This document shows, in pieces, positions 1-64,000 of a DNA stretch of 64,000 bases. The stretch is from Streptacidiphilus sp. P02-A3a (GTDB taxonomy: Bacteria; Actinomycetota; Actinomycetes; Streptomycetales; Streptomycetaceae). The stretch's first letter is position 1. Each line of letters begins with the position of its first letter. The translations under genes were made by a program, and so were the position numbers. The stretch covers positions 7,573,922 through 7,637,921 of the forward strand of contig NZ_CP048289.1 in NCBI RefSeq assembly GCF_014084105.1, given 5' to 3'. The notes beneath the pieces were generated by a model, which saw only the letters and a program-made list of their open reading frames with translations, was not told the DNA's origin and did no database searches.

Positions 1-483
1 GGGACGGTGGCGGTCGGACCGCTCGACTCCGGGCAGGCCGGACGGCTGGCGGTGGCGGCGGACCCGCAGGGCGCGGTCTTCGGCCTCTGGCAGGCCCGGG
101 AGCTGCGCGGCTGGCCGGGCTGGCGCGGGGCCGGAGTCCCGGTCTGGAGCGAACTGGTGACCCCGGCGCCGGACCGGGCGGCCGACTTCTACCAGGGCGT
201 GTTCACCACCCGGTCACTGGTCACCGGCGGCGCCGAGCCGGGGGCGGTGACGCTGGGCGTGGACGGCCGACCGGTCGCGGGCCTCGGCCCCTGCCCGGCC
301 CGGGGCGATCGGGCGCACTGGCGGATCCACTTCGCGGTGGCCGACGCGGACGCGGTGGCGCACCGGGCCCTCGCCCTCGGCGGGCAGGTCGACCTGCCCG
401 CCCGGGACACCGCGCACGGCCGGGTCGCGCTGCTCCGCGACCCGCAGGGCGGCCCGTTCGCGGTGGCCCGGCCGCATCGTTGA
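1..483 (+). CDS. VOC (glyoxalase/bleomycin resistance-like) family protein, 5' partial
   Basis: The reading frame is open from the first base of the window to the TGA at 481-483, so the true start lies to the left and only about 160 C-terminal residues are visible. A second VOC half begins near VWSELVTPAPDRAADFYQ and ends with RDPQGGPFAVARP, matching the beta-alpha-beta-beta-beta modules of two-domain VOC proteins, where the phrase DPQGA(V/P)F recurs once per module; here it occurs twice (DPQGAVFGLW and DPQGGPFAVA). Family members bind metals or small hydrophobic ligands. No specific substrate can be assigned. A GTG at 7 is in frame but has no visible ribosome binding site. Confidence 0.75.
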   Translation, partial: GTVAVGPLDSGQAGRLAVAADPQGAVFGLWQARELRGWPGWRGAGVPVWSELVTPAPDRAADFYQGVFTTRSLVTGGAEPGAVTLGVDGRPVAGLGPCPARGDRAHWRIHFAVADADAVAHRALALGGQVDLPARDTAHGRVALLRDPQGGPFAVARPHR

Positions 484-515
484 CGCAGCGTCAAACTACC
501 TGCGGAGCAGGGATG

Positions 516-1685
516 TCAGCGCCGCACCTGCAACAGCGGGACCAGTTGCTCGACCGGGGTCATCGAGCCGTGCAGGCCGACCATGCCGGACTCGCCGGGC
601 TCGCGGCGGGAGGCGATCACCGCCAGGTCGTCCCGCGCGGCGGCCACCACGTCGCCGATCCGCTGGTACACCCGGTCCTCGACCACCGGTCCGAACCAGC
701 CCTGGGCGATGGCCTGGTCGCGGGTGGCGACCCACATCCGGTCCCCCAGCCGCTCGCTCCACACCGCGAACACGTCGCCCTCGGCCTTCGGCACCGCGTA
801 GACGTGCCGTGCCCGGCCCTCGCCGCCGAGCACGGCGACGCCCGCGCGCAGCTCGGCGTCCTGGTCGAAGTCGATCCGCTGCTCGGGCGCGATGTCGATC
901 ATGCCGTGGTCGGCGGTGACGTACAGCGCCGAGCGTGGCGGCAGCTGCTCGGCGAGCCGCTGGGCGAGCCGGTCCACGACCATCAACTGGCCGCGCCAGG
1001 CATCGGAGTTGACGCCGTAGCGGTGGCCCATGGCGTCCAGCTCGCTGTAGTACGTGTAGACCAGCGTCCGGTCGGCGCTGGCCAGCCGGTCCGCCGCCAG
1101 GTCCATCCGCTCCTCGCCGGACAGCCGGCCGAGGAAGAGGCCACCGGACAGGGCGACCTCGGTGAGCGGGGTGTACTGGAACTTGGGCGAGGAGACCTGG
1201 AAGGTCGCCACACCCGCCCGGTCGGCCAGCTGGAAGACCGTGGGGTACGGCTGCCAGGTGCGCGGGGTGACATGCGGCTGCCAGCGGAGCTGGTTCATCA
1301 GCCGTCCGTCGCCCGGTATCCGCACGGTGTAACCGGCCAGACCGTGCGCCCCCGGCGGCAGGCCGGTGCCGACCGAGGCGAGGCTGGTGGCGGTGGTGGC
1401 CGGGAAACCGGCGGCGAGCGGGCGACCGGTGCCCGCGAGCGAGCTGGGCAGCAGCGAGTTCAGGAACGGCGCCTCGTCCGGGTGCGCCCGCAGCAGCTCC
1501 CAGCCGAGGCCGTCGACCAGGAAGACGCAGACCCGGTCGGCCGGGGGCAGCACCAGGCCGGTCTCCGGCAGGCCCGGGACGCCGAGGCCGCCGACGACGG
1601 CGGGCAGCAGGTCGCAGAGCGAGGCGCTGCCGTAGGCGGGGGCGGGCGCCGTGGCAGGGTCGAGCGTCGTGGCGGGGGATGTCAT
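516..1685 (-). CDS. Alkaline-phosphatase-superfamily phosphodiesterase / nucleotide pyrophosphatase
   Basis: A 389-residue protein with the metal-binding pattern of the type I phosphodiesterase/nucleotide pyrophosphatase family: FLVDGLGW (Asp about 58), the nucleophile segment FPATTATSLASVGTG (Thr about 98), YSELDAMGHRYG (Asp 217 and His 221) and TADHG (Asp 259, His 260). Such enzymes use two metal ions to hydrolyse phosphodiesters or phosphoanhydrides. No signal peptide is seen, so it is probably cytoplasmic. It lies upstream of no obvious operon partner: the DUF5998 gene on the same strand ends about 93 bp before its start. The physiological substrate is unknown. The ATG at 1685 has an AAGAAGAG-type purine stretch upstream. 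Confidence 0.85.
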   Translation of the reverse strand: MTSPATTLDPATAPAPAYGSASLCDLLPAVVGGLGVPGLPETGLVLPPADRVCVFLVDGLGWELLRAHPDEAPFLNSLLPSSLAGTGRPLAAGFPATTATSLASVGTGLPPGAHGLAGYTVRIPGDGRLMNQLRWQPHVTPRTWQPYPTVFQLADRAGVATFQVSSPKFQYTPLTEVALSGGLFLGRLSGEERMDLAADRLASADRTLVYTYYSELDAMGHRYGVNSDAWRGQLMVVDRLAQRLAEQLPPRSALYVTADHGMIDIAPEQRIDFDQDAELRAGVAVLGGEGRARHVYAVPKAEGDVFAVWSERLGDRMWVATRDQAIAQGWFGPVVEDRVYQRIGDVVAAARDDLAVIASRREPGESGMVGLHGSMTPVEQLVPLLQVRR

Positions 1686-1778
1686 CTGGCTCTTCTTCGA
1701 GTCTTCGGGTTCGAGGCAGCGCGTTGTCGCGGCAGCGCGGGACGGCTCCGTGGGCGGTGGACCGGTGGGTGGCGCCGG

Positions 1779-2369
1779 TCAGGCGCCCGCCGCCACCGTC
1801 GCCTCGGACAGCGCGTGGGCGAAGCTGAGCGCCTGGGCCACCGTCTCCGGTCCGTCACCGGCCTCGCTCACCCGCAGCGACAGGTCGTCGGCGGTGGCGG
1901 AGCCGGTGTAGCCGTGGTCGGCCTCGCAGTTGGGGTCCCCGCAGGCGGCGGGCTCCAGGTCGATCCGGGAGACCGCGCCCCAGCCGATGGTCAGCACCAC
2001 CTCGCGCGGCAGCGTGCCCCGGATGTAGGTCTCGGGGTTGGCGACGACCCGGCTGACCACCACCGAGGAGATCCGGTCGATCCGCACGCTCTCGGTCGAG
2101 GTGGTGGTGTACGGGACCGGCGAGGTGTCGTCGGCGCCCTGCTCGTCGGTGTGGCTGACGATGAAGCGGCTGCCGGTGAGCACCAGCACGGTGACGTGGC
2201 GGCGCACCTCGTTGGCGTCGAAGGTGGTCTCCTGGTGGACCAGGAAGGCGGAGACGGGCTCGGTGCCGACCGCCGACTCCACGGCCTCCATGACGAGGGT
2301 CGGATAGTAGCCGCTGCGCTCGATCGCGGAGCGCAGCCCCTGGGTGGTGGTCATGCCGGTCTTCGCCAT
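1779..2369 (-). CDS. DUF5998 family protein
   Basis: About 196 residues beginning MAKTGMTTTQGLRSAIERSG, the typical N-terminus of the DUF5998 family that is widespread in Streptomyces. An upstream in-frame start exists at 2408, but the ATG at 2369 is preceded by AGGA at seven-base spacing and matches the usual family start, so it was preferred. The chain looks soluble, with segments FLVHQETTFDANEVRRHVTVL and a cysteine pair (CGDPNCEADHGY) that could hold a metal or be structural. No biochemical role is established for this family as far as I know. It is followed on the same strand by the phosphodiesterase gene, a neighbourhood I remember from other Streptomyces. Confidence 0.8.
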   Translation of the reverse strand: MAKTGMTTTQGLRSAIERSGYYPTLVMEAVESAVGTEPVSAFLVHQETTFDANEVRRHVTVLVLTGSRFIVSHTDEQGADDTSPVPYTTTSTESVRIDRISSVVVSRVVANPETYIRGTLPREVVLTIGWGAVSRIDLEPAACGDPNCEADHGYTGSATADDLSLRVSEAGDGPETVAQALSFAHALSEATVAAGA

Positions 2370-2418
2370 GGCTCCATCCTGGCACGGACCGGCGACACTG
2401 TGCGCCACCGTGCCAGTA

Positions 2419-2569
2419 CCGGACGCGTGCGGCCGGTCAGTCAGCCCAGCCGGACGCGTGCGGCCGGTCAGTCAGCCCAGCCGGGCGCGTGCGCCCGGTC
2501 AGTCAGCCCAGCCGGACGCGTGCGGCCGGTCGGCGCGGCGGTCAGCCGGGCGGCCGGTCGGCGCGGCGG

Positions 2570-2578
<9 letters not shown>
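2419..2578. repeat. Minisatellite: 31-bp tandem repeats followed by two 28-bp repeats
   Basis: Three consecutive 31-bp units lie at 2419-2449, 2450-2480 and 2481-2511. The first two are identical and the third has two substitutions. Each begins CCGGACGCGTGCGG and ends CAGTCAGCCCAG. A partial fourth unit starts at 2512 and runs into two near-identical 28-bp units at 2523-2550 and 2551-2578 (beginning CGGCCGGTCGGCGCGG). The last unit overlaps the stop codon of the Pat-like gene (2570-2572). The array fills the gap between that gene and the DUF5998 gene. It probably arose by slippage; copy number may vary between strains. Confidence 0.9.
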
Positions 2579-5371
<2,793 letters not shown>

Positions 5372-5460
5372 AGTCGCCAGGCTACGTCGTCGGCGTGCAA
5401 GAGGGGGAGGCGCGGGGCATGGTAGGGCCAAGTCGGCCCTCCCACCGAAAGGCACCCATC

Positions 5461-5739
5461 ATGGCTGAGCGCACCGTTACCGTCGGCTGGCCCGAGGGTC
5501 TGCACGCCCGTCCCGCTGCCCTCTTCGTCCGCGCGGCCGGGGCGGTCGGCGTCCCGGTGACCATCGCCAAGCCCGGCGGCACCCCGGTGAACGCCGCCTC
5601 GATGCTGGCGCTGCTGGGCCTCGGCGCCGAGGCCGGGGACCCGGTGGTGCTCGCCTCCGACGCCGAGGGCGCCGACTCGGCGCTGGACCGGCTGGCGAAG
5701 CTGGTCGGCGAGGGCCTGGCCGAGCTGCCCCCGGCCTGA
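5461..5739 (+). CDS. ptsH: Phosphocarrier protein HPr
   Basis: A 92-residue HPr. The phosphorylated histidine lies in GLHARPAALFV (His-15), and the helix with the regulatory-serine-like position is VNAASMLALLGLG (Ser-47). HPr passes phosphate from enzyme I to sugar-specific EIIA proteins in the cytoplasm. The ATG at 5461 follows GAAAGG at about eight bases. It is divergent from the Pat-like gene with about 90 bp between start codons. The other general PTS genes are not in the window, which is usual for Streptomyces. Confidence 0.95.
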   Translation: MAERTVTVGWPEGLHARPAALFVRAAGAVGVPVTIAKPGGTPVNAASMLALLGLGAEAGDPVVLASDAEGADSALDRLAKLVGEGLAELPPA

Positions 5740-5909
5740 CCCGCCGGCCCCTACCGGTCCGGTCCGGTCGGCGCGGCGGCGGGCCGACCGACCGGGGCCG
5801 CGGCCTGCCGTGCGTCCCCTTGACCGGTGGTCAACCGGGCTGGCAGCGTGCGCTGGACCGTGGCCGGGCGGAGAGGCAGCGACCGGGCGGAGAGACAGGG
5901 GACGAACAC

Positions 5910-7670
<1,761 letters not shown>

Positions 7671-8089
7671 CCCTCCGCCGGATCGGCCCCGCCGGTCAGA
7701 CCCGTCCGGTCGCGGCGGGTGCGCCGGAACGCGTCGCCGTCCGGCCCGGCGGTCGGCACGAGCCGTTCCCGCCCGTGCGTCGCCGGTCGCCGGGCGGGTG
7801 CCGTCGGTGGCGATCGGGATCGCCCGTCACCCGGCGCCACCGGGCCGACAACCGTTCGTGCGTGGACGACCGAGGCCGCAGGGGCCCGCGCGGGGAGGGC
7901 CACTCGCGCAACTGCCCCCCGGCATGATCTGATACGGCCACGACCCAGGCACGCGAGGTGTTCCCGCCCGTACGCCGCCCGGGCCGCACCCGACCATGGC
8001 CACCGGCCCACGATGTCGTGCCCGCCGATGTCCAGTGTCACCACGAAGCCTCTCCCTGCCCTACCGGCCTTCGTCCTGGAGACACCGCG
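7671..8089. other. Intergenic region without a recognisable gene
   Basis: About 420 bp of GC-rich DNA between the acyl-CoA synthetase and the ATP-grasp gene. Open frames here have no ribosome binding sites or recognisable proteins. A TGATAC-like element near 7930 could be a -10 hexamer for the ATP-grasp gene, but no convincing -35 partner is visible. Otherwise nothing is seen. Confidence 0.5.
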
Positions 8090-9196
8090 TTGAACGACCC
8101 GCTGCGCATCTGGCTGAACCGTACCTACGCCGAGAACGCCTTCTTCGTCGCCCTGTTGCGCGAGAACGCCGACCTGGTCGACCTTGAGGTGCACGCCACC
8201 CATGTCGATCCCGACTCACCCGTCCTGCGCGCGGCGGACGTCTCCTCGCTGGAACCCGACCGCCTCTCCCCGGCCGCGTACGTGGAGTTCGCCCTCGACT
8301 ACTGCGACCGGCACCGGATCGACCTGTTCCTGCCCCGGCTGCACCAGTTGGCCGTGGCCGAGCACCGGGCCGAGTTCGAGCTGCTGGGCACGACCGTGGT
8401 CAGCCCGCCCAGTGCCGCGATCGAACTGTTCAGCGACAAGGCCACCGCCTACCAGGCGCTGGCCGCCGCCGGACTGCCGGTGCCGCCGTGGTGGCGGGTG
8501 ACTGACGCCGCGTCACTGCTCGACGCCGTGGCCGGGATCGAGGCGGACGGCGGTGTCCCCTGCCTGAAGCCGGTGAGCGGTGCCGGGGGCGAGGGCTTCC
8601 GGGTGCTGACCCGCAAGCCCTTCTCGCTGGGACTGCTGGCCGGGGCGCCCAGTCGACTGGTGTCGCTGGAGCAGGTGGTGGAGGCCCTGGAGCGGGCCGC
8701 CGAGCAGCGACCGGACGTCCCCCCGGTCGACTGGCTGGTGATGCCCCAACTCGCGGGCCCCGAGGTCTCGGTGGACTGCCTGGTGGACCGGTCCGGGCGG
8801 CTGCGGGGCGCGATCGGGCGCAGCAAGGAGGGCCGTCGCCGGGGCTTCACGCTGGACCCGGCCTACCTGGAGCCCGCCCGGGAGCTGGCCGAGCGCTTCG
8901 AGCTGAGCTATCTGACGAACATTCAGTTCCGGCACCAGAACGGGGTGCCGGTGCTGCTCGACATCAACACCCGCCCCTCCGGCGGGTTGCACCAACTGGC
9001 GCGCTGCGGAGTGAACTTCCCCTGGGCGGCGATGCGGCTGGCGCTCGGCCAGGAGCCGGTCGGCCTGAACGCGCGGACGCTGGGCGAGGACTACACGCTG
9101 ATCTCCACGCCCTATCCGACGCTGTCCCGGCAGCTGCCGATACCGGCGCCCCGGGCGGCGGCCGAGGCCGCCGAGGCCCCGGCCATCCTCGGCTGA
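8090..9196 (+). CDS. ATP-grasp domain protein (carbamoyl-phosphate-synthase-like ligase)
   Basis: 368 residues starting at a TTG preceded by CTGGAG at eight bases. The translation begins MNDPLRIWLNRTYAENAFF and shows an N-terminal pre-ATP-grasp Rossmann part, then the ATP-grasp fold: the lysine of PCLKPVSGAGGEGFRVL, the adenine-contact region WLVMPQLAGPEVSVDCLVD, and the metal-binding end VPVLLDINTRPSGGLHQLA. Such proteins make amide or acyl-phosphate products from ATP. From memory, close homologues in Streptomyces sit in tellurium-resistance (TerD-associated) biosynthetic clusters with a phosphoribosyltransferase and HAD phosphatases. Those partners are absent here, so it is either an orphan or part of another pathway. 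Confidence 0.8.
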   Translation: MNDPLRIWLNRTYAENAFFVALLRENADLVDLEVHATHVDPDSPVLRAADVSSLEPDRLSPAAYVEFALDYCDRHRIDLFLPRLHQLAVAEHRAEFELLGTTVVSPPSAAIELFSDKATAYQALAAAGLPVPPWWRVTDAASLLDAVAGIEADGGVPCLKPVSGAGGEGFRVLTRKPFSLGLLAGAPSRLVSLEQVVEALERAAEQRPDVPPVDWLVMPQLAGPEVSVDCLVDRSGRLRGAIGRSKEGRRRGFTLDPAYLEPARELAERFELSYLTNIQFRHQNGVPVLLDINTRPSGGLHQLARCGVNFPWAAMRLALGQEPVGLNARTLGEDYTLISTPYPTLSRQLPIPAPRAAAEAAEAPAILG

Positions 9197-9225
9197 GGCT
9201 GAGGCCGAGCGCCGGCCCGGCGGCG

Positions 9226-9963
9226 TCAACTCGCTGACGCCGCCGCCTCGGTCAGCATCACGGCGGTCAACTCACCCGCGCGGAACGCGTGTTCACCGCT
9301 GGCCGGACGGCAGCGGCGCAACTCGCGGTCGTACTCGGCGAGGACCACCCCGGCGTGGTCGGTGGGCGACTCCTGGTAGCGCACCGGCCAGCCGTGGGCC
9401 CGCGCGACCGGGGTGAACTCGCGCGCGGAGCGGACGTCCACCACCGCGTCCTGGGCGCCGTGGTGCAGCCACAGCGGGACCGGGGACTGCTCGGTGGTGG
9501 CGATGTCCGCCGCCGCGGCGGGGCCCATCCGCGGGTCCGAGGAGGTCAGGTAGTTCCCGGCGATGCCGACCACCGCCGCCGGGCGCCAGCCCTCGCGCGC
9601 CGGGCGCAGCACCGTGGCCAGCGCCGCCCGGGCGCCCAGCGACCATCCGGCGAGTACCGCGCGATCGGCGTCGCCGCCCCAGTCCTCGGCGTGGGCGCGG
9701 AGGAAGTCCACCGACTCGTGCAGCTGCGACCAGCCGCTGTCGGGCGCGTCGCAGCGCCAGTCGGGCACCAGCACCAGCAGTCCCTGTTCGGCCGCCCGCG
9801 CCGCCAGCGGGGCGAGCACGTCCCGCTCCTGCTTGCCGCGCCCGTGCCACAGCAGCACGGTTCCGGTCGGCCGTCCGAGCGGCCGGTGCACGTCCAGCAG
9901 CATCCCGCTGCGGCCGTAGCCGACCGCCTTGACCTTCTCCATCACGCCACTCATGCCACTCAT
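9226..9963 (-). CDS. Alpha/beta hydrolase (dienelactone-hydrolase-like)
   Basis: About 245 residues. The nucleophile elbow is LAGWSLGARAAL, the oxyanion/HG region is LLWHGRGKQERD, and the catalytic acid and histidine are likely in HGAQDAVVDVRSA and SPTDHAGVV. No signal peptide or membrane segment is seen. It ends about 30 bp from the convergent ATP-grasp gene. The ATG at 9963 was chosen because GGGAAAGG lies eight bases upstream; starts at 9996, 9954 and 9942 are also in frame. The substrate is unknown; the family cleaves esters, lactones or short acyl compounds. Confidence 0.8.
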   Translation of the reverse strand: MSGMSGVMEKVKAVGYGRSGMLLDVHRPLGRPTGTVLLWHGRGKQERDVLAPLAARAAEQGLLVLVPDWRCDAPDSGWSQLHESVDFLRAHAEDWGGDADRAVLAGWSLGARAALATVLRPAREGWRPAAVVGIAGNYLTSSDPRMGPAAAADIATTEQSPVPLWLHHGAQDAVVDVRSAREFTPVARAHGWPVRYQESPTDHAGVVLAEYDRELRRCRPASGEHAFRAGELTAVMLTEAAASAS

Positions 9964-10032
9964 GCCACGGACCTTTCCCACCTGCGGCGACGTCATGCCT
10001 CAGCGGCCCGGCGGCATTCCCGGCCGACCGCC

Positions 10033-10329
10033 TCAGTCGGTCCGCAGGTACCGCTCCACGGTGGCGACCTTCGAGGTCAGGCCGTCGGTGACGCCGTCAC
10101 GCAGGTCGGCCTTGAGCACCAGGCTGACCCGGCCCGCCCGCTCCCGCACCGCCTCCACCGCGCGCTTCACCACGTCCATCACCTCGTCCCATTCGCCCTC
10201 CAGGCTGGTGAACATGGCATCGGTGTGGTTGGGCAGCCCGCTCGCGCGGACCACCCGGACGGCTTCGGCCACCGCCTCCCCCACGTCCTCGCCGGTGCCG
10301 ATCGGGGTGACGGAGAACGCGACGATCAC
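10033..10329 (-). CDS. MTH1187 family thiamine-binding protein (DUF77)
   Basis: A 98-residue ferredoxin-like-fold protein: it begins [20 protein letters not shown] and continues [30 protein letters not shown], the signature of the YkoF/MTH1187 family that binds thiamine or hydroxymethylpyrimidine-like compounds. The GTG at 10329 is preceded by GGAGGGA at a good distance. The gene ends about 70 bp downstream of the hydrolase start, with both on the same strand, so they may be co-transcribed. No thiamine-pathway gene is adjacent. Confidence 0.85.
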
Positions 10330-10438
10330 TGGGACTCCCTCCGGAGCGGCCCGGTGCCCGCCCACCGCGCGCATCGCTGACCGCTGCCGCGACCACCCTA
10401 GGGGGCAGCGGCGCCGATCCGGTGCTAGACCTGGCGGT

Positions 10439-11263
10439 ATGCGTCCGTCCTCCGCCGCCCGCCTGGCCGGGGCGCTGGCCGTCGCCCTCGCGTCGGCGTC
10501 CTGCGGCCAGGGCGCCGGCCAGGTCGGCCACCAGCTCAGCCGCCCCGAGCGGCTGGCGGTGCGGGTGCTGGCGGTGCTGCCGCACGACCGGACCCAGTTC
10601 ACCGAGGGGCTGGAGCTGCGGGACGGAGTGCTCTACGAGAGCAGCGGCCTCTACGGCCGCTCCACGCTGCGCGCCGTCGACTGGCGGACCGGCGCGGTGC
10701 TGGCCCGGGCGGCGCTGCCGAACGGGCTGTTCGGTGAGGGGATCACCGTGGTCGGCGACCGGATCTGGCAGCTGACCTGGCGTGAGGGGATCGCCCTGGA
10801 CCGGCGCCGGTCCGACCTGGCCGTGCTCGGCGAGGTCCGCTACTCCGGTCCGGGCTGGGGCCTTTGCTACGACGGCCGACGGCTGGTCATGAGCGACGGC
10901 AGCGCCCGGCTGGCCTTCCGCGACCCGCACAGCTTCGCCCGTACCGGCGGCGTCCGGGTGACCGCCGCGGGCAGGCCGGTGACCGGCCTGAACGAGCTCG
11001 AATGCGCGGGCGGCTCGGTCTGGGCCAACGTCTGGAGGAGCGGCGACATCCTCCGGATCGACCCGGCGACCGGCGCGGTCACCGGCGTCGCCGACGCCTC
11101 CGGCCTGCTGTCCCCGGCGCTGCGCCGTGGCACCGACGTGCTCAACGGCATCGCCGCGCTCCCGGACGGCGCGCAGTTCCTGCTCACCGGGAAGTTCTGG
11201 CCGCTGATGTTCCGGGTGACGCTGCGTGCCCTGTCATCACCGGCTTCACCGGGCCACCCCTGA
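10439..11263 (+). CDS. Glutaminyl-peptide cyclotransferase-like secreted beta-propeller protein
   Basis: 274 residues. The N-terminus [20 protein letters not shown] is a signal sequence followed by SCGQG. The cysteine could be lipidated, although the -3 residue is not the usual leucine. The rest matches the five-bladed propeller glutamine cyclotransferases: [68 protein letters not shown] and [20 protein letters not shown]. Such enzymes form N-terminal pyroglutamate on peptides. It probably acts outside the membrane. The upstream gene is divergent, about 110 bp away. The ATG at 10439 has only a weak GG-rich site upstream. Confidence 0.8.
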
Positions 11264-11317
11264 GAGCATGGCGGTGCCGGGGGCGGGAAGGCGCGACGAG
11301 AGACCCAAGGAGAAGAC

Positions 11318-11665
11318 ATGAGCTCGCACATCTGGACCTACCGCGCGCAGGCAGTACCGGGGCCGCAGACGGACCTGACCGGATTCCGGGTCGAGGCCAC
11401 CGACGGCCACCTCGGCAAGGTCGCCGAGGCCACGCACGAGGTCGGCACCGCCTACCTGGTCGTCGACACCGGTCCCTGGATCCTCGGCAGCCTGGTGCTG
11501 CTGCCCGCGGGCACGGTCACCCACGTGGACGAACAGCAGCGGGTGGTCCACCTGGACCGCAGCAAGGACGAGATCAGGACCGCGCCGCCGTACCGCCCGG
11601 GGACCACGCCGGGCGACGTCGCCTACATCGAGCAGGTCCAGAGCTACTACCAGCGCAACTCCTGA
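11318..11665 (+). CDS. PRC-barrel domain-containing protein
   Basis: A 115-residue protein with a PRC-barrel core: [20 protein letters not shown], then [20 protein letters not shown] and [24 protein letters not shown]-barrel proteins are small beta barrels found in RNA processing and in stress-related actinobacterial proteins. The tail ([22 protein letters not shown]) is typical of stand-alone Streptomyces versions. The ATG at 11318 has a strong AAGGAGAAG ribosome binding site. Its exact role is unknown. Confidence 0.85.
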
Positions 11666-11790
11666 CGCCTGGTCCGGCGGCCGAGTGCGGCACAGCCGCG
11701 CCCGGCCGCCGGTGTGATCGCCGGCCGCGGTGGGCAGTCAAGATCCGTGAAGAGACTGGAACGCACGGCGTCCGCGCCGTGGAGGGAACT

Positions 11791-13083
11791 GTGAGCGCGT
11801 GTGTCATAGGCGCCGGCCTGTCGGGTCTGGCCGCCGCCCACGCGCTGCGGGCGCGTGGGATCGACTTCGTCTGCCTGGAGCAGGCGCCGGAGGTCGGCGG
11901 GATCTGGCGGCGGCCGGGGGCGGGTGAGCCCGGTCCGGCGTACCAGGCGCTGCACCTGAACAACGCCAAGGAGCTCACCGGCTTCGCCGACTTCCCGATG
12001 TCCGAGGAGCTGCCGCTCTACCCCCGGCACGACCATATCGCCGCCTACCTGCGGGACTTCGCCGAGTGGGCCGGGCTGCGGCCGCACATCGAGCTGCGTA
12101 CCGAGGTGCTCTCGGTACGGCGGGGGCCCGACGGGCGGTGGACGGTGGTCAGCCGGGACGACCGGGGGACGCTGACGACACGGACCTTCGACCAGGTGGT
12201 CGTCGCCTCCGGGCACCACTCGGAACCGGCCCTGCCCAGCCCCCCGCCGCCGGGTGCGGAGTCCTTTGCCGGAACGGTCCTGCACTCGACGGACTACCTG
12301 GACGGCCGGGACTTCGCCGGGCAGCGGGTGGTCGTCGTCGGCTTCGGGGCGTCGGCGGTGGACATCGCCGCCGACCTGTCCCGGCACGCGGAGCGCACCG
12401 TGCTCTCCGTCCGCCGGGGGCTGCACCTGGTACCCAAGCAGTTGTTCGGCATGTCGGTGGACCTGATCGCCGAGGCTCCCTGGTTCGGCGCCATGTCCCT
12501 GGAGGAGCGGCGCCGCTTCATCGAGCAGGCGCTGCTGGTGGCCCGCGGCAAGCTGTCGGACTACGGCCTGCCCGAGCCCGACCATCGGATCTTCTCCTCC
12601 GCGGTGACCATCTCCGACGAGATCCTGAGCCGGATCCGGCACGGCGCGGTGCTCCCGAAACCCGCCATCGACTCGCTGGACGGCGACCTGGTGCGCTTCG
12701 CCGACGGCAGCTCGGTCGAGGCGGACGCGATCGTCTACTGCACCGGCTTCCACATGGCCTTCCCGTTCGTACCCGGCGGCTGCCCGGCACCGGCCCCCCG
12801 GCAGCCGATCGAGCTGTACCGGCGGATCGTCGCGCCCGACCAGCCCGGCCTGCTCTTCGTCGGCCTGATCCGCCCGGTCGGCGCGATCACCCGGCTGGTC
12901 GAGGCGCAGGCCCAGTGGGTGGCCCGGGTCGTCGGCGGCGAGCTGGAGCTGCCGTCCGCCGACATCATGCGCAAGGAGATCAACGAGTACCTGAACGGCG
13001 TCGCGGCCCGCTACGGGCTGAGCGAGGGCTCCTCGGTCCAGGTCGACATCGGCTCCTACCTGCGGGAGCTGCGGGAGGCATAG
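11791..13083 (+). CDS. Flavin-containing monooxygenase / NAD(P)-FAD oxidoreductase
   Basis: 430 residues from a GTG preceded by GGAGGGAACT. The FAD-binding Rossmann motif is [15 protein letters not shown] (about residues 6-20), with [11 protein letters not shown] after it. The FMO identifying motif FxGxxxHSxxY is [11 protein letters not shown], directly followed by the NADP Rossmann motif [14 protein letters not shown]. The family oxygenates nitrogen or sulfur atoms, or oxidises amines to oximes. The gene is convergent with the aromatic prenyltransferase, 66 bp apart. In Streptomyces, DMATS-type prenyltransferases are often found next to FMOs that process prenylated indoles, so a joint pathway is likely but not proven. 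Confidence 0.85.
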
Positions 13084-13100
13084 CCCTCACCGGGCCGGTT

Positions 13101-13139
13101 CGGGGCTCCCGTGGACCGCCGTGGCCCACGGGAGCCCCG
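13101..13139. terminator. Bidirectional hairpin between monooxygenase and prenyltransferase
   Basis: A perfect 14-bp inverted repeat (13101-13114 and 13126-13139) with an 11-base loop sits in the 66-bp gap between two convergent genes. There is no T-tract, as is usual for Streptomyces hairpin terminators. Confidence 0.7.
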
Positions 13140-13149
13140 CCGCCCGCCC

Positions 13150-14286
13150 TCAGTGCCCGGCCGCCGCCCGCAGCGACCCCGACGCCGTCGGCCGCCGCAC
13201 CTCGTAGGCCTCCGAGGCGAGGTACGCGGTCACCCGGGGCGCCCGGCCCTGCTGGTGGGCCAGCGCCAGGTAGGCGATCAGTCCCACGCCGTCCTCCAAC
13301 GGCCGTTCGGTGACCGCCCCCACCGCGCTGACCAGCCGGTCCGGGTCGATGCCGTACCGGCGCAGCAGCACCACCGCGCGGTCCAGGGCCTCCCGGTCGT
13401 GCCGGGCGTAGTCGCGGATCGGGACGTACAGGGTGTAGCAGCTGGGCAGCCCGCTCACCGTCTCGGTGAAGCCGTGGCAGCCCTGGACCGGCCGCTGGTC
13501 CAGCAGGGCGTCGTGGCCGTCGCCGGGCTCGACGGCCGCGCGCAGGAACGCCTCCAGCTCCGCCGCGTCCGGCCCGCCGGCCATCCGGGACAGGCCGCTC
13601 GCCGCCGCCACCGGCAGGTCGTGGTGCGCGGTGTAGACCTTCACCCGGGGTTCGTCCCACTGGCCCAGGTCCAGGGCGAAGAACAGCAGCCGGTCGTTCT
13701 CCGGCAGCGCCGCGAACGCCTGCCGGTGGCCGAGCCGACGCAGCGCCTCCCGCACGGTCGCGGTGGCGCGCTCCGGTCCGGACGCGGCCGGATTCAGGTA
13801 CACCTTCACCTTGGGCACACCACCGGGGAGCAGTTCCAGCGCGCACCACAGGGCCAGGGGTCCCTGCGGGGCGGCCGGGAAGAACAGGTCCTCCAGCTCG
13901 TCGAGCCGGTCGGTGTCGAAGCCCCAGAGCCGCGCGAGTTCGCGGACCACCTGGAGTCCGGTGCGCCCGCTCTGCTCCAGACCGCCGATGCCGCCGCCGG
14001 GCTCCAGCACCATCCGCAGCGTCGGCCGCGCGCCCGCCACGAAGGAGAGCGAGAACTCGACCGGCGTCCGGTCGTCGGACAGGAAGGACCAGGGGGCGGC
14101 GGGCGGCAGACCCAGCGGCCGCTCGGCGACCGGGCCCAGCATTTCGGCCAGGATCTCCGTGTAGGCCGCGGCGTCGGCCCAGCTCAGCCCCACCACCCGG
14201 CACAGTCGCCACAGCTGGCCCACCGCGTGCGCACCGAGGGTCCCCGGGCGCGGTGGTGCCGGGCGGGTACGTCGAAGGGCGATCAC
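13150..14286 (-). CDS. ABBA/DMATS-type aromatic (indole) prenyltransferase
   Basis: 378 residues. The family's catalytic glutamate region is TPVEFSLSFVAG, followed by alternating beta strands that carry the diphosphate-binding Lys/Arg/Tyr pairs: PKVKVYLNP, PRVKVYTAHHD, SCYTLYVPIRDYARHD and PRVTAYLASEAYEV. The length fits bacterial tryptophan dimethylallyltransferases. The reaction expected is transfer of a dimethylallyl (or similar) group to an aromatic carbon; the acceptor is unknown. The GTG at 14286 overlaps the TGA of a 40-codon ORF (GTGA) and is preceded by GGGAGGGTCG, implying translational coupling. An in-frame ATG at 14505 would add 73 residues but lacks a ribosome binding site and has poor codon bias. 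It is the last gene of the leftward conservon-P450 operon. Confidence 0.85.
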   Translation of the reverse strand: MIALRRTRPAPPRPGTLGAHAVGQLWRLCRVVGLSWADAAAYTEILAEMLGPVAERPLGLPPAAPWSFLSDDRTPVEFSLSFVAGARPTLRMVLEPGGGIGGLEQSGRTGLQVVRELARLWGFDTDRLDELEDLFFPAAPQGPLALWCALELLPGGVPKVKVYLNPAASGPERATATVREALRRLGHRQAFAALPENDRLLFFALDLGQWDEPRVKVYTAHHDLPVAAASGLSRMAGGPDAAELEAFLRAAVEPGDGHDALLDQRPVQGCHGFTETVSGLPSCYTLYVPIRDYARHDREALDRAVVLLRRYGIDPDRLVSAVGAVTERPLEDGVGLIAYLALAHQQGRAPRVTAYLASEAYEVRRPTASGSLRAAAGH

Positions 14287-14405
14287 CGACCCTCCCGTCG
14301 GGCGCCGGAGGGCACAACGAGATACCCGCCCGGTTGGGCGGGTATCAAGGGTTGAGACGGTCTGGCAGGCTGCGCATAAGCGGCGTCGGTGGATATGTGG
14401 TCCAT
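14283..14405 (-). CDS. Candidate small ORF (40 aa) coupled to the prenyltransferase
   Basis: The ATG at 14405 follows ACAGGAGGTGTC, the strongest Shine-Dalgarno in this neighbourhood, and 40 codons later the TGA overlaps the prenyltransferase GTG. The product begins MDHISTDAAYAQPARPSQ, is rich in Pro and Ala, lacks Trp and Cys, and ends with a basic stretch (SGARREGR). About one third of the codons end in A or T, against very few in the flanking genes, so it is not a typical coding sequence: it may be a leader peptide whose translation opens the downstream start, or a recently acquired or poorly expressed peptide. A peptide substrate for the P450 or prenyltransferase is conceivable but unsupported by any recognised precursor motif. 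Confidence 0.5.
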   Translation of the reverse strand: MDHISTDAAYAQPARPSQPLIPAQPGGYLVVPSGARREGR

Positions 14406-14505
14406 GACACCTCCTGTCCTGATAAAAGCAACGTGGGATTGCCAGGTTGCTCACTACCCCTGTCGGACATGCGTCATGCACCAGGGGGCAGCCAGGAGGT
14501 GTCAT
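14403..14505 (-). promoter_or_regulatory. Candidate RNA switch: anti-Shine-Dalgarno/Shine-Dalgarno pairing around a three-way junction
   Basis: Read on the minus strand, the RNA starts with AUGACACCUCCUG (14505-14493), which is exactly complementary over 13 bases to CAGGAGGUGUCAU (14416-14404), the Shine-Dalgarno and first two start-codon bases of the 40-codon ORF. The 76 bases between can form two hairpins. P2 has CCCCUG pairing CAGGGG, extended by GCU with AGU. P3 has AGCAAC pairing GUUGCU, with an inner UGG/CCA stem. Together these make a three-way junction that would hide the ribosome binding site. The element begins only 7 bases after the P450 stop codon. It could be a riboswitch, a thermosensor or a protein-binding leader. 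No known riboswitch consensus was recognised. Confidence 0.55.
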
Positions 14506-14512
14506 ATGCCAG

Positions 14513-15850
14513 TTACTTGGTCAACCAGTTGAGGAACTGACTCCAGCGGCCGACGCGTTCGGTCTTGGGCTCGGCCTGCTGACGCACCGGCCGCTCCGCG
14601 CGGATCGGATCGGCGGGCCGGTTGACCGGCTCGATCGGGGTGAACCGGGCGGGCAGGGCGGCGAGTCCGCGGTTGAACGGGCCCGGACGCCAGGTCAGGC
14701 TGTCCTCCGGAACCGCGAGTTGGACGTCGGGCAGCTGGTTGAGCAGGTTCTCGATGGCGGTCATGGTGATCTGCCGGGCCGGTTCCTTGGACGGGCAGGC
14801 GTGCGGGCCCGCGCTCCAGGCCAGGTGCGCCCGGCTGCCGGCCTGCCGGGCCGTCGCCAGCGCCGGGCCGGTGTTCGCCGCGGCGAAGCTGACCAGCACC
14901 AACTCCCCTGCCTGCAACCGCTGTCCGGCGAAGTCCAGGTCGGTCGCCGGGTAGTGCGGGGCGAAGTTCGACATCGGCGGGTTCTCCCACAGCGTGTCGT
15001 CGATGGCCTCGTCGATCAGCCCGCCGCTGTGGGCGTAGGTGTCGTGGGTGAGCAGCCGGTGCAGGGTGTTGCCGATCAGGTTCCGCAGCGGCTCGGTCCC
15101 GGCCGACAGCAGCAGCGCGACCTGGTTCACCATCTCCTGGTCGGTCAGCTTGGCCTGATGCTGCATCAGCCAGGTGGTGACGTCGTCGCCCGGCTGGCTC
15201 CGCTTGAGCGCCACCAGTTCGCCGACCGCGCCGAACAGCACCTCGGCCGACTTCTCGGCGTTGATGCCGTCGAACATGCCGGTGATGCCGAACAGCACCC
15301 GGTCGCCGATGTCGGCGGTGCAGCCGAACAGTTCGTTGAAGACGAACAGCGGCAGCTGCTTGGTGTAGTCACCCAGCAGGTCGGCCGAACCCCGGCCGCC
15401 GAACTGGGAGATGAGGTAGCTGGAGACCTGCCCGGTGCTGCGGGTCAGCCGCCGGGTATCCACCCGGGCCATGCTGTCGGTGACCGCCTGCCGCAGCCGC
15501 AGGTGCTCGGCGCCGTCGCTGAACATGCAGTTGGGCCGGTACGCCAGCAGCGGCGCCACCGGGCTGTCCGGGGCGACCTTGCCCTCGTTGAACGCCTGCC
15601 AGCGGCGCGAGTCCTTGCGGAACGAGGCGGAGTCCTGGAGCAGTTGCAGCGCGGTCGAGTAGTCGGTGACCAGCGTCGCCTCCACTCCGGGGGCGAGCTC
15701 GACCGGCGCGGTCGGGCCGTAGTGGCGCATGTAGGAGTAGTAGGCCTGGGGATCGGCCGCGAACTCCGCCCCGTACAGCGGTACCCGGCCGCCGGAACCG
15801 TGGGCGGGGCAACCGGGCGGGGGCACCGGGACGGAAGATCGAGCGTCCAT
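14513..15850 (-). CDS. Cytochrome P450, CYP157-like, conservon-associated
   Basis: 445 residues. The haem-ligand cysteine lies in AWSAGPHACPSKEPAR and the I-helix in LLLSAGTEPLRNLIGNTL. Where the near-universal K-helix ExxR should be, the protein has DEAIDDTLWENPP. CYP157 family P450s of Streptomyces are known for replacing ExxR with an E-x-S-L-W-type sequence and for sitting directly after conservon genes, which fits this position. It starts 15 bp after the conservon GTPase end and is clearly in that operon. No substrate can be assigned; the adjacent prenyltransferase suggests an aromatic or terpenoid small molecule. The C-terminus is extended and polar (about residues 410-445). Confidence 0.85.
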   Translation of the reverse strand: MDARSSVPVPPPGCPAHGSGGRVPLYGAEFAADPQAYYSYMRHYGPTAPVELAPGVEATLVTDYSTALQLLQDSASFRKDSRRWQAFNEGKVAPDSPVAPLLAYRPNCMFSDGAEHLRLRQAVTDSMARVDTRRLTRSTGQVSSYLISQFGGRGSADLLGDYTKQLPLFVFNELFGCTADIGDRVLFGITGMFDGINAEKSAEVLFGAVGELVALKRSQPGDDVTTWLMQHQAKLTDQEMVNQVALLLSAGTEPLRNLIGNTLHRLLTHDTYAHSGGLIDEAIDDTLWENPPMSNFAPHYPATDLDFAGQRLQAGELVLVSFAAANTGPALATARQAGSRAHLAWSAGPHACPSKEPARQITMTAIENLLNQLPDVQLAVPEDSLTWRPGPFNRGLAALPARFTPIEPVNRPADPIRAERPVRQQAEPKTERVGRWSQFLNWLTK

Positions 15851-15865
15851 GTCTGCTTGTGGCTC

Positions 15866-16476
15866 CTAGCGGGCGCGGTCCAGCAAATAGCGGACGAGAG
15901 TGGTGAGCGCGGCGGCCGACGACTTCTCGTCGCGCGCGTCGCAGGTGACGACGGGGGTGTCGTCGAGGAGGTCCAGGGCCTCACGGAGCGCCGCCTCGTC
16001 GCGCAGCGGGCTGCCGTCGAAGTGGTTGACCGCGATGGCGTAGTCGAGGCCGTAGTGCTCGATCAGGTCGATCACGCCGAACGAGTCGGCCAGTCGCTCG
16101 GGGTCGACCAGGATCAGCCCCCGAGCGCGCCGCGGGCCATCTCCTCCCACAGTTCCAGGAAGCGCTGCTGCCCGGGTGTGCCGAACAGGTACAGCACGAC
16201 GCGGTCGCTGATGGTCAGCCGACCGAAGTCCATGGCGACCGTGGTGGTGGTCTTGCCCCGGACTCCCTTCAGGTCGTCGACCGACTCGGCGACCCGCGTC
16301 ATGGTCTCCTCGGTGGACAGCGGCTCGATCTCGGAGATCGAGCCGATGAACGTGGTCTTGCCCACCGCGAAGTGCCCGACGACGAGGATCTTCACAGCGG
16401 TCTGCGTGGCCCCTTCGCGGACGTAGTCCTGCTGGTCCAGGTTCCGTGGTTCACGCAAACTTGGCCCGGAGACCAT
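15866..16476 (-). pseudogene. CvnD-like conservon GTPase interrupted by a one-base frameshift
   Basis: The N-terminal half (from ATG 16476) carries the P-loop VVGHFAVGKTTFIG and FGTPGQQRF, then stops right after MARGALGG. The C-terminal half continues in the -1 frame as GLILVDPERLADSFGVIDLIE, with the G4-like AVNHFDG and the G5-like CDARD. The break falls at a run of five C (16118-16122, G on the coding strand); restoring one base gives an uninterrupted Ras-like MglA/CvnD GTPase of about 203 residues. Cause: real mutation, homopolymer sequencing error, or less likely programmed slippage at GGGGGC before the TGA. The start overlaps the DUF742 stop by 26 bp, as is common in conservons. The GTPase is expected to act at the membrane with CvnA-C. 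Confidence 0.8.
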
Positions 16477-16828
16477 TGAGTACCTCCTCCAGGAGCTCCT
16501 TGTTGGCGAGGGTGGCGCGGGCCACCGGCGGGCGGGTGATCAGGTAGCCGGCCTCGGTGAGCGCGGCCAGCAGGATCTTCACCACGCCCAGCGGCAGCCG
16601 GGTGTGCCCGGCGATCTCGGCGACCGAGAGGTAGCCGACCGAACAGATGTCCAGCAGCCTTAGCTCCTCGGGCGACATCCGCATCGGCCGCTGCCCCTGC
16701 TGGGGCGCCGCGGTGACCAGCGTGATCAGGGAGAGCTGCTCCTCGTCGGGCAGCCCACGCCCCTTGGTGATGACGTACGGTCGCACTAATTCCGCGGCTT
16801 CCAGTTCCCACTCCTCGGGCGCGGTCAT
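16451..16828 (-). CDS. CvnC-like DUF742 protein
   Basis: 125 residues with the DUF742 hallmarks: LVRPYVITKGRG near the N-terminus, then SPEELRLLDICSVGYLSVAEIAGH and a winged-helix-like LPLGVVKILLAALTEAGYL. DUF742 proteins are the third component of conservons and are thought to bridge the roadblock protein and the GTPase. The ATG (16828) shares a base with the end of the roadblock gene and the 3' end overlaps the GTPase, indicating tight translational coupling. Confidence 0.9.
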   Translation of the reverse strand: MTAPEEWELEAAELVRPYVITKGRGLPDEEQLSLITLVTAAPQQGQRPMRMSPEELRLLDICSVGYLSVAEIAGHTRLPLGVVKILLAALTEAGYLITRPPVARATLANKELLEEVLNGLRAKFA

Positions 16829-17226
16829 CAGTGCACCCCGAGGTTCTCGCGCGGCGCGGTCGCCAGCGCCTTGCCCAGCTGGCCGACGAGTTGCTGCATC
16901 CGGAAGGTGATGTCCTGCATGTCGACCTCGGGGTAGGCGGAGACGCCGAGGTAGGCGCCCTCACCGGCGGAGATCAGGAACACCCAGCCGCCGTCGAACT
17001 CGACCAACGTCTGCCGCCACTGCTGCCGGGGGGCGTCGCAGAAGAACCCGAGCGACCGGCTCAGCGACTGCACCCCGCTCATCGCGGCGGCGACCCGGTC
17101 CGCGTTGTCCTTGTCGAAGTCCTTGGTGCGGGCCATCAGCAGACCGTCGGCCGAGATCAGCACGGCGTGCAGGGCGCCGGGGATCTCCAGCGCGCTGTCG
17201 AGCATCCATGACAGGTCGTCGTTCAT
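16828..17226 (-). CDS. CvnB-like roadblock/LC7 domain protein
   Basis: 132 residues: MNDDLSWMLDSALEIPGALH, ISADGLLMARTKDFDKDNAD, then VEFDGGWVFLISAGEGAYLGV. This is the roadblock/LC7 fold of conservon B proteins, which act as GTPase-activating or scaffolding partners of CvnD. The start overlaps the sensor gene stop by four bases (17223-17226, ATGA). The protein is soluble and without a signal peptide. Confidence 0.9.
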   Translation of the reverse strand: MNDDLSWMLDSALEIPGALHAVLISADGLLMARTKDFDKDNADRVAAAMSGVQSLSRSLGFFCDAPRQQWRQTLVEFDGGWVFLISAGEGAYLGVSAYPEVDMQDITFRMQQLVGQLGKALATAPRENLGVH

Positions 17227-18410
17227 GTGAACTCATGTCCTTCACTGCTTGCACCACGAAGGCTGCTCGTCTGGTCGGTGTCACTCGCGTGTGTGGCCCG
17301 ACCCGACCGGGTGCCCCGTTGGAAGGCGCCCATGATCGCCGCGGTCTCCACGCCGGAGCGGGCGGAGCCGAGGGCGGCGGGCTCGCGCTCGCTGCCGGGA
17401 ACGATCGCCATCGGCCGCTTGCGGTGCCGCCGGGGCAGACCGTCGGCGGTCGACTGCGCGACCGAGCCGGAGTCGGCACCGACCGGGACCGGCGCGGCGG
17501 CGGGGGGCATCGCGGAGGACATGGTGGGGGCGGGCGCCTTCCGCTCGGGCATGCCGGTGAGCAGTTCGTGCGGCAGCAGCAGCACCGCCCGCACGCCGCC
17601 GTAGGGCGAGGACGAGTCCACCGACACCTCGAAGCCGAAGCGCTCGCAGAGCACACCGATCACCGGCAGGCCGAACTGCGGCGGATTGCCGAGCCCGGCG
17701 ACGCCGGAGACCCGCTCGGTGCTCAACAGCCGCTCGGCGCGGGCCCGTTCCTCGTCGTTCATGCCGACACCGGCGTCGTCGACGACGATGACCACGCCCT
17801 TGGGCACGGTCCGGATGTTGATCTCGACGACGGTGTCCGGGCTGGAGTAGCTGGTCGCGTTGTCGAGCAGCTCGGCGAGGGCCAGGGCGACCGGTTCGAC
17901 GGCCCGGCTGGTGACGCCGAAGTCCACCTGGGACAGGATCTCCACCCGCCGGAAGTGCCGGACCCGGCCCTGCGCGCTGCGGACCACGTCGTAGACCGAG
18001 GCGACATCGCGGTGACGGCCCAGCCAGCCGTCGCACAGCACGGCGATGGACTGTGCGCGGCGGCCGAACTGGGAGTTGGTGTGGTCGACCTCCAGCAGGT
18101 CCTGGAGGATGACCGACTCGCCGTACTTGCTCTGCAGTCGGGAGAGGATCAACTGCTGTTCGGCGGCGAGGCCTTGCAGGGTCCGCATGGCGGACTTCAG
18201 CACGGTCTTGGTGGCGTCCTCGGCCTGTTCCTGGGCCGCCTCGACGGACTGCGCGTAGTGGTGCTCAAGATCGGAGTAGTGCTCCCTGAGGGCATCCATC
18301 TCCCGCTGAAACGCCCTGGCCGCCTTGCGCTGCCGGACGACGAGTGCCGCCGTGGCGAGGAGGAGGACGACAAGAGCCCAGAGCACTGGGTTCTCGGTGT
18401 ATTCCGTCAT
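17223..18410 (-). CDS. CvnA-like conservon sensor kinase-related protein
   Basis: 395 residues. One membrane helix (about residues 8-28, PVLWALVVLLLATAALVV) is followed by a coiled-coil-like region with many Glu, Gln and Lys, then a histidine-kinase ATPase domain: N-box LAELLDNATSYS, G1 VVDDAGVGM, G2 GLGNPPQFGLPVIG. The polar C-terminal tail of about 100 residues is low complexity. There is no periplasmic sensor domain, as in many conservon A proteins; these organise the membrane complex with B, C and D. The ATG at 18410 was taken over an upstream start at 18464 because the helix should follow closely. It is the first gene of the operon. Confidence 0.88.
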   Translation of the reverse strand: MTEYTENPVLWALVVLLLATAALVVRQRKAARAFQREMDALREHYSDLEHHYAQSVEAAQEQAEDATKTVLKSAMRTLQGLAAEQQLILSRLQSKYGESVILQDLLEVDHTNSQFGRRAQSIAVLCDGWLGRHRDVASVYDVVRSAQGRVRHFRRVEILSQVDFGVTSRAVEPVALALAELLDNATSYSSPDTVVEINIRTVPKGVVIVVDDAGVGMNDEERARAERLLSTERVSGVAGLGNPPQFGLPVIGVLCERFGFEVSVDSSSPYGGVRAVLLLPHELLTGMPERKAPAPTMSSAMPPAAAPVPVGADSGSVAQSTADGLPRRHRKRPMAIVPGSEREPAALGSARSGVETAAIMGAFQRGTRSGRATHASDTDQTSSLRGASSEGHEFT

Positions 18411-18711
18411 AAGACTCTCTTCAGGCGACTGGCGGCCGGCTGCCGGCTGCAAACTCCCCGGCACCGCAGGGCGAGCCCGCTTCGCTTCGCAAGCGAGGTG
18501 ATCTTATCATCGGACGAACCGTCCACAGACGAGTCCCAGATGTGATGATCCTTCTCATATGGTGCGGGACACCGCAGTTGGCCACGCAGGTGAACATTCG
18601 CCCCTCCCGCCCAGCACCGCTCCACCCATGGTCAGCGCCCCCGCGCCGGTGATCGACCCGGCCCGGTGAAGGTCTCGGGGAGATCCGCCCCGCCCTGCCC
18701 GATCCGGCCGG
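18411..18711. other. Intergenic region upstream of the conservon operon
   Basis: About 300 bp between the conservon start and the end of rtcB. It must hold the operon promoter. On the minus strand GATAAGAT near 18503-18510 resembles a -10 region, but no good -35 hexamer was found. A short palindrome, TCGCTT-CGC-AAGCGA (18482-18496), lies between this and the gene and could be an operator or early hairpin. No gene is seen. Confidence 0.4.
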
Positions 18712-19905
18712 TCAGCCCTTCACGCAGACCAGTTGCTTCAACTGGGCGACGACCTCGACCAGGTCGGTCTGCTGGGCCATGACCTGCTCGATCGGCTTGT
18801 AGGCGCCCGGGATCTCGTCGACCACGCCGGAGTCCTTGCGGCACTCCACACCCCTGGTCTGCTCCTCCAGGTCCCGCACCCCGAACCTCCGCTTCGCCGC
18901 GTTGCGGCTCATCTTGCGTCCGGCGCCGTGCGAGGCCGAGTTGAAGGCCGCCTCGTTGCCAAGGCCCTTGACGATGTAGGAGCCGGTACCCATGGACCCC
19001 GGGATGATCCCGAACTCCCCGGAGCCCGCCCGGATCGCGCCCTTCCGGGTGACCAGCAACTCCTGTCCGCCGTAGACCTCTTCGCTGACGTAGTTGTGGT
19101 GACAGCTGATCACCTGCTCAAAGCCGACCCGGGCTCGGGTGAACTCCCTGCGGACCACGTTCTGGAAGAGCGCCATCATCACCGCCCGGTTGTGCTTGGC
19201 GTACTCCTGCGCCCAGAACAGGTCCTGCCGGTAGGCGGCCATCTGCGGGGTGTCCGCGATGAAGACCGCCAGGTCGCGGTCGACCAGGCCCTGGTTGTGC
19301 GGCAGCGAGCGGGCCACGTCCATGTGGTGCTCGGCGAGTTCCTTGCCGATGTTGCGGGAGCCGGAGTGCAGCATCAGCCAGACCCCGCCCGCCGTGTCCA
19401 GGCAGAACTCCAGGAAGTGGTTGCCCGAGCCGAGCGAGCCCAGTTGCGACATCGCCCGCTCCCGCCGCCAGTGCACCTGCGGCGCGACCTGGTCGAACCG
19501 CGACCAGAAGTCGTTCCAGCCCGCCACCGGGTAGCCGTGCAGCTTGGTCGGATCGACCGCCTCCGCGTGCGCGGCCCGGCCGACCGGGATCGCGCGCTCG
19601 ATCCGGTCACGCAGCCGGGAGAGGTTGTCCGGCAGGTCGCGGGCGGTGAGCGTGGTCTTCACCGCGCTCATCCCGCAGCCGATGTCGACGCCGACGGCGG
19701 CCGGGCAGACCGCCCCCCGCATGGCGATGACCGAGCCGACGGTGGCCCCCTTGCCCAGGTGCACGTCGGGCATCACGGCGAGGCCCGCGATCCACGGCAG
19801 CGTGGAGATGTTGCGCAACTGCTGCATCGCCTGGCCCTCGACGGCGGCCGGATCGGTCCACATCCGGATGGGCACCCGGACGCCGGGGACTTCGGTGTAC
19901 GACAT
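18712..19905 (-). CDS. rtcB: RNA-splicing ligase RtcB
   Basis: 397 residues with RtcB signatures: metal-binding cysteine in GVDIGCGMSAVKT, LGSLGSGNHFLEF, LMLHSGSRNIGKELAEHH, and the guanylylated histidine segment SHGAGRKMSRNAAKRRF. RtcB joins 2',3'-cyclic phosphate or 3'-phosphate RNA ends to 5'-OH ends with GTP and manganese, for tRNA or rRNA repair. The ATG at 19905 was chosen from the conserved start MSYTEVPGVRVPIRMW. A GGAGGTCG-type site lies upstream with long spacing. No archease or RtcA gene is adjacent. A 9-2-9 palindrome lies about 130 bp upstream. Confidence 0.95.
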   Translation of the reverse strand: MSYTEVPGVRVPIRMWTDPAAVEGQAMQQLRNISTLPWIAGLAVMPDVHLGKGATVGSVIAMRGAVCPAAVGVDIGCGMSAVKTTLTARDLPDNLSRLRDRIERAIPVGRAAHAEAVDPTKLHGYPVAGWNDFWSRFDQVAPQVHWRRERAMSQLGSLGSGNHFLEFCLDTAGGVWLMLHSGSRNIGKELAEHHMDVARSLPHNQGLVDRDLAVFIADTPQMAAYRQDLFWAQEYAKHNRAVMMALFQNVVRREFTRARVGFEQVISCHHNYVSEEVYGGQELLVTRKGAIRAGSGEFGIIPGSMGTGSYIVKGLGNEAAFNSASHGAGRKMSRNAAKRRFGVRDLEEQTRGVECRKDSGVVDEIPGAYKPIEQVMAQQTDLVEVVAQLKQLVCVKG

Positions 19906-20180
19906 GGTGGAAACGACCTCCGAGGTCGGTGTCTCACGATCAGGGTGCCGTACGGGGAACCCGGTACGGCGCGGTGGTGTGCCGCGTGTCAGTGGGAATG
20001 GCGGGCGGTGGAGGGGCGTCGCCTCGGGGAGGTGCGAACGCCGTGGCGTTCGCAGATCGACTCGACCCGCATGCTGACCGCCTCCTCTCCACCGCCTCGG
20101 GGACCGGGCTTCAGCGCCGGTCACGGACACCATTCAGCCACGCCACGCGGCAACGCCGCAACGGAATTCGAGTCCACCGA
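19906..20180. other. Upstream region of rtcB with a 20-bp perfect palindrome
   Basis: The noncoding region holds GCGAACGCC-GT-GGCGTTCGC at 20034-20053, a perfect inverted repeat with 9-base arms. Its position about 130 bp upstream of the rtcB ATG fits an operator or an mRNA-leader structure. No gene was recognised here. Confidence 0.45.
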
Positions 20181-20231
20181 CAACGGCCGCGGCCCCCGCT
20201 CCGGTGTTCGGAGCGGGGGCCGCGGCCGTTG
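20181..20231. terminator. Strong hairpin terminator downstream of the MFS gene
   Basis: Perfect 23-bp arms (20181-20203 and 20209-20231) with a GTGTT loop lie 14 bp beyond the stop of the leftward MFS gene. It should insulate rtcB from read-through. Confidence 0.85.
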
Positions 20232-20244
20232 GTCTGACGATGCG

Positions 20245-21750
20245 TCAGTGCATCATCATCGGTGCCACGTCGGCGATCTCCTCGCCGACGCCGCCGGTGA
20301 CCGGGGCGACGGCCTCGCGGCCCGCGGTGATCAGCGTGTAGCTGATCACGGCGGACACGATCAGGATCCCGACCGCGAACCAGATCGCCTCCACGTAACC
20401 GTGGATCGCGCCCTGGGCGAGGTACGCCGGGTTGCCGTGGTGGGACTTCATGAAGCTGGTGGTGGCGTTCACGGCGATGGTGCTGAGCAGCGCCGTGCCG
20501 ATCGAACCGCCCACCTGCTGCGAGGTGTTGGTCATCGCCGAGGCGACACCCGCGTCCGTCGCCCGCACCCCGTAGGTGGACAGGCTCATGGCGGGCATGA
20601 ACGCGGTGCCCATGCCCAGGCCGAGCAGCACCAGGCCGGGCAGGACCACGGTCGCGTAGGAACTGGTGACCGACAGCTGGGTGAGGATCAGCATGCCCAG
20701 CGCGGCGACCACGAAGCCGGGGGCCATCAGGTAGCGCGGCGGGACCCGGTTCATCAGCCGGGCGCCGATCTGGGTCGAGCCGGTGATCATGCCCGCGATC
20801 ATCGGCAGGAAGGCCACACCGGTCATCACCGGGCTGTAGCCCTTGTTCTCCTGCAGGTAGTACGTCAGGAAGAGGAACAGGCCGTACATGCCGATGATGG
20901 CCAGGCCGAGCGACAGGTAGGCACCACCGCGGTTGCGTTCGGTGATCACCCGCAGCGGCAGCAGCGGGGCCTTGACCCGGGCCTCCACCACCACGAAGGA
21001 GACCAGCAGGACCGCGGCGGCGACGAACAGGCCGATGGTCGTGCCCGCGCCCCAACCGCTGGTGGACGCCTTGGTGAAGCCGTAGACCAGGGCGACCAGG
21101 CCGGTGGTGGCCAGCAGCACGCCGGGGATGTCGAGCCGGCTGCGGTTGCGGGCACCCTCGGGCTCGTGGATGAAGAGCACCGCGCCGATGGCCGCGACCA
21201 CGGCGAAGCCGATGTTGATGAACAGCGCCCAGCGCCAGTTGGCGTACTGGGTGAGCACCCCGCCCAGGATCAGGCCGACGGCGCCACCGGCGCCGGCGAT
21301 GGCACCGAAGATGCCGAACGCCTTGGCGCGCTCCTTGGACTCGGTGAAGGTGACCGTGAGCAGCGAGAGCGCGGCCGGGGCGAGCAGCGCGCCGAAGACA
21401 CCCTGGAGGGCGCGGGCGCCGAGCAGCATCGCCTCGTTGACGGCCGAGCCGCCGAGGGCGGAGGCCAGGGCGAAGCCGACCAGGCCGATGATGAACGCGC
21501 GCTTGCGTCCCCACAGGTCGGAGATGCGTCCGCCGAAGAGCAGCAGGCCGCCGAAGGCCAGGCTGTAGGCGGTGATCACCCACTGCCGGTCGGCGTCGGA
21601 GATGTGCAGCGACGCCTGGGCGTGCGGCAGGGCGATGTTGACCACGGTGGCGTCGAGCACCACCATGAGCTGGGCTATGGCGATGAAGGCCAGCGCCTTC
21701 CAGCGCTGGGGATCAGCCTTTGCTTCTGCGAGGTTGCCGGTTTCAGGCAT
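20245..21750 (-). CDS. DHA2 (EmrB/QacA) family MFS drug exporter
   Basis: 501 residues with about 14 predicted membrane helices. Family motifs: LDATVVNIALPHA in helix 1 (motif D1), ISDLWGRKRAFIIG (motif A) and GAIAGAGGAVGLILGGVLTQY (motif C of antiporters). It should expel drugs or a metabolite in exchange for protons. The TetR-type gene lies directly upstream on the same strand with about 100 bp between, and tandem 19-bp repeats lie in that gap. The pair probably forms a repressor-controlled efflux unit. The C-terminus ends in a Met/His-rich tail (APMMMH). Confidence 0.9.
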   Translation of the reverse strand: MPETGNLAEAKADPQRWKALAFIAIAQLMVVLDATVVNIALPHAQASLHISDADRQWVITAYSLAFGGLLLFGGRISDLWGRKRAFIIGLVGFALASALGGSAVNEAMLLGARALQGVFGALLAPAALSLLTVTFTESKERAKAFGIFGAIAGAGGAVGLILGGVLTQYANWRWALFINIGFAVVAAIGAVLFIHEPEGARNRSRLDIPGVLLATTGLVALVYGFTKASTSGWGAGTTIGLFVAAAVLLVSFVVVEARVKAPLLPLRVITERNRGGAYLSLGLAIIGMYGLFLFLTYYLQENKGYSPVMTGVAFLPMIAGMITGSTQIGARLMNRVPPRYLMAPGFVVAALGMLILTQLSVTSSYATVVLPGLVLLGLGMGTAFMPAMSLSTYGVRATDAGVASAMTNTSQQVGGSIGTALLSTIAVNATTSFMKSHHGNPAYLAQGAIHGYVEAIWFAVGILIVSAVISYTLITAGREAVAPVTGGVGEEIADVAPMMMH

Positions 21751-21817
21751 GGGTGTTCCCGTGTTTGTGTGTCAGCAAAAATCTGGTTACGGCTGACGCA
21801 CAGTCATCGTGCGCCTG

Positions 21818-21855
21818 TCGATGGAAAGTTGTTCAGTCGATGGAAAGCTGTTCAG
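21818..21855. repeat. Two tandem 19-bp direct repeats between tetR and MFS gene
   Basis: TCGATGGAAAGTTGTTCAG (21818-21836) is followed at once by a copy that differs at one base (21837-21855). The second copy overlaps the tetR stop codon. The block lies 70-100 bp upstream of the exporter start. It could be a regulator-binding array or a recent local duplication. Confidence 0.8.
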
Positions 21856-22532
21856 CAGTCGGTCCGCACCGCGCAGTCGCGGCGCAGGTCCTGGAGAGTG
21901 GTCGGCCGCCCGGGGAGAACGGAGCGGGCCGGTGCGCGCAGGCCGTCCAGGAAGAGCTGGAGGCTGCGGTGCACGGACTTGTTGTGGTCAGCGGGTAGTG
22001 CGCCCGGGAGCGGGCGCGCGATCTGGGCGGCGACGGTGAGGATGTCACCGGCGCCGATGTCCTGCCGGAGGCTGCCCTCCGCCTGGGCCTTGGCGATGAT
22101 GGCCTCAACCGCGGTGTCGAGGCGGTCCTGCGCGGCCATGAGCTCGGGTTCCCCCGGGTCCATCCACTCGGCGAGCATCGGGCACAGGGCACCGACGTTC
22201 CCGTCGACCGCGCCGTGGACCACCTGCGCCAGCGCGTCGAACGCCTCCGGCACCTCGGCCAGCATGGTCTCGGCCTGTGTCGCCATGGTATCGAACACAG
22301 CGAGCACAACACTGCGGGAGAGCTCCCGCCGGTCGGGGAAGTGCCGGTACAGCGTGGCGTTGCCGACCCCGGCCCGGCGGGCGATCTCGTCGAGTGCGAC
22401 CTCCGCACCGAACTCGACGAACGCCTCCTGCGCCGCGGCGACGATGCGCTCGCGGTTGCGGGTGGCGTCCGCGCGCAGTCGGGGAGCGCCGGTCCTGGTG
22501 GCCAGGTCGGTCTTGGTGGCCAGGTCGGTCAT
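21852..22532 (-). CDS. TetR/AcrR family transcriptional regulator
   Basis: 226 residues. The DNA-binding domain is at about residues 22-70: RNRERIVAAAQEAFVEFGAE, then the helix-turn-helix LDEIARRAGVGNATLYRHFPDRRELS. The C-terminal ligand domain is variable. A short repeat at the N-terminus (TDLATKTDLATRTG) comes from a duplicated 12-base unit. It is co-directional with and just upstream of the DHA2 exporter, which it likely represses. The ATG at 22532 has a GGAGAGGA-type site. Confidence 0.92.
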   Translation of the reverse strand: MTDLATKTDLATRTGAPRLRADATRNRERIVAAAQEAFVEFGAEVALDEIARRAGVGNATLYRHFPDRRELSRSVVLAVFDTMATQAETMLAEVPEAFDALAQVVHGAVDGNVGALCPMLAEWMDPGEPELMAAQDRLDTAVEAIIAKAQAEGSLRQDIGAGDILTVAAQIARPLPGALPADHNKSVHRSLQLFLDGLRAPARSVLPGRPTTLQDLRRDCAVRTDC

Positions 22533-22678
22533 GGTCCTCTCCTCTGCTGCGTGAGTAACGGTACGGGACTCTGGTGGCGGCTTGACGTTGGTAACGGTCT
22601 GGAAACGGGGAAGGATCCCCCGGTTCCTTCAGTCAATCAGCTAAACGGGGAGCGGATCCCCGGAAAGTCCCCAGATCG

Positions 22679-22696
22679 ATGTGACGCCTGTCACAT
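22679..22696. promoter_or_regulatory. Palindromic operator candidate upstream of the second MFS gene
   Basis: ATGTGAC-GCCT-GTCACAT is a perfect inverted repeat with 7-base arms, 46 bp before the TTG start at 22743 and about 20 bp before a TAAAGT element that could be a -10. It also lies within the divergent tetR/MFS gap, so either side could be regulated. Confidence 0.5.
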
Positions 22697-22742
22697 TCGT
22701 ACAAGTGCGCTAAAGTCCGCAGCTGAGAGGGGGGAATCGACC

Positions 22743-24008
22743 TTGAAAGCTGACACGGCGGACACCGCCCGGACATCCGCCGGGCAGCCCACCGGTATAG
22801 GCGGGGCGCTCTCCCGCATGGGCGAGGCCCTGAACCGCCGCGACTTCCGCTGGTGGTTCGGCAGCCAGGTGCTCTCCTCCTCCGGCAGTATGACCCAGGC
22901 CGTCGCGCTGTCCTGGGTGGTGCTCCAGCAGACCGGCAACGCCTTCTGGCTGAGCGTGCTCAGCCTGTGCACCTGGGGTCCGCTGCTGCTGCTCGGCGCC
23001 TGGGCCGGAACCCTGGTCGACCGCCACGACCGGCGTCGGCTGCTGCTCGCGACCCAGCTCCTGCTCACCCTGTCCGGGCTCGCGCTGAGCCTGCTGACCG
23101 CCACGCACCTGCTCGCGCTGTGGCTGATCCTGGTCATCTCGGTCCTGTCCGGGGTGGTCACCACCGTCGACTCCCCGGCCCGCCAGGTCTACGTGGTGGA
23201 CCTGGTCGGCACCAAGGCCGTGGCCAGCGCGGTCGGCCTGTGGGAGGTCGCCCTCAACGCCTCCCGGGTGCTCGGCCCCGCCCTCGGCGGCGCGCTGCTG
23301 GCCACGGTCGGACCCGCGGCCTGCTTCCTCGCCAACGCGATCTCCTTCCTGCCGCCGCTGTACGTGCTGTGGCGGATGGTCCCGCAGCCCGACCGAGCCG
23401 CCGGCCGCCGCGCCCGCCCCGCGAAGGAACCCGGCGCGATCCGCTCCGGGCTGCGCTACGCCTGGCGGACCCCGGTCATCCGGGCCTGCCTGCCGCTCTC
23501 CACCGCCAGCGGGATGCTGTTCGCCATGGGCATCGCGCTGCCGCTGCTGGCCACCCGCGCGCTGCACCTGGGCGGCGGCGGCTACGGCGCGCTGATGGCC
23601 GCCTTCGGCCTCGGCGCGCTGCCCGGCGCGCTGCTCGCCGCCGGGACGGTCACCCCGACCGGGCCACGGGTGCGGGTGCTGGCGCTGGCCACCGGCGGCT
23701 CGGTGCTGCTCACCGCCTGGGCGCCCTACCTGGTGGTGGCTTTCGGCGCGATGGCGCTGACCGGGTTCACCTCGATCTGGTTCATCGCCACCACCAACAC
23801 CCTGGTCCAGTTGGAGTCCCGGCCGGAGATGCGCGGCCGGGTGATGAGCCTGTGGGGCATGGCGATGACCGGGACCCTCCCCCTGACCGGTTTCCTGGTC
23901 TCCGGCGTCGGCGAGTCGCTCGGGGCCCGCGCCGGGTTCTCCGTCTCCGGCACCGCGCTGCTGCTGGCCGCGCTGCTCGGCTGGCGCGCCCTGTCCGGCG
24001 ACCGCTGA
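22743..24008 (+). CDS. MFS transporter (EntS/MdfA-like exporter)
   Basis: 421 residues with about 12 membrane helices. It begins with a polar 35-residue tail, then RRDFRWWFGSQVLSSSGSMTQAVALSWVVLQ and LVDRHDRRRLLL (motif A-like), with SPARQVYVVDLVG and NASRVLGPALGGALLATVG, as in the MFS_3/EntS-like exporters common in Streptomyces. The TTG at 22743 is taken because GAGAGGGGGGAA lies upstream; an ATG at 22818 is the alternative. The gene is divergent from the TetR regulator. The cargo is unknown. Confidence 0.85.
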   Translation: MKADTADTARTSAGQPTGIGGALSRMGEALNRRDFRWWFGSQVLSSSGSMTQAVALSWVVLQQTGNAFWLSVLSLCTWGPLLLLGAWAGTLVDRHDRRRLLLATQLLLTLSGLALSLLTATHLLALWLILVISVLSGVVTTVDSPARQVYVVDLVGTKAVASAVGLWEVALNASRVLGPALGGALLATVGPAACFLANAISFLPPLYVLWRMVPQPDRAAGRRARPAKEPGAIRSGLRYAWRTPVIRACLPLSTASGMLFAMGIALPLLATRALHLGGGGYGALMAAFGLGALPGALLAAGTVTPTGPRVRVLALATGGSVLLTAWAPYLVVAFGAMALTGFTSIWFIATTNTLVQLESRPEMRGRVMSLWGMAMTGTLPLTGFLVSGVGESLGARAGFSVSGTALLLAALLGWRALSGDR

Positions 24009-24168
24009 GCGGCCGCCGCCCCGGAAACCCGCGGCGCGATCGGCGCCGCCGCTGCTAACCTCCCCCGCATGAGCTCCAGGCCCTAGCAGACCTGCGGACC
24101 GCACCGCGCCGCGAGGCCGGGCGGTACCGCGATCGGTCATGCCCGTCTGCTGACTCCGGAGAATCCCC

Positions 24169-25443
24169 ATGCCACGCCCCTCCCGGGGCAGCGCGTCCTA
24201 TCGCGCTGTCCTGGCACTGCCCCATGCCCGTGCCCTGTTCACCGCCGCGACGCTGGCCCGGCTCGGCTACGGGCTGCTCGGCCTCCCGCTGCTGCTGTCG
24301 GTCCACGCCGGGACCGGCTCCTACGCCGTCGCCGGTACCGCCTCCGGGCTGTTCGGCCTGGTCGGCGCGGTGGTCGGACCGGCCCGCGCGCGACTGGTGG
24401 AGCGGCGCCCCGGCACCCTGCCGCTGCTGGCCACCGGTTACACGGCGCTGCTCGCGCTGACCGCGCTCGCGGGCGCCGTCGGCGTCGCGCCCTGGCTCGC
24501 GATCACTCTCGTGGCCACCGCCGGAGCGATCGCCCCGCCGGTCGGGCCACTGGCCCGGACCCGGTGGGGCGTGCTGGCGGCCGACCAGGCCCAGCGGCAG
24601 TGCGCGTTGAGCCTGGACACCGTCGGCGAGTCGACTGCCTTCGCGGTGGGCCCGGCGCTCGGCGGCGGACTGATCGCCACCGCCTCCGCCCCGCTCGCGC
24701 TGGCGGTCTGCGCCGGACTGACCGCCGTCGGCTTCAGCGCGCTGGCCGCCGTACTGCGCCGCGCCCCGGCTCCGGGCCGGGCGGCCGCGGCCGGGCCCGG
24801 AACCGATGCCGCCCGGCCGCCGCTGCGCGCCCCGGGCCTCGCCGCCGCGCTGGCGGCGGTGACCGGCTCCGGCTGCGCGCTCGCGGTACTGGAGATCGCG
24901 GCCGTCGCCACCTGGGGCGCCGCCGCCACCGGTTGGCTGCTGGCGCTGTCCTCCCTCGGCGGCGTGGTCGGCGGCCTGGTCTACGGCCGACAGGGCTGGA
25001 GCCTGCCCCTCGGCCGCCGGTTGACGCTGCTGGCCGCCGCCGGGGCCGGGTGCTACGCGCTGCCCGCGCTGGCGCCGCTGCTGCCGGTCGCGGCCCCGGC
25101 GCTGCTGGCCGCCGGGGCGTTCGGCGACACCCTGCTGATCACCGCGTACCTGCTGGTGGACGAGCGGGTGGCGGCGGGCGCCAGGACCGAGGCGGGGGCG
25201 TGGGTGAACACCGGCTACAACCTCGGCTCGGCGCTGGGCTCCGGCGGCGCCGGGATGCTGCTGGACGCCGCCGGGCACCGCGCGGTCCTGCTGGCCGCCG
25301 CCGTGGCGGCCGGGGCCGGGGCGCTCGGCGCGGTGGCGAGCGGACGCGGAGCCCTCCACTCGCCACCGGCCGCGGGCGCCGGGTCAGGCGCTGACGACGG
25401 TGACCTCGCCGATGCCGAGCTCCTTGACCGACGCGGCAATTGA
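24169..25443 (+). CDS. MFS transporter
   Basis: 424 residues, very Ala/Leu/Gly-rich, with about 12 membrane helices. Visible family features are TLARLGYGLLGLPLLLSVH in helix 1, SLDTVGESTAFAVGPALGGGL and VNTGYNLGSALGSGGAGMLLD. The pattern resembles uncharacterised actinobacterial MFS proteins. The 3' end overlaps the convergent M16 peptidase gene by 60 bp, so one of the two tails may be shorter or the overlap is genuine. The ATG at 24169 has CGGAGAATCCCC upstream. The substrate is unknown. Confidence 0.8.
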   Translation: MPRPSRGSASYRAVLALPHARALFTAATLARLGYGLLGLPLLLSVHAGTGSYAVAGTASGLFGLVGAVVGPARARLVERRPGTLPLLATGYTALLALTALAGAVGVAPWLAITLVATAGAIAPPVGPLARTRWGVLAADQAQRQCALSLDTVGESTAFAVGPALGGGLIATASAPLALAVCAGLTAVGFSALAAVLRRAPAPGRAAAAGPGTDAARPPLRAPGLAAALAAVTGSGCALAVLEIAAVATWGAAATGWLLALSSLGGVVGGLVYGRQGWSLPLGRRLTLLAAAGAGCYALPALAPLLPVAAPALLAAGAFGDTLLITAYLLVDERVAAGARTEAGAWVNTGYNLGSALGSGGAGMLLDAAGHRAVLLAAAVAAGAGALGAVASGRGALHSPPAAGAGSGADDGDLADAELLDRRGN

Positions 25444-26769
25444 CGCGGCGTCACCGACAAGTACGGTGACCAGCCGGTCCGGTGGGAAGGCGGCGACCAC
25501 GGCGGCGGTAGCCGCGGCGGTGTCGGTGGCCGCCAACTTCCGGTAGACCTGCGCCTGGTAGTCGTCCGGCAGGCCCTGCTCGACCTGGTCCGCCAGGGTC
25601 GCGCAGACCGCCGAGGCGGTCTCGTAGCGCAGCGGCGCCACGCCGACCAGGTTCTGCACCGCGACGTCGCGCTCCTCGTCGGTGAGCCCCTCGGCGGCCA
25701 GGGTCCGCAGGATGGTCCAGGTGTCGGCCAGCGCTGGGGCGGTGGACTCGGTGTCCACCGAACCGGAGATGGCCAGCAGCGCCCGGCCGCGGCCGTCCGG
25801 CGCCGAGCGCAGCGGCTGGGCGAAGGCGCGGACGCCGTAGGTGTAGCCCTTCTCCTCGCGCAGCACCCGGTCCAGCCGCGAGGTGAGGGTGCCGCCGAGG
25901 CAGTAGGTGCCGAGGATCTGCGCGGCCCAGGACGGGTCGTGCCGGTCCGGGCCGATCCGGCCGATCAGCAGCTGGGTCTGCACCGAGCCGGGGCGGTCGA
26001 CGATGACCACCCGTCCGGTGTCGTCGCCGACCACCGGCGCGGCCACGGAGGCGGCGGCCGGGTCGCCGGTCCAGTCGCCGAGGGTGTCCGCGAGCACCGC
26101 GTCGAAGTCGACGCCGGTGAAGTCGCCGACGACCACGACGGTGGCCGTCGCCGGGCGGACGTGCGCCGCGTAGAAGGCGGCGACGGCCGCGCGGTCGATG
26201 CCCTTGACCGAGTCGGCGGTCCCGGCCCGGGGGCGCGACAGCCGGTCGGCGGCGTCGAACAGCTCGTCGTAGAAGGCGAAGGCGGCCCGCCGGGACGGGT
26301 TGGCCAGCTCGTGGGTGATCTCGTCGAGGCGGTTGGCGACCAGCCGCTCGATCTCGTCGTCCGGCAGCGCCGGGGCGCGGACCGCGTCGGCGAGCAGCCG
26401 CAGGCCGCGCTCCAGGCGGGAGGCCGGGACCTCCAGCGCGAGCCGCAGCGAGGTGTGGTCGGCGTGAGCGTCCAGGGTGGCCCCGGCCCGCTCCAGCTCG
26501 GCCGCGAACTCCTCGGCGGTCAGCGTCTCGGTGCCCTCGGAGAAGGCCCGGGCGAGGATGGTCGCCACGCCGTCGAGCTCGGCCGGTTCGGCCGCCAGCG
26601 GCGCGTCGAGCAGCAGGTCCACCGCGACCAGCTGCTGTCCGGGGCGGTCGCAGCGGAGCACGGTCAGGCCGTTGGGCAGGGTGCTGCGGGTGGGCGCGGG
26701 GAACGCCCAGGGGGTCGCCGGGCCGGGCTCGGGGCGCGGGTGGAACGTCATGGCGGAGGTGATGGTCAT
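25384..26769 (-). CDS. M16 family peptidase, non-catalytic partner subunit
   Basis: 461 residues with the M16 fold but without the HxxEH zinc motif: the equivalent segment reads ATILARAFSEG. It keeps the substrate-contacting R/Y region GTLTSRLDRVLREEKGYTYGVRAFA. This is the pattern of the inactive partner in two-subunit bacterial M16B peptidases. The start overlaps the stop of the catalytic subunit gene by four bases (26766-26769), so the two are made together and should form a heterodimer that degrades short peptides. From memory the same pair lies beside parC in S. coelicolor. Confidence 0.88.
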   Translation of the reverse strand: MTITSAMTFHPRPEPGPATPWAFPAPTRSTLPNGLTVLRCDRPGQQLVAVDLLLDAPLAAEPAELDGVATILARAFSEGTETLTAEEFAAELERAGATLDAHADHTSLRLALEVPASRLERGLRLLADAVRAPALPDDEIERLVANRLDEITHELANPSRRAAFAFYDELFDAADRLSRPRAGTADSVKGIDRAAVAAFYAAHVRPATATVVVVGDFTGVDFDAVLADTLGDWTGDPAAASVAAPVVGDDTGRVVIVDRPGSVQTQLLIGRIGPDRHDPSWAAQILGTYCLGGTLTSRLDRVLREEKGYTYGVRAFAQPLRSAPDGRGRALLAISGSVDTESTAPALADTWTILRTLAAEGLTDEERDVAVQNLVGVAPLRYETASAVCATLADQVEQGLPDDYQAQVYRKLAATDTAAATAAVVAAFPPDRLVTVLVGDAASIAASVKELGIGEVTVVSA

Positions 26770-28112
26770 GCGTGGGCGTCCTCATCGGCGTCGGAGGCTT
26801 CGGTGGCGGCTGCGGCTTCGGGAGCGGCTGGCTCGTAGGTGAGGACGGCGCGGTTCCCCGGCGTCAGGTGGTCGGCGGCGACCCGCCGCACCTCCTCGGC
26901 GGTGATGTCGAGGACCTTGTCCAGCGCCGAGTTCACCAGCTTGGGGTCGCCGAACAGCACCGCGAACCGGCACAGTTCGTCGGCGCGCCCGTTCACCGTC
27001 TCCAGCCGGTCCAGCCACTCCCGCTCGATCTGCGCCTGCGCGCGCTCCAACTCCTCGGGGGTGGGCCCCTCGGCGGCGAAGCGGGCGAGCTCCTCGTCGA
27101 CGGCCGCCTCGACCGCCTCGACCGTCGCCTCACCCGAGGTCTTCGCGTCCAGCCAGCCCAGCGACGGCGCTCCGGCCAGCCGCAGCAGGCCGAACCCGGC
27201 GGTGACCGCGCTCCGGTCGTGCCGGACCAGCCGGTTGTAGAGCCGGCTGGACTCGCCCGAGCCGAGGATGGTCAGCGCCAGGTCGGCGGCGTCGGACTCG
27301 CGGGTGCCGTCCTGCGGCAGCGGGTAGGCCGCCATCAGCGCCCGCGAGGGCACCTCCTCGACCAGGTGCTCGCGCAGCGGCGCGCCGTCGCGGACGATGG
27401 TGCTGCCGTCGCGCGGCGGGCGCTTGCCGTCGTGCGCGGGGATCGAACCGAAGTACTTCTCGATCCAGGCCAGGGTCTGCTCGGGGTCGATGTCGCCGAC
27501 CACCGCCAGCACCGCGTTGTTGGGCGCGTAGTAGGTGGTGAAGAAGTCCTGGGCGTCGGCCAGGGTGGCCGCGTCCAGGTCGGCCATGGAGCCGATCGGG
27601 GTGTGGTGGTACGGGTGGCCGTCCGGGAAGGCCATCGCCACCAGCCGCTCGAAGGCGGTGCCGTAGGGGACGTTGTCGTACCGCTGGCGGCGCTCGTTCT
27701 TCACCACGGCGCGCTGATTGTCCAGGCCGGACAGGTCGAGCGCGGTGAGCAGCGAGCCCATCCGGTCGGCCTCCAGCCACAGCGCCAGCTCGACCTGATG
27801 GGCGGGCATGGTCTCGAAGTAGTTGGTGCGTTCGAAGCTGGTGGTGCCGTTCAGCGAGCCACCGGCCCCCTGCACCAGCTCGAAGTGCCCGTTGCCGGGG
27901 ACCGAGGCCGAGCCCTGGAACATCAGGTGCTCGAAGAGGTGCGCGAGACCGGTACGACCCTTGACCTCGTGACGCGAACCGACGTCGTACCAGAGGCACA
28001 CGGCGGCGACCGGGGTGAGGTGGTCCTCTGAGAGCACCACCCGCAACCCGTTGTCCAGGGTGTGCTCGCTGATGACGAATCCGTTGGTGGAACTGGGGGC
28101 CAGGTCGGCCAT
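26766..28112 (-). CDS. M16 family zinc peptidase, catalytic subunit
   Basis: 448 residues. The inverted zinc motif HLFEH lies at residues 58-62 within GLAHLFEHLMFQG, and the third ligand is likely the glutamate in VVKNERRQRYDN about 75 residues later. The C-terminal half has SSRLYNRLVRHDR. It is expected to cleave peptides in the cytoplasm together with the inactive partner encoded next. The ATG at 28112 follows AAGGACGAG; an upstream start at 28163 is possible but less typical. It is divergent from parC, with about 190 bp between. Confidence 0.92.
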   Translation of the reverse strand: MADLAPSSTNGFVISEHTLDNGLRVVLSEDHLTPVAAVCLWYDVGSRHEVKGRTGLAHLFEHLMFQGSASVPGNGHFELVQGAGGSLNGTTSFERTNYFETMPAHQVELALWLEADRMGSLLTALDLSGLDNQRAVVKNERRQRYDNVPYGTAFERLVAMAFPDGHPYHHTPIGSMADLDAATLADAQDFFTTYYAPNNAVLAVVGDIDPEQTLAWIEKYFGSIPAHDGKRPPRDGSTIVRDGAPLREHLVEEVPSRALMAAYPLPQDGTRESDAADLALTILGSGESSRLYNRLVRHDRSAVTAGFGLLRLAGAPSLGWLDAKTSGEATVEAVEAAVDEELARFAAEGPTPEELERAQAQIEREWLDRLETVNGRADELCRFAVLFGDPKLVNSALDKVLDITAEEVRRVAADHLTPGNRAVLTYEPAAPEAAAATEASDADEDAHA

Positions 28113-28302
28113 CCGCTCTCGTCCTTCCGGTCGGTTACTGCTGGTTTCCTCATTGTGCTGCAACGAACGAGGTGCTCGGAGAGTGCTACCGAATCAGGTT
28201 TTGTCGGCGGGACGGTACAGAATGGGTCCCGTCGCACGTCTCGCACGTCCGCACGCCACACCCCGCCGTACCCGCCAGTGACCGCAAGGGAGCGCCGCCG
28301 CG

Positions 28303-30753
28303 ATGGCCCGCCGCAGTTCGCAGACCCCTCCGCCCGAGGACTTCGAGGAGCGCATCCTCGACATCGATGTCGTGGACGAGATGCAGGGCTCCTTCCTGGA
28401 GTACGCCTATTCGGTGATCTACTCCCGGGCCCTGCCCGACGCCCGCGACGGACTGAAGCCCGTGCACCGACGGGTGCTCTACCAGGCCAACGAGATGGGG
28501 CTGCGCCCGGAGCGCGGCTATGTGAAGAGCGCCCGCGTGGTGGGCGAGGTGATGGGTCGGCTGCACCCGCACGGCGACGCCTCGATCTACGACACGCTGG
28601 TGCGGCTGGCGCAGCCGTTCTCGATGCGGCTCCCGCTGATCGACGGGCACGGCAACTTCGGCTCGCTCGGCAACGACGACCCGCCCGCGGCGATGCGGTA
28701 CACCGAGTCCAAGCTGACCGCCGCGTCGATGACGATGGTGGAGTCGATCGACGAGGACACGGTCGACTTCGCCCCGAACTACGACGGCAGCGAGCAGGAG
28801 CCCGCGGTCCTGCCCTCGGCCTTCCCGAACCTGCTGGTCAACGGCGCGACCGGGATCGCGGTCGGGATGGCCACCAACATGCCGCCGCACAACCTGGGCG
28901 AGGTGGTGGCCGCCGCCCGGCACCTGATCAAGCATCCGACGGCGGACCTCGACACGCTGATGCGCTTCATCCCCGGCCCCGACCTGCCGACCGGCGGCCG
29001 GATCGTCGGCCTGTCCGGCATCAGGGACGCCTACGAGAGCGGCCGGGGCACCTTCAAGATCCGCGCCAAGGTCTCGGTGGAGGACGTCACCCCGCGCCGC
29101 AAGGGCCTGGTGGTGACCGAACTGCCGTTCAACGTCGGCCCGGAGAAGGTGATCGCGAAGATCAAGGACCTGGTCAACGCGAAGAAGCTGCAGGGCGTCT
29201 CGGACGTCAAGGACCTCACCGACCGCGCCCACGGGCTGCGCCTGGTGATCGAGGTGAAGAACGGCTTCGTGCCGGAGGCCCTGCTGGAGCAGCTCTACCG
29301 GCTGACCCCGATGGAGGAGTCCTTCGGCATCAACAACGTCGCGCTGGTCGACGGCCAGCCGCTGACCCTGGGCCTCAAGGAGCTGCTGGAGGTCTACGTC
29401 GACCACCGCTTCGAGGTGGTCCGACGCCGTTCCGACTTCCGCCGCCGCAAGCGCCAGGAGCGGCTGCACCTGGTCGAGGGCCTGCTGGTGGCGCTGCTCG
29501 ACATCGACGCGGTGATCGCGGTGATCCGCGGCAGCGACAACACGGCGCAGGCGAAGGAGCGCCTGATGGAGCGCTTCTCGCTGTCCGAGACGCAGACCGT
29601 CTACATCCTGGACACCCCGCTGCGCCGGCTGACCCGCTTCGACCAGGTCGAGCTGGAGGCCGAGCAGGACCGGCTGCACGGCGAGATCGCCGAGCTGACC
29701 GAGATCCTGGAGTCCGACACGGTGCTCCGCAAGCTGGTCTCGGACGAGCTGGCCGCGGTGTCCAAGAAGTTCGGCACCGAGCGGCGCACGGTGCTGCTGG
29801 AGGCCGGTGCGGTGGCGACCGCCGCCGTCCCGCTGGAGGTCGCCGACGACCCCTGCCGGGTCCTGCTGTCCTCGACCGGCCTGCTGGCCCGCACCGCTGA
29901 CGCGGTGCGGTCGGTGGACGCCGACGGCGGGCGCACCAGGCACGACGTGGTGGTGTCGGCGGTGTCGGCCACCGCCCGGGCCGACGTCGGCGCGGTCACC
30001 AGCGCCGGGCGGGTGCTGCGGCTGCCGGTGATCGACCTGCCGTCGCTGCCGCCGAGCTCCAGCGCGCCGAACCTCTCCGGCGGCGCCCCGGCGGCGGAGT
30101 TCCTGAAGCTGGACGCCGGTGAGCAGGTACTGGCGCTGACCAGCCTGGACGAGTCCTCGGTCGGCCTGGCGCTGGGCACCGAGCAGGGCATCGTCAAGCG
30201 GGTCGTCCCCGACTGGCCGGAGAACAAGGACGAGTTCGAGGTGATCGGGCTGCGCGAGGGCGACCGGCTGGTCGGCGCGGTCGAGCTGCGGACCGGCGAG
30301 GAGGAGCTGGTGTTCATCACCTCCGACGCGCAGTTGCTCCGGTTCCAGGCCGGGCAGGTCCGCCCGCAGGGGCGTCCGGCCGGGGGCATGGCCGGGATCA
30401 AGCTGGGTGACGGCGCCCGGGTGCTGTCGTTCAACGCGGTCGACGCGGCGGTGGACGCCCTGGTGGTCACCGTCGCGGGGGCCGCGGAGACGCTGGACGG
30501 GCTGGGCCTGGGCACCGCCAAGGCGACGCCGTTCGACCAGTACCCGCGCAAGGGCCGGGCCACCGGCGGGGTGCGCTGCCAGCGCTTCCTCAAGGGGGAG
30601 ACCGAACTGGTGCTGGCCTGGGCCGGGGCCGCCCCGGCTCGCGCGGCGACGGCCAACGGCGCCCCGGCCGAGCTGCCGGGCCGCGACCCGCGCCGCGACG
30701 GCTCGGGGGTCCCGTTGGCGAAGGAGATCGCGGCCGTCGCCGGTCCGGCGTAG
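28303..30753 (+). CDS. parC: DNA topoisomerase IV subunit A
   Basis: 816 residues. The active-site tyrosine is Tyr-133 in AAMRYTESKL. Other type IIA features are DGLKPVHRRVLY, the quinolone-region GRLHPHGDASIYDTLVRLAQ, and a C-terminal beta-pinwheel with six repeats. The partner subunit parE is encoded at 40320-42458 on the other strand. The two subunits decatenate daughter chromosomes. ParC rather than GyrA is preferred because of the neighbouring parE and hrdB and because gyrA normally lies near oriC; the gyrase-specific GyrA-box was not seen. Confidence 0.92.
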   Translation: MARRSSQTPPPEDFEERILDIDVVDEMQGSFLEYAYSVIYSRALPDARDGLKPVHRRVLYQANEMGLRPERGYVKSARVVGEVMGRLHPHGDASIYDTLVRLAQPFSMRLPLIDGHGNFGSLGNDDPPAAMRYTESKLTAASMTMVESIDEDTVDFAPNYDGSEQEPAVLPSAFPNLLVNGATGIAVGMATNMPPHNLGEVVAAARHLIKHPTADLDTLMRFIPGPDLPTGGRIVGLSGIRDAYESGRGTFKIRAKVSVEDVTPRRKGLVVTELPFNVGPEKVIAKIKDLVNAKKLQGVSDVKDLTDRAHGLRLVIEVKNGFVPEALLEQLYRLTPMEESFGINNVALVDGQPLTLGLKELLEVYVDHRFEVVRRRSDFRRRKRQERLHLVEGLLVALLDIDAVIAVIRGSDNTAQAKERLMERFSLSETQTVYILDTPLRRLTRFDQVELEAEQDRLHGEIAELTEILESDTVLRKLVSDELAAVSKKFGTERRTVLLEAGAVATAAVPLEVADDPCRVLLSSTGLLARTADAVRSVDADGGRTRHDVVVSAVSATARADVGAVTSAGRVLRLPVIDLPSLPPSSSAPNLSGGAPAAEFLKLDAGEQVLALTSLDESSVGLALGTEQGIVKRVVPDWPENKDEFEVIGLREGDRLVGAVELRTGEEELVFITSDAQLLRFQAGQVRPQGRPAGGMAGIKLGDGARVLSFNAVDAAVDALVVTVAGAAETLDGLGLGTAKATPFDQYPRKGRATGGVRCQRFLKGETELVLAWAGAAPARAATANGAPAELPGRDPRRDGSGVPLAKEIAAVAGPA

Positions 30754-30815
30754 CGGCCGCCGGGCGCGGTGGCGGGTCCCCGTCGCCGCGCCCCGGCTCG
30801 CCCCGGCGGGCCGGG

Positions 30816-32399
30816 TCAGCACAGCAGCGGGTTGGGCAGCGGGGTGTAGGCCGAGTCCCCGCCGTCCGCGTCCCGCCAGCGCAGCAGCAGGTTGGTCTTC
30901 GCCGGGACGCTCGGCGCGGCCAGCAGCTCGCGCACCTCGGGGTGGTCGCGGTAGCGGGCGAACACCTCGCGGGCCAGCGGCCACAGTTCGGCGGCGAGCG
31001 CGGGCCGCCCTTCGGCGACCGCCCCGGCGATCTCCAGCAGATGGTTCGTCACCAGGCAGTAGACCAGCCGCTGCCAGCCGTACCGGGCCGGGACGCCGGG
31101 TGTGGGGACGTCCGGTCCGAGACCGGCCAGCAGCGCGCGGTGCCGCTCGGCGACCAGTTTCACGCCCTCGTGGTCGCGGAACACCGCGCGGCAGGGCAGC
31201 CCGTCCCGGTCCAGGCCGACCAGGACGTTCTGCAGGTGGCACTCCAGCACCACGCCGTGCCGCAGGTAGGCGTGCAGCACCGGCGGCACCACCTGTTCGA
31301 GGTAGCGGCGCCACCAGTCCAGCGCCGCCAGGGGCCCCGCCCCGGTCAGCGGGCCGCCCGGGAAGCCCTCGCTGATCCCGGCCGCGAGCAGCGGGCGCGG
31401 GGCCGGGCCGAAGCCGTCCCGGAGCAGCACCGCGAACGCCTCGTGGGCGTCCGCTCCGGCCGGGCCGACCGTCCGGTAGCCCCGGTCGGCCAGCACCGAG
31501 GCGGTGGCCGGGCCGTCCGCGAACACCTTCGCCAGCAGGTCGTCGACGGTCGCGAGCCAGCGCAGGTCGCGCAGCCACAGGCGGCGGATGTCGTTGGTGA
31601 TCCGGACGTCCAGGCTGAACTTCAGCGAGAGGTCGGCCTCCGGCAGGTACACGGTGCGCAGCGAGGACGTCGCCCAGGCCCGCTGGGTGGTCGGGCCGAG
31701 CCGCAGCAGTCGCCCTCCGGCCGCCGCGGGGTGCTCCCCCAGCAGTTCCAGCTGCCAGGGGTGCGCGGGCAACACCCGGTACCCCGCGGGGGCGCGCCCG
31801 CCCCAGAGCCGGTCCAGCGCGGTGGTGTCGCCGTCCCCGGCGAGCAGTTCCTCGGGCACCCCGAGCAGGGTCAGCGGGAACGAGGCGTACGCCTCCGGCG
31901 CGTACGGCAGCCAACGCGCCGCCGGACCGCCGCCCCTGGTCTTCGGCGCCGGGTGGTAGCGGTGCCCGGCGAGCAGCGCCTGCTCGGACCGCAGATACGG
32001 ATCGGCGCCGGGGCCGCTCGTCGCCGCCGGGACCGCGGCCCGGGCCCGCAGCAGCGCGGCGACCGCCTCGCGGCTGTCCCGGATCTCGCCCGGCAGGCCG
32101 GGGTTGTCCACCCCGGTCCGGGCCCGCAGCTCGCGGACGGCCAGCGCCAGCAGCCCGTCCAGGTCCAGCGCCCGCCACCGGCCCGCCGCTCCCGGCTCCG
32201 GGACCTCCAGCTCCGGGACCTCCGGCTCCGGGACCTCCAGCTCCGGGCGGGACGGCCAGCGGTCCTGGCGGACCCGGAACCGCTCCCCGCAGTGCGGCAG
32301 CAGGTACCCGGACGGCTCCGGCCGGGCCAGCTCGCGGATCAGGCAGTTCAGCAACGCGGTCGTCGCGAGGGCGTCCGCCCGGTCCACCGGCTCAGCCAC
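30816..32399 (-). CDS. IucA/IucC family NRPS-independent siderophore synthetase
   Basis: 527 residues from a GTG with AAGGGG seven bases upstream. NIS synthetase motifs: LPAHPWQLELLG, SLKFSLDVRITNDIRRLWL, HGVVLECHLQNVLVGL and the C-terminal FhuF-like part with KTNLLLRWRD. These enzymes adenylate a carboxylate such as citrate and condense it with an amine or hydroxyl. Near the N-terminus the repeated ELEVPEPEVPELEVPEP comes from short tandem repeats in the DNA (about 32200-32246). The gene is divergent from a second synthetase with only 78 bp between starts, a gap that holds an iron-box-like site. No ornithine or lysine tailoring genes are adjacent. Confidence 0.88.
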   Translation of the reverse strand: MAEPVDRADALATTALLNCLIRELARPEPSGYLLPHCGERFRVRQDRWPSRPELEVPEPEVPELEVPEPGAAGRWRALDLDGLLALAVRELRARTGVDNPGLPGEIRDSREAVAALLRARAAVPAATSGPGADPYLRSEQALLAGHRYHPAPKTRGGGPAARWLPYAPEAYASFPLTLLGVPEELLAGDGDTTALDRLWGGRAPAGYRVLPAHPWQLELLGEHPAAAGGRLLRLGPTTQRAWATSSLRTVYLPEADLSLKFSLDVRITNDIRRLWLRDLRWLATVDDLLAKVFADGPATASVLADRGYRTVGPAGADAHEAFAVLLRDGFGPAPRPLLAAGISEGFPGGPLTGAGPLAALDWWRRYLEQVVPPVLHAYLRHGVVLECHLQNVLVGLDRDGLPCRAVFRDHEGVKLVAERHRALLAGLGPDVPTPGVPARYGWQRLVYCLVTNHLLEIAGAVAEGRPALAAELWPLAREVFARYRDHPEVRELLAAPSVPAKTNLLLRWRDADGGDSAYTPLPNPLLC

Positions 32400-32447
32400 A
32401 GGAACGCCCCTTCGTTGGACTCGCTGAGAGGCTTGTCCCGCAATCAT

Positions 32448-32459
32448 GTCAGGCAAACC
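32448..32459. promoter_or_regulatory. Iron-box-like (DmdR/IdeR) site between the two siderophore synthetases
   Basis: GTCAGGCAAACC matches 10 of 12 bases of the core GTTAGGCTAACC of actinobacterial iron boxes. It lies 19 bp before the ATG of the rightward gene and about 50 bp before the GTG of the leftward one, so one site could repress both. Confidence 0.5.
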
Positions 32460-32477
32460 CGGGGTAGGAATCAGCCC

Positions 32478-34046
32478 ATGTCCCACGAAATGCGCCCGCT
32501 GGAAGCGTCCTTCGCCGCCGAGCTGCGGGCGGTGCGCCCGGGGCTGCTGCCCGGCTTCGCCGAGGCCCTGCCCGGGGCCCGGGCGGCGGTACTGGCCCGA
32601 CTCTGGCGCGCACTGCTGTTCGAACCGGGGCTGGCCGCCGCCGTCCCCCCGGCGGCGCGCGAGCGGTTGCGCGGCCCGCGCCCGCTCCCCTACGACGTCG
32701 GCGCGCCCAAGGACGAACTGTCGCTGCGGCTCGGGGACCGCGAGTACACCCACCCGGCCGAGCTGCTGCACGACCTCGGCGTGCCCGGGAGCCGGGGCCT
32801 GGTCGCCGAACTGGACCACAGCGTCGCCTCGCTGGCGCTGTCCCGGGCGGACGCCGTCGGCCGCCCCGGGGACACCCTGGTCGACCGGGAGCAGAGCGTG
32901 GTCGACGGCCATCCGTACCACCCGTGCTGCCGCAGCCGCCCCGGCTTCAGCGTGGCCGACCAGCTGGCCTACGCGCCCGAGCACCGGCAGCGGGTGCCGC
33001 TGGGCCTGGTCGCGGTGCCGTCCGCGCGCTGCCTGCTGGTCGGCGACTGGCCGCGGCAGCTGCGCGACGGCGACCTGGTGCTGCTCCCGGCGCACCCCTG
33101 GCAGCTGCGCGAGGTGCTGCCCCGGCTCGGCTTCGCCGCCACCGGGGACACCCTGGCGGCCAGCCCGCTGATGTCGGTGCGGACCTTGGCCCCGGTGGAC
33201 GGCGGCCCGCACCTGAAGACCTCGCTGTCGCTGCGGATGACCTCCGCCGTGCGGGACATCTCCGGCGAGTCGGTGGCCAACAGCGCGCCGCTGTCCGCGC
33301 TGCTGGAGCGGGTGTGCGCGGAGCTCGGCGGGGCGCTGCGGATCAGCCGCAACCTCGCCTCCGCCGCGGCCCTGACCGACGGCGCGCCCAGCCCGGACCT
33401 CGCGGTGCTGGTACGCGAGTCGCCGGAGGCGTACGCGGACCCGGGCGAGCGGGTGGTGCCGCTGGCGGCCCTGGCCGAGCACCCCCCGCCGCTCGCCGAC
33501 CCGGTCCCCTGGCTGCGCGCCCTGGCCGCGCTCGCCTGGACACCCCTGCTGCGGCTGCTCGCGCTGGGCGTGGCGATGGAGGCGCACGGGCAGAACCTGC
33601 TGGTCGTGCTGGATCCGCTGGACCGGCCGCTGCGCCTGGTCTACCGGGATCTGGCCGACGTCCGGGTGAGCCGGGAACGGCTGGCCGCCCACGGCGTCCG
33701 CGCCGACGACCTCGGCGGCCACGTGCTGGACGACGATCCGGTGGTGCTCCGCCGCAAACTGTTCGGCTCGCTGCTCGGCGGCACCCTCAGTGCCCTGGTG
33801 TCGGCGCTGGGCCGGGGCGACCGGCAGCTGGAGCGGCTGCTCTGGGGGGCGGTGGCCGCCGAGGCCGGGTCGGCCGCGCGGGCCGAGCTGCCCGCCGCGG
33901 ACCGCCGGGCGCTGCTCCGGGAGCCGCTGCCGGTGAAGGCGCTCACCCAGATGCGGCTGGCCGGGCAGCGCCCCGGGGACCAGTGGACGCTGCTGCCGAA
34001 CCCGCTGGCCGACGGCGCCCCGGACGGGCCCGGCGCGGCCCCCTGA
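32478..34046 (+). CDS. Second IucA/IucC family siderophore synthetase
   Basis: 522 residues, divergent from the first synthetase. Motifs: DGHPYHPCCRSRPGF, LLPAHPWQLREVLP, LKTSLSLRMTSAVRDIS, VAMEAHGQNLLVVLD and YRDLADVRVS. It begins MSHEMRPLEASFAAEL. The two proteins together suggest a stepwise assembly, as with two-synthetase NIS pathways for citrate-based siderophores; the product is unknown. The ATG is at 32478; only a weak GGGGTAGGAA-type site precedes it. The downstream sucrase/ferredoxin-like gene follows after 47 bp with its own iron box. Confidence 0.88.
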   Translation: MSHEMRPLEASFAAELRAVRPGLLPGFAEALPGARAAVLARLWRALLFEPGLAAAVPPAARERLRGPRPLPYDVGAPKDELSLRLGDREYTHPAELLHDLGVPGSRGLVAELDHSVASLALSRADAVGRPGDTLVDREQSVVDGHPYHPCCRSRPGFSVADQLAYAPEHRQRVPLGLVAVPSARCLLVGDWPRQLRDGDLVLLPAHPWQLREVLPRLGFAATGDTLAASPLMSVRTLAPVDGGPHLKTSLSLRMTSAVRDISGESVANSAPLSALLERVCAELGGALRISRNLASAAALTDGAPSPDLAVLVRESPEAYADPGERVVPLAALAEHPPPLADPVPWLRALAALAWTPLLRLLALGVAMEAHGQNLLVVLDPLDRPLRLVYRDLADVRVSRERLAAHGVRADDLGGHVLDDDPVVLRRKLFGSLLGGTLSALVSALGRGDRQLERLLWGAVAAEAGSAARAELPAADRRALLREPLPVKALTQMRLAGQRPGDQWTLLPNPLADGAPDGPGAAP

Positions 34047-34071
34047 CCGGGCCCGTCCGGACATCACAGCC

Positions 34072-34090
34072 TGGTAAGGCTAACCTTGCC
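34072..34090 (+). promoter_or_regulatory. Iron box (DmdR/IdeR-type) upstream of the sucrase/ferredoxin-like gene
   Basis: TGGTAAGGCTAACCTTGCC contains GGTAAGGCTAACCTT, close to the consensus GGTTAGGCTAACCTA. It ends three bases before the GTG at 34094, so the transcript may be leaderless and blocked by the iron-loaded repressor. Confidence 0.75.
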
Positions 34091-34093
34091 TGC

Positions 34094-35023
34094 GTGAGCA
34101 CCTGTACCACCCTCTCAAGGGAACTCCATGAACCCATGGGTGGCACCGCCACCACCGGGACCACCTGGCTGCTGCTGGAGCAGTCGGGCCCCTGGGGCGC
34201 CAAGGCGCTCACCCAGAGCCACCTGGATCCGGAGCTGGGCCGGGCGCTGGGAGCGCGCGCCGAGGGCACCGGCGTGCGGGTCGCGCTGATCCGCCGCCCG
34301 GGTCGGCACGCCGACTGCCCGCCCACCCCCTCCCGCCAGGTCTACCTCGGGCACACCCGCCCCGGGAACGCCTGGCTCCGGGACGTCGCCGTGGCCGATC
34401 CGGCGGACCTGCTCGACCTGGACTTCGCCGCGCTCGGCGCGGGCGACCACGGCCGGACCGGCACGGCGTACCAGGGCGATCCGCTGGCCCTGGTGTGCAC
34501 CAACGGCCGCCGCGACCGCTGCTGCGCGCTGCTGGGCCGCCCGCTGGCCGCCGAACTGGCGGCCATGGGCCACGCCACCGTCTGGGAGACCACCCACCTC
34601 GGCGGCCACCGCTTCTCGCCCACCATGCTGGTGCTGCCCTACGGCTACGCCTACGGACGGTTGTCGCCGCACACCGCCAAGGAGGTGCTGACCGCCACCC
34701 ACGAGGGCCGGATGGTCGGCGAGTGGTGCCGGGGGCGCTCCGCCTGGCCGCCCCCGGGGCAGGCGGCCGAGCTGGCCGTACGCCGGCGGACCGGCGAGGA
34801 CCGGGCGGAGGCGCTGACCGTCAGCCAACAGCGCGCCGGCGACGGCTGGTCGGTGACGGTCAGCCACCAGGACGGCCGGAGCTGGCTGGCGGAGGTGACG
34901 GCCGGAGTGTCGGAACCGCCCCGCAGCCAGAGCTGCGGGGCCGAACTGGTGACCCCGGCCCGCTATGACGTTCGGACCATCACACCCATCCCGGCGACCC
35001 TGCCACAGGCAACCGAGTTGTAG
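34094..35023 (+). CDS. Sucrase/ferredoxin-like family protein
   Basis: 309 residues beginning MSTCTTLSRELHEPMGGTA. It has the thioredoxin-like ferredoxin core LVCTNGRRDRCCALLGRPLA and THLGGHRFSPTMLVLPYGY. The Cys-x-x-x-x-x-x-x-Cys-Cys segment plus an HRF motif resembles iron-sulfur binding in Suc_Fer-like proteins. It may serve iron release from the siderophore as a reductase or be a general redox protein. The GTG start follows the iron box almost directly. A hairpin terminator lies downstream at 35078-35113. Confidence 0.85.
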   Translation: MSTCTTLSRELHEPMGGTATTGTTWLLLEQSGPWGAKALTQSHLDPELGRALGARAEGTGVRVALIRRPGRHADCPPTPSRQVYLGHTRPGNAWLRDVAVADPADLLDLDFAALGAGDHGRTGTAYQGDPLALVCTNGRRDRCCALLGRPLAAELAAMGHATVWETTHLGGHRFSPTMLVLPYGYAYGRLSPHTAKEVLTATHEGRMVGEWCRGRSAWPPPGQAAELAVRRRTGEDRAEALTVSQQRAGDGWSVTVSHQDGRSWLAEVTAGVSEPPRSQSCGAELVTPARYDVRTITPIPATLPQATEL

Positions 35024-35077
35024 GCAACAACCGCTTCTCGGCTACGTGTTCACCTTCTTCCCGCTACTGTAATAAAT

Positions 35078-35113
35078 GCCCCCGGGCGCGCCTCCCCCGT
35101 CGCGCCCGGGGGC
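35078..35113. terminator. Bidirectional hairpin between sucrase/ferredoxin-like and symporter genes
   Basis: Perfect 13-bp arms (35078-35090 and 35101-35113) with a 10-base C-rich loop lie between convergent genes. A short AATAAA stretch precedes it. Confidence 0.8.
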
Positions 35114-35149
35114 TCAGCCACCCCCTTTTCCGGTCCGGTTCCCGGCGGC

Positions 35150-36754
35150 TCAGACCGCCCCCGCCCCGGTCAGCGAGCGCACCTCCAACTCCGCGTAGGC
35201 GTCCGGGTCGGCCACCTCGTCCGAGGTCACCGTGCCCAGCCAGCCGAAGAAGAAGCCGCAGGGGATGGAGACCACCCCGGGGTTCTCCAACGGGAACCAG
35301 TGGAAGTCGACGCCGGTGAAGATCGCCTCCGGACCGCCGGAGACGGTCGGCGAGAAGATCACCAGCACCAGCGACACCACCAGTCCGCCGTACATCGACC
35401 AGGTCGCGCCCCGGGTGGTGAACCGCCGCCAGAACAGGTTGAACAGCAGCGTCGGCAGGTTCGACGAGGCCGCCACCGCGAACGCGATGGCCACCAGGAA
35501 CGCCACGTTGAGCCGCTGCGCGTACAGGCTCAGCACCATCGCCAGCGCCCCGATCGCCACCGCCGAGATCCGGGCCACCACCACCTCCTGCTGCTCCGTC
35601 GGCGGCTGCTCGCCGGAGCGGCGGAAGGCACGCGCCCACAGGTCGTGGGCGAAGGCGGCCGAGGAGGCCAGGGTCAGCCCGGCGACCACGGCCAGGATGG
35701 TGGCGAAGGCCACCGCCGAGATCACCGCGAACAGCACGGTGCCGCCGACGGTGCCCTGGCCGCCGCCGAGCACCTGCGCCAGCATCGGCACGGCGGTGTT
35801 GCCCGCGTCGTTGGACGCGCGCACGGCCGAGGTGCCGACCAGCGCCGCGGCGCCGAGCCCGAGCACGATCGTCATCAGGTAGAACGCGCCGACCAGGCCG
35901 ATGGCCCACATCGTCGAACGCCGCGCGGCCCGGGCCGTGGGCACGGTGTAGAACCGGGCCAGTATGTGCGGCAGTCCGGCCGTGCCCAGGACCAGCGCCA
36001 GCCCGAGGCTGACGAAGTCCAGCCGGTTCAGCGCGCTGCCGCCGTACTTGAGGCCGGGCGCGTAGTACCGGTGGCCGTAGCCGCTGTGGGCGGCGGCGGC
36101 GCGCATCAGCGCCCCGGCGTCCCCGTGGAAGCGGATCACGACCAGCACGCAGAGCAGCGCCGTACCGGCCATCAGCACCACGCACTTGACGATCTGGATC
36201 CAGGTGGTCGCGGTCATCCCGCCGACGGTCACATAGACGATCATCAGTGCGCCGATGCCGATGATCCCCCAGGCCCGACCCCAGGTGGAGTCGAGCCCGA
36301 GCAGCAGCGACACCAGGCTGCCCGCGCCCACCATCTGCGCCACCAGGTAGAGCAGGGTGATCACGATCGAGGACACCCCGGCCGCGCCCCGGACCGGGCG
36401 CTGGCGCATCCGCATCACCAGCACGTCGGCCAGGGTGTACCGGCCGCAGTTGCGGACCAGTTCGGCCACCAGCATCAGCACCATCAGCCAGGCCACCAGG
36501 AAGCCGACGGTGTAGAGCAGCCCGTCGTATCCGTAGAGCACGATCAGCCCGGTGATGCCGAGGAAGGAGGCCGCCGACATGTAGTCGCCGGAGATCGCGA
36601 AGCCGTTCTGCATGGGCGTGAAGTCACGCCCGCCGGTGTAGAACTCCTCGGCGGCGCTCCCCCGGCGTCCCGCCCAGAAGGTGATGCCGAGGGTGACCAG
36701 CACCACCAGCGTGAACAGCCCCACAGCCAGGGCGTGTTGTGCGTCAACGGACAT
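35150..36754 (-). CDS. Sodium:solute symporter, acetate/monocarboxylate permease type (ActP/MctP-like)
   Basis: 534 residues with about 13 membrane helices. SSS-family features: GRRGSAAEEFYTGGRDFTPMQNGFAISGDYMSAAS is typical of ActP, followed by GYDGLLYTVGFLVAW and VMRMRQRPVRGAAGVSS. It imports acetate or related short acids with a cation. It follows the DUF485 gene after 33 bp, the standard yjcH-actP arrangement, and a NarL-type two-component system lies just upstream on the same strand, which may control it. Confidence 0.9.
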   Translation of the reverse strand: MSVDAQHALAVGLFTLVVLVTLGITFWAGRRGSAAEEFYTGGRDFTPMQNGFAISGDYMSAASFLGITGLIVLYGYDGLLYTVGFLVAWLMVLMLVAELVRNCGRYTLADVLVMRMRQRPVRGAAGVSSIVITLLYLVAQMVGAGSLVSLLLGLDSTWGRAWGIIGIGALMIVYVTVGGMTATTWIQIVKCVVLMAGTALLCVLVVIRFHGDAGALMRAAAAHSGYGHRYYAPGLKYGGSALNRLDFVSLGLALVLGTAGLPHILARFYTVPTARAARRSTMWAIGLVGAFYLMTIVLGLGAAALVGTSAVRASNDAGNTAVPMLAQVLGGGQGTVGGTVLFAVISAVAFATILAVVAGLTLASSAAFAHDLWARAFRRSGEQPPTEQQEVVVARISAVAIGALAMVLSLYAQRLNVAFLVAIAFAVAASSNLPTLLFNLFWRRFTTRGATWSMYGGLVVSLVLVIFSPTVSGGPEAIFTGVDFHWFPLENPGVVSIPCGFFFGWLGTVTSDEVADPDAYAELEVRSLTGAGAV

Positions 36755-36787
36755 GGTCCGCGCTCCCCTCGGGAGGTCTGCGGCGGC

Positions 36788-37597
36788 TCACCGGAGCCGG
36801 TCCTGGGTCTCCCAGCGCAGCCCGAGCGCGGCGCGGTCGCGCCGGTCCCGGGCATTGCGGGCGTAGAGCCAGGTGATCAGGAAGGTGGTGGCGAACTGCA
36901 GCAGCCCCAGCAGCCAGGCCACGTTGAACGGACCGGCCACCGGACGGGCCATCAGGCCCGGCAGGGTGACCGCCGCCACGATGTAGCCCAGGTACCAGAC
37001 CAGGAAGAGCACGCAGGCCGGGAAGGCGAACCCGCGGTAGCTGCGGCGGATCAGTTGGAACTCCTCGCCCTCGTGGACGTGCCGGTACACCTCGGCGTGC
37101 ACGGCCCGCAACCGAAGTCGCTCGCGCTCGCGCTCGACCGCGGCGGCTGCCTCGGCCTCGACCGCCGCCAGGACGGCGGCGGGCAGCTCGGACCCGGCCG
37201 CCGGCGCGGATCCGCGCGCCTGCTCCGGCACTCGGGCCTGGGAGTCGAGCGCCGGAACGGCCTCGGCACCGGCCGCCACCGCTTCGGCCGTGACGGCTCC
37301 CGCCTCGGCCCCGGCCGGGACCGTCGGCTCGGCCGCCGCCCTGGCACCCGCCTTGGCGGCGGCCTTGCTCGCGGCCCTGGCGGCAGCCTTGGCGGCGGCC
37401 TTGGTCGCCGCCCGGGCGGCGGACGTGGCGCCGCCGCCCGTGGCGCCCCGGCCGCTCGGCCCTTCCGATGCCTTCCACCAGTCGAACCCGCTGCCTGCCC
37501 CGCCGTCCTCCGGCTCCCGCGGGCCGCCCTCCGCGGCTAACTGCGCCCCGGGGGACTGCTCCGCAGGCGTCCCGATGGCATCCCGGTGTCTCAACAA
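36788..37597 (-). CDS. DUF485 membrane protein with long Ala/Lys-rich N-terminal extension
   Basis: 269 residues. The last about 105 residues form the DUF485 domain (RRSYRGFAFPACVLFLVWYL, then a second helix WLLGLLQFATTFLITWLYA), the usual small partner of ActP. The first about 160 residues are low complexity: a histone-H1-like stretch of Ala with spaced Lys/Arg (about residues 58-90, for example KAAAKAAARAASKAAAKAG) and then Ala/Glu-rich sequence. Normal DUF485 proteins have only about 100 residues. The TTG at 37597 has GGGAG upstream but is uncertain; the true start could be internal, though no better one was seen. Confidence 0.75.
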   Translation of the reverse strand: MLRHRDAIGTPAEQSPGAQLAAEGGPREPEDGGAGSGFDWWKASEGPSGRGATGGGATSAARAATKAAAKAAARAASKAAAKAGARAAAEPTVPAGAEAGAVTAEAVAAGAEAVPALDSQARVPEQARGSAPAAGSELPAAVLAAVEAEAAAAVERERERLRLRAVHAEVYRHVHEGEEFQLIRRSYRGFAFPACVLFLVWYLGYIVAAVTLPGLMARPVAGPFNVAWLLGLLQFATTFLITWLYARNARDRRDRAALGLRWETQDRLR

Positions 37598-37729
37598 CTG
37601 TGCTCCCGCGCTGGATGGAGTGCCGGGCGCCCCCTCGTTCTCCTCGCCCGTCGGCTAACAAGCATGGTCAGCATGGCGCACCGGCGAGGTGCGCTGCGGC
37701 CCACGTTCACCCCATCAGGTGACGGGCTG

Positions 37730-38440
37730 CTACTCGCCCCGGGACAGGCCGTTGCGGTAGGCGTACCCCACGGCCTGTGCGCGGTCCCTGACCCCGGTCT
37801 TGGCGAACAGATTGTTGATGTGTGTCTTCACCGTGGCCATGCTGACGAAGAGCCGGGCGGCGATCTCGGTGTTGGAGAGCCCGTCCGCGATCAACCCCAG
37901 TACCTGCGCCTCACGCGCCGTCAGCCCGTCGGGCAGCTGCGCCGCCACCGGCACCGGCCGCGCCGGCGGCTCCGGCCGGGGCCGCTCGCCGCCCGCGCCG
38001 GGGGCACCGGCCCGGGCGATGTACTCCAGCAGCCGGGCCTGGATCTGCGGGGACAGTCCCGCCGCACCGGAGCGGACGTCGGTGATCGCCCGGGCGATCT
38101 CCTCGCCCCCGGCGTCCTTGGTCAGGTAGCCGCGCGCGCCCGCCGCCAGCGCCGGGAACAGCGAGTCGTCGTCGGCGTAGGTGGTCAGGATCACCACCTC
38201 GGTACCCGGGTGCCCGGAGCGGATCCGCCGGGTCGCCTCCACCCCGTCGCAGCGCGGCATCCGCAGGTCCATCAGCACCACGTCCGGCGCCTGTTCGGCG
38301 ACCAGCCGCACGGCCTCCTCGCCGTCCACCGCCGCACCCACGACCTCGATCCCCGGCAGCAGGCCGAGCAGCATCACGATGCCCTCGCGTACCACCTTCT
38401 GGTCGTCGGCGACCAGCACCCGCACCACGTTCTCGCTCAT
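37730..38440 (-). CDS. NarL/LuxR family response regulator
   Basis: 236 residues. Receiver domain with acidic pair ADD near residue 12, phosphorylated Asp-58 in VLMDLRMP and Lys in YLTKDAGG. A Pro-rich linker leads to a LuxR-type helix-turn-helix: LTAREAQVLGLIADGLSNTEIAARLFVSMATVKTHINNLF. It starts ten bases after the kinase stop, so both are co-translated. The targets probably include the downstream DUF485-symporter pair, since the genes run in the same direction. Confidence 0.93.
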   Translation of the reverse strand: MSENVVRVLVADDQKVVREGIVMLLGLLPGIEVVGAAVDGEEAVRLVAEQAPDVVLMDLRMPRCDGVEATRRIRSGHPGTEVVILTTYADDDSLFPALAAGARGYLTKDAGGEEIARAITDVRSGAAGLSPQIQARLLEYIARAGAPGAGGERPRPEPPARPVPVAAQLPDGLTAREAQVLGLIADGLSNTEIAARLFVSMATVKTHINNLFAKTGVRDRAQAVGYAYRNGLSRGE

Positions 38441-38449
38441 CGGGCCAGC

Positions 38450-39607
38450 CTAGGGCGTGGGCACGCTCAGCAGTACGCGGAATCCACCCGCCTCGGGCCC
38501 GGCCAGCAGCGAGCCGCCGAGCAGTTCGGCGCGCTCGCGCATGCCCAGCAGACCGTAGCCGCTGCCGCTCCCCGCCAGCTCCCCACCGCCCTCCGAGACC
38601 CCGTTCCTGACCTCCAACTCGACCGTACCGGCCAGGTACGACAACCGGACCCGGCAGTCCGCCCCCGGGGCGTGCTTGCGGACGTTGGTCAGCGCCTCCT
38701 GCGCGGTACGCCGCACCGCGACCCCGACCTCGGCGCCCAGCGGGCGGACCTCGCCCTCGATCACCAGCGCCGCGCCGTCGGCGTTCGCCAGCGTCGCCAG
38801 GTACTCGCCCACCGGCACGAACTCGCCGCGCAGCGCCGACAGCGCGGCCCGGGTCTCGGCCAGGCCGTCCTGCGCCATCCGCCGCGCGGAGACGATCCGT
38901 TCCCGCAGCTGCTCGCGCTCCGCCCCGGCGTCCAGCATCAGCCGCGCCGCCTCCAGGTGGACCAGCTGCGCGGACAGGCTGTGCGCCAGCACGTCGTGGA
39001 TCTCCCGGGCGATCCTGGCCCGTTCGGCGAGCGCGGCCGACTCCGCCTCGGCGGCCCGCGCCGCCCGCTCCTGCGCCAGCAGCCGGTACGTCTGCGCCCG
39101 CGCCTCCCAGTCCAGCCGGGCGACGTAGCCCAGCGCGCCCAGGCCGAGCACCGTCCCGAGGTTGCCCAGCCAGCCCGACTCCGGAACCAGCAGGATGAAC
39201 AGCAGCACCGAGATCGTGGTCAGCGGCACCGCCACCACCAGCGGCAGGCGCTGCATCGACGCCATCGCGAGGGCGCAGAGCAGCACGATGGAGATCACCT
39301 CGCCGCCCAGTCGCAGCGACAGCATCGAGGCGCTGAGCACCACCGCCAGCCAGAGCACGCAGGGCAGCACCCGCAGCCGCGGCGAGACCCGGAGGAACCG
39401 CCAGAAGGCGAACATCCCGACCACCGCGGCCACCGCCACCACCAGCTCGTGGTCGCCCCGCAGCGTAGAGTTGACGAAGGTGAACCACAGCGCCACGCCC
39501 AGCCCGACCACCCGGCCGACCACGCCGGACCAGCGCCGGGCCGGGGTCATCCCCTGCCGCTGCAACGCCTCCCTGGACGGCCAGCTCGTCCAGTCGTCCT
39601 GTTCCAC
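38450..39607 (-). CDS. Sensor histidine kinase (HisKA_3, NarX/DesK-type)
   Basis: 385 residues from a GTG. About five membrane helices (residues 30-150) are followed by a coiled coil and the HisKA_3 phosphoacceptor ERARIAREIHDVLAHSLSAQL (His in REIHDVLAH). The ATPase domain has AVRRTAQEALTNVRKHA and GSGYGLLGMRERAELLGG. Phosphate passes to the regulator encoded next. The Shine-Dalgarno GAGGGG is inside the 3' arm of a 20-bp hairpin (39615-39658), so translation may be restricted. An ATG at 39676 is in frame but overlaps the preceding gene. Confidence 0.9.
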   Translation of the reverse strand: MEQDDWTSWPSREALQRQGMTPARRWSGVVGRVVGLGVALWFTFVNSTLRGDHELVVAVAAVVGMFAFWRFLRVSPRLRVLPCVLWLAVVLSASMLSLRLGGEVISIVLLCALAMASMQRLPLVVAVPLTTISVLLFILLVPESGWLGNLGTVLGLGALGYVARLDWEARAQTYRLLAQERAARAAEAESAALAERARIAREIHDVLAHSLSAQLVHLEAARLMLDAGAEREQLRERIVSARRMAQDGLAETRAALSALRGEFVPVGEYLATLANADGAALVIEGEVRPLGAEVGVAVRRTAQEALTNVRKHAPGADCRVRLSYLAGTVELEVRNGVSEGGGELAGSGSGYGLLGMRERAELLGGSLLAGPEAGGFRVLLSVPTP

Positions 39608-39614
39608 GTGTGAA

Positions 39615-39658
39615 CCCCTCGTCCGGTCGGCGGCTGCCGCCGCCGACCGGACGAGGGG
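39615..39658 (-). promoter_or_regulatory. 20-bp hairpin that also contains the kinase ribosome binding site
   Basis: Perfect arms 39615-39634 and 39639-39658 with a four-base loop. On the minus-strand RNA the 3' arm ends in GAGGGG, seven bases from the kinase GTG, so folding would hide the Shine-Dalgarno. It may act as terminator of the upstream gene, as translation brake, or both. Confidence 0.6.
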
Positions 39659-39679
39659 AAGGCTCATGCTGCTCATCGT

Positions 39680-40168
39680 TCAGCTCGCGGCAGAGACACG
39701 GTACGCCGGGCTCAGGTCCCGTGCCCGCCAGGTCACCACCGCGGAACGGACCAGCAGCAGCGCGGCCAGCGACAGCAGCACCCCGCCCTCACCGGTGGCC
39801 ACGCCCAGCGACGAGCCGAGCGCGATCAGTGCCACCCGGATCAGCACCATCCCGGTCCAGGCGAAGGCGGTGGCCTTGGTGCCCTTGGCCCAGATCACCC
39901 CGCTCGCGTCCCGCCAGACCCGGGTGGTGAAGCCCCAGACGGCGCCCATGCCGACCTCCACCACCACTCCGATGATCAGCAGCGCGGCGGCGGTGGCCTG
40001 GTGGTGCGGGTCCAGCAGGTTGTGCGACCGCAGGCCCATGAACGCGAGTACGGCGGGGAGGATCAGCATCCGCCGGGCGTCGCCGCTGAACTGGCGGGCC
40101 CGGAACTGACGGGCGACGACCCAGGCCACGACGACCACGATCAGTGCGATGTTCTCGACGCTGGACAT
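39680..40168 (-). CDS. CcdC-like (DUF1453-type) integral membrane protein
   Basis: 162 residues, with four to five membrane helices: IALIVVVVAWVVARQF, LILPAVLAFMGLR, ALLIIGVVVEVGMGAVWG, TGMVLIRVALIALG, and a C-terminal helix. The sequence GFTTRVWRDASGVIWAKGTKATAFAW is typical of the DUF1453/CcdC family in actinobacteria. No catalytic function is established. The gene is first in the leftward run ahead of the kinase. It may be unrelated to the two-component system or serve as its membrane partner. Confidence 0.7.
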   Translation of the reverse strand: MSSVENIALIVVVVAWVVARQFRARQFSGDARRMLILPAVLAFMGLRSHNLLDPHHQATAAALLIIGVVVEVGMGAVWGFTTRVWRDASGVIWAKGTKATAFAWTGMVLIRVALIALGSSLGVATGEGGVLLSLAALLLVRSAVVTWRARDLSPAYRVSAAS

Positions 40169-40273
40169 CTGTTCCTCCGGACTCGGGCGGTGGGCGTCCC
40201 TACACCGAAGAATCTACGGATCAGCGCTGTTCACAGCGTCGGAGCCAGGGTTGACCGGCGGATGGAGACGGCC

Positions 40274-40291
40274 CTCCACCCGGGGGTGGAG
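40274..40291. terminator. Hairpin downstream of parE
   Basis: CTCCACCC followed by GGGTGGAG (40274-40281 and 40284-40291), flanked by GGCC and GGGCC that can extend the stem. It is 28 bp beyond the parE stop. Confidence 0.5.
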
Positions 40292-40319
40292 CGGGCCGCC
40301 CCCGTCGCGCGGGCGGTAC

Positions 40320-42458
40320 TCAGGCGTCGATGCGGGAGCGGTCGAGGGTGGCGGCGGAGTCGACGATGAACTGCTTGCGGGGGGCGACGTCGTTGCCCAT
40401 GAGCAGGTCGAAGACGCGTTCGGCGGCGTCCAGGTCACCGACGTTGATCCGGCGCAGGGTCCGCTTGCGCGGATCCAGCGTGGTCTCCGCGAGCTGGTCG
40501 GCGTCCATCTCGCCCAGGCCCTTGTACCGCTGGACGGGCTCCTTCCAGCGCTGGCCCTTGCGCTGAAGCTCCAACAGCGTGTTCCGCAACTCGTTGTCCG
40601 AGTACGTGTACACGTACTTGTCCTGGCCCTTGCGGGGGCTGGTCAACTCGATCCGGTGCAGCGGCGGAACGGCCGAGAACACCCGGCCCGCCTCCACCAT
40701 CGGCCGCATGTAGCGCTGGAACAACGTCAGCAACAGGATCCGGATGTGCGCCCCGTCGACATCGGCGTCAGCCAGCAGCACGATCTTGCCGTACCTGGCC
40801 TGGTCGATCTCGAACGTCCGGCCCGACCCCGCCCCTATGACCTGGATGATCGCCGCACACTCGGCGTTCTTGAGCATGTCCGAGACCGAGGCCTTCTGGA
40901 CGTTGAGGATCTTCCCGCGGATCGGCAGCAGCGCCTGGAACTCCGAGTTGCGGGCGACCTTCGCCGTCCCCAGCGCCGAGTCGCCCTCCACGATGAACAG
41001 CTCGCTGCGGTCCACGTCGTCGCTGCGGCAGTCGGCCAGCTTCGCCGGCAGCGAGCTGGTCTCCAACGCCGTCTTCCGCCGCTGCGCGTCCTTGTGCTGG
41101 CGCGCCGCGACCCTGGTCCGTGCCGCCGCCACCACCTTGTCCATCACCGCCCGGGCCTGCGCCTTGTCGTCACGCCTGGTCGACGTCAGGAACGCCTTCA
41201 GCTCCCGGGCCACCACCGCCGCCACGATCCGGGTCGCGGCCGAAGTGCCCAGCACCTCCTTGGTCTGCCCCTCGAACTGCGGCTCGGCCAACCGCACGGT
41301 GACCACCGCGGTCAGCCCCTCGGTCGCGTCGTCCTTGGTGATGTCGTCCTCGGCCACCCGCAGCAGCTTCGCCGCCCGCAGCGCCTCACCCAGGGTCTTG
41401 GTCAGCGACCGCTCGAAACCCGAGACATGGGTACCGCCCTTGGGCGTGGCGATGATGTTCACGAACGAACGCAGGGTGGTGTCGTAGCCGGTGCCCCAGC
41501 GCAGCGCGATGTCCACCCCCAGTTCCCGGGTGACCTCGGTCGGGGTCATGTGGCCGACCTCGTCCAGCACCGGCACGGTCTCCTTGAAGCTGCCCGTCCC
41601 GGTCAACCGCAGCGTGTCGCACACCGGCTTGTCCGGCGCCAGGTAGTCGCAGAACTCCGCGATCCCGCCGTCGAATCGGAACGTCTGCTCATCGACCGGC
41701 CCACCGTCCACCGCCCGCTCGTCGCGCACCACGATGGTCAGCCCCGGCACCAGGAACGCCGTCTGCCGCGCCCGCGCGTGCAGGTGCTCCAACGACAGCC
41801 GCGCGTCCTTCAGGAAGATCTGCCGATCCGCCCAGTACCGGATCCGCGTCCCGGTACGTCCGCGCGGCGCCTTCCTGACCTTGGCCAGGCCGCCGACCGC
41901 CGCCGAGGCCGGGGTGAACGCACCCTCCGGCCCCTCGCCCGCGAACGTGCCGGGAGCGCCGCGCCGGAAGCTGATCGCGTGGGTGTGGCCGCCCCGGTCC
42001 ACCTCGACGTCCAGGCGCGCGGACAGCGCGTTCACCACCGAGGCGCCGACGCCGTGCAGACCACCGGAGGCCGCGTAGGAGCCGCCGCCGAACTTCCCCC
42101 CGGCGTGCAGCTTGGTCATCACCACCTCGACCCCGGACAGACCGGTCTTGGGCTCGACGTCGACCGGGATGCCGCGGCCGTTGTCGCGGACCTCGACCGA
42201 GCTGTCCGGCCGCAGCTGCACCTCGATCCGGTCGCAGTAGCCGGCCAGCGCCTCGTCCACCGCGTTGTCGATGATCTCCCACAGGCAGTGCATCAGGCCG
42301 CGGCTGTCCGTGGAGCCGATGTACATGCCGGGGCGCTTGCGCACCGCCTCCAGGCCCTCAAGGACGAGGAGGTGCCGCGCGGTGTAGTTGGAGCCGTCGT
42401 TGCTGGACCCGCCGCCCCGCAGGGCACTGGTGGTCTGCACGGTCGTTTCGGCGGTCAC
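40320..42458 (-). CDS. parE: DNA topoisomerase IV subunit B
   Basis: 712 residues. GHKL ATPase domain: LVLEGLEAVRKRPGMYIGS, EIIDNAVDEALAGYCD, EVRDNGRGIPVDVEPKTG and GGLHGVGASVVNALS. The TOPRIM domain has LFIVEGDSALGTAK and LLADADVDGAHIRILLLTLF. The C-terminus is RYKGLGEMDADQLAETTLDP. Partner of ParC in chromosome decatenation. The GTG at 42458 is taken as the start. Upstream lies a 470-bp gap with a LexA-box-like motif. From memory parE lies next to hrdB in S. coelicolor as well. Confidence 0.93.
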   Translation of the reverse strand: MTAETTVQTTSALRGGGSSNDGSNYTARHLLVLEGLEAVRKRPGMYIGSTDSRGLMHCLWEIIDNAVDEALAGYCDRIEVQLRPDSSVEVRDNGRGIPVDVEPKTGLSGVEVVMTKLHAGGKFGGGSYAASGGLHGVGASVVNALSARLDVEVDRGGHTHAISFRRGAPGTFAGEGPEGAFTPASAAVGGLAKVRKAPRGRTGTRIRYWADRQIFLKDARLSLEHLHARARQTAFLVPGLTIVVRDERAVDGGPVDEQTFRFDGGIAEFCDYLAPDKPVCDTLRLTGTGSFKETVPVLDEVGHMTPTEVTRELGVDIALRWGTGYDTTLRSFVNIIATPKGGTHVSGFERSLTKTLGEALRAAKLLRVAEDDITKDDATEGLTAVVTVRLAEPQFEGQTKEVLGTSAATRIVAAVVARELKAFLTSTRRDDKAQARAVMDKVVAAARTRVAARQHKDAQRRKTALETSSLPAKLADCRSDDVDRSELFIVEGDSALGTAKVARNSEFQALLPIRGKILNVQKASVSDMLKNAECAAIIQVIGAGSGRTFEIDQARYGKIVLLADADVDGAHIRILLLTLFQRYMRPMVEAGRVFSAVPPLHRIELTSPRKGQDKYVYTYSDNELRNTLLELQRKGQRWKEPVQRYKGLGEMDADQLAETTLDPRKRTLRRINVGDLDAAERVFDLLMGNDVAPRKQFIVDSAATLDRSRIDA

Positions 42459-42929
42459 GCGGGCACTTCTCCTCGGTCTGGTCCGACTGCTGCTCTGCCG
42501 TCTGTCTGCCGCACGGCGCTACGCGGAGCGCGAACACGGCCGCTTTCCCTGGCTTCCGGTCGGGCACCCGGTGCACCATGGCGTCAATGCTGCCGGGTTG
42601 CAGGCTACCGGTGAGCGGGCTGGGGCTTCTGCTTCGACCTGCGCGGGGCTTATGCTACGCGCACTTCGCACGGACGTTCGATATCACGTTCGAGTGAAGC
42701 GCACGCCACAGCCTGCGGCACGCATGAACCACCGGCAGTCCGGGCACGTCCTCTCTGACAAGAGAATGTAAACAGCGGCAGCGCCAACGCCGCCTCCAAC
42801 CCCCCGGCACAACGGCCGGGCCGACCGCCCCGGAAGCACCACAAAAGAAAAGCCGCGAGCGGGAACGTTTTCGGCCTGGTTGGATGTTGACCCTGGTACG
42901 ACAGCTCGTCGAGCTAGAGAAGAGGCGAC
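42459..42929. other. 470-bp divergent control region between parE and the zinc-ribbon gene
   Basis: No gene is seen. At 42678-42693 TCGATATCACGTTCGA resembles the actinobacterial LexA box (TCGAAC-N4-GTTCGA) with one perfect half. TTGACC at 42887-42892 could be a -35 for the rightward gene. GC content dips in 42770-42890 (runs such as ACAAAAGAAAAG), as expected for promoters. Confidence 0.4.
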
Positions 42930-43160
42930 GTGACTACAGTTCTGACCCCCGCGAGCCCGCTGACCGCAGCTGACCGCTGCGACCGGTGCGGCGCCCAGGC
43001 ATACCTGCGCGTTGTGCTGGCATCCGGCGGCGAGCTGCTCTTCTGCGCTCACCACGGCCGCAAGTTCGAGCCGGAGTTGAAGAAGATCGCAGCTGACATA
43101 CAGGACGAGACCGGCCGGCTGACGGCCGCACCCGCTTCCCCGAGCGACGAGGACCACTGA
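42930..43160 (+). CDS. Small zinc-ribbon protein (DUF7455-type)
   Basis: 76 residues from a GTG with AGAGGCGAC upstream. The core is ADRCDRCGAQAYLRVVLASG followed by LLFCAHHGRKFEP: a Cys-x-x-Cys and Cys-x-x-His pair that should hold zinc. Small proteins of this type accompany hrdB in Streptomyces genomes and are annotated as DUF7455. Function is unknown; RNA polymerase or nucleic-acid binding would fit the fold and place. Confidence 0.85.
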   Translation: MTTVLTPASPLTAADRCDRCGAQAYLRVVLASGGELLFCAHHGRKFEPELKKIAADIQDETGRLTAAPASPSDEDH

Positions 43161-43161
43161 C

Positions 43162-43268
43162 GCTGTTCCGGACCGCCGTACGGCGGTTTCCGGACAGCCG
43201 GACAGTGTGCTGACAGTCGACGACCAGAGCAGGCCGGGTGGAGAACCACAGGTCCTCCACCCGGCCTG
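43162..43268. terminator. Two hairpins between the zinc-ribbon gene and the protease gene
   Basis: The first stem (43162-43198) starts one base after the TGA and pairs GCTGT-TCCGGA-CCGCC with GGCGG-TT-TCCGGA-CAGC. The second has perfect 14-bp arms (43230-43243 and 43255-43268). They separate convergent genes. The following DNA (43321-43375) has short GGTGTCG repeats. Confidence 0.75.
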
Positions 43269-43379
43269 ACTGTGTCACAGGTCACATTTCATCAATCCGA
43301 CCGCACCGAGCCGCAGTCGGGGCGTGTCCATCCGGACACGCTCCGTGTCTTCGGTCGGTGTCGCTCGGTGTCGCACTGG

Positions 43380-44216
43380 TCACAGGTGGGCCCTGACCGC
43401 CTCGGTCATGGCCGCGACCCGGGTGTAGACCCCTGGGTGCCCGGCCTCCGCGCAGCCCGTCCCCCAGGACACCAGGCCCGCCAGCCGCCCGGCCACCACC
43501 AGCGGTCCGCCGCTGTCACCCTGGCAGGCATCGCGCCCACCGGTGGCCTGCTCCCCCGCGCAGACCATGGTGCTCGCCTGGAAGACGCCGTCCACACCAC
43601 CCGGGTAGTCCCGGGCGCAGGTGCCGTCGGCGATCATCGGCACCTGGACCGAGTGCAGCTGCGTCGCGTAGTCGCCGTCGCCGCGCAGGTCGCCCCAGCC
43701 GAAGACGGTCGCCGTCGTCCCGGCCCGGTACGGCGCCGACTGGCCCTGCGGCACCAGCGGCAGCACCGCCCGCCCCGGCTGCGGCGCGGCGAGGGTGAGC
43801 ACCGCCACGTCCCACATGTTGCTGCGCATCGAGTAGTCCGGATCGACCCACACCTGGGAGACCGCCACCTCGGCGCCGTCGTCAGAGGTCAGATCCGTGC
43901 GGCCGACGATGACCCGGAGGTCGGGACGATCGGCCGGCTGCATGGTGGACTCGTCGTACAGGCAGTGGGCGGCGGTCACCACCTTGGTCGGAGTGACCAG
44001 AGTGCCCCCGCAGAACTGCCCGGACCGGCTGTCCCCGTAGACCGACCGGCTGGACAGCGCGACCATCCACGGGTACTGCCCGGTGGTCACCGAGCCGCCA
44101 CCGACGATGGCGTGCGCCGGGATGGGTCCCACCGCCAGCGCCGCGGGAAGGGCCGCGAGCAGGACCAACAGGACTCTGCGTCCCGCTGCTCGTTCGGACC
44201 TGGACGCGCACGTCAT
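43380..44216 (-). CDS. Secreted trypsin-like serine protease (S1 family)
   Basis: About 278 residues. Signal peptide: basic start MTCASRSERAAGRR, hydrophobic core VLLVLLAALPAALAVG and AHA before the mature N-terminus IVGG. Triad: His in VVTAAHCLY, Asp in MWDVAVL, Ser in CQGDSGGPLV. The residue six before the serine is Asp (DACQGDSGG), giving a trypsin-like pocket for Lys/Arg. Because IVGG follows the signal cleavage site directly, activation may need no separate propeptide. A GTG at 44234 is an alternative start. There is no chitin-binding or other extra domain. Confidence 0.88.
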   Translation of the reverse strand: MTCASRSERAAGRRVLLVLLAALPAALAVGPIPAHAIVGGGSVTTGQYPWMVALSSRSVYGDSRSGQFCGGTLVTPTKVVTAAHCLYDESTMQPADRPDLRVIVGRTDLTSDDGAEVAVSQVWVDPDYSMRSNMWDVAVLTLAAPQPGRAVLPLVPQGQSAPYRAGTTATVFGWGDLRGDGDYATQLHSVQVPMIADGTCARDYPGGVDGVFQASTMVCAGEQATGGRDACQGDSGGPLVVAGRLAGLVSWGTGCAEAGHPGVYTRVAAMTEAVRAHL

Positions 44217-44349
44217 GACACCCACCCGTTTCACCGCTCCGCCGTTCGGACGCCACAGCGTAGTTGGGCGGTCACCCCGTGCGTCCAATCAACGCACCAC
44301 CAGACGGGTGAGCACGTCCCTTCGAGGGGTGACACCCCCGCCGGACGAC

Positions 44350-44398
44350 CGGACGGCCGTGGGCCCGGAGCGCACTGCTCCGGGCCCACGGCCGTCCG
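44350..44398. terminator. Hairpin terminator downstream of hrdB
   Basis: Perfect 22-bp arms (44350-44371 and 44377-44398) with a five-base loop lie 17 bp beyond the hrdB stop. Confidence 0.85.
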
Positions 44399-44414
44399 AC
44401 TGGTGCCGGGTGCG

Positions 44415-46043
<1,629 letters not shown>

Positions 46044-46447
46044 GAACAACCTCTCGGACGTGAGTGGACAGAAACCCGCCCGAGAGGGGCAGGTTCTGGA
46101 AAACTACGGAACAAACTGCTGGAGTGGAGCCTGGTGACCTCGGGAGGGGCTGGACCCTCCGTGTGCCACCTCCGTACACATCGCTGCTCGGAGAGAAGTG
46201 TTACGCCTGCTTTTGGTGGCGCAGGTCACACTCCTCCACTGGGCATCCCTGTAGGCATACCCCGAACAACACCGGGAGGCGGACTCTCATTCCGCCGGTC
46301 GCCCGATCCAGTGACTCAGCCGGTTGACCTCGGTGGACACGCCCGGGTCCGATCCGGGCGCGCCCGGCGAACCGGAACGGCGGCCACCGCAGACGCGGGA
46401 GACCGCCGCCTGGGATCAGGGCGACGGTCTCCTCGGGGGCCGGGTGC
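46044..46447. other. Promoter region of hrdB and 3' flank of the whiH-like gene
   Basis: About 400 bp without a gene. A stem with one mismatch at 46398-46410/46420-46432 lies just past the stop of the whiH-like gene and may end its transcript. hrdB promoters must lie in 46050-46390; on the minus strand GTGACC and TAACAC elements near 46230 and 46200 are suggestive, but their spacing (about 20) is not ideal. Confidence 0.45.
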
Positions 46448-47356
46448 TCAGTGTTCGCGCGGCGCGGGCACCACATGGTCGATCTCGGGGTGGACGGTGA
46501 GCAGCGCCCGCATGGCCGCCTCGGCCGCGGTGCCGTCGCCGGTGCCGAGGGCGTCCACCAGCCGGGTGTGCAGCCCGACCGAGGGCTCGGAGGGCCGTTC
46601 GCAGGCGGTGATCGGGCCGCCCGAGACGTTGAGTGCGGCGCCGACGATCCCGGCCAGGTGCTCCAGCATCCGGTTGCCGGAGAGCTCCAGCAGCAGGGTG
46701 TGGAACTCGTTGTCGGCCCGGCTGAAGGTGACCTGGTCGCCCTGGTCGGCGGCGTGGCTCATGATCTCGGTCATGTCCACCATCCGCTGGTGGATCTCGT
46801 CCCGGCCGTGCCCGGCGGCGAGCCTGGCGGCGAGCGGTTCGATCGCCCAGCGCAGTTCGAAGAGCTCGCGGCGCTGGTCGTCGCGCTGCGGGCCGTAGGC
46901 CCGCCACTCGATGATGTCCGGGTCGAGCAGGTTCCAGTCGGCGACCGGCCGCACCCTGGTCCCGACATTGGGACGGGCGCTGACCAGGCCCTTGGCCTCC
47001 AGCACCCGCAGCGACTCGCGGACGACGGTGCGGGACACCTCGAACCGCTGGCCGATCTCCTCCGGCACGAGCGGCCGGTCGGCGCCCAGGTCGCCGGAGA
47101 CGATCATCTGTCCGAGCTGCTGGACGAGCTGGCCGTGCAGCCCCCGGCCACGGCTGCCGGGGCTGCGGCGCGGGGCCCGGGAGAGCTCCGGCTCGGTACT
47201 GTCCCAACGCGGCGAGGGCCCGGGGGCGCCACGCTCGGGGAAGGCCCGGTCGGCGGTGCGTTCACCGACCGGGAAGCGGTCCAGCTCGCCGACGCCGGGA
47301 CGGGGCGTGTCGGACAGGCGGGCAGTGGTCATGGGGGGATGCGCAACGGTACTCAC
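46448..47356 (-). CDS. whiH: FadR/GntR family regulator, WhiH-like sporulation factor
   Basis: About 302 residues. GntR winged helix: GRGLHGQLVQQLGQMIVSGD then VPEEIGQRFEVSRTVVRESLRVLEAKGLV. The FCD ligand domain follows: ELFELRWAIEPLAARLAAG, FHTLLLELSGNRMLEHL and HTRLVDALGTGD. In S. coelicolor the gene next to hrdB is whiH, encoding exactly this type of regulator, needed for sporulation septation; the name rests on family and position. The start is uncertain: the GTG at 47356 has AAAGGAG very close (two bases), the ATG at 47332 has no site. Upstream, TCAA and GCGATCA with a 14-base spacer are a weak match to a sigma-WhiG promoter. Confidence 0.8.
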   Translation of the reverse strand: MSTVAHPPMTTARLSDTPRPGVGELDRFPVGERTADRAFPERGAPGPSPRWDSTEPELSRAPRRSPGSRGRGLHGQLVQQLGQMIVSGDLGADRPLVPEEIGQRFEVSRTVVRESLRVLEAKGLVSARPNVGTRVRPVADWNLLDPDIIEWRAYGPQRDDQRRELFELRWAIEPLAARLAAGHGRDEIHQRMVDMTEIMSHAADQGDQVTFSRADNEFHTLLLELSGNRMLEHLAGIVGAALNVSGGPITACERPSEPSVGLHTRLVDALGTGDGTAAEAAMRALLTVHPEIDHVVPAPREH

Positions 47357-47487
47357 ATCTCCTTTGTCGGCCTTCACGCGCCGCGCCTTGAGGAATTTCG
47401 TGAAAAGCACACGAAAGGGTGATCGCTCATCCCTGCATAATTGACGTCATTCTGGATGTATCGCCCATAGCGCACCGCCGGGGCCCC

Positions 47488-48282
47488 TCAGATGCCGCGT
47501 CGGCGTGAGATCAGCACCGCGTGCCCGCACAGGAGCAGCAGCACCGGGGCGAGGATCAGCACCGCCAGTTCGATCGGCGACAGCGGGAGCGCACCGCGCA
47601 GCCCGCTGAGCGGCCCGTAGAACCAGGCGTGCCCGCTGTCGACCGGGAAGAGCCGCCACAGGCGGGCCAGGCCGAGCCTGCGGGCGGCGGGGCCACCGGT
47701 GAGCGCCGCGTGCCTGCGCAGCACGCTGAGCGCGGGCTCGACGAACACCGGCAGCACCACCAGCACCAGTAGTCCGGCGGCGGCGCTGCGCAGCAGGCCG
47801 GCCGCCATCAGCCCGATCCAGCCGCCGGCCACCACCAGCGCGGCGAAGCCGCCGAGGGCCGCCGGGAAGCGGCCGTGCAGCAGCTCGTGTTCGAATCCCC
47901 CGGCGCGACCGGCGAGGTGGAGCACCACACCGTCGGCGGCCAGTGTGGCCAGCGCGAGCAGGGCCGAGACGCAGCCGCTCAGCGTGAGCTTGGCGAACAG
48001 CAGTGCGACCCTCCGGCCGGGCCGGAGCAGCAGCGGGCGCAGCGCCGGGTAGCGGACCTCCTGCCCGTAGGACAGCGCCCCGAGCGCGCCCGCGCCGAGC
48101 GCGGCCAACGGCAGCGGCAGCAGCGGCACACCCGCGGTGAGCACCCGGACCGGCGCGGTCAGCACGCCCTCCCGGACGGTGGTCTCGGCCACCGCCGCGT
48201 CCAGCAGCAGCACGCCGAGCATGATCACCCAGGTGGACCTGACCCCGGTGAGCCGCCGCCATTCGTATCGCAGCACGTTCAC
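47488..48282 (-). CDS. ABC-2 type transporter permease
   Basis: 264 residues, with about six membrane helices: STWVIMLGVLLLDAAVA, PLLPLPLAALGAGALGAL, FAKLTLSGCVSALLALATL, FAALVVAGGWIGLMAAGLL, GLLVLVVLPVFVEPAL and IELAVLILAPVLLLLCGHAVL. It begins MNVLRYEWRRLTGVRSTW, like Streptomyces permeases next to whiH. The GTG at 48282 overlaps a TGA in the -1 frame of the ATPase gene (GTGA), implying translational coupling with an ATPase that should end there. The substrate is unknown. Confidence 0.8.
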   Translation of the reverse strand: MNVLRYEWRRLTGVRSTWVIMLGVLLLDAAVAETTVREGVLTAPVRVLTAGVPLLPLPLAALGAGALGALSYGQEVRYPALRPLLLRPGRRVALLFAKLTLSGCVSALLALATLAADGVVLHLAGRAGGFEHELLHGRFPAALGGFAALVVAGGWIGLMAAGLLRSAAAGLLVLVVLPVFVEPALSVLRRHAALTGGPAARRLGLARLWRLFPVDSGHAWFYGPLSGLRGALPLSPIELAVLILAPVLLLLCGHAVLISRRRGI

Positions 48283-49465
48283 GCGTCGCCTCCGGCCAAG
48301 CCGGAACTACCCGAGTCGGAACTACCCGAGTCGGAACTACCCGGGCCGGGCCGCCCGGAGTGCTGGGACACCAGCGGCGGGTGGGACGCCACCGAGGCGG
48401 TCACCGCCGTGCCCGGGGTGAGCACCACCACCGCTCGCCGAACCCGGCGGCCGGCTGCTCGACGGCGACCGGCACCGCCGCCTGGAGCGGCGGCGCGGGC
48501 GTAGGCGGCGGCTCCGGCACGGACTGCGGCTCCGGTGCGGACTGCGGCCCGGGCGGCGGCGCGGACAGGGTGAGCGGCGCCACCGGGGCCCGGGCGGGGC
48601 CGGGGCGGGTCACCACCTGGTCGGCGAGCTCGTGCAGCAGCACTCCGTGCCGGTAGGCCAGCTCCCCGATCTCGGTGCGGCTGGCCCCGCCCACCGCGAT
48701 CCTGGTGCCGCTCTCCCGGCGGACCTGGGCCCCGGCCCCGGTGAGCAGGTCCGCCAGCCGCCCCACCTGGGGCCCCGACACCGACACCTCGTCCTGCAGC
48801 CGGGTCCGCAGGAACTCGGTGACCGGCTGGTCGCCGAGCAGTCGGCCCTGCTCCACGGTGACCACCCGGTCGGCCAGCGCCGCCGCCTCCTGCGGGTTGC
48901 GCAGGGTGACCAGGACCGTCCCGCCTCCGGCAGCGAACGCCCTGAGCACCGCGTGGAACCACTCGGCGTTCTTCGGAGACAGCTCGTGCGTGGGTTCGTC
49001 CAGCAGCAGCGTCCCCGGATCGGCCAGCAGCGCCTCGGCCAGCGCCAGCCGCCGGTTCATGCCCGGCGAGAAGGTGCGCAGCCGGTCGTCGGCGGCCGGG
49101 GCCAGCCGGGTCTGCTCCAGCAGTTGGTCGGCGCGCCGATCGGTGACGCCGCTGGCGGCGGCGACCATGCGCAGGTGCGCCCGGGCCCGGCGGCCGGGGT
49201 GGCGCGGGCAGCGGTACTGCTCGGCCAGGACCGCCCCGACCTCGCGTTCGGGACGTCTGATCCGCCGGTACGGGCGGCCGTCGAACAGGGCGGCGCCCTG
49301 TCCGCGCTCCAGCCCGAGGGCCAGCAGCAGGGCCGTGGTCCGGCCGGACCCGACCGGCCCGAGCAGCGCCGTGACCTGACCCGCCCTGGCGTCGAAGGAG
49401 AGGTCGAGCAGCGCTGGGGGACGCCCCCGGCGATAGCTCTTGGTCAGTCCGATCGCCTGGAACAT
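48279..49465 (-). CDS. ABC transporter ATP-binding protein, degenerate, with probable C-terminal frameshift
   Basis: The frame from ATG 49465 gives 354 residues, ending at 48401. The Walker A is GPVGSGRTT (Lys replaced by Arg), the signature FSPGMNRRLALAEAL, Walker B TLLLDEPTHE, and the H-loop histidine is missing (VTLRNPQEAA). Such changes suggest weak or no ATPase activity. After a Pro/Ala linker the frame ends in an odd tail (ERWWCSPRARR). The -1 frame continues with strong GC3 bias from about 48430 (VVVLTPGTAVTASVASHPP) to a TGA at 48279 that overlaps the permease start. One missing G near 48421-48435 explains both. Three 15-bp repeats near the end (48302-48346) encode GSSDSGSSDS. Confidence 0.75.
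48302..48346. repeat. Three 15-bp tandem repeats at the end of the ATPase gene
   Basis: CGGAACTACCCGAGT at 48302-48316 and 48317-48331, with a variant at 48332-48346. The length is a multiple of three, so copy changes would keep the -1 reading frame of the ATPase tail. Confidence 0.85.
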
Positions 49466-49585
49466 GGAGCTTCACCTCGCGATGCCGGTGCCCTGTCACC
49501 CCCCGTAGCGAGCACCTTAGCCCGACTCGGTGACGTTGCGTGGCATTGGCGACACGGCGCGTTGACGCCGCTGGGGCCGACCCGG

Positions 49586-50335
49586 TCAGCCCGCCTCGGG
49601 ACGCAGCATCGGCGGGTTGAGCACGGTCGCTCCCCCGGCCCGGAACAGCTGGGCGGGACGGCCGCCCTGGCGGGTGGTGGTGCCACCGGCCGGAACCAGG
49701 AAACCCGGGGTCCCGGTGACCTTGCGGTGGAAGTTCCGCGGATCGAGGGCCACCCCCCAGACCGACTCGTAGACCCGGCGCAGCTCGCCGACCGTGAACT
49801 CCTCCGGGCAGAAGGCGGTGGCCAGCGAGGAGTACTCGATCTTGGAGCGGGCCCGTTCCACGCCCTCGGCGAGGATCCGGGTGTGGTCGAAGGCCAGTAG
49901 CAGCCCGTCGTCCTTGCCGCTGCCGAGCAGTTCCTCGACCGGGGCCCAGCGCGCGCTGCGGACGTCCCCGCCGGGGCGGGGGGTCGGCAGGTCGGGGGCG
50001 AGCGCCAGGTGGGCGACGCTCACCACCCGCATCCGGGGATCGCGCTGCGGGTCCCCGTAGGTCGCCAGCTGCTCCAGGTGCGCGCCCACGCCCGGCCCCT
50101 GCCCGGGCGCGCCGTGGGTGCGCAGGCCGGTCTCCTCGGCGAGCTCCCGCGCCGCCGCCTCGATCAGGCCCTCGTCGGGGCGGACGAAGCCGCCCGGGAG
50201 CGCCCAGAACCCCTGGAAGGGCGGCTCACCCCGGCGCACCATCAACGCGCAGAGGGCGTGATCACGGACGGTCAGCACCACCAGGTCAACCGTGACCGCG
50301 AACGGGGGGAAGGCCGACGGATCGTAACGCGACAT
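49586..50335 (-). CDS. NUDIX hydrolase with NrtR-like C-terminal winged helix
   Basis: 249 residues. The NUDIX box runs [14 protein letters not shown] then [10 protein letters not shown]. The C-terminal about 90 residues ([26 protein letters not shown] then [16 protein letters not shown]) match the winged helix of NrtR-type regulators, which bind ADP-ribose and control NAD genes, or of related NUDIX enzymes. No NAD operon is adjacent, so either a hydrolase or a regulator is possible. The start is the ATG at 50335, followed by [19 protein letters not shown]. Confidence 0.88.
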
Positions 50336-50437
50336 GGGGGGATCATAGTCGTCGCAATGACGATAAACATCCCGTCGACGCCGCTCCCCGCGGATCCGCG
50401 CCGCCGTGGACGCCCCGCGCGGTCGCCGCCCCGGGGC

Positions 50438-51595
50438 TCACGCCCGGACCCGCTGGCCGCGCAGCACCCGTCTGCGCTCGACCGGACGTCTGGCCCGGCG
50501 CTGCCGGGCCCGCCGCTCGGCGCGCATGGTGGCGCACAGCGACCGGGGATCGGCCCCGCAGTTGACCGCCTCGTGCAGCAGCCGGGCGAAGGTGTACTCG
50601 GGATCCGCGACCAGCGCCCGGCCCAGGGCGATCCGGGCCGTCACCTGATCGCCCGTCACCCAGGCGGTCCAGCCGAGCAGCGAGAGCGGGGCCGCCGCGT
50701 GGCTGTCGAAGGGGACGGCGCAGCGCCTGGCCAGGAACCGCCACAGCCGCTGGGCGTGCTCGACGTCGGGCGGGTCCAGCCACTCGGCCGCCCGGTCCCG
50801 GGCCAGCCGGTCCTGCAGGCCGAGGATCAGTCGGGCGGCCTCGGCCTCGGGCAGTTCCGCGGCGCCGTCCCGGAACCGGCCGACCGCCGCGTCCACCAGC
50901 TCGGCGGTGCGCTCCCGGACGGCCTGCCGCCCGCCGCTCCGCAGCAGCTCCTGGACCAGTGCCGGAACCGCCTGTTCGAAGGCCAGCAACTGGCTCTCGG
51001 CGGTGGGCGTGCCCACCGGATCGAGCTCCCGCTGGAGCTCCCTGAGGCTGCCCCGTACCTGGATCCCGGCATAGGCGGCGGCCGCCGCCACCGTCGGCGT
51101 GCTGCCCGGCCGGTCGACCGGGGTACCGCCGGGATCGCAGCAGCCCGGGTCGCCGCAGCTGAAGGACCACCAGCGGCCGTCGGAGACGCACAGCGACTCG
51201 TGCACCGGGATGCCGACCGCGCCGAAGGCGGCGGTGAGCTGGGCGGCCAGCGGGCGCAGCTCCGCCACCACCGCGCGGCCGTCCCGGCCCGGGCCCGGAT
51301 CGCGGCAGAGGTAGAGGATCACCGCGTCCGGGCTGCGGTCGCGGTGCTCGGACAGCGCCACCAGGAACCGGGCCACCTCCTCGGCGGCGGCGGGCCAGGA
51401 GGCGGGGGCGGGGAGGTCGATCCGGACGGTGCCGCCCTGGCGGCGGTTCGGCCCCTGCAACCCCAGCGCGACCACGCTGTCGCTGGGGAAGAAGCCGAGC
51501 AGGTACGGGAGCGCGTCGACCATGTCGGCCGGGGTGCGCATCCGCACGACGGGGTTCTCGAAGGGGAAGGCCGCGGGGAGTGGGTGCTCGTTCAT
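50438..51595 (-). CDS. DUF4192 domain-containing protein
   Basis: 385 residues. The conserved opening [31 protein letters not shown] and later [16 protein letters not shown] plus [25 protein letters not shown] are DUF4192 hallmarks, a family confined mostly to actinobacteria. Function is unknown. The ATG at 51595 is taken because the upstream extension lacks conservation. A strongly basic C-terminus ([16 protein letters not shown]) could bind nucleic acid. It is divergent from the recQ gene by about 200 bp. Confidence 0.85.
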
Positions 51596-51801
51596 GGGTC
51601 GAGCATGTCCGCCCCGGGCAGGCCCGCGGCGCCACCGGCCGGGAATCTGTGGACAAGTGGCCGCTGTGGAGAACTCGCTCACCCGCAGGGGTGAACCGGC
51701 CGCCCGGCGCCCCGCTCTCGGACGGCCCCGCCCCGGGCCGACGAGGTCCGCCGGTGGACGCCGTTCGCCGATTGTCAGTCCGACCGGCTATCAATGAGGG
51801 C

Positions 51802-54000
51802 ATGGACCCGACCCGCAGCGCAGTCATCGACCTGGCCGACCGGGACGCCGTGCACGCGCGCGCCGACGCCGTGCTCCGCGAGCTCGCCGGTGGTGACGCC
51901 CGCCTGCGCGACGACCAGTGGCGCGCCATCGAGGCGCTGGTGGTCGACCGCCGCCGGGCGCTGGTGGTGCAGCGCACCGGCTGGGGCAAGTCCGCCGTGT
52001 ACTTCGTGGCGACCGCGCTGCTGCGGGCCGCCGGGGCCGGGCCGACGGTGATCGTCTCGCCGCTGCTGGCGCTGATGCGCAACCAGATCGACTCCGCCGC
52101 CCGGGCCGGGATCACCGCCAGGACCATCAACTCCGCCAACGCCGACGAGTGGGAGTCGGTACAGGCCGAGGTGGCCGCCGGGGCGGTGGACGTGCTGCTG
52201 GTCAGCCCGGAGCGGCTGAACAACCCCGACTTCCGGGACCAGGTGCTGCCCCGGCTGGCCGCCTCCACCGGGCTGCTGGTGGTCGACGAGGCCCACTGCA
52301 TCTCCGACTGGGGCCACGACTTCCGGCCCGACTACCGCCGGCTGCGCTCCATGCTGGCGGAGCTGGCGCCCGGCGTCCCGGTGCTGGCGACCACCGCCAC
52401 CGCCAACACCCGGGTCACCGCGGACGTCGCCGAGCAGCTTGGCACCGGCGGCACCGAGGCGCTGGTGCTGCGCGGGCCACTGGACCGGGAGAGCCTGAAG
52501 CTGGGCGTGCTGCGCCTCGGCGACCCGGCGCAGCGGCTGGCCTGGCTGGCCGACCGGCTCAGCGAACTGCCCGGCTCCGGCATCGTCTACACGCTCACCA
52601 TCGCCGCCGCCGAGGAGGTCACCGCGTTCCTGCGGCAGCGCGGCTTCGCGGTGGCCTCCTACTCGGGCCGCACCGAGGACGTCGACCGTCGCGCCGCCGA
52701 GGCCGACTTGCTCGCCAACCGGGTGAAGGCGCTGGTCGCGACGTCCGCCCTGGGCATGGGCTTCGACAAGCCCGATCTGGGCTTCGTGGTGCACCTTGGC
52801 TCGCCGCAGTCCCCGATCGCCTACTACCAGCAGGTGGGGCGTGCCGGGCGCGGCATCAAGCAGGCCGAGGCGCTGCTGCTGCCCGGGCCCGAGGACCAGG
52901 CCATCTGGCGCTACTTCGCCTCGCTCGCCTTCCCGCCGGAGGAGCAGGTGCGGATCACCCTGGCCGTGCTGGGCGCGCACACCGACGCCGACGGCCAGCC
53001 GCTGCCGCTGTCCACGCAGGCCCTGGAGGCCCGGGTGGACCTGCGCCGCACCAGGCTGGAGACGATGCTCAAGGTGCTGGACGTGGACGGCGCGGTGAAG
53101 CGGGTGCGCGGCGGCTGGATCGCCACCGGCCGCCCCTGGGCCTACGACGCCGCCCGCTACGCGCGGGTCGCCGAGACCCGTGCGGCCGAGCAGCGCTCGA
53201 TGCTGGAGTACGCCGCCACCGAGGGGTGCCGGATGGAGTTCCTGCGCCGCCAGCTGGACGACGAGCAGGCCGGGCCCTGCGGCCGCTGCGACAACTGCAC
53301 CGGTGAGGGCCACTCCGCCGGTGCCTCGGCCGAGGCGCTGACGGCGGCCCGGGCCGCCCTGGGCCGCCCCGGCATCGAGATCGAGCCCCGCCGCCAGTGG
53401 CCGACGGCCCTGGCCGCCGCCGGGGTGGACCTGAAGGGCCGGATCCCGCCGACCGAGCAGGCGGCGCCCGGGCGGGCGCTCGGGCGGCTGTCCGACATCG
53501 GCTGGGGCACCCGGCTGCGGACGCTGCTGGCTCCGGACGCCCCGGACGCGCCGGTCCCGGCCGAGGTGCTGGACGCGGTGGTCGCGGTGCTCGCGGACTG
53601 GGCGCGCGGTCCCGGCGGCTGGGCCGGCGGCGACGCCGACGCCCCCGCCCGTCCCGCCGGGGTGGTGACCGTGGCCTCGCGCACCCGGCCGCAGCTGGTG
53701 GAGAGCCTGGGCGCGGGGATCGCCCGGGTCGGCCGGCTGCCGCTGCTCGGCCGGGTGGAGTACACCTCGGGCGAGCCCGCGCGCGGCTCGCGCAGCAACG
53801 GCGCGCAGCGGCTGCGGGGGCTGCACGGCGCCTTCGCGGTGCCGGAGGCACTGGCCACGGCGCTGTCCGCAGCGGAGGGGCCGGTGCTGCTGGTCGACGA
53901 CAGCGTGGACTCCGGCTGGACGATCGCGGTCACCGCCAGGCTGCTGCGCCGCGCCGGGGCCCGGGGAGTACTGCCGCTGGTCCTGGCGCAGCAGAGCTGA
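51802..54000 (+). CDS. RecQ-family ATP-dependent DNA helicase with phosphoribosyltransferase-like C-terminus
   Basis: 732 residues, the ATG preceded by TGAGGGC. Helicase motifs: [12 protein letters not shown] (I), [18 protein letters not shown] (II), [10 protein letters not shown] (III), [19 protein letters not shown] (V) and [11 protein letters not shown] (VI). A zinc-binding Cys set follows: [20 protein letters not shown] and CDNC. The last about 200 residues are not the usual RQC/HRDC; they end in [20 protein letters not shown], the PRPP-binding loop of type I phosphoribosyltransferases (ComF-like). This fusion occurs in actinobacterial RecQ-like proteins. The helicase unwinds DNA 3' to 5' in repair; the role of the tail is unknown. 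Confidence 0.9.
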
Positions 54001-54224
54001 CCGCCGCGGGCCGGGCGCGGACCGGGGTCGGGAGCGCCTGCGAGCGCATGATCGAAAACAGTGCTGGAATATAAGCGACAAAGCATTTCATCGAGGGTGA
54101 AACCGGCGGAGCCGCCGTTGCCGCATCCCGGCCCGGACGTGAGAATTGGGCCGTGTTCCGGCGGTGCCGACCGCTCTGTCCGGACATGGAGGTGCCCTGC
54201 ACGGGTACGGGGAAAGGAGTGGCC

Positions 54225-54845
54225 TTGAGCATGGACTCCGCCGCCCTGGGATCCACGGTGATGAACCGGTCCCTCAGCCCGTCCAGCTGGAGCGAGGCCT
54301 GTCCCCCGTTGCCCCGCGACCCCAGATCCCTGGTCACCGACCTGCACCGGGTGCACCGCCCGGCGCCGGGCACGGCCGTCGTCGGCGTGCTCGACCAGGT
54401 CGGCCGGGTCACCGCCGGGGCCTCGTTCGCCGTCGCGGCCACCGCCCAGCGCCCCGGTGGCGGGGACGGCTGGCAGTACCGCAACGCCATCCTGGCCCAC
54501 CTGCGCCGGATCATCCCGCACGATCTGCGGCGCACCAGTCCGGTACGGACCGCGGTGCTGATGCTCTGCCGCCGCGGCGGGCATGCCTGGACGGCGGACG
54601 ACGGCGCCTGGATGTGGGCGCTGCAGGACGCCAGCACCCTGCACGGCCTGCGCTGCGGCGCCTACCTCACGCTCTCCGACGACGGCTGGCAGGTCCTCGG
54701 CGACAGCCGCCGGGGCCGGACCCCGCACAGCGGCTCCTGGGCGCAGGGAACCGTACGGTCCGTCAGCTCACTGCCCGTCCGGGCTCTGATGGAGCCCGTC
54801 CGGGTATGCGAGAGCCAGAGCACGGCGCGAGCCGGAAGCCTCTGA
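54225..54845 (+). CDS. Uncharacterised protein, 206 aa
   Basis: Not recognised as a named family. The TTG at 54225 has AAAGGAG five bases upstream; an ATG lies two codons later. The protein is soluble, with RDPRSLVTDLHRVHRPAPGTAVVGVLDQVG, YRNAILAHLRRIIPHDLRR, and a region TAVLMLCRRGGHAWTADDGAWMWALQDAS followed by GAYLTLSDDGWQVL. The motif of repeated Trp and GDG-like turns could suit a beta-rich domain. GC3 is high throughout, supporting coding. It is convergent with the next gene; a hairpin lies between them. Confidence 0.7.
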   Translation: MSMDSAALGSTVMNRSLSPSSWSEACPPLPRDPRSLVTDLHRVHRPAPGTAVVGVLDQVGRVTAGASFAVAATAQRPGGGDGWQYRNAILAHLRRIIPHDLRRTSPVRTAVLMLCRRGGHAWTADDGAWMWALQDASTLHGLRCGAYLTLSDDGWQVLGDSRRGRTPHSGSWAQGTVRSVSSLPVRALMEPVRVCESQSTARAGSL

Positions 54846-54865
54846 GCCGGCTCCGACCGGTCGGC

Positions 54866-54887
54866 AGCGGTCCCCGGTGGGACCGCT
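54866..54887. terminator. Hairpin between two uncharacterised convergent genes
   Basis: AGCGGTCCC-CGGT-GGGACCGCT, perfect 9-bp arms, overlapping the stop codon of the leftward gene. Confidence 0.65.
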
Positions 54888-55500
54888 ACCGGGTGCCGCC
54901 GCAGACCACGAGCAGGCTGTCGGCGTGTCCGCGCGCGGTCGCCACGGCCTGCTCGACGGCCGCCGGAGCGCCGCCGTTCACGACCAGCAGGACGACCTCG
55001 CGGCGGACCGGACGGCAGGCGGTGACGTCGGCGTAGAAGACGTCCTGGGCCTCGTCCAGCTGAGCCCAGTAGCGCTCGGCGCCGAAGGACTCCTCGTGCC
55101 GCTGCCACGGGTGCGGCCCACCGGTGGTGAGCACCAGGATCTGCCCGGGCGCACGACCGGTGTCCAGCAGCTCGTCGAGGACCTCGTCCGCCCGGTCGAG
55201 GGCGGCGTCCGGGCCGACCTCGATCCGCTGGACCTCGATCTCCGGGGTGACGGGTGCAGCCGGGCGGCGGGGCGCCGGACCCGGCTTGGGGACGATCCGC
55301 GCCGGCCCGGAGTCGGGACGACGGACCGGCGGTCCCGGACGCGGGACCGGGCGCGGAGTGTTGGCAGAACTGAGGGTGGGTGCGACGGGTGAAAGGGAAG
55401 GCGAAGTGCGGGCTGACGTGTCCGTCTCGTCGTTGGACGGTACGAGCGGGCCCGGGGCGGTCTTGTGGATCTCCAGCTCCTCGGCAGAATCTGGCGGCAC
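54886..55500 (-). CDS. Uncharacterised protein, about 204 aa
   Basis: No named family recognised. From the GTG at 55500: MPPDSAEELEIHKTAPGPLV, a Pro/Arg-rich linker of about 60 residues (PRPVPRPGPPVRRPDSGP), then a folded C-terminal part: EIEVQRIEVGPDAALDRADE, ILVLTTGGPHPWQRHEESF, and REVVLLVVNGGAPAAVEQ ending LLVVCGGTR. The alternating hydrophobic strands and glycine turns look like a Rossmann-like alpha/beta domain. The start lacks a clear ribosome binding site, and the frame stays open upstream. It lies 180 bp downstream of rnhB on the same strand. Confidence 0.6.
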   Translation of the reverse strand: MPPDSAEELEIHKTAPGPLVPSNDETDTSARTSPSLSPVAPTLSSANTPRPVPRPGPPVRRPDSGPARIVPKPGPAPRRPAAPVTPEIEVQRIEVGPDAALDRADEVLDELLDTGRAPGQILVLTTGGPHPWQRHEESFGAERYWAQLDEAQDVFYADVTACRPVRREVVLLVVNGGAPAAVEQAVATARGHADSLLVVCGGTR

Positions 55501-55679
55501 ACCGGATGGCGTCGCACAGCGCCCAGAGCTTACTCGCTGCTGTGGAACGGCCGGTAGGGGGGCGGCCGGTACGTTGGCCTGGCCTGCGGGAAGGCCCGCT
55601 ACGGGAGCGCTAACGACTGGGGAACGGACCGCGAACGGAGCGTGCCCGAAGCGCTCCCCGGGCCTGTTCGGACGGGCCG

Positions 55680-56360
55680 TCAGAATCCCAGCGACAGCTG
55701 CTCGGAGCCGTCCGCGCCGCGGCTGGTCTTCAGGTGCCGCCAGGCCGGGAGGTCGTCCAGGTAGGCCCAGGACAGCCGGTGGTGCGGCGTCGGCCCGAGC
55801 CGCTCCAGCGCCTCGCGGTGCACCGGGGAGGGGTATCCGGCGTTCGCCTCGAAGGCGAACGCCGGATGGCCCGCGCCGAGTTCGGCCATCATCGCGTCCC
55901 GCCGGACCTTGGCGATCACCGAGGCGGCGGCGACGCAGACACAGGACTGGTCGCCCTTGATCACGGTACGCACCTGCCACGGACCGCCGAGGTAGTCGTG
56001 CTTGCCGTCGAGGATCACCGCGTCCGGGCGCACCGGCAGCGCCTCCAGCGCGCGCACCGCGGCGACCCGCAGCGCCGCCGTCATCCCGAGCTCGTCGCAC
56101 TCCAGCGGCGAGGCGTGACCGAGGGCGTAGGCCGTGGTCCAGCCCTCAAGGAGCGGGGCCAGCTCGGTGCGGCGGCGCGGCGAGAGCAGCTTGGAGTCGG
56201 TCAGCCCCTCCGGGGCCCGACGCAGCCCGGTGACGGCGGCGCACACGGTGACCGGACCGGCCCAGGCGCCCCGGCCGACCTCGTCCACTCCGGCGACCAC
56301 CTCGGCTCCGGCCTTGCGGAGCGCGCGTTCGACGCGGTGGCTGGGGGGCGTGATCGGCAT
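55680..56360 (-). CDS. rnhB: Ribonuclease HII
   Basis: 226 residues. The active-site opening [17 protein letters not shown] carries the first Asp-Glu pair; further acidic residues are in [15 protein letters not shown] and [16 protein letters not shown]. RNase HII cuts the RNA strand at RNA-DNA junctions and removes misincorporated ribonucleotides. The ATG at 56360 begins [18 protein letters not shown]; the mRNA may be leaderless because no Shine-Dalgarno is visible. Confidence 0.95.
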
Positions 56361-56523
56361 GCCGTCAAGGGTACGCGGGACACGGTCCGGCCCGTTCCCG
56401 GCTACCGGGACCGGCCCGGGGGCCCGGCGGTGGCCGACGCTCAACGGGTCCGGATCCGACCGGCCGCGTAGGCTTGTGGGTGAGCGAAGAGCCCTGCTCA
56501 GCTCCCATCCCCTGGGGATCGCC

Positions 56524-58080
56524 GTGGCCAGATCCGCAATCGTCGACAGACCCGCCCCGGCCAGGGCACGCCGGGGCCAGCACCCGGCCATCGCGCTGAC
56601 CGTGATCGCCACCACGCAGCTGATGGTGGTGCTCGACGTCACCATCGTGAACATCGCGCTGCCGCACATCGCCACCGCGCTGCGGCTGTCGACCACCAAC
56701 CTCTCCTGGGTGATCAACGCCTACGCGCTCACCTTCGGCGGCCTGCTGCTGCTCGGCGGCCGGATCGGCGACATCATGGGCCGACGCTCCACGCTGATCT
56801 GCGGGGTGCTGCTGTTCTGTCTCGCCTCGCTGCTCGGCGGCCTGGCCACGGCCTCCTGGATGCTGCTCGGGGCGCGCGCCCTGCAGGGCATCGGCGCGGC
56901 CGTCGCCTCCCCCACCGCGCTCGCCCTGATCACCACCAACTTCCCCGAGGGCCCGGCGCGCAACCGGGCGTTCGGCGTCTTCTCGTCAGTGGCCGGCGCG
57001 GGCGGCGCGATCGGACTGCTGGCCGGCGGCATGCTCACCTCCTGGCTGTCCTGGCGCTGGGTGCTGTTCGTCAACGTGCCCATCGGCATCGGCATCGCGC
57101 TGCTGGCACCGCTCTACATCAACGACTCCGAACGCAGCCCCGGCCATTTCGACCTGCCCGGCGCGATCACCGGCACCGGCGGCATGGTCTCGCTGGTGTA
57201 CGCCTTCATCCGGGCGTCCGAGTCCAGTTGGACCGACGACTGGACGCTGGGCGCCTTCGCGCTGGCCGTACTGCTGCTCGGCGCCTTCCTGCGGATCGAG
57301 TCGCGCTCGGTGCAGCCGATCACGCCGCTGCACATGTTCCGCAGCCGGAACCGCTCGGGCAGTTACGGCATGATGCTGTGCCTGGCCGCCGCGCTGTTCG
57401 GGATCTTCTTCTTCATCACCCTGTTCGTCCAGGACATCCTCGGCTTCAGCCCGCTGCGGGCGGGCGTCGCCTTCCTGCCGATCAGCGCCGCGATCATCGT
57501 CGCCGCCCAGATCTCGGCCCGGCTGCAGATCCGGATCGGACCGAAGCCGTTCATGGTCACCGGTTCGCTGCTGGTGACCGGGGCCGTGGCCTGGCTGACC
57601 CTGATCGACGTCCACACCAGCTATCTCGGCGGGGTGCTCGGCCCCACCGTGATGTTCGGCTTCGGCATGGGCAGCATCTTCGTGCCGATCCTGCTCACGG
57701 CGGTCTCCGGGGTCGCCGCGCACGAGAGCGGATCGGCCTCCGGGCTGCTGAACACCATGCAGCAGGTGGGCGGTTCGCTGGGGCTCTCGATCCTGGTCAC
57801 CGTCTACGGCACGGCGAGCCGGAACGAGGCCAAGCAGCAGACCACCCAGTTCCTGGCGCACGCCACCGCACCGCAGGCCGCCGCCTTCAGACGCACCGGC
57901 CAGTTGCCCGCGCCGTACGCCGCCCAGGTGCTCGCGCACGGCATCGCCAGCGCGTTCGAGATGGGCCTGGCCTTCGCGGTGGTGGCGGCGCTGCTCGCGA
58001 TCTTCGTGATCCGGCCACGGCGGGCCGCGGCGACCGGACCGGCCTCCGCCCGCCAGGACCCGCCACCGCCGACCGGCTGA
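56524..58080 (+). CDS. DHA2 (EmrB/QacA) family MFS exporter
   Basis: 518 residues, about 14 membrane helices. Motifs: [52 protein letters not shown]. The GTG at 56524 follows GGGGATCGCC. It is divergent from rnhB, and no regulator lies next to it. It probably exports a drug or metabolite with a proton antiport mechanism; the substrate is unknown. Confidence 0.9.
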
Positions 58081-58129
58081 CCCCCCGACGCCGCGACGCC
58101 GCTCCGCACCGTCCGGCCACCCGCGCGGC

Positions 58130-58609
58130 TCAGCTCCGCTGGACCAGCCTGACCTCACCCCCCTCCCGCCAGGAGTGCACGTCGAGGTGGTCGTCCACCG
58201 GCTGGACGAGCGAGAGCCCGGTGACGTCCACCCGGAACACCTGGCAGTCGTCCGGCTCGAAGCCGGTGGCCGCGCTCAGCGCGTCCAGGTAGTCCTGGCG
58301 GCCGCCCTCGGTGAGCACCTCCACCGCCCGCCCGGAGATCTTCGCGTCGCCCTCCTTCACGTCCTTGTCCTCGGTGGCGCTGTGCAGCGCCAGCCTGGGA
58401 TCTCGGCGCAGATCCGCGCCCTTGAGCGAGTCGGGCATCAGCCCCAGCCACAGCTCGCCGAGGGCGAACAGCGGCTCGATCCCGCTGATCCGCGGCGAGC
58501 CGTCCCGCCGCAGGGTGGCCATCAGGCCCATTCCGTGCGCCTCGAACCGACCGCGCACCGCGGCGGCGAGCTCCGGCGCGACCGCTTCGGTCTCACTCCA
58601 GGTACTCAT
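58130..58609 (-). CDS. Pyridoxamine 5'-phosphate oxidase-like (FMN/F420 split-barrel) protein
   Basis: 159 residues: GMGLMATLRRDGSPRISGIEPLFALGELWLGLMPDSLK, then DPRLALHSATEDKDVKEGDAKISGRAVEV. The beta-barrel pattern and the phrase 'ATL..DGSPR.S' are typical of flavin- or F420-binding split-barrel proteins. The C-terminal DVTGLSLVQPVDDHLDVHSWREGG is usual for this subgroup. Likely a reductase or a binding protein; the cofactor is uncertain. Start ATG at 58609. Confidence 0.85.
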   Translation of the reverse strand: MSTWSETEAVAPELAAAVRGRFEAHGMGLMATLRRDGSPRISGIEPLFALGELWLGLMPDSLKGADLRRDPRLALHSATEDKDVKEGDAKISGRAVEVLTEGGRQDYLDALSAATGFEPDDCQVFRVDVTGLSLVQPVDDHLDVHSWREGGEVRLVQRS

Positions 58610-58761
58610 GACCCCATCGTCGCGCGAGGGTCTGACAACCGGCCCGGCAACGGAAATGCGTTGGTCCTGCGGATCCGCCCGGGGCATGCTCGATCGAGCC
58701 CCCGACCTCGGGCACCCGGCCACCGGGCGCCCAGCCAACGAGCCTCCAGGAACGGACGAGC

Positions 58762-59646
58762 ATGCATCTCCCCTTCGGACGCGTCGTCACCGCCATGGCC
58801 ACCCCCTTCCACCCCGACGGCGGCCTCGACACCGCCGGGGCGCAGGTCCTGGCCACCCATCTGGTCGACAGCGGCTGCGACGGCCTGGTCCTGAACGCCA
58901 CCACCGGCGAGGCGCCGACCACCACCGACGCCGAGAAGGAGACCCTGCTGCGGGCCGTCCTGGACGCCGTCGGCGACCGCGCCGCCGTCACCACCGGCGT
59001 CGGCACCAGCGACACCCGCCACTCGGCGGAGCTGGCCCGGACCGCCGAGCGGGCCGGGGCGCACGGCCTGCTGGTGGTGACGCCCTACTACAGCAGGCCG
59101 ACCCAGCAGGGCGTGGTCAGCCACCTGACGGCGGTCGCCGACGCGACCGGGCTGCCGGTGATGCTCTACGACATCCCCGCCCGCACCGGCACCGCGCTCA
59201 GCCGCGACAGCCTGTTCCGGCTCGCCGAGCACCCCCGGATCAGCGCCGTCAAGGACGCCTCCTACGACCTGCTCGGCAGCGCCCAGGTGATGGCCGGGAC
59301 CGGCCTGCGCTACTACTCCGGCGCGGACGAGCTGAACCTGCCGCTGTACGCGGTGGGGGCGGTCGGCGCGGTCAGCACCGTCGCCAACGTCGCGCCCCGG
59401 GAGACCCGGGCCCTGCTGGACGCCCACGACCGGGGCGACCATGCCGAGGCGCTGCGGCTGCACCGGCTGCTGCTGCCGCTGATCGAGGCGATGATGACCA
59501 CCCACCCCGGTACCGTCACCGCCAAGGCGCTGCTGCGGCACCTGGGCCTGCCCGCGGGGCCGGTGCGGCTGCCGCTGCTGGACGCCGACGCGGAGCTGAC
59601 CGCCGTGCTGCGCGGCGCCCTGCCGCAGGCCGTGCCCGCCCGCTGA
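58762..59646 (+). CDS. DapA-like dihydrodipicolinate synthase family aldolase
   Basis: 294 residues of the class I aldolase (NAL/DHDPS) superfamily. The Schiff-base lysine is Lys-164 in SAVKDASYD, the assisting tyrosine Tyr-136 in MLYDIPARTG, and the carboxylate-binding loop is NATTGEAPTT with PYYSRPTQQG after it. It condenses pyruvate with aspartate semialdehyde if it is a true DapA, giving lysine and cell-wall precursors; no other dap gene is close, so another aldolase activity is possible. The ATG follows AACGGACGAGC. Confidence 0.85.
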   Translation: MHLPFGRVVTAMATPFHPDGGLDTAGAQVLATHLVDSGCDGLVLNATTGEAPTTTDAEKETLLRAVLDAVGDRAAVTTGVGTSDTRHSAELARTAERAGAHGLLVVTPYYSRPTQQGVVSHLTAVADATGLPVMLYDIPARTGTALSRDSLFRLAEHPRISAVKDASYDLLGSAQVMAGTGLRYYSGADELNLPLYAVGAVGAVSTVANVAPRETRALLDAHDRGDHAEALRLHRLLLPLIEAMMTTHPGTVTAKALLRHLGLPAGPVRLPLLDADAELTAVLRGALPQAVPAR

Positions 59647-59667
59647 GGCGACTCGCCGGGCGGCGGC

Positions 59668-60309
59668 TCAGCAGTCGCGGGCCCAGCGCTCGAACGGCCG
59701 GTCCAGGGTGTACTTGTCGTCCGCCCCGAGTATCAGCGTCCTGGACTCGCCGTTCCCCGGATTGCACAGGGCCTCGAACTCGTCCACGCTCCAGTGGAAC
59801 CAGCGCATGCAGAACAGCCGCATCATCAGCCCGTGGGTGACCAGCACCACGTTCGGCGGATAGTCGGGGTTATCGAAGTTCCGGTGCAGCGTCTCGAAGA
59901 ACGCCCCGACCCGGTCGTACACGTCGGCCCCGGACTCGCCCTGGGTGAACCGGTAGAAGAAGTGCCCGTAGGCGGCCCGGGCCCGGCGCTGGCGGTGGAT
60001 GTCCTCGACGTCCTGGAGGTTCCCCCAGTCCTGCTCGCGCAGCCGCGGCTCCTCCATCACCCGCAGCCGCTCCGGGTCCAGCGCCAGCAGGTCGAAGGTC
60101 TGCCGGGTCCGCAGGTACGGCGAGACGTACACCTGGACCGGCTCGTCGCCGAGTACCGCGCGCAGTTCCTCACCGGTCGCGACGGCCTGCTTGCGGCCCC
60201 GCCGGGTCAGCTCCAGGGCGTGGTCGGGGACCCGCTCGTAGATCGTCTCATCGACGTTCCCCTCGGACTCGCCGTGCCTGACCAGGACAATACGTTGTGG
60301 ACGTGCCAT
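59668..60309 (-). CDS. Histidine phosphatase family protein (phosphoglycerate-mutase-like)
   Basis: 213 residues. The catalytic RHG motif is QRIVLVRHGESEGNVD, the substrate-binding arginine in YVSPYLRTRQTFDLL, and the second histidine in VVLVTHGLMMRLF. Such enzymes remove phosphate from sugars, nucleotides or proteins through a phosphohistidine. A GTG at 60318 is an alternative start. The gene ends 22 bp past the convergent aldolase gene. Confidence 0.9.
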   Translation of the reverse strand: MARPQRIVLVRHGESEGNVDETIYERVPDHALELTRRGRKQAVATGEELRAVLGDEPVQVYVSPYLRTRQTFDLLALDPERLRVMEEPRLREQDWGNLQDVEDIHRQRRARAAYGHFFYRFTQGESGADVYDRVGAFFETLHRNFDNPDYPPNVVLVTHGLMMRLFCMRWFHWSVDEFEALCNPGNGESRTLILGADDKYTLDRPFERWARDC

Positions 60310-60363
60310 GCGGGCCACCGTAGCCGACGGGCTGCCGCGGCCCGCAACGAGTCCGGCCCCGGG

Positions 60364-60747
60364 TCAGTCCGACCCCGCGTCGTACGCCACCCGGGCCTCG
60401 TGCACGGCCGTCCGGTGGCGCTCCGCCCAGGCCGTCAGCTCGTCCAGGGTGCCGCGCAGCTCCAGGGCCATCGGCGTGGCGGTGTACTCGACCTTCGGCG
60501 GGACGGTCGGATAGACGGTGCGCACCAGCAGGCCGTCGCGCTCCAGGTTGCGCAGGTTGAGCGTGAGCATCCGGCGGCTGATGCCGGGGATGATCCGCTC
60601 CAGCTCGGTGAAGCGGATCGGCCCCCGGGACGCCGCCAGCAGGATCGAGACGCTCCACTTCCCGGCCACCCGGGCCAGCACCTCCACCATCGGGCAGGCC
60701 TCGGCGAGCACGCCCTCCACGGTTACCCCGGTGTTCCCCTGGGACAT
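60364..60747 (-). CDS. HxlR-family transcriptional regulator
   Basis: 127 residues. Winged helix of the HxlR type: EACPMVEVLARVAGKWSVSILLAAS, then IRFTELERIIPGISRRMLTLNLRNLERDGLL and VEYTATPMALEL. The ATG follows AGGAGGCAC at eight bases. It is divergent from a DHA2 exporter (79 bp between starts) and should control it. Two GATGGTC copies at 60773 and 60786 lie in the gap and may be part of the operator. Confidence 0.92.
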   Translation of the reverse strand: MSQGNTGVTVEGVLAEACPMVEVLARVAGKWSVSILLAASRGPIRFTELERIIPGISRRMLTLNLRNLERDGLLVRTVYPTVPPKVEYTATPMALELRGTLDELTAWAERHRTAVHEARVAYDAGSD

Positions 60748-60826
60748 CAAAGTGCCTCCTTACGGCGTCTTCGATGGTCACACAAGATGGTCTCAGTAAC
60801 AAGAAGTTCCCCAAGGGAGACCAGCG

Positions 60827-62275
60827 ATGACGCCCGCACCCACCACCCCGGACCGCACCCGTTGGGCGGCTCTCGCCGTCCTCTGCGCCGGGACTCTGAT
60901 GATCATCCTCGACGGCACCATCGTCACCGTCGCCCTCCCCCGGATCCAGACCGACCTCGGTCTGTCCTCCGGCGGACTGGCCTGGGTGATGAACGCCTAC
61001 CTGATCGCCTTCGGCGGGATGCTGCTGCTCGCCGGACGCCTCGGCGACCTGCTCGGGCCCAAGCGGGTGCTGCTCGCCGGGCTCGCCCTGTTCACCACCG
61101 CCTCACTGCTCTGCGGCCTGGCCGACACGCCCGCGCTGCTGATCGGCGGACGGCTGCTGCAGGGCGTCGGCGGCGCGCTCACCGCCTCGGTCAGCCTCGG
61201 CATGATCGTCAACCTGTTCACCGAGCCCCGGGACCTGCGCCGGGCCTTCGCCGTCTACAGCTTCGTCGGATCGGCCGGGGCCTCGCTCGGGCTGGTCCTG
61301 GGCGGACTGCTCACCCAGGAGCTGAACTGGCACTGGATCTTCTTCATCAACGTGCCGATCGGCATCGCCACCGGGATCCCCGCGGTCCGGCTGCTCGACT
61401 CGCGGCCCGGTCTCGGACTGCGCCGGGGGGCCGACGTGCCCGGCGCGCTGCTGGTCACCTCGGGACTCACGCTGGGCGTCTACGCCATCGTCGAGCACGG
61501 CCGCGACGCCTGGCCGGCCGCGCTGCTGCTGGTCGGCTTCGCGGTACGCCAGGCCACCGCCGCCGATCCGCTGCTGCCGCCGCGGATCCTGCGCTCACGC
61601 AAGGTGGCCGGCGCCAACCTGGTGCAGGGGCTGATGGTGGCCGCGCTGTTCAGCTTCCAGATCCTGATCGCCCAGTACCTGCAACACGTCCTCGGCTTCG
61701 GCCCGGCCGCCACCGGCCTGGCGATGGCGCCCTCGGCGCTGTCGATCGCGGCCTTCTCGCTCGGCCTGTCCGCCCGGCTGAACACCCGCTTCGGCGAGCG
61801 CGCGGTGCTCGCCGCCGGGCTGCTGATGCTGGTCCTGGGGCTGGCCTGGCTGACCCGCGCCCCGGTGCACGGCCACTACCTGCCGGACGTGCTCCCGGTC
61901 ACCCTGCTCGCGGGCGGCTTCGGCCTGGCGATCACCGCGGTCACCACCGTCGGCATGTCGGACGCCACCCCCGCCGACTCCGGGCTGGTCTCCGGACTGT
62001 TCAACACCACCCAGCAGCTCGGCGCGGCGCTCGGGGTGGCGGTCACCACCATCATCGCGGCCGACCGCAGCGGCAGCCTGGCCCGCGGCGGCCACAGCCC
62101 GGCCGCCGCCCTCACCGGCGGCTACCGGCTGGCCTTCACCGTCGACACCGGCCTGCTGGTCGCCGCCACCCTGGCGGTGGCGCTGCTCCCGGGCCGCAGG
62201 GCCGCGGCCGACCCGGTGGCCGTCCGCGCCGCGACCGCCGAGCCGCGGCTCACCCCGGAAGCCCCCCGGAGCTGA
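60827..62275 (+). CDS. DHA2 family MFS exporter controlled by the HxlR regulator
   Basis: 482 residues, about 14 membrane helices: TLMIILDGTIVTVALPRIQ, RLGDLLGPKRVLLAG, SFVGSAGASLGLVLGGLLTQE. Divergent from the HxlR gene, typical of a drug- or quinone-responsive efflux unit. The ATG at 60827 has AAGGGAGACCAGCG upstream. A strong terminator follows. Substrate unknown. Confidence 0.9.
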   Translation: MTPAPTTPDRTRWAALAVLCAGTLMIILDGTIVTVALPRIQTDLGLSSGGLAWVMNAYLIAFGGMLLLAGRLGDLLGPKRVLLAGLALFTTASLLCGLADTPALLIGGRLLQGVGGALTASVSLGMIVNLFTEPRDLRRAFAVYSFVGSAGASLGLVLGGLLTQELNWHWIFFINVPIGIATGIPAVRLLDSRPGLGLRRGADVPGALLVTSGLTLGVYAIVEHGRDAWPAALLLVGFAVRQATAADPLLPPRILRSRKVAGANLVQGLMVAALFSFQILIAQYLQHVLGFGPAATGLAMAPSALSIAAFSLGLSARLNTRFGERAVLAAGLLMLVLGLAWLTRAPVHGHYLPDVLPVTLLAGGFGLAITAVTTVGMSDATPADSGLVSGLFNTTQQLGAALGVAVTTIIAADRSGSLARGGHSPAAALTGGYRLAFTVDTGLLVAATLAVALLPGRRAAADPVAVRAATAEPRLTPEAPRS

Positions 62276-62291
62276 ACCGGCCCGCGGACGG

Positions 62292-62330
62292 GTGTGTCCC
62301 CCTGGAGCGCGCCGCTCCAGGGGGACACAC
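62292..62330. terminator. Bidirectional hairpin between MFS and nrdJ genes
   Basis: Perfect 17-bp arms (62292-62308 and 62314-62330) with a GCGCC loop between convergent genes, 17 bp and 12 bp from their stops. Confidence 0.85.
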
Positions 62331-62341
62331 GCGTCACCGGC

Positions 62342-64000
<1,659 letters not shown>

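Follow-up and report, generated by a model that had tools for sequence, protein, structure and literature searches.

A candidate pyrBI-like attenuator behind a predicted SigB-type promoter in a conservon-P450-indole prenyltransferase operon

How is an indole prenyltransferase gene controlled when it follows a conservon-associated P450-like gene and is entered through a small ORF of 40 codons? An initial annotation of such a locus in Streptacidiphilus sp. P02-A3a had proposed an RNA switch. In that proposal a 13-base anti-Shine-Dalgarno (anti-SD) arm pairs with the SD of the small ORF (helix P1) and, with two further hairpins (P2 and P3), forms a three-way junction that controls both the ORF and the prenyltransferase. 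Clusters that link a conservon to an indole prenyltransferase have been described as widespread among actinomycetes, and the targets of P450-bearing conservons are, to our knowledge, poorly known. We compared the gap between the two genes with its homologues and found that, as had been proposed, it has the look of a cis-regulatory leader serving a small ORF that is coupled to the prenyltransferase, but that the conserved parts are largely not those of the junction.

The locus and its homologous gaps

The window, a 64,000-nt stretch of a 9.33-Mb genome, carries on its minus strand, upstream of the gap, HATPase, Roadblock and DUF742 genes and the P450-like gene, as identified by profile search (Table 1). 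The prenyltransferase matched PF11991 (E 5.9e-13) and TIGR03429, the latter with an E of 5e-39 and yet only 134.7 bits, under the cut-off of 163.85. The P450-like gene scored 17.1 bits against PF00067, also under cut-off, and its same-strand homologues share 66-84% identity. This gene order is the conservon-indole prenyltransferase arrangement called Type B in the excerpts consulted of PMC3617294.

Table 1. Positions of genes and predicted regulatory features in the window.
Feature	Position	Strand	Remark
P450-like gene, conservon-associated	14513..15850	-	upstream of gap
Crp-like operator CTGGCATATGACAC	14499..14512	-	one mismatch to GTG(N)6GNCAC
P1 5' arm (anti-SD)	14493..14505	-	overlaps right half of operator
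-35 element GCATGA	14474..14479	-	SigB-homologue-type, predicted
-10 element GGGTAG	14454..14459	-	SigB-homologue-type, predicted
P3 inverted repeat/hairpin (GAGCAAC ... GTTGCTT)	14426..14452	-	overlaps predicted start site
P1 3' arm	14404..14416	-	contains SD GGAGGTG (14414-14408)
P4 hairpin GGTGTCATGGA / TCCACCGACGCC	14382..14411	-	encloses 3' half of SD and start codon
Leader ORF, 40 codons, MDHISTDAAYAQPARPSQPLIPAQPGGYLVVPSGARREGR	14283..14405	-	rare ATA at codons 4 and 21
Intrinsic-terminator-like hairpin GATACCCGCCC AACC GGGCGGGTATC then TCGTTGTG	14321..14346	-	within leader ORF
Trp_DMAT (indole/tryptophan prenyltransferase) gene	13150..14286	-	GTG start overlaps leader stop
FMO-like gene	10864-13083	+	convergent with prenyltransferase

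Prenyltransferase matches were found in 94 of 394 family genomes and in 37 named contigs, the named relatives being Streptomyces and Kitasatospora; the genome set included 14 of the genus, the window's own counted. Of 115 starting loci, 102 had P450 and prenyltransferase paired on the same strand, and 85 of these were distinct. Thirteen were dropped, either with the genes on opposite strands (L004-L010) or without a P450 match in the fetched stretch (L090, L110-L113 and L115). Two short stretches of 62 and 65 nt (L084 and L097), in which the P450 is joined to the prenyltransferase without any module, were set aside, leaving 83 gaps. Alignment A1 has 82 rows, with L089 omitted, and the P450 tree holds 82 of the 83. 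A prenyltransferase place in genome G312 and the weaker places below it lie outside the locus set. All shuffle statistics given below ignore relatedness.

Outside these counts, L090 has promoter, leader and hairpin, and the module was not seen in the other five loci without a P450 match (L110-L113, L115). Seven congeners (L004-L010) carry a distant prenyltransferase of about 30% identity on the strand opposite to a close P450 homologue. Inspection of the L004 and L006 stretches found no GGGTA upstream of this distant gene.

The anti-SD repeat and the predicted promoter

The 13-base complementarity is exact: minus strand 14505-14493 (ATGACACCTCCTG) pairs with 14416-14404 (CAGGAGGTGTCAT) across a spacing of 76 nt. 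The described fold was also recovered, with P1, P2 and P3 all present in the MFE structure of RNA 14515-14400 (-54.8 kcal/mol against -37.2 +/- 3.8 for shuffles; z -4.68; 0 of 200 as good). No known RNA family was recognised within 14200-14800, in agreement with the annotation: no Rfam match reached gathering score, and the three sub-threshold matches had E 0.96 or worse. The argument that chance is unlikely held for the position on the SD, where the duplex with the upstream region reached -27.9 kcal/mol (z -4.3) and 0 of 200 shuffles were as good. It did not hold for a repeat anywhere in the window. A scan for perfect inverted repeats (arms of 13 nt or more, spacers of 3-150 nt) listed 18 entries in the window, several nested ones among them, whereas 5 Markov-2 resamples averaged 1.2 per 64 kb, so finding such a repeat somewhere in the window is unremarkable.

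A riboswitch or thermosensor in which the anti-SD arm opens and closes the leader SD through the junction would suit the perfect 13-bp pairing and the fold score. Homologues, however, gave little sign of it. Covariation in P1 was absent across the 82 homologues, with 58.6% of cells paired against 59.5% in shuffled alignments, and 491 of 500 shuffles paired as much as the real one. P2 likewise lacked covariation (51.7% against 50.2%, 39 of 500 shuffles; a slid control was higher at 57.5%). P1 therefore failed as a conserved switch helix and, with P1 and P2 near or below background, the junction failed as a conserved riboswitch feature; it looks, in full, specific to the window's lineage. Of the three helices, only P3 was supported in homologous gaps (see below). 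The congener L003 has an identical P1 3' arm but no matching 5' arm, and its upstream duplex has a z of only -1.2.

Part of the P1 match is nevertheless inherited, judging from the alignment, in that relatives commonly have AACACC upstream and GGTGTC at the SD. The upstream-to-SD duplex had a mean z of -0.65 over the 83 gaps, with 12 below -2 and three very strong cases below -4 (the window, L014 and L035). The excess had a permutation p of 0.002 (0.003 without the window), values that carry no phylogenetic correction. Among 26 representatives the upstream region paired most favourably with the SD windows, at a mean z of about -0.95, or about -0.75 with dinucleotide shuffles. All of this is in the direction that a riboswitch would predict, and family-wide selection for anti-SD pairing was suggested at first. 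The excess then proved strongest for the conserved operator half, which had a z of -0.95 +/- 0.23 against the SD/start in 26 representatives; such selection may still act in single lineages. For the variable spacer the value at the SD was -0.30 +/- 0.19, or -0.18 without L001 and L035, although a single spacer window, 30 nt before the start, had a z of -0.65. P1 is thus best seen as a lineage-specific addition upon an earlier short complementarity.

The arm also lies on the wrong side of a predicted promoter. GGGTA, which was the search anchor, is present in 83 of 83 gaps, and the in-register -35 reads GCAT in 73, GTAT in 4, ACAT in 4 and otherwise in 2. The window's version, GCAT-N16-GGGTAG, has a GNNT-like -35 and a GGGTA-like -10 at the spacing of SigB-homologue promoters; GCATGA-N14-GGGTA occurs exactly twice in the 9.3-Mb genome, this site included. 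The same -35, spacing and -10 are found in S. coelicolor SigB-homologue promoters, such as SCO0566p (GCATAA-N14-GGGTAT) in the excerpted Table 2 of PMC8346170. Since 20 of the 24 rows in the excerpt of that table place the presumed start (the last printed base) 7-10 nt after the -10, the start here is predicted at about 14447-14444. This is some 46-61 nt downstream of the P1 5' arm. The annotation had taken this arm to be part of the mRNA, which the predicted start, downstream of 14493, contradicts as far as a prediction can: lying upstream of the conserved SigB-type promoter, the arm should be absent from that promoter's transcript. Together with the missing covariation, the anti-SD excess being strongest for the operator half, the L003 sequence and the lack of an Rfam match, this makes a riboswitch or thermosensor quite improbable.

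The predicted promoter differs from those of the SCO0566p type in having a Crp-like site upstream and a partly conserved spacer. The site resembles the Crp motif GTG(N)6GNCAC given in the excerpts of PMC10033298; a literature search on the motif string returned no match. At -59..-53 from GGGTA, 7 of the 83 gaps match exactly, 45 with one mismatch and 31 with two or more, and at six control offsets only 0-4 of 83 gaps had at most one mismatch. Of the 73 gaps in which the P450 stop has its usual position, 68 carry GTGA at -57..-53, as do 8 of the 10 with the stop elsewhere, L012 and L106 being the two without it. The window's own copy is imperfect and lies about 3 nt off the family position, and the P1 5' arm begins within it (14512-14499). 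The spacer is partly conserved around TTCAAC at -11..-6 from GGGTA, with T in 66 of 83 at -11 and in 71 of 83 at -10. Full GTTCAAC is present in 16 of 83 gaps, and similar letters recur in several P450-P450 loci.

The leader ORF and its hairpins

The small ORF, hereafter the leader, begins with ATG at 14405, and its stop overlaps the start of the DMATS-type prenyltransferase frame (TGA within GTGA), confirming the overlap initially described. A separate leader ORF of 32-83 codons is present in 60 of 83 gaps, with starts picked by a script rule, and 59 of the 60 have this 4-nt overlap; the exception is L089, whose start is doubtful. In the other 23 gaps the leader is fused in frame to the prenyltransferase. 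Fusion requires 6 state changes on a quick P450 tree, of which well-supported branches force only 1. The prenyltransferase start has its own SD-like GGGAGG. An alternative start at ATG 14505, to which the frame is open, was rejected, as relatives enter the frame at the SD-led leader start.

Rare ATA codons are enriched in the leaders, at 123 of 4140 codons against 12 of 25157 in the upstream P450 codons (101 of 2867 in separate leaders and 22 of 1273 in fused leaders, the latter counted up to the stretch edge). Codon 4 is ATA in 50 of 83 gaps and never ATC or ATT. ATA thus tends to stand near the start, and most separate ORFs have a second in the terminator stem; those of the window are at 14396-14394 and 14345-14343. 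However, 49 of the 101 ATA codons of separate ORFs fall in the terminator hairpin, where pairing fixes the sequence, and the start-proximal ATA could reflect low structure in the P4 loop instead of slow decoding.

Three hairpins were followed through the alignment. P3 is conserved with compensatory changes, as the annotation had expected. In its extended form 70.6% of cells are paired against 63.8% in shuffles, and double-changed cells number 68 against 30.8; 0 of 500 shuffles did as well on either count, and slides reached at most 49.6% and 57. By contrast, 11 pairs had a double change against 10.9 (332 of 500 shuffles), so this measure is not above background. P3 folds with z<-1.5 in 46 of 83 gaps (mononucleotide shuffles). 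Given its overlap with the predicted start, P3 may act as an operator in the DNA, as a hairpin in read-through mRNA, or as both.

The conserved structure around the SD is the downstream hairpin P4, in which the SD/start (GGUGUC-AUGGA) pairs with leader codons 5-9. Cells were paired at 84.1% against 81.2% in shuffles (0 of 500; 82 sequences), with 17 double-changed cells against 6.7 (0 of 500) and 7 pairs with a double change against 4.8 (58 of 500). P4 was the best of 7 slides on cells paired (others at most 65.0%) and on covariation score, but not on double-changed cells, where one slide has 20. Its mean folding z was -1.9 over the 82, and -1.16 +/- 0.28 over 26 representatives; several clades are without it, as in L048, L083, L092, L106 and L114 it folded no better than shuffles. 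The P4 5' strand is shared with the P1 3' arm, making the two mutually exclusive, and P4 has an energy of about -12 kcal/mol against the -27.9 of the P1 duplex. RNAalifold called zero pairs on the full alignment, so the case for P3 and P4 rests on counts for named structures, and P4 was named from the window's short-transcript fold, so its counts are no blind test. The two hairpins overlap promoter and coding sequence, so constraint on the protein or the operator may account for part of their pairing.

The third hairpin resembles an intrinsic terminator. Its core (GATACCCGCC/GGCGGGTATC) with a T-containing tail was located by pattern in 71 of 83 gaps, a GGCC variant in 5 more, and it is absent in 7. 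The stem varies (GATACC/GGTATC, GACACC/GGTGTC, GGTACC/GGTACC). Covariation was assessed for the five outer pairs, not the core: pair 2 covaries, being paired in 66 of 71 gaps against 62.4 in shuffles (0 of 500), pairs 3 and 5 do so weakly (11 and 18 of 500) and pairs 1 and 4 do not (500 and 121 of 500). In the window, a 46-nt stretch has a z of -4.1, and the hairpin has one exact occurrence in the genome. The T-tract is weak, 4 T in 8 being the commonest form, and a terminator scan listed no site in the gap, this hairpin included. The reading frame through the hairpin changes: 54 of 58 separate leaders have it in frame 2 and 4 in frame 0, against 4 and 9, respectively, of 13 fused leaders. A hairpin that persists through such changes of frame argues for a role at the nucleic-acid level. 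A pairing of GGGTA with UACCC, by which the leader might counter the terminator, was considered by eye and rejected, as GGGTA stays where the terminator has changed.

The same observations bear on whether the small ORF encodes a precursor peptide of the RiPP type, with the neighbouring P450 and prenyltransferase as its modifying enzymes. Its place between the two genes is suggestive, as are a recurring N-terminus, MDHIS.DA, a motif PIPAxxGGYL, and GGY, GGH or GGS in 52 of the 60 separate ORFs. Yet 23 of 83 gaps have no separate ORF but an in-frame fusion, and the hairpin outlasts changes of frame. Third positions of codons 5, 7 and 8 are more conserved than first positions, as expected from P4, and the window peptide has no Pfam or NCBIfam match. 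We consider a precursor peptide very unlikely. Purely transcriptional control, with the inverted repeats (P3 and the Crp-like site) acting as DNA operators and the leader incidental, deserves more weight, as P3 has its outer bases upstream of the predicted start and half-sites of conserved sequence. Against it count the precise 4-nt overlap and the partial covariation, within the leader, of P4 and the terminator-like hairpin, and we regard it as unlikely too.

A proposed attenuator and its wider context

Conservation and pairing of the parts, and the overlap or fusion of the ORF, were seen directly; from these we infer promoter use, start site, termination, ribosome effect, Crp binding and signal. 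By analogy, the reading that we moderately favour is that the gap is a stress-type promoter driving a pyrBI-like attenuator, forming an internal module of the conservon-P450-prenyltransferase operon. The SigB-homologue-class promoter (GCAT-N16-GGGTAG) would give a transcript starting near 14447-14444, with the Crp-like site, about 60 bp upstream of this start, as part of the promoter module. Ribosomes would enter the leader via its strong SD, the 3' half of which is held with the start codon in P4. They would then cross the terminator-like hairpin and be passed to the prenyltransferase through the 4-nt TGA/GTGA overlap. When ribosomes are close behind RNA polymerase the terminator would stay unfolded and the prenyltransferase would be made. 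Slow initiation or early elongation, due to P4 or the rare ATA at codon 4, would instead allow the terminator to fold and transcription to stop.

E. coli pyrBI likewise has a terminator inside a short leader gene (pyrL, 135 bp in the excerpts of PMC4824070) upstream of the regulated gene, and here the leader ORF runs through the terminator-like hairpin to the downstream gene in 76 of 83 gaps. Ribosomes suppress the pyrBI terminator, according to excerpts of PMC4824070 and PMC5021804, their passage blocking hairpin folding; the same is proposed here. There are also differences. The UTP-sensitive pause of pyrBI has no evident counterpart here, where termination is predicted, and the start-codon hairpin, the SigB-type promoter and the overlap with or fusion to the enzyme gene set the present module apart. 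The Streptomyces amino-acid and tRNA-synthetase leader-peptide attenuators ilvL, thrL and alaL (Table 4 of PMC8079986, in excerpt) also have a short translated leader upstream, with residues marked as initiating attenuation. Unlike theirs, the ORF here crosses the terminator-like hairpin and overlaps or fuses with the enzyme gene. Ozaki et al. (2013, PMC3617294) describe the same gene set as here for conservon-(P450)-indole prenyltransferase clusters of Type B, those that include an FMO gene; the excerpts of their paper mention no leader ORF, internal promoter or attenuator. Nor was a description of this promoter-leader-attenuator module found in the excerpted open-licence literature on the subject.

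Within the attenuator reading, P1 would be a lineage-specific extra, present only in read-through mRNA from upstream genes and closing the same SD, and it may silence such mRNA in this lineage. A stronger form of this idea makes P1 a lock. In RNA from the upstream conservon promoter the SD would stay closed until opened by a ribosome that terminates at the P450 stop, and the leader would be read only from the internal promoter or when the P450 is translated. The arm does follow closely on the P450 stop codon (14515-14513), P1 far outweighs the competing P4 in energy, and L014 and L035 have similarly strong pairings. Few lineages share the pairing, however, it shows no covariation, and read-through transcription is an assumption of the idea; the terminator scan was blank between P450 and leader, but this same scan missed the leader hairpin. 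We hold the lock as possible and less probable than the attenuator itself. As a lesson of method, the striking perfect pairing at the SD proved lineage-specific, and the conserved P4 and terminator-like hairpin were less eye-catching.

With a covariance model of the module, 77 of 150 genomes had matches at E<=0.1, and 25 places had E below 1e-14; many of the weak matches were partial. Eight further full-length matches (E 1.7e-8 to 1.3e-4) were fetched. Six of these (L116-L121) lie after a homologous P450 and before another P450-like gene (tblastn, by eye), with a similar operator and promoter but an SD that leads straight into the next gene, with no prenyltransferase leader. No P450 match accompanies the other two (L122 and L123), which may be chance. 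These findings suggest a shared output promoter for P450-bearing conservons. A broader proposal, which we find doubtful, is a new form of conservon output control. A stress-sigma/Crp-like promoter module would be shared after conservon P450 genes, the prenyltransferase branch would add the start-codon hairpin and leader terminator, and the speed of initiation and of isoleucine-ATA decoding would set the amount of prenyl-indole. An internal promoter and attenuator conserved in this way would in themselves offer a handle for switching conservon-linked prenyltransferase clusters on.

Some features of the neighbourhood were also noted. The convergent FMO-like gene suggests a Type B cluster in the sense of Ozaki; its listed start is probably too far upstream, because the FMO domain begins at residue 313. 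Between it and the prenyltransferase lies an inverted repeat whose arms match perfectly over 14 bp or more (window 13101-13139), possibly a terminator shared by both genes. At the expected position of the conservon GTPase (window 15866-16476, minus strand) there are two ORFs in different frames (16476-16114 and 16150-15866); we take this split, in a gene assigned by position only, as a frameshift or sequencing error. Upstream of the conservon is an RtcB-like RNA ligase gene (window 18712-20133, minus strand).
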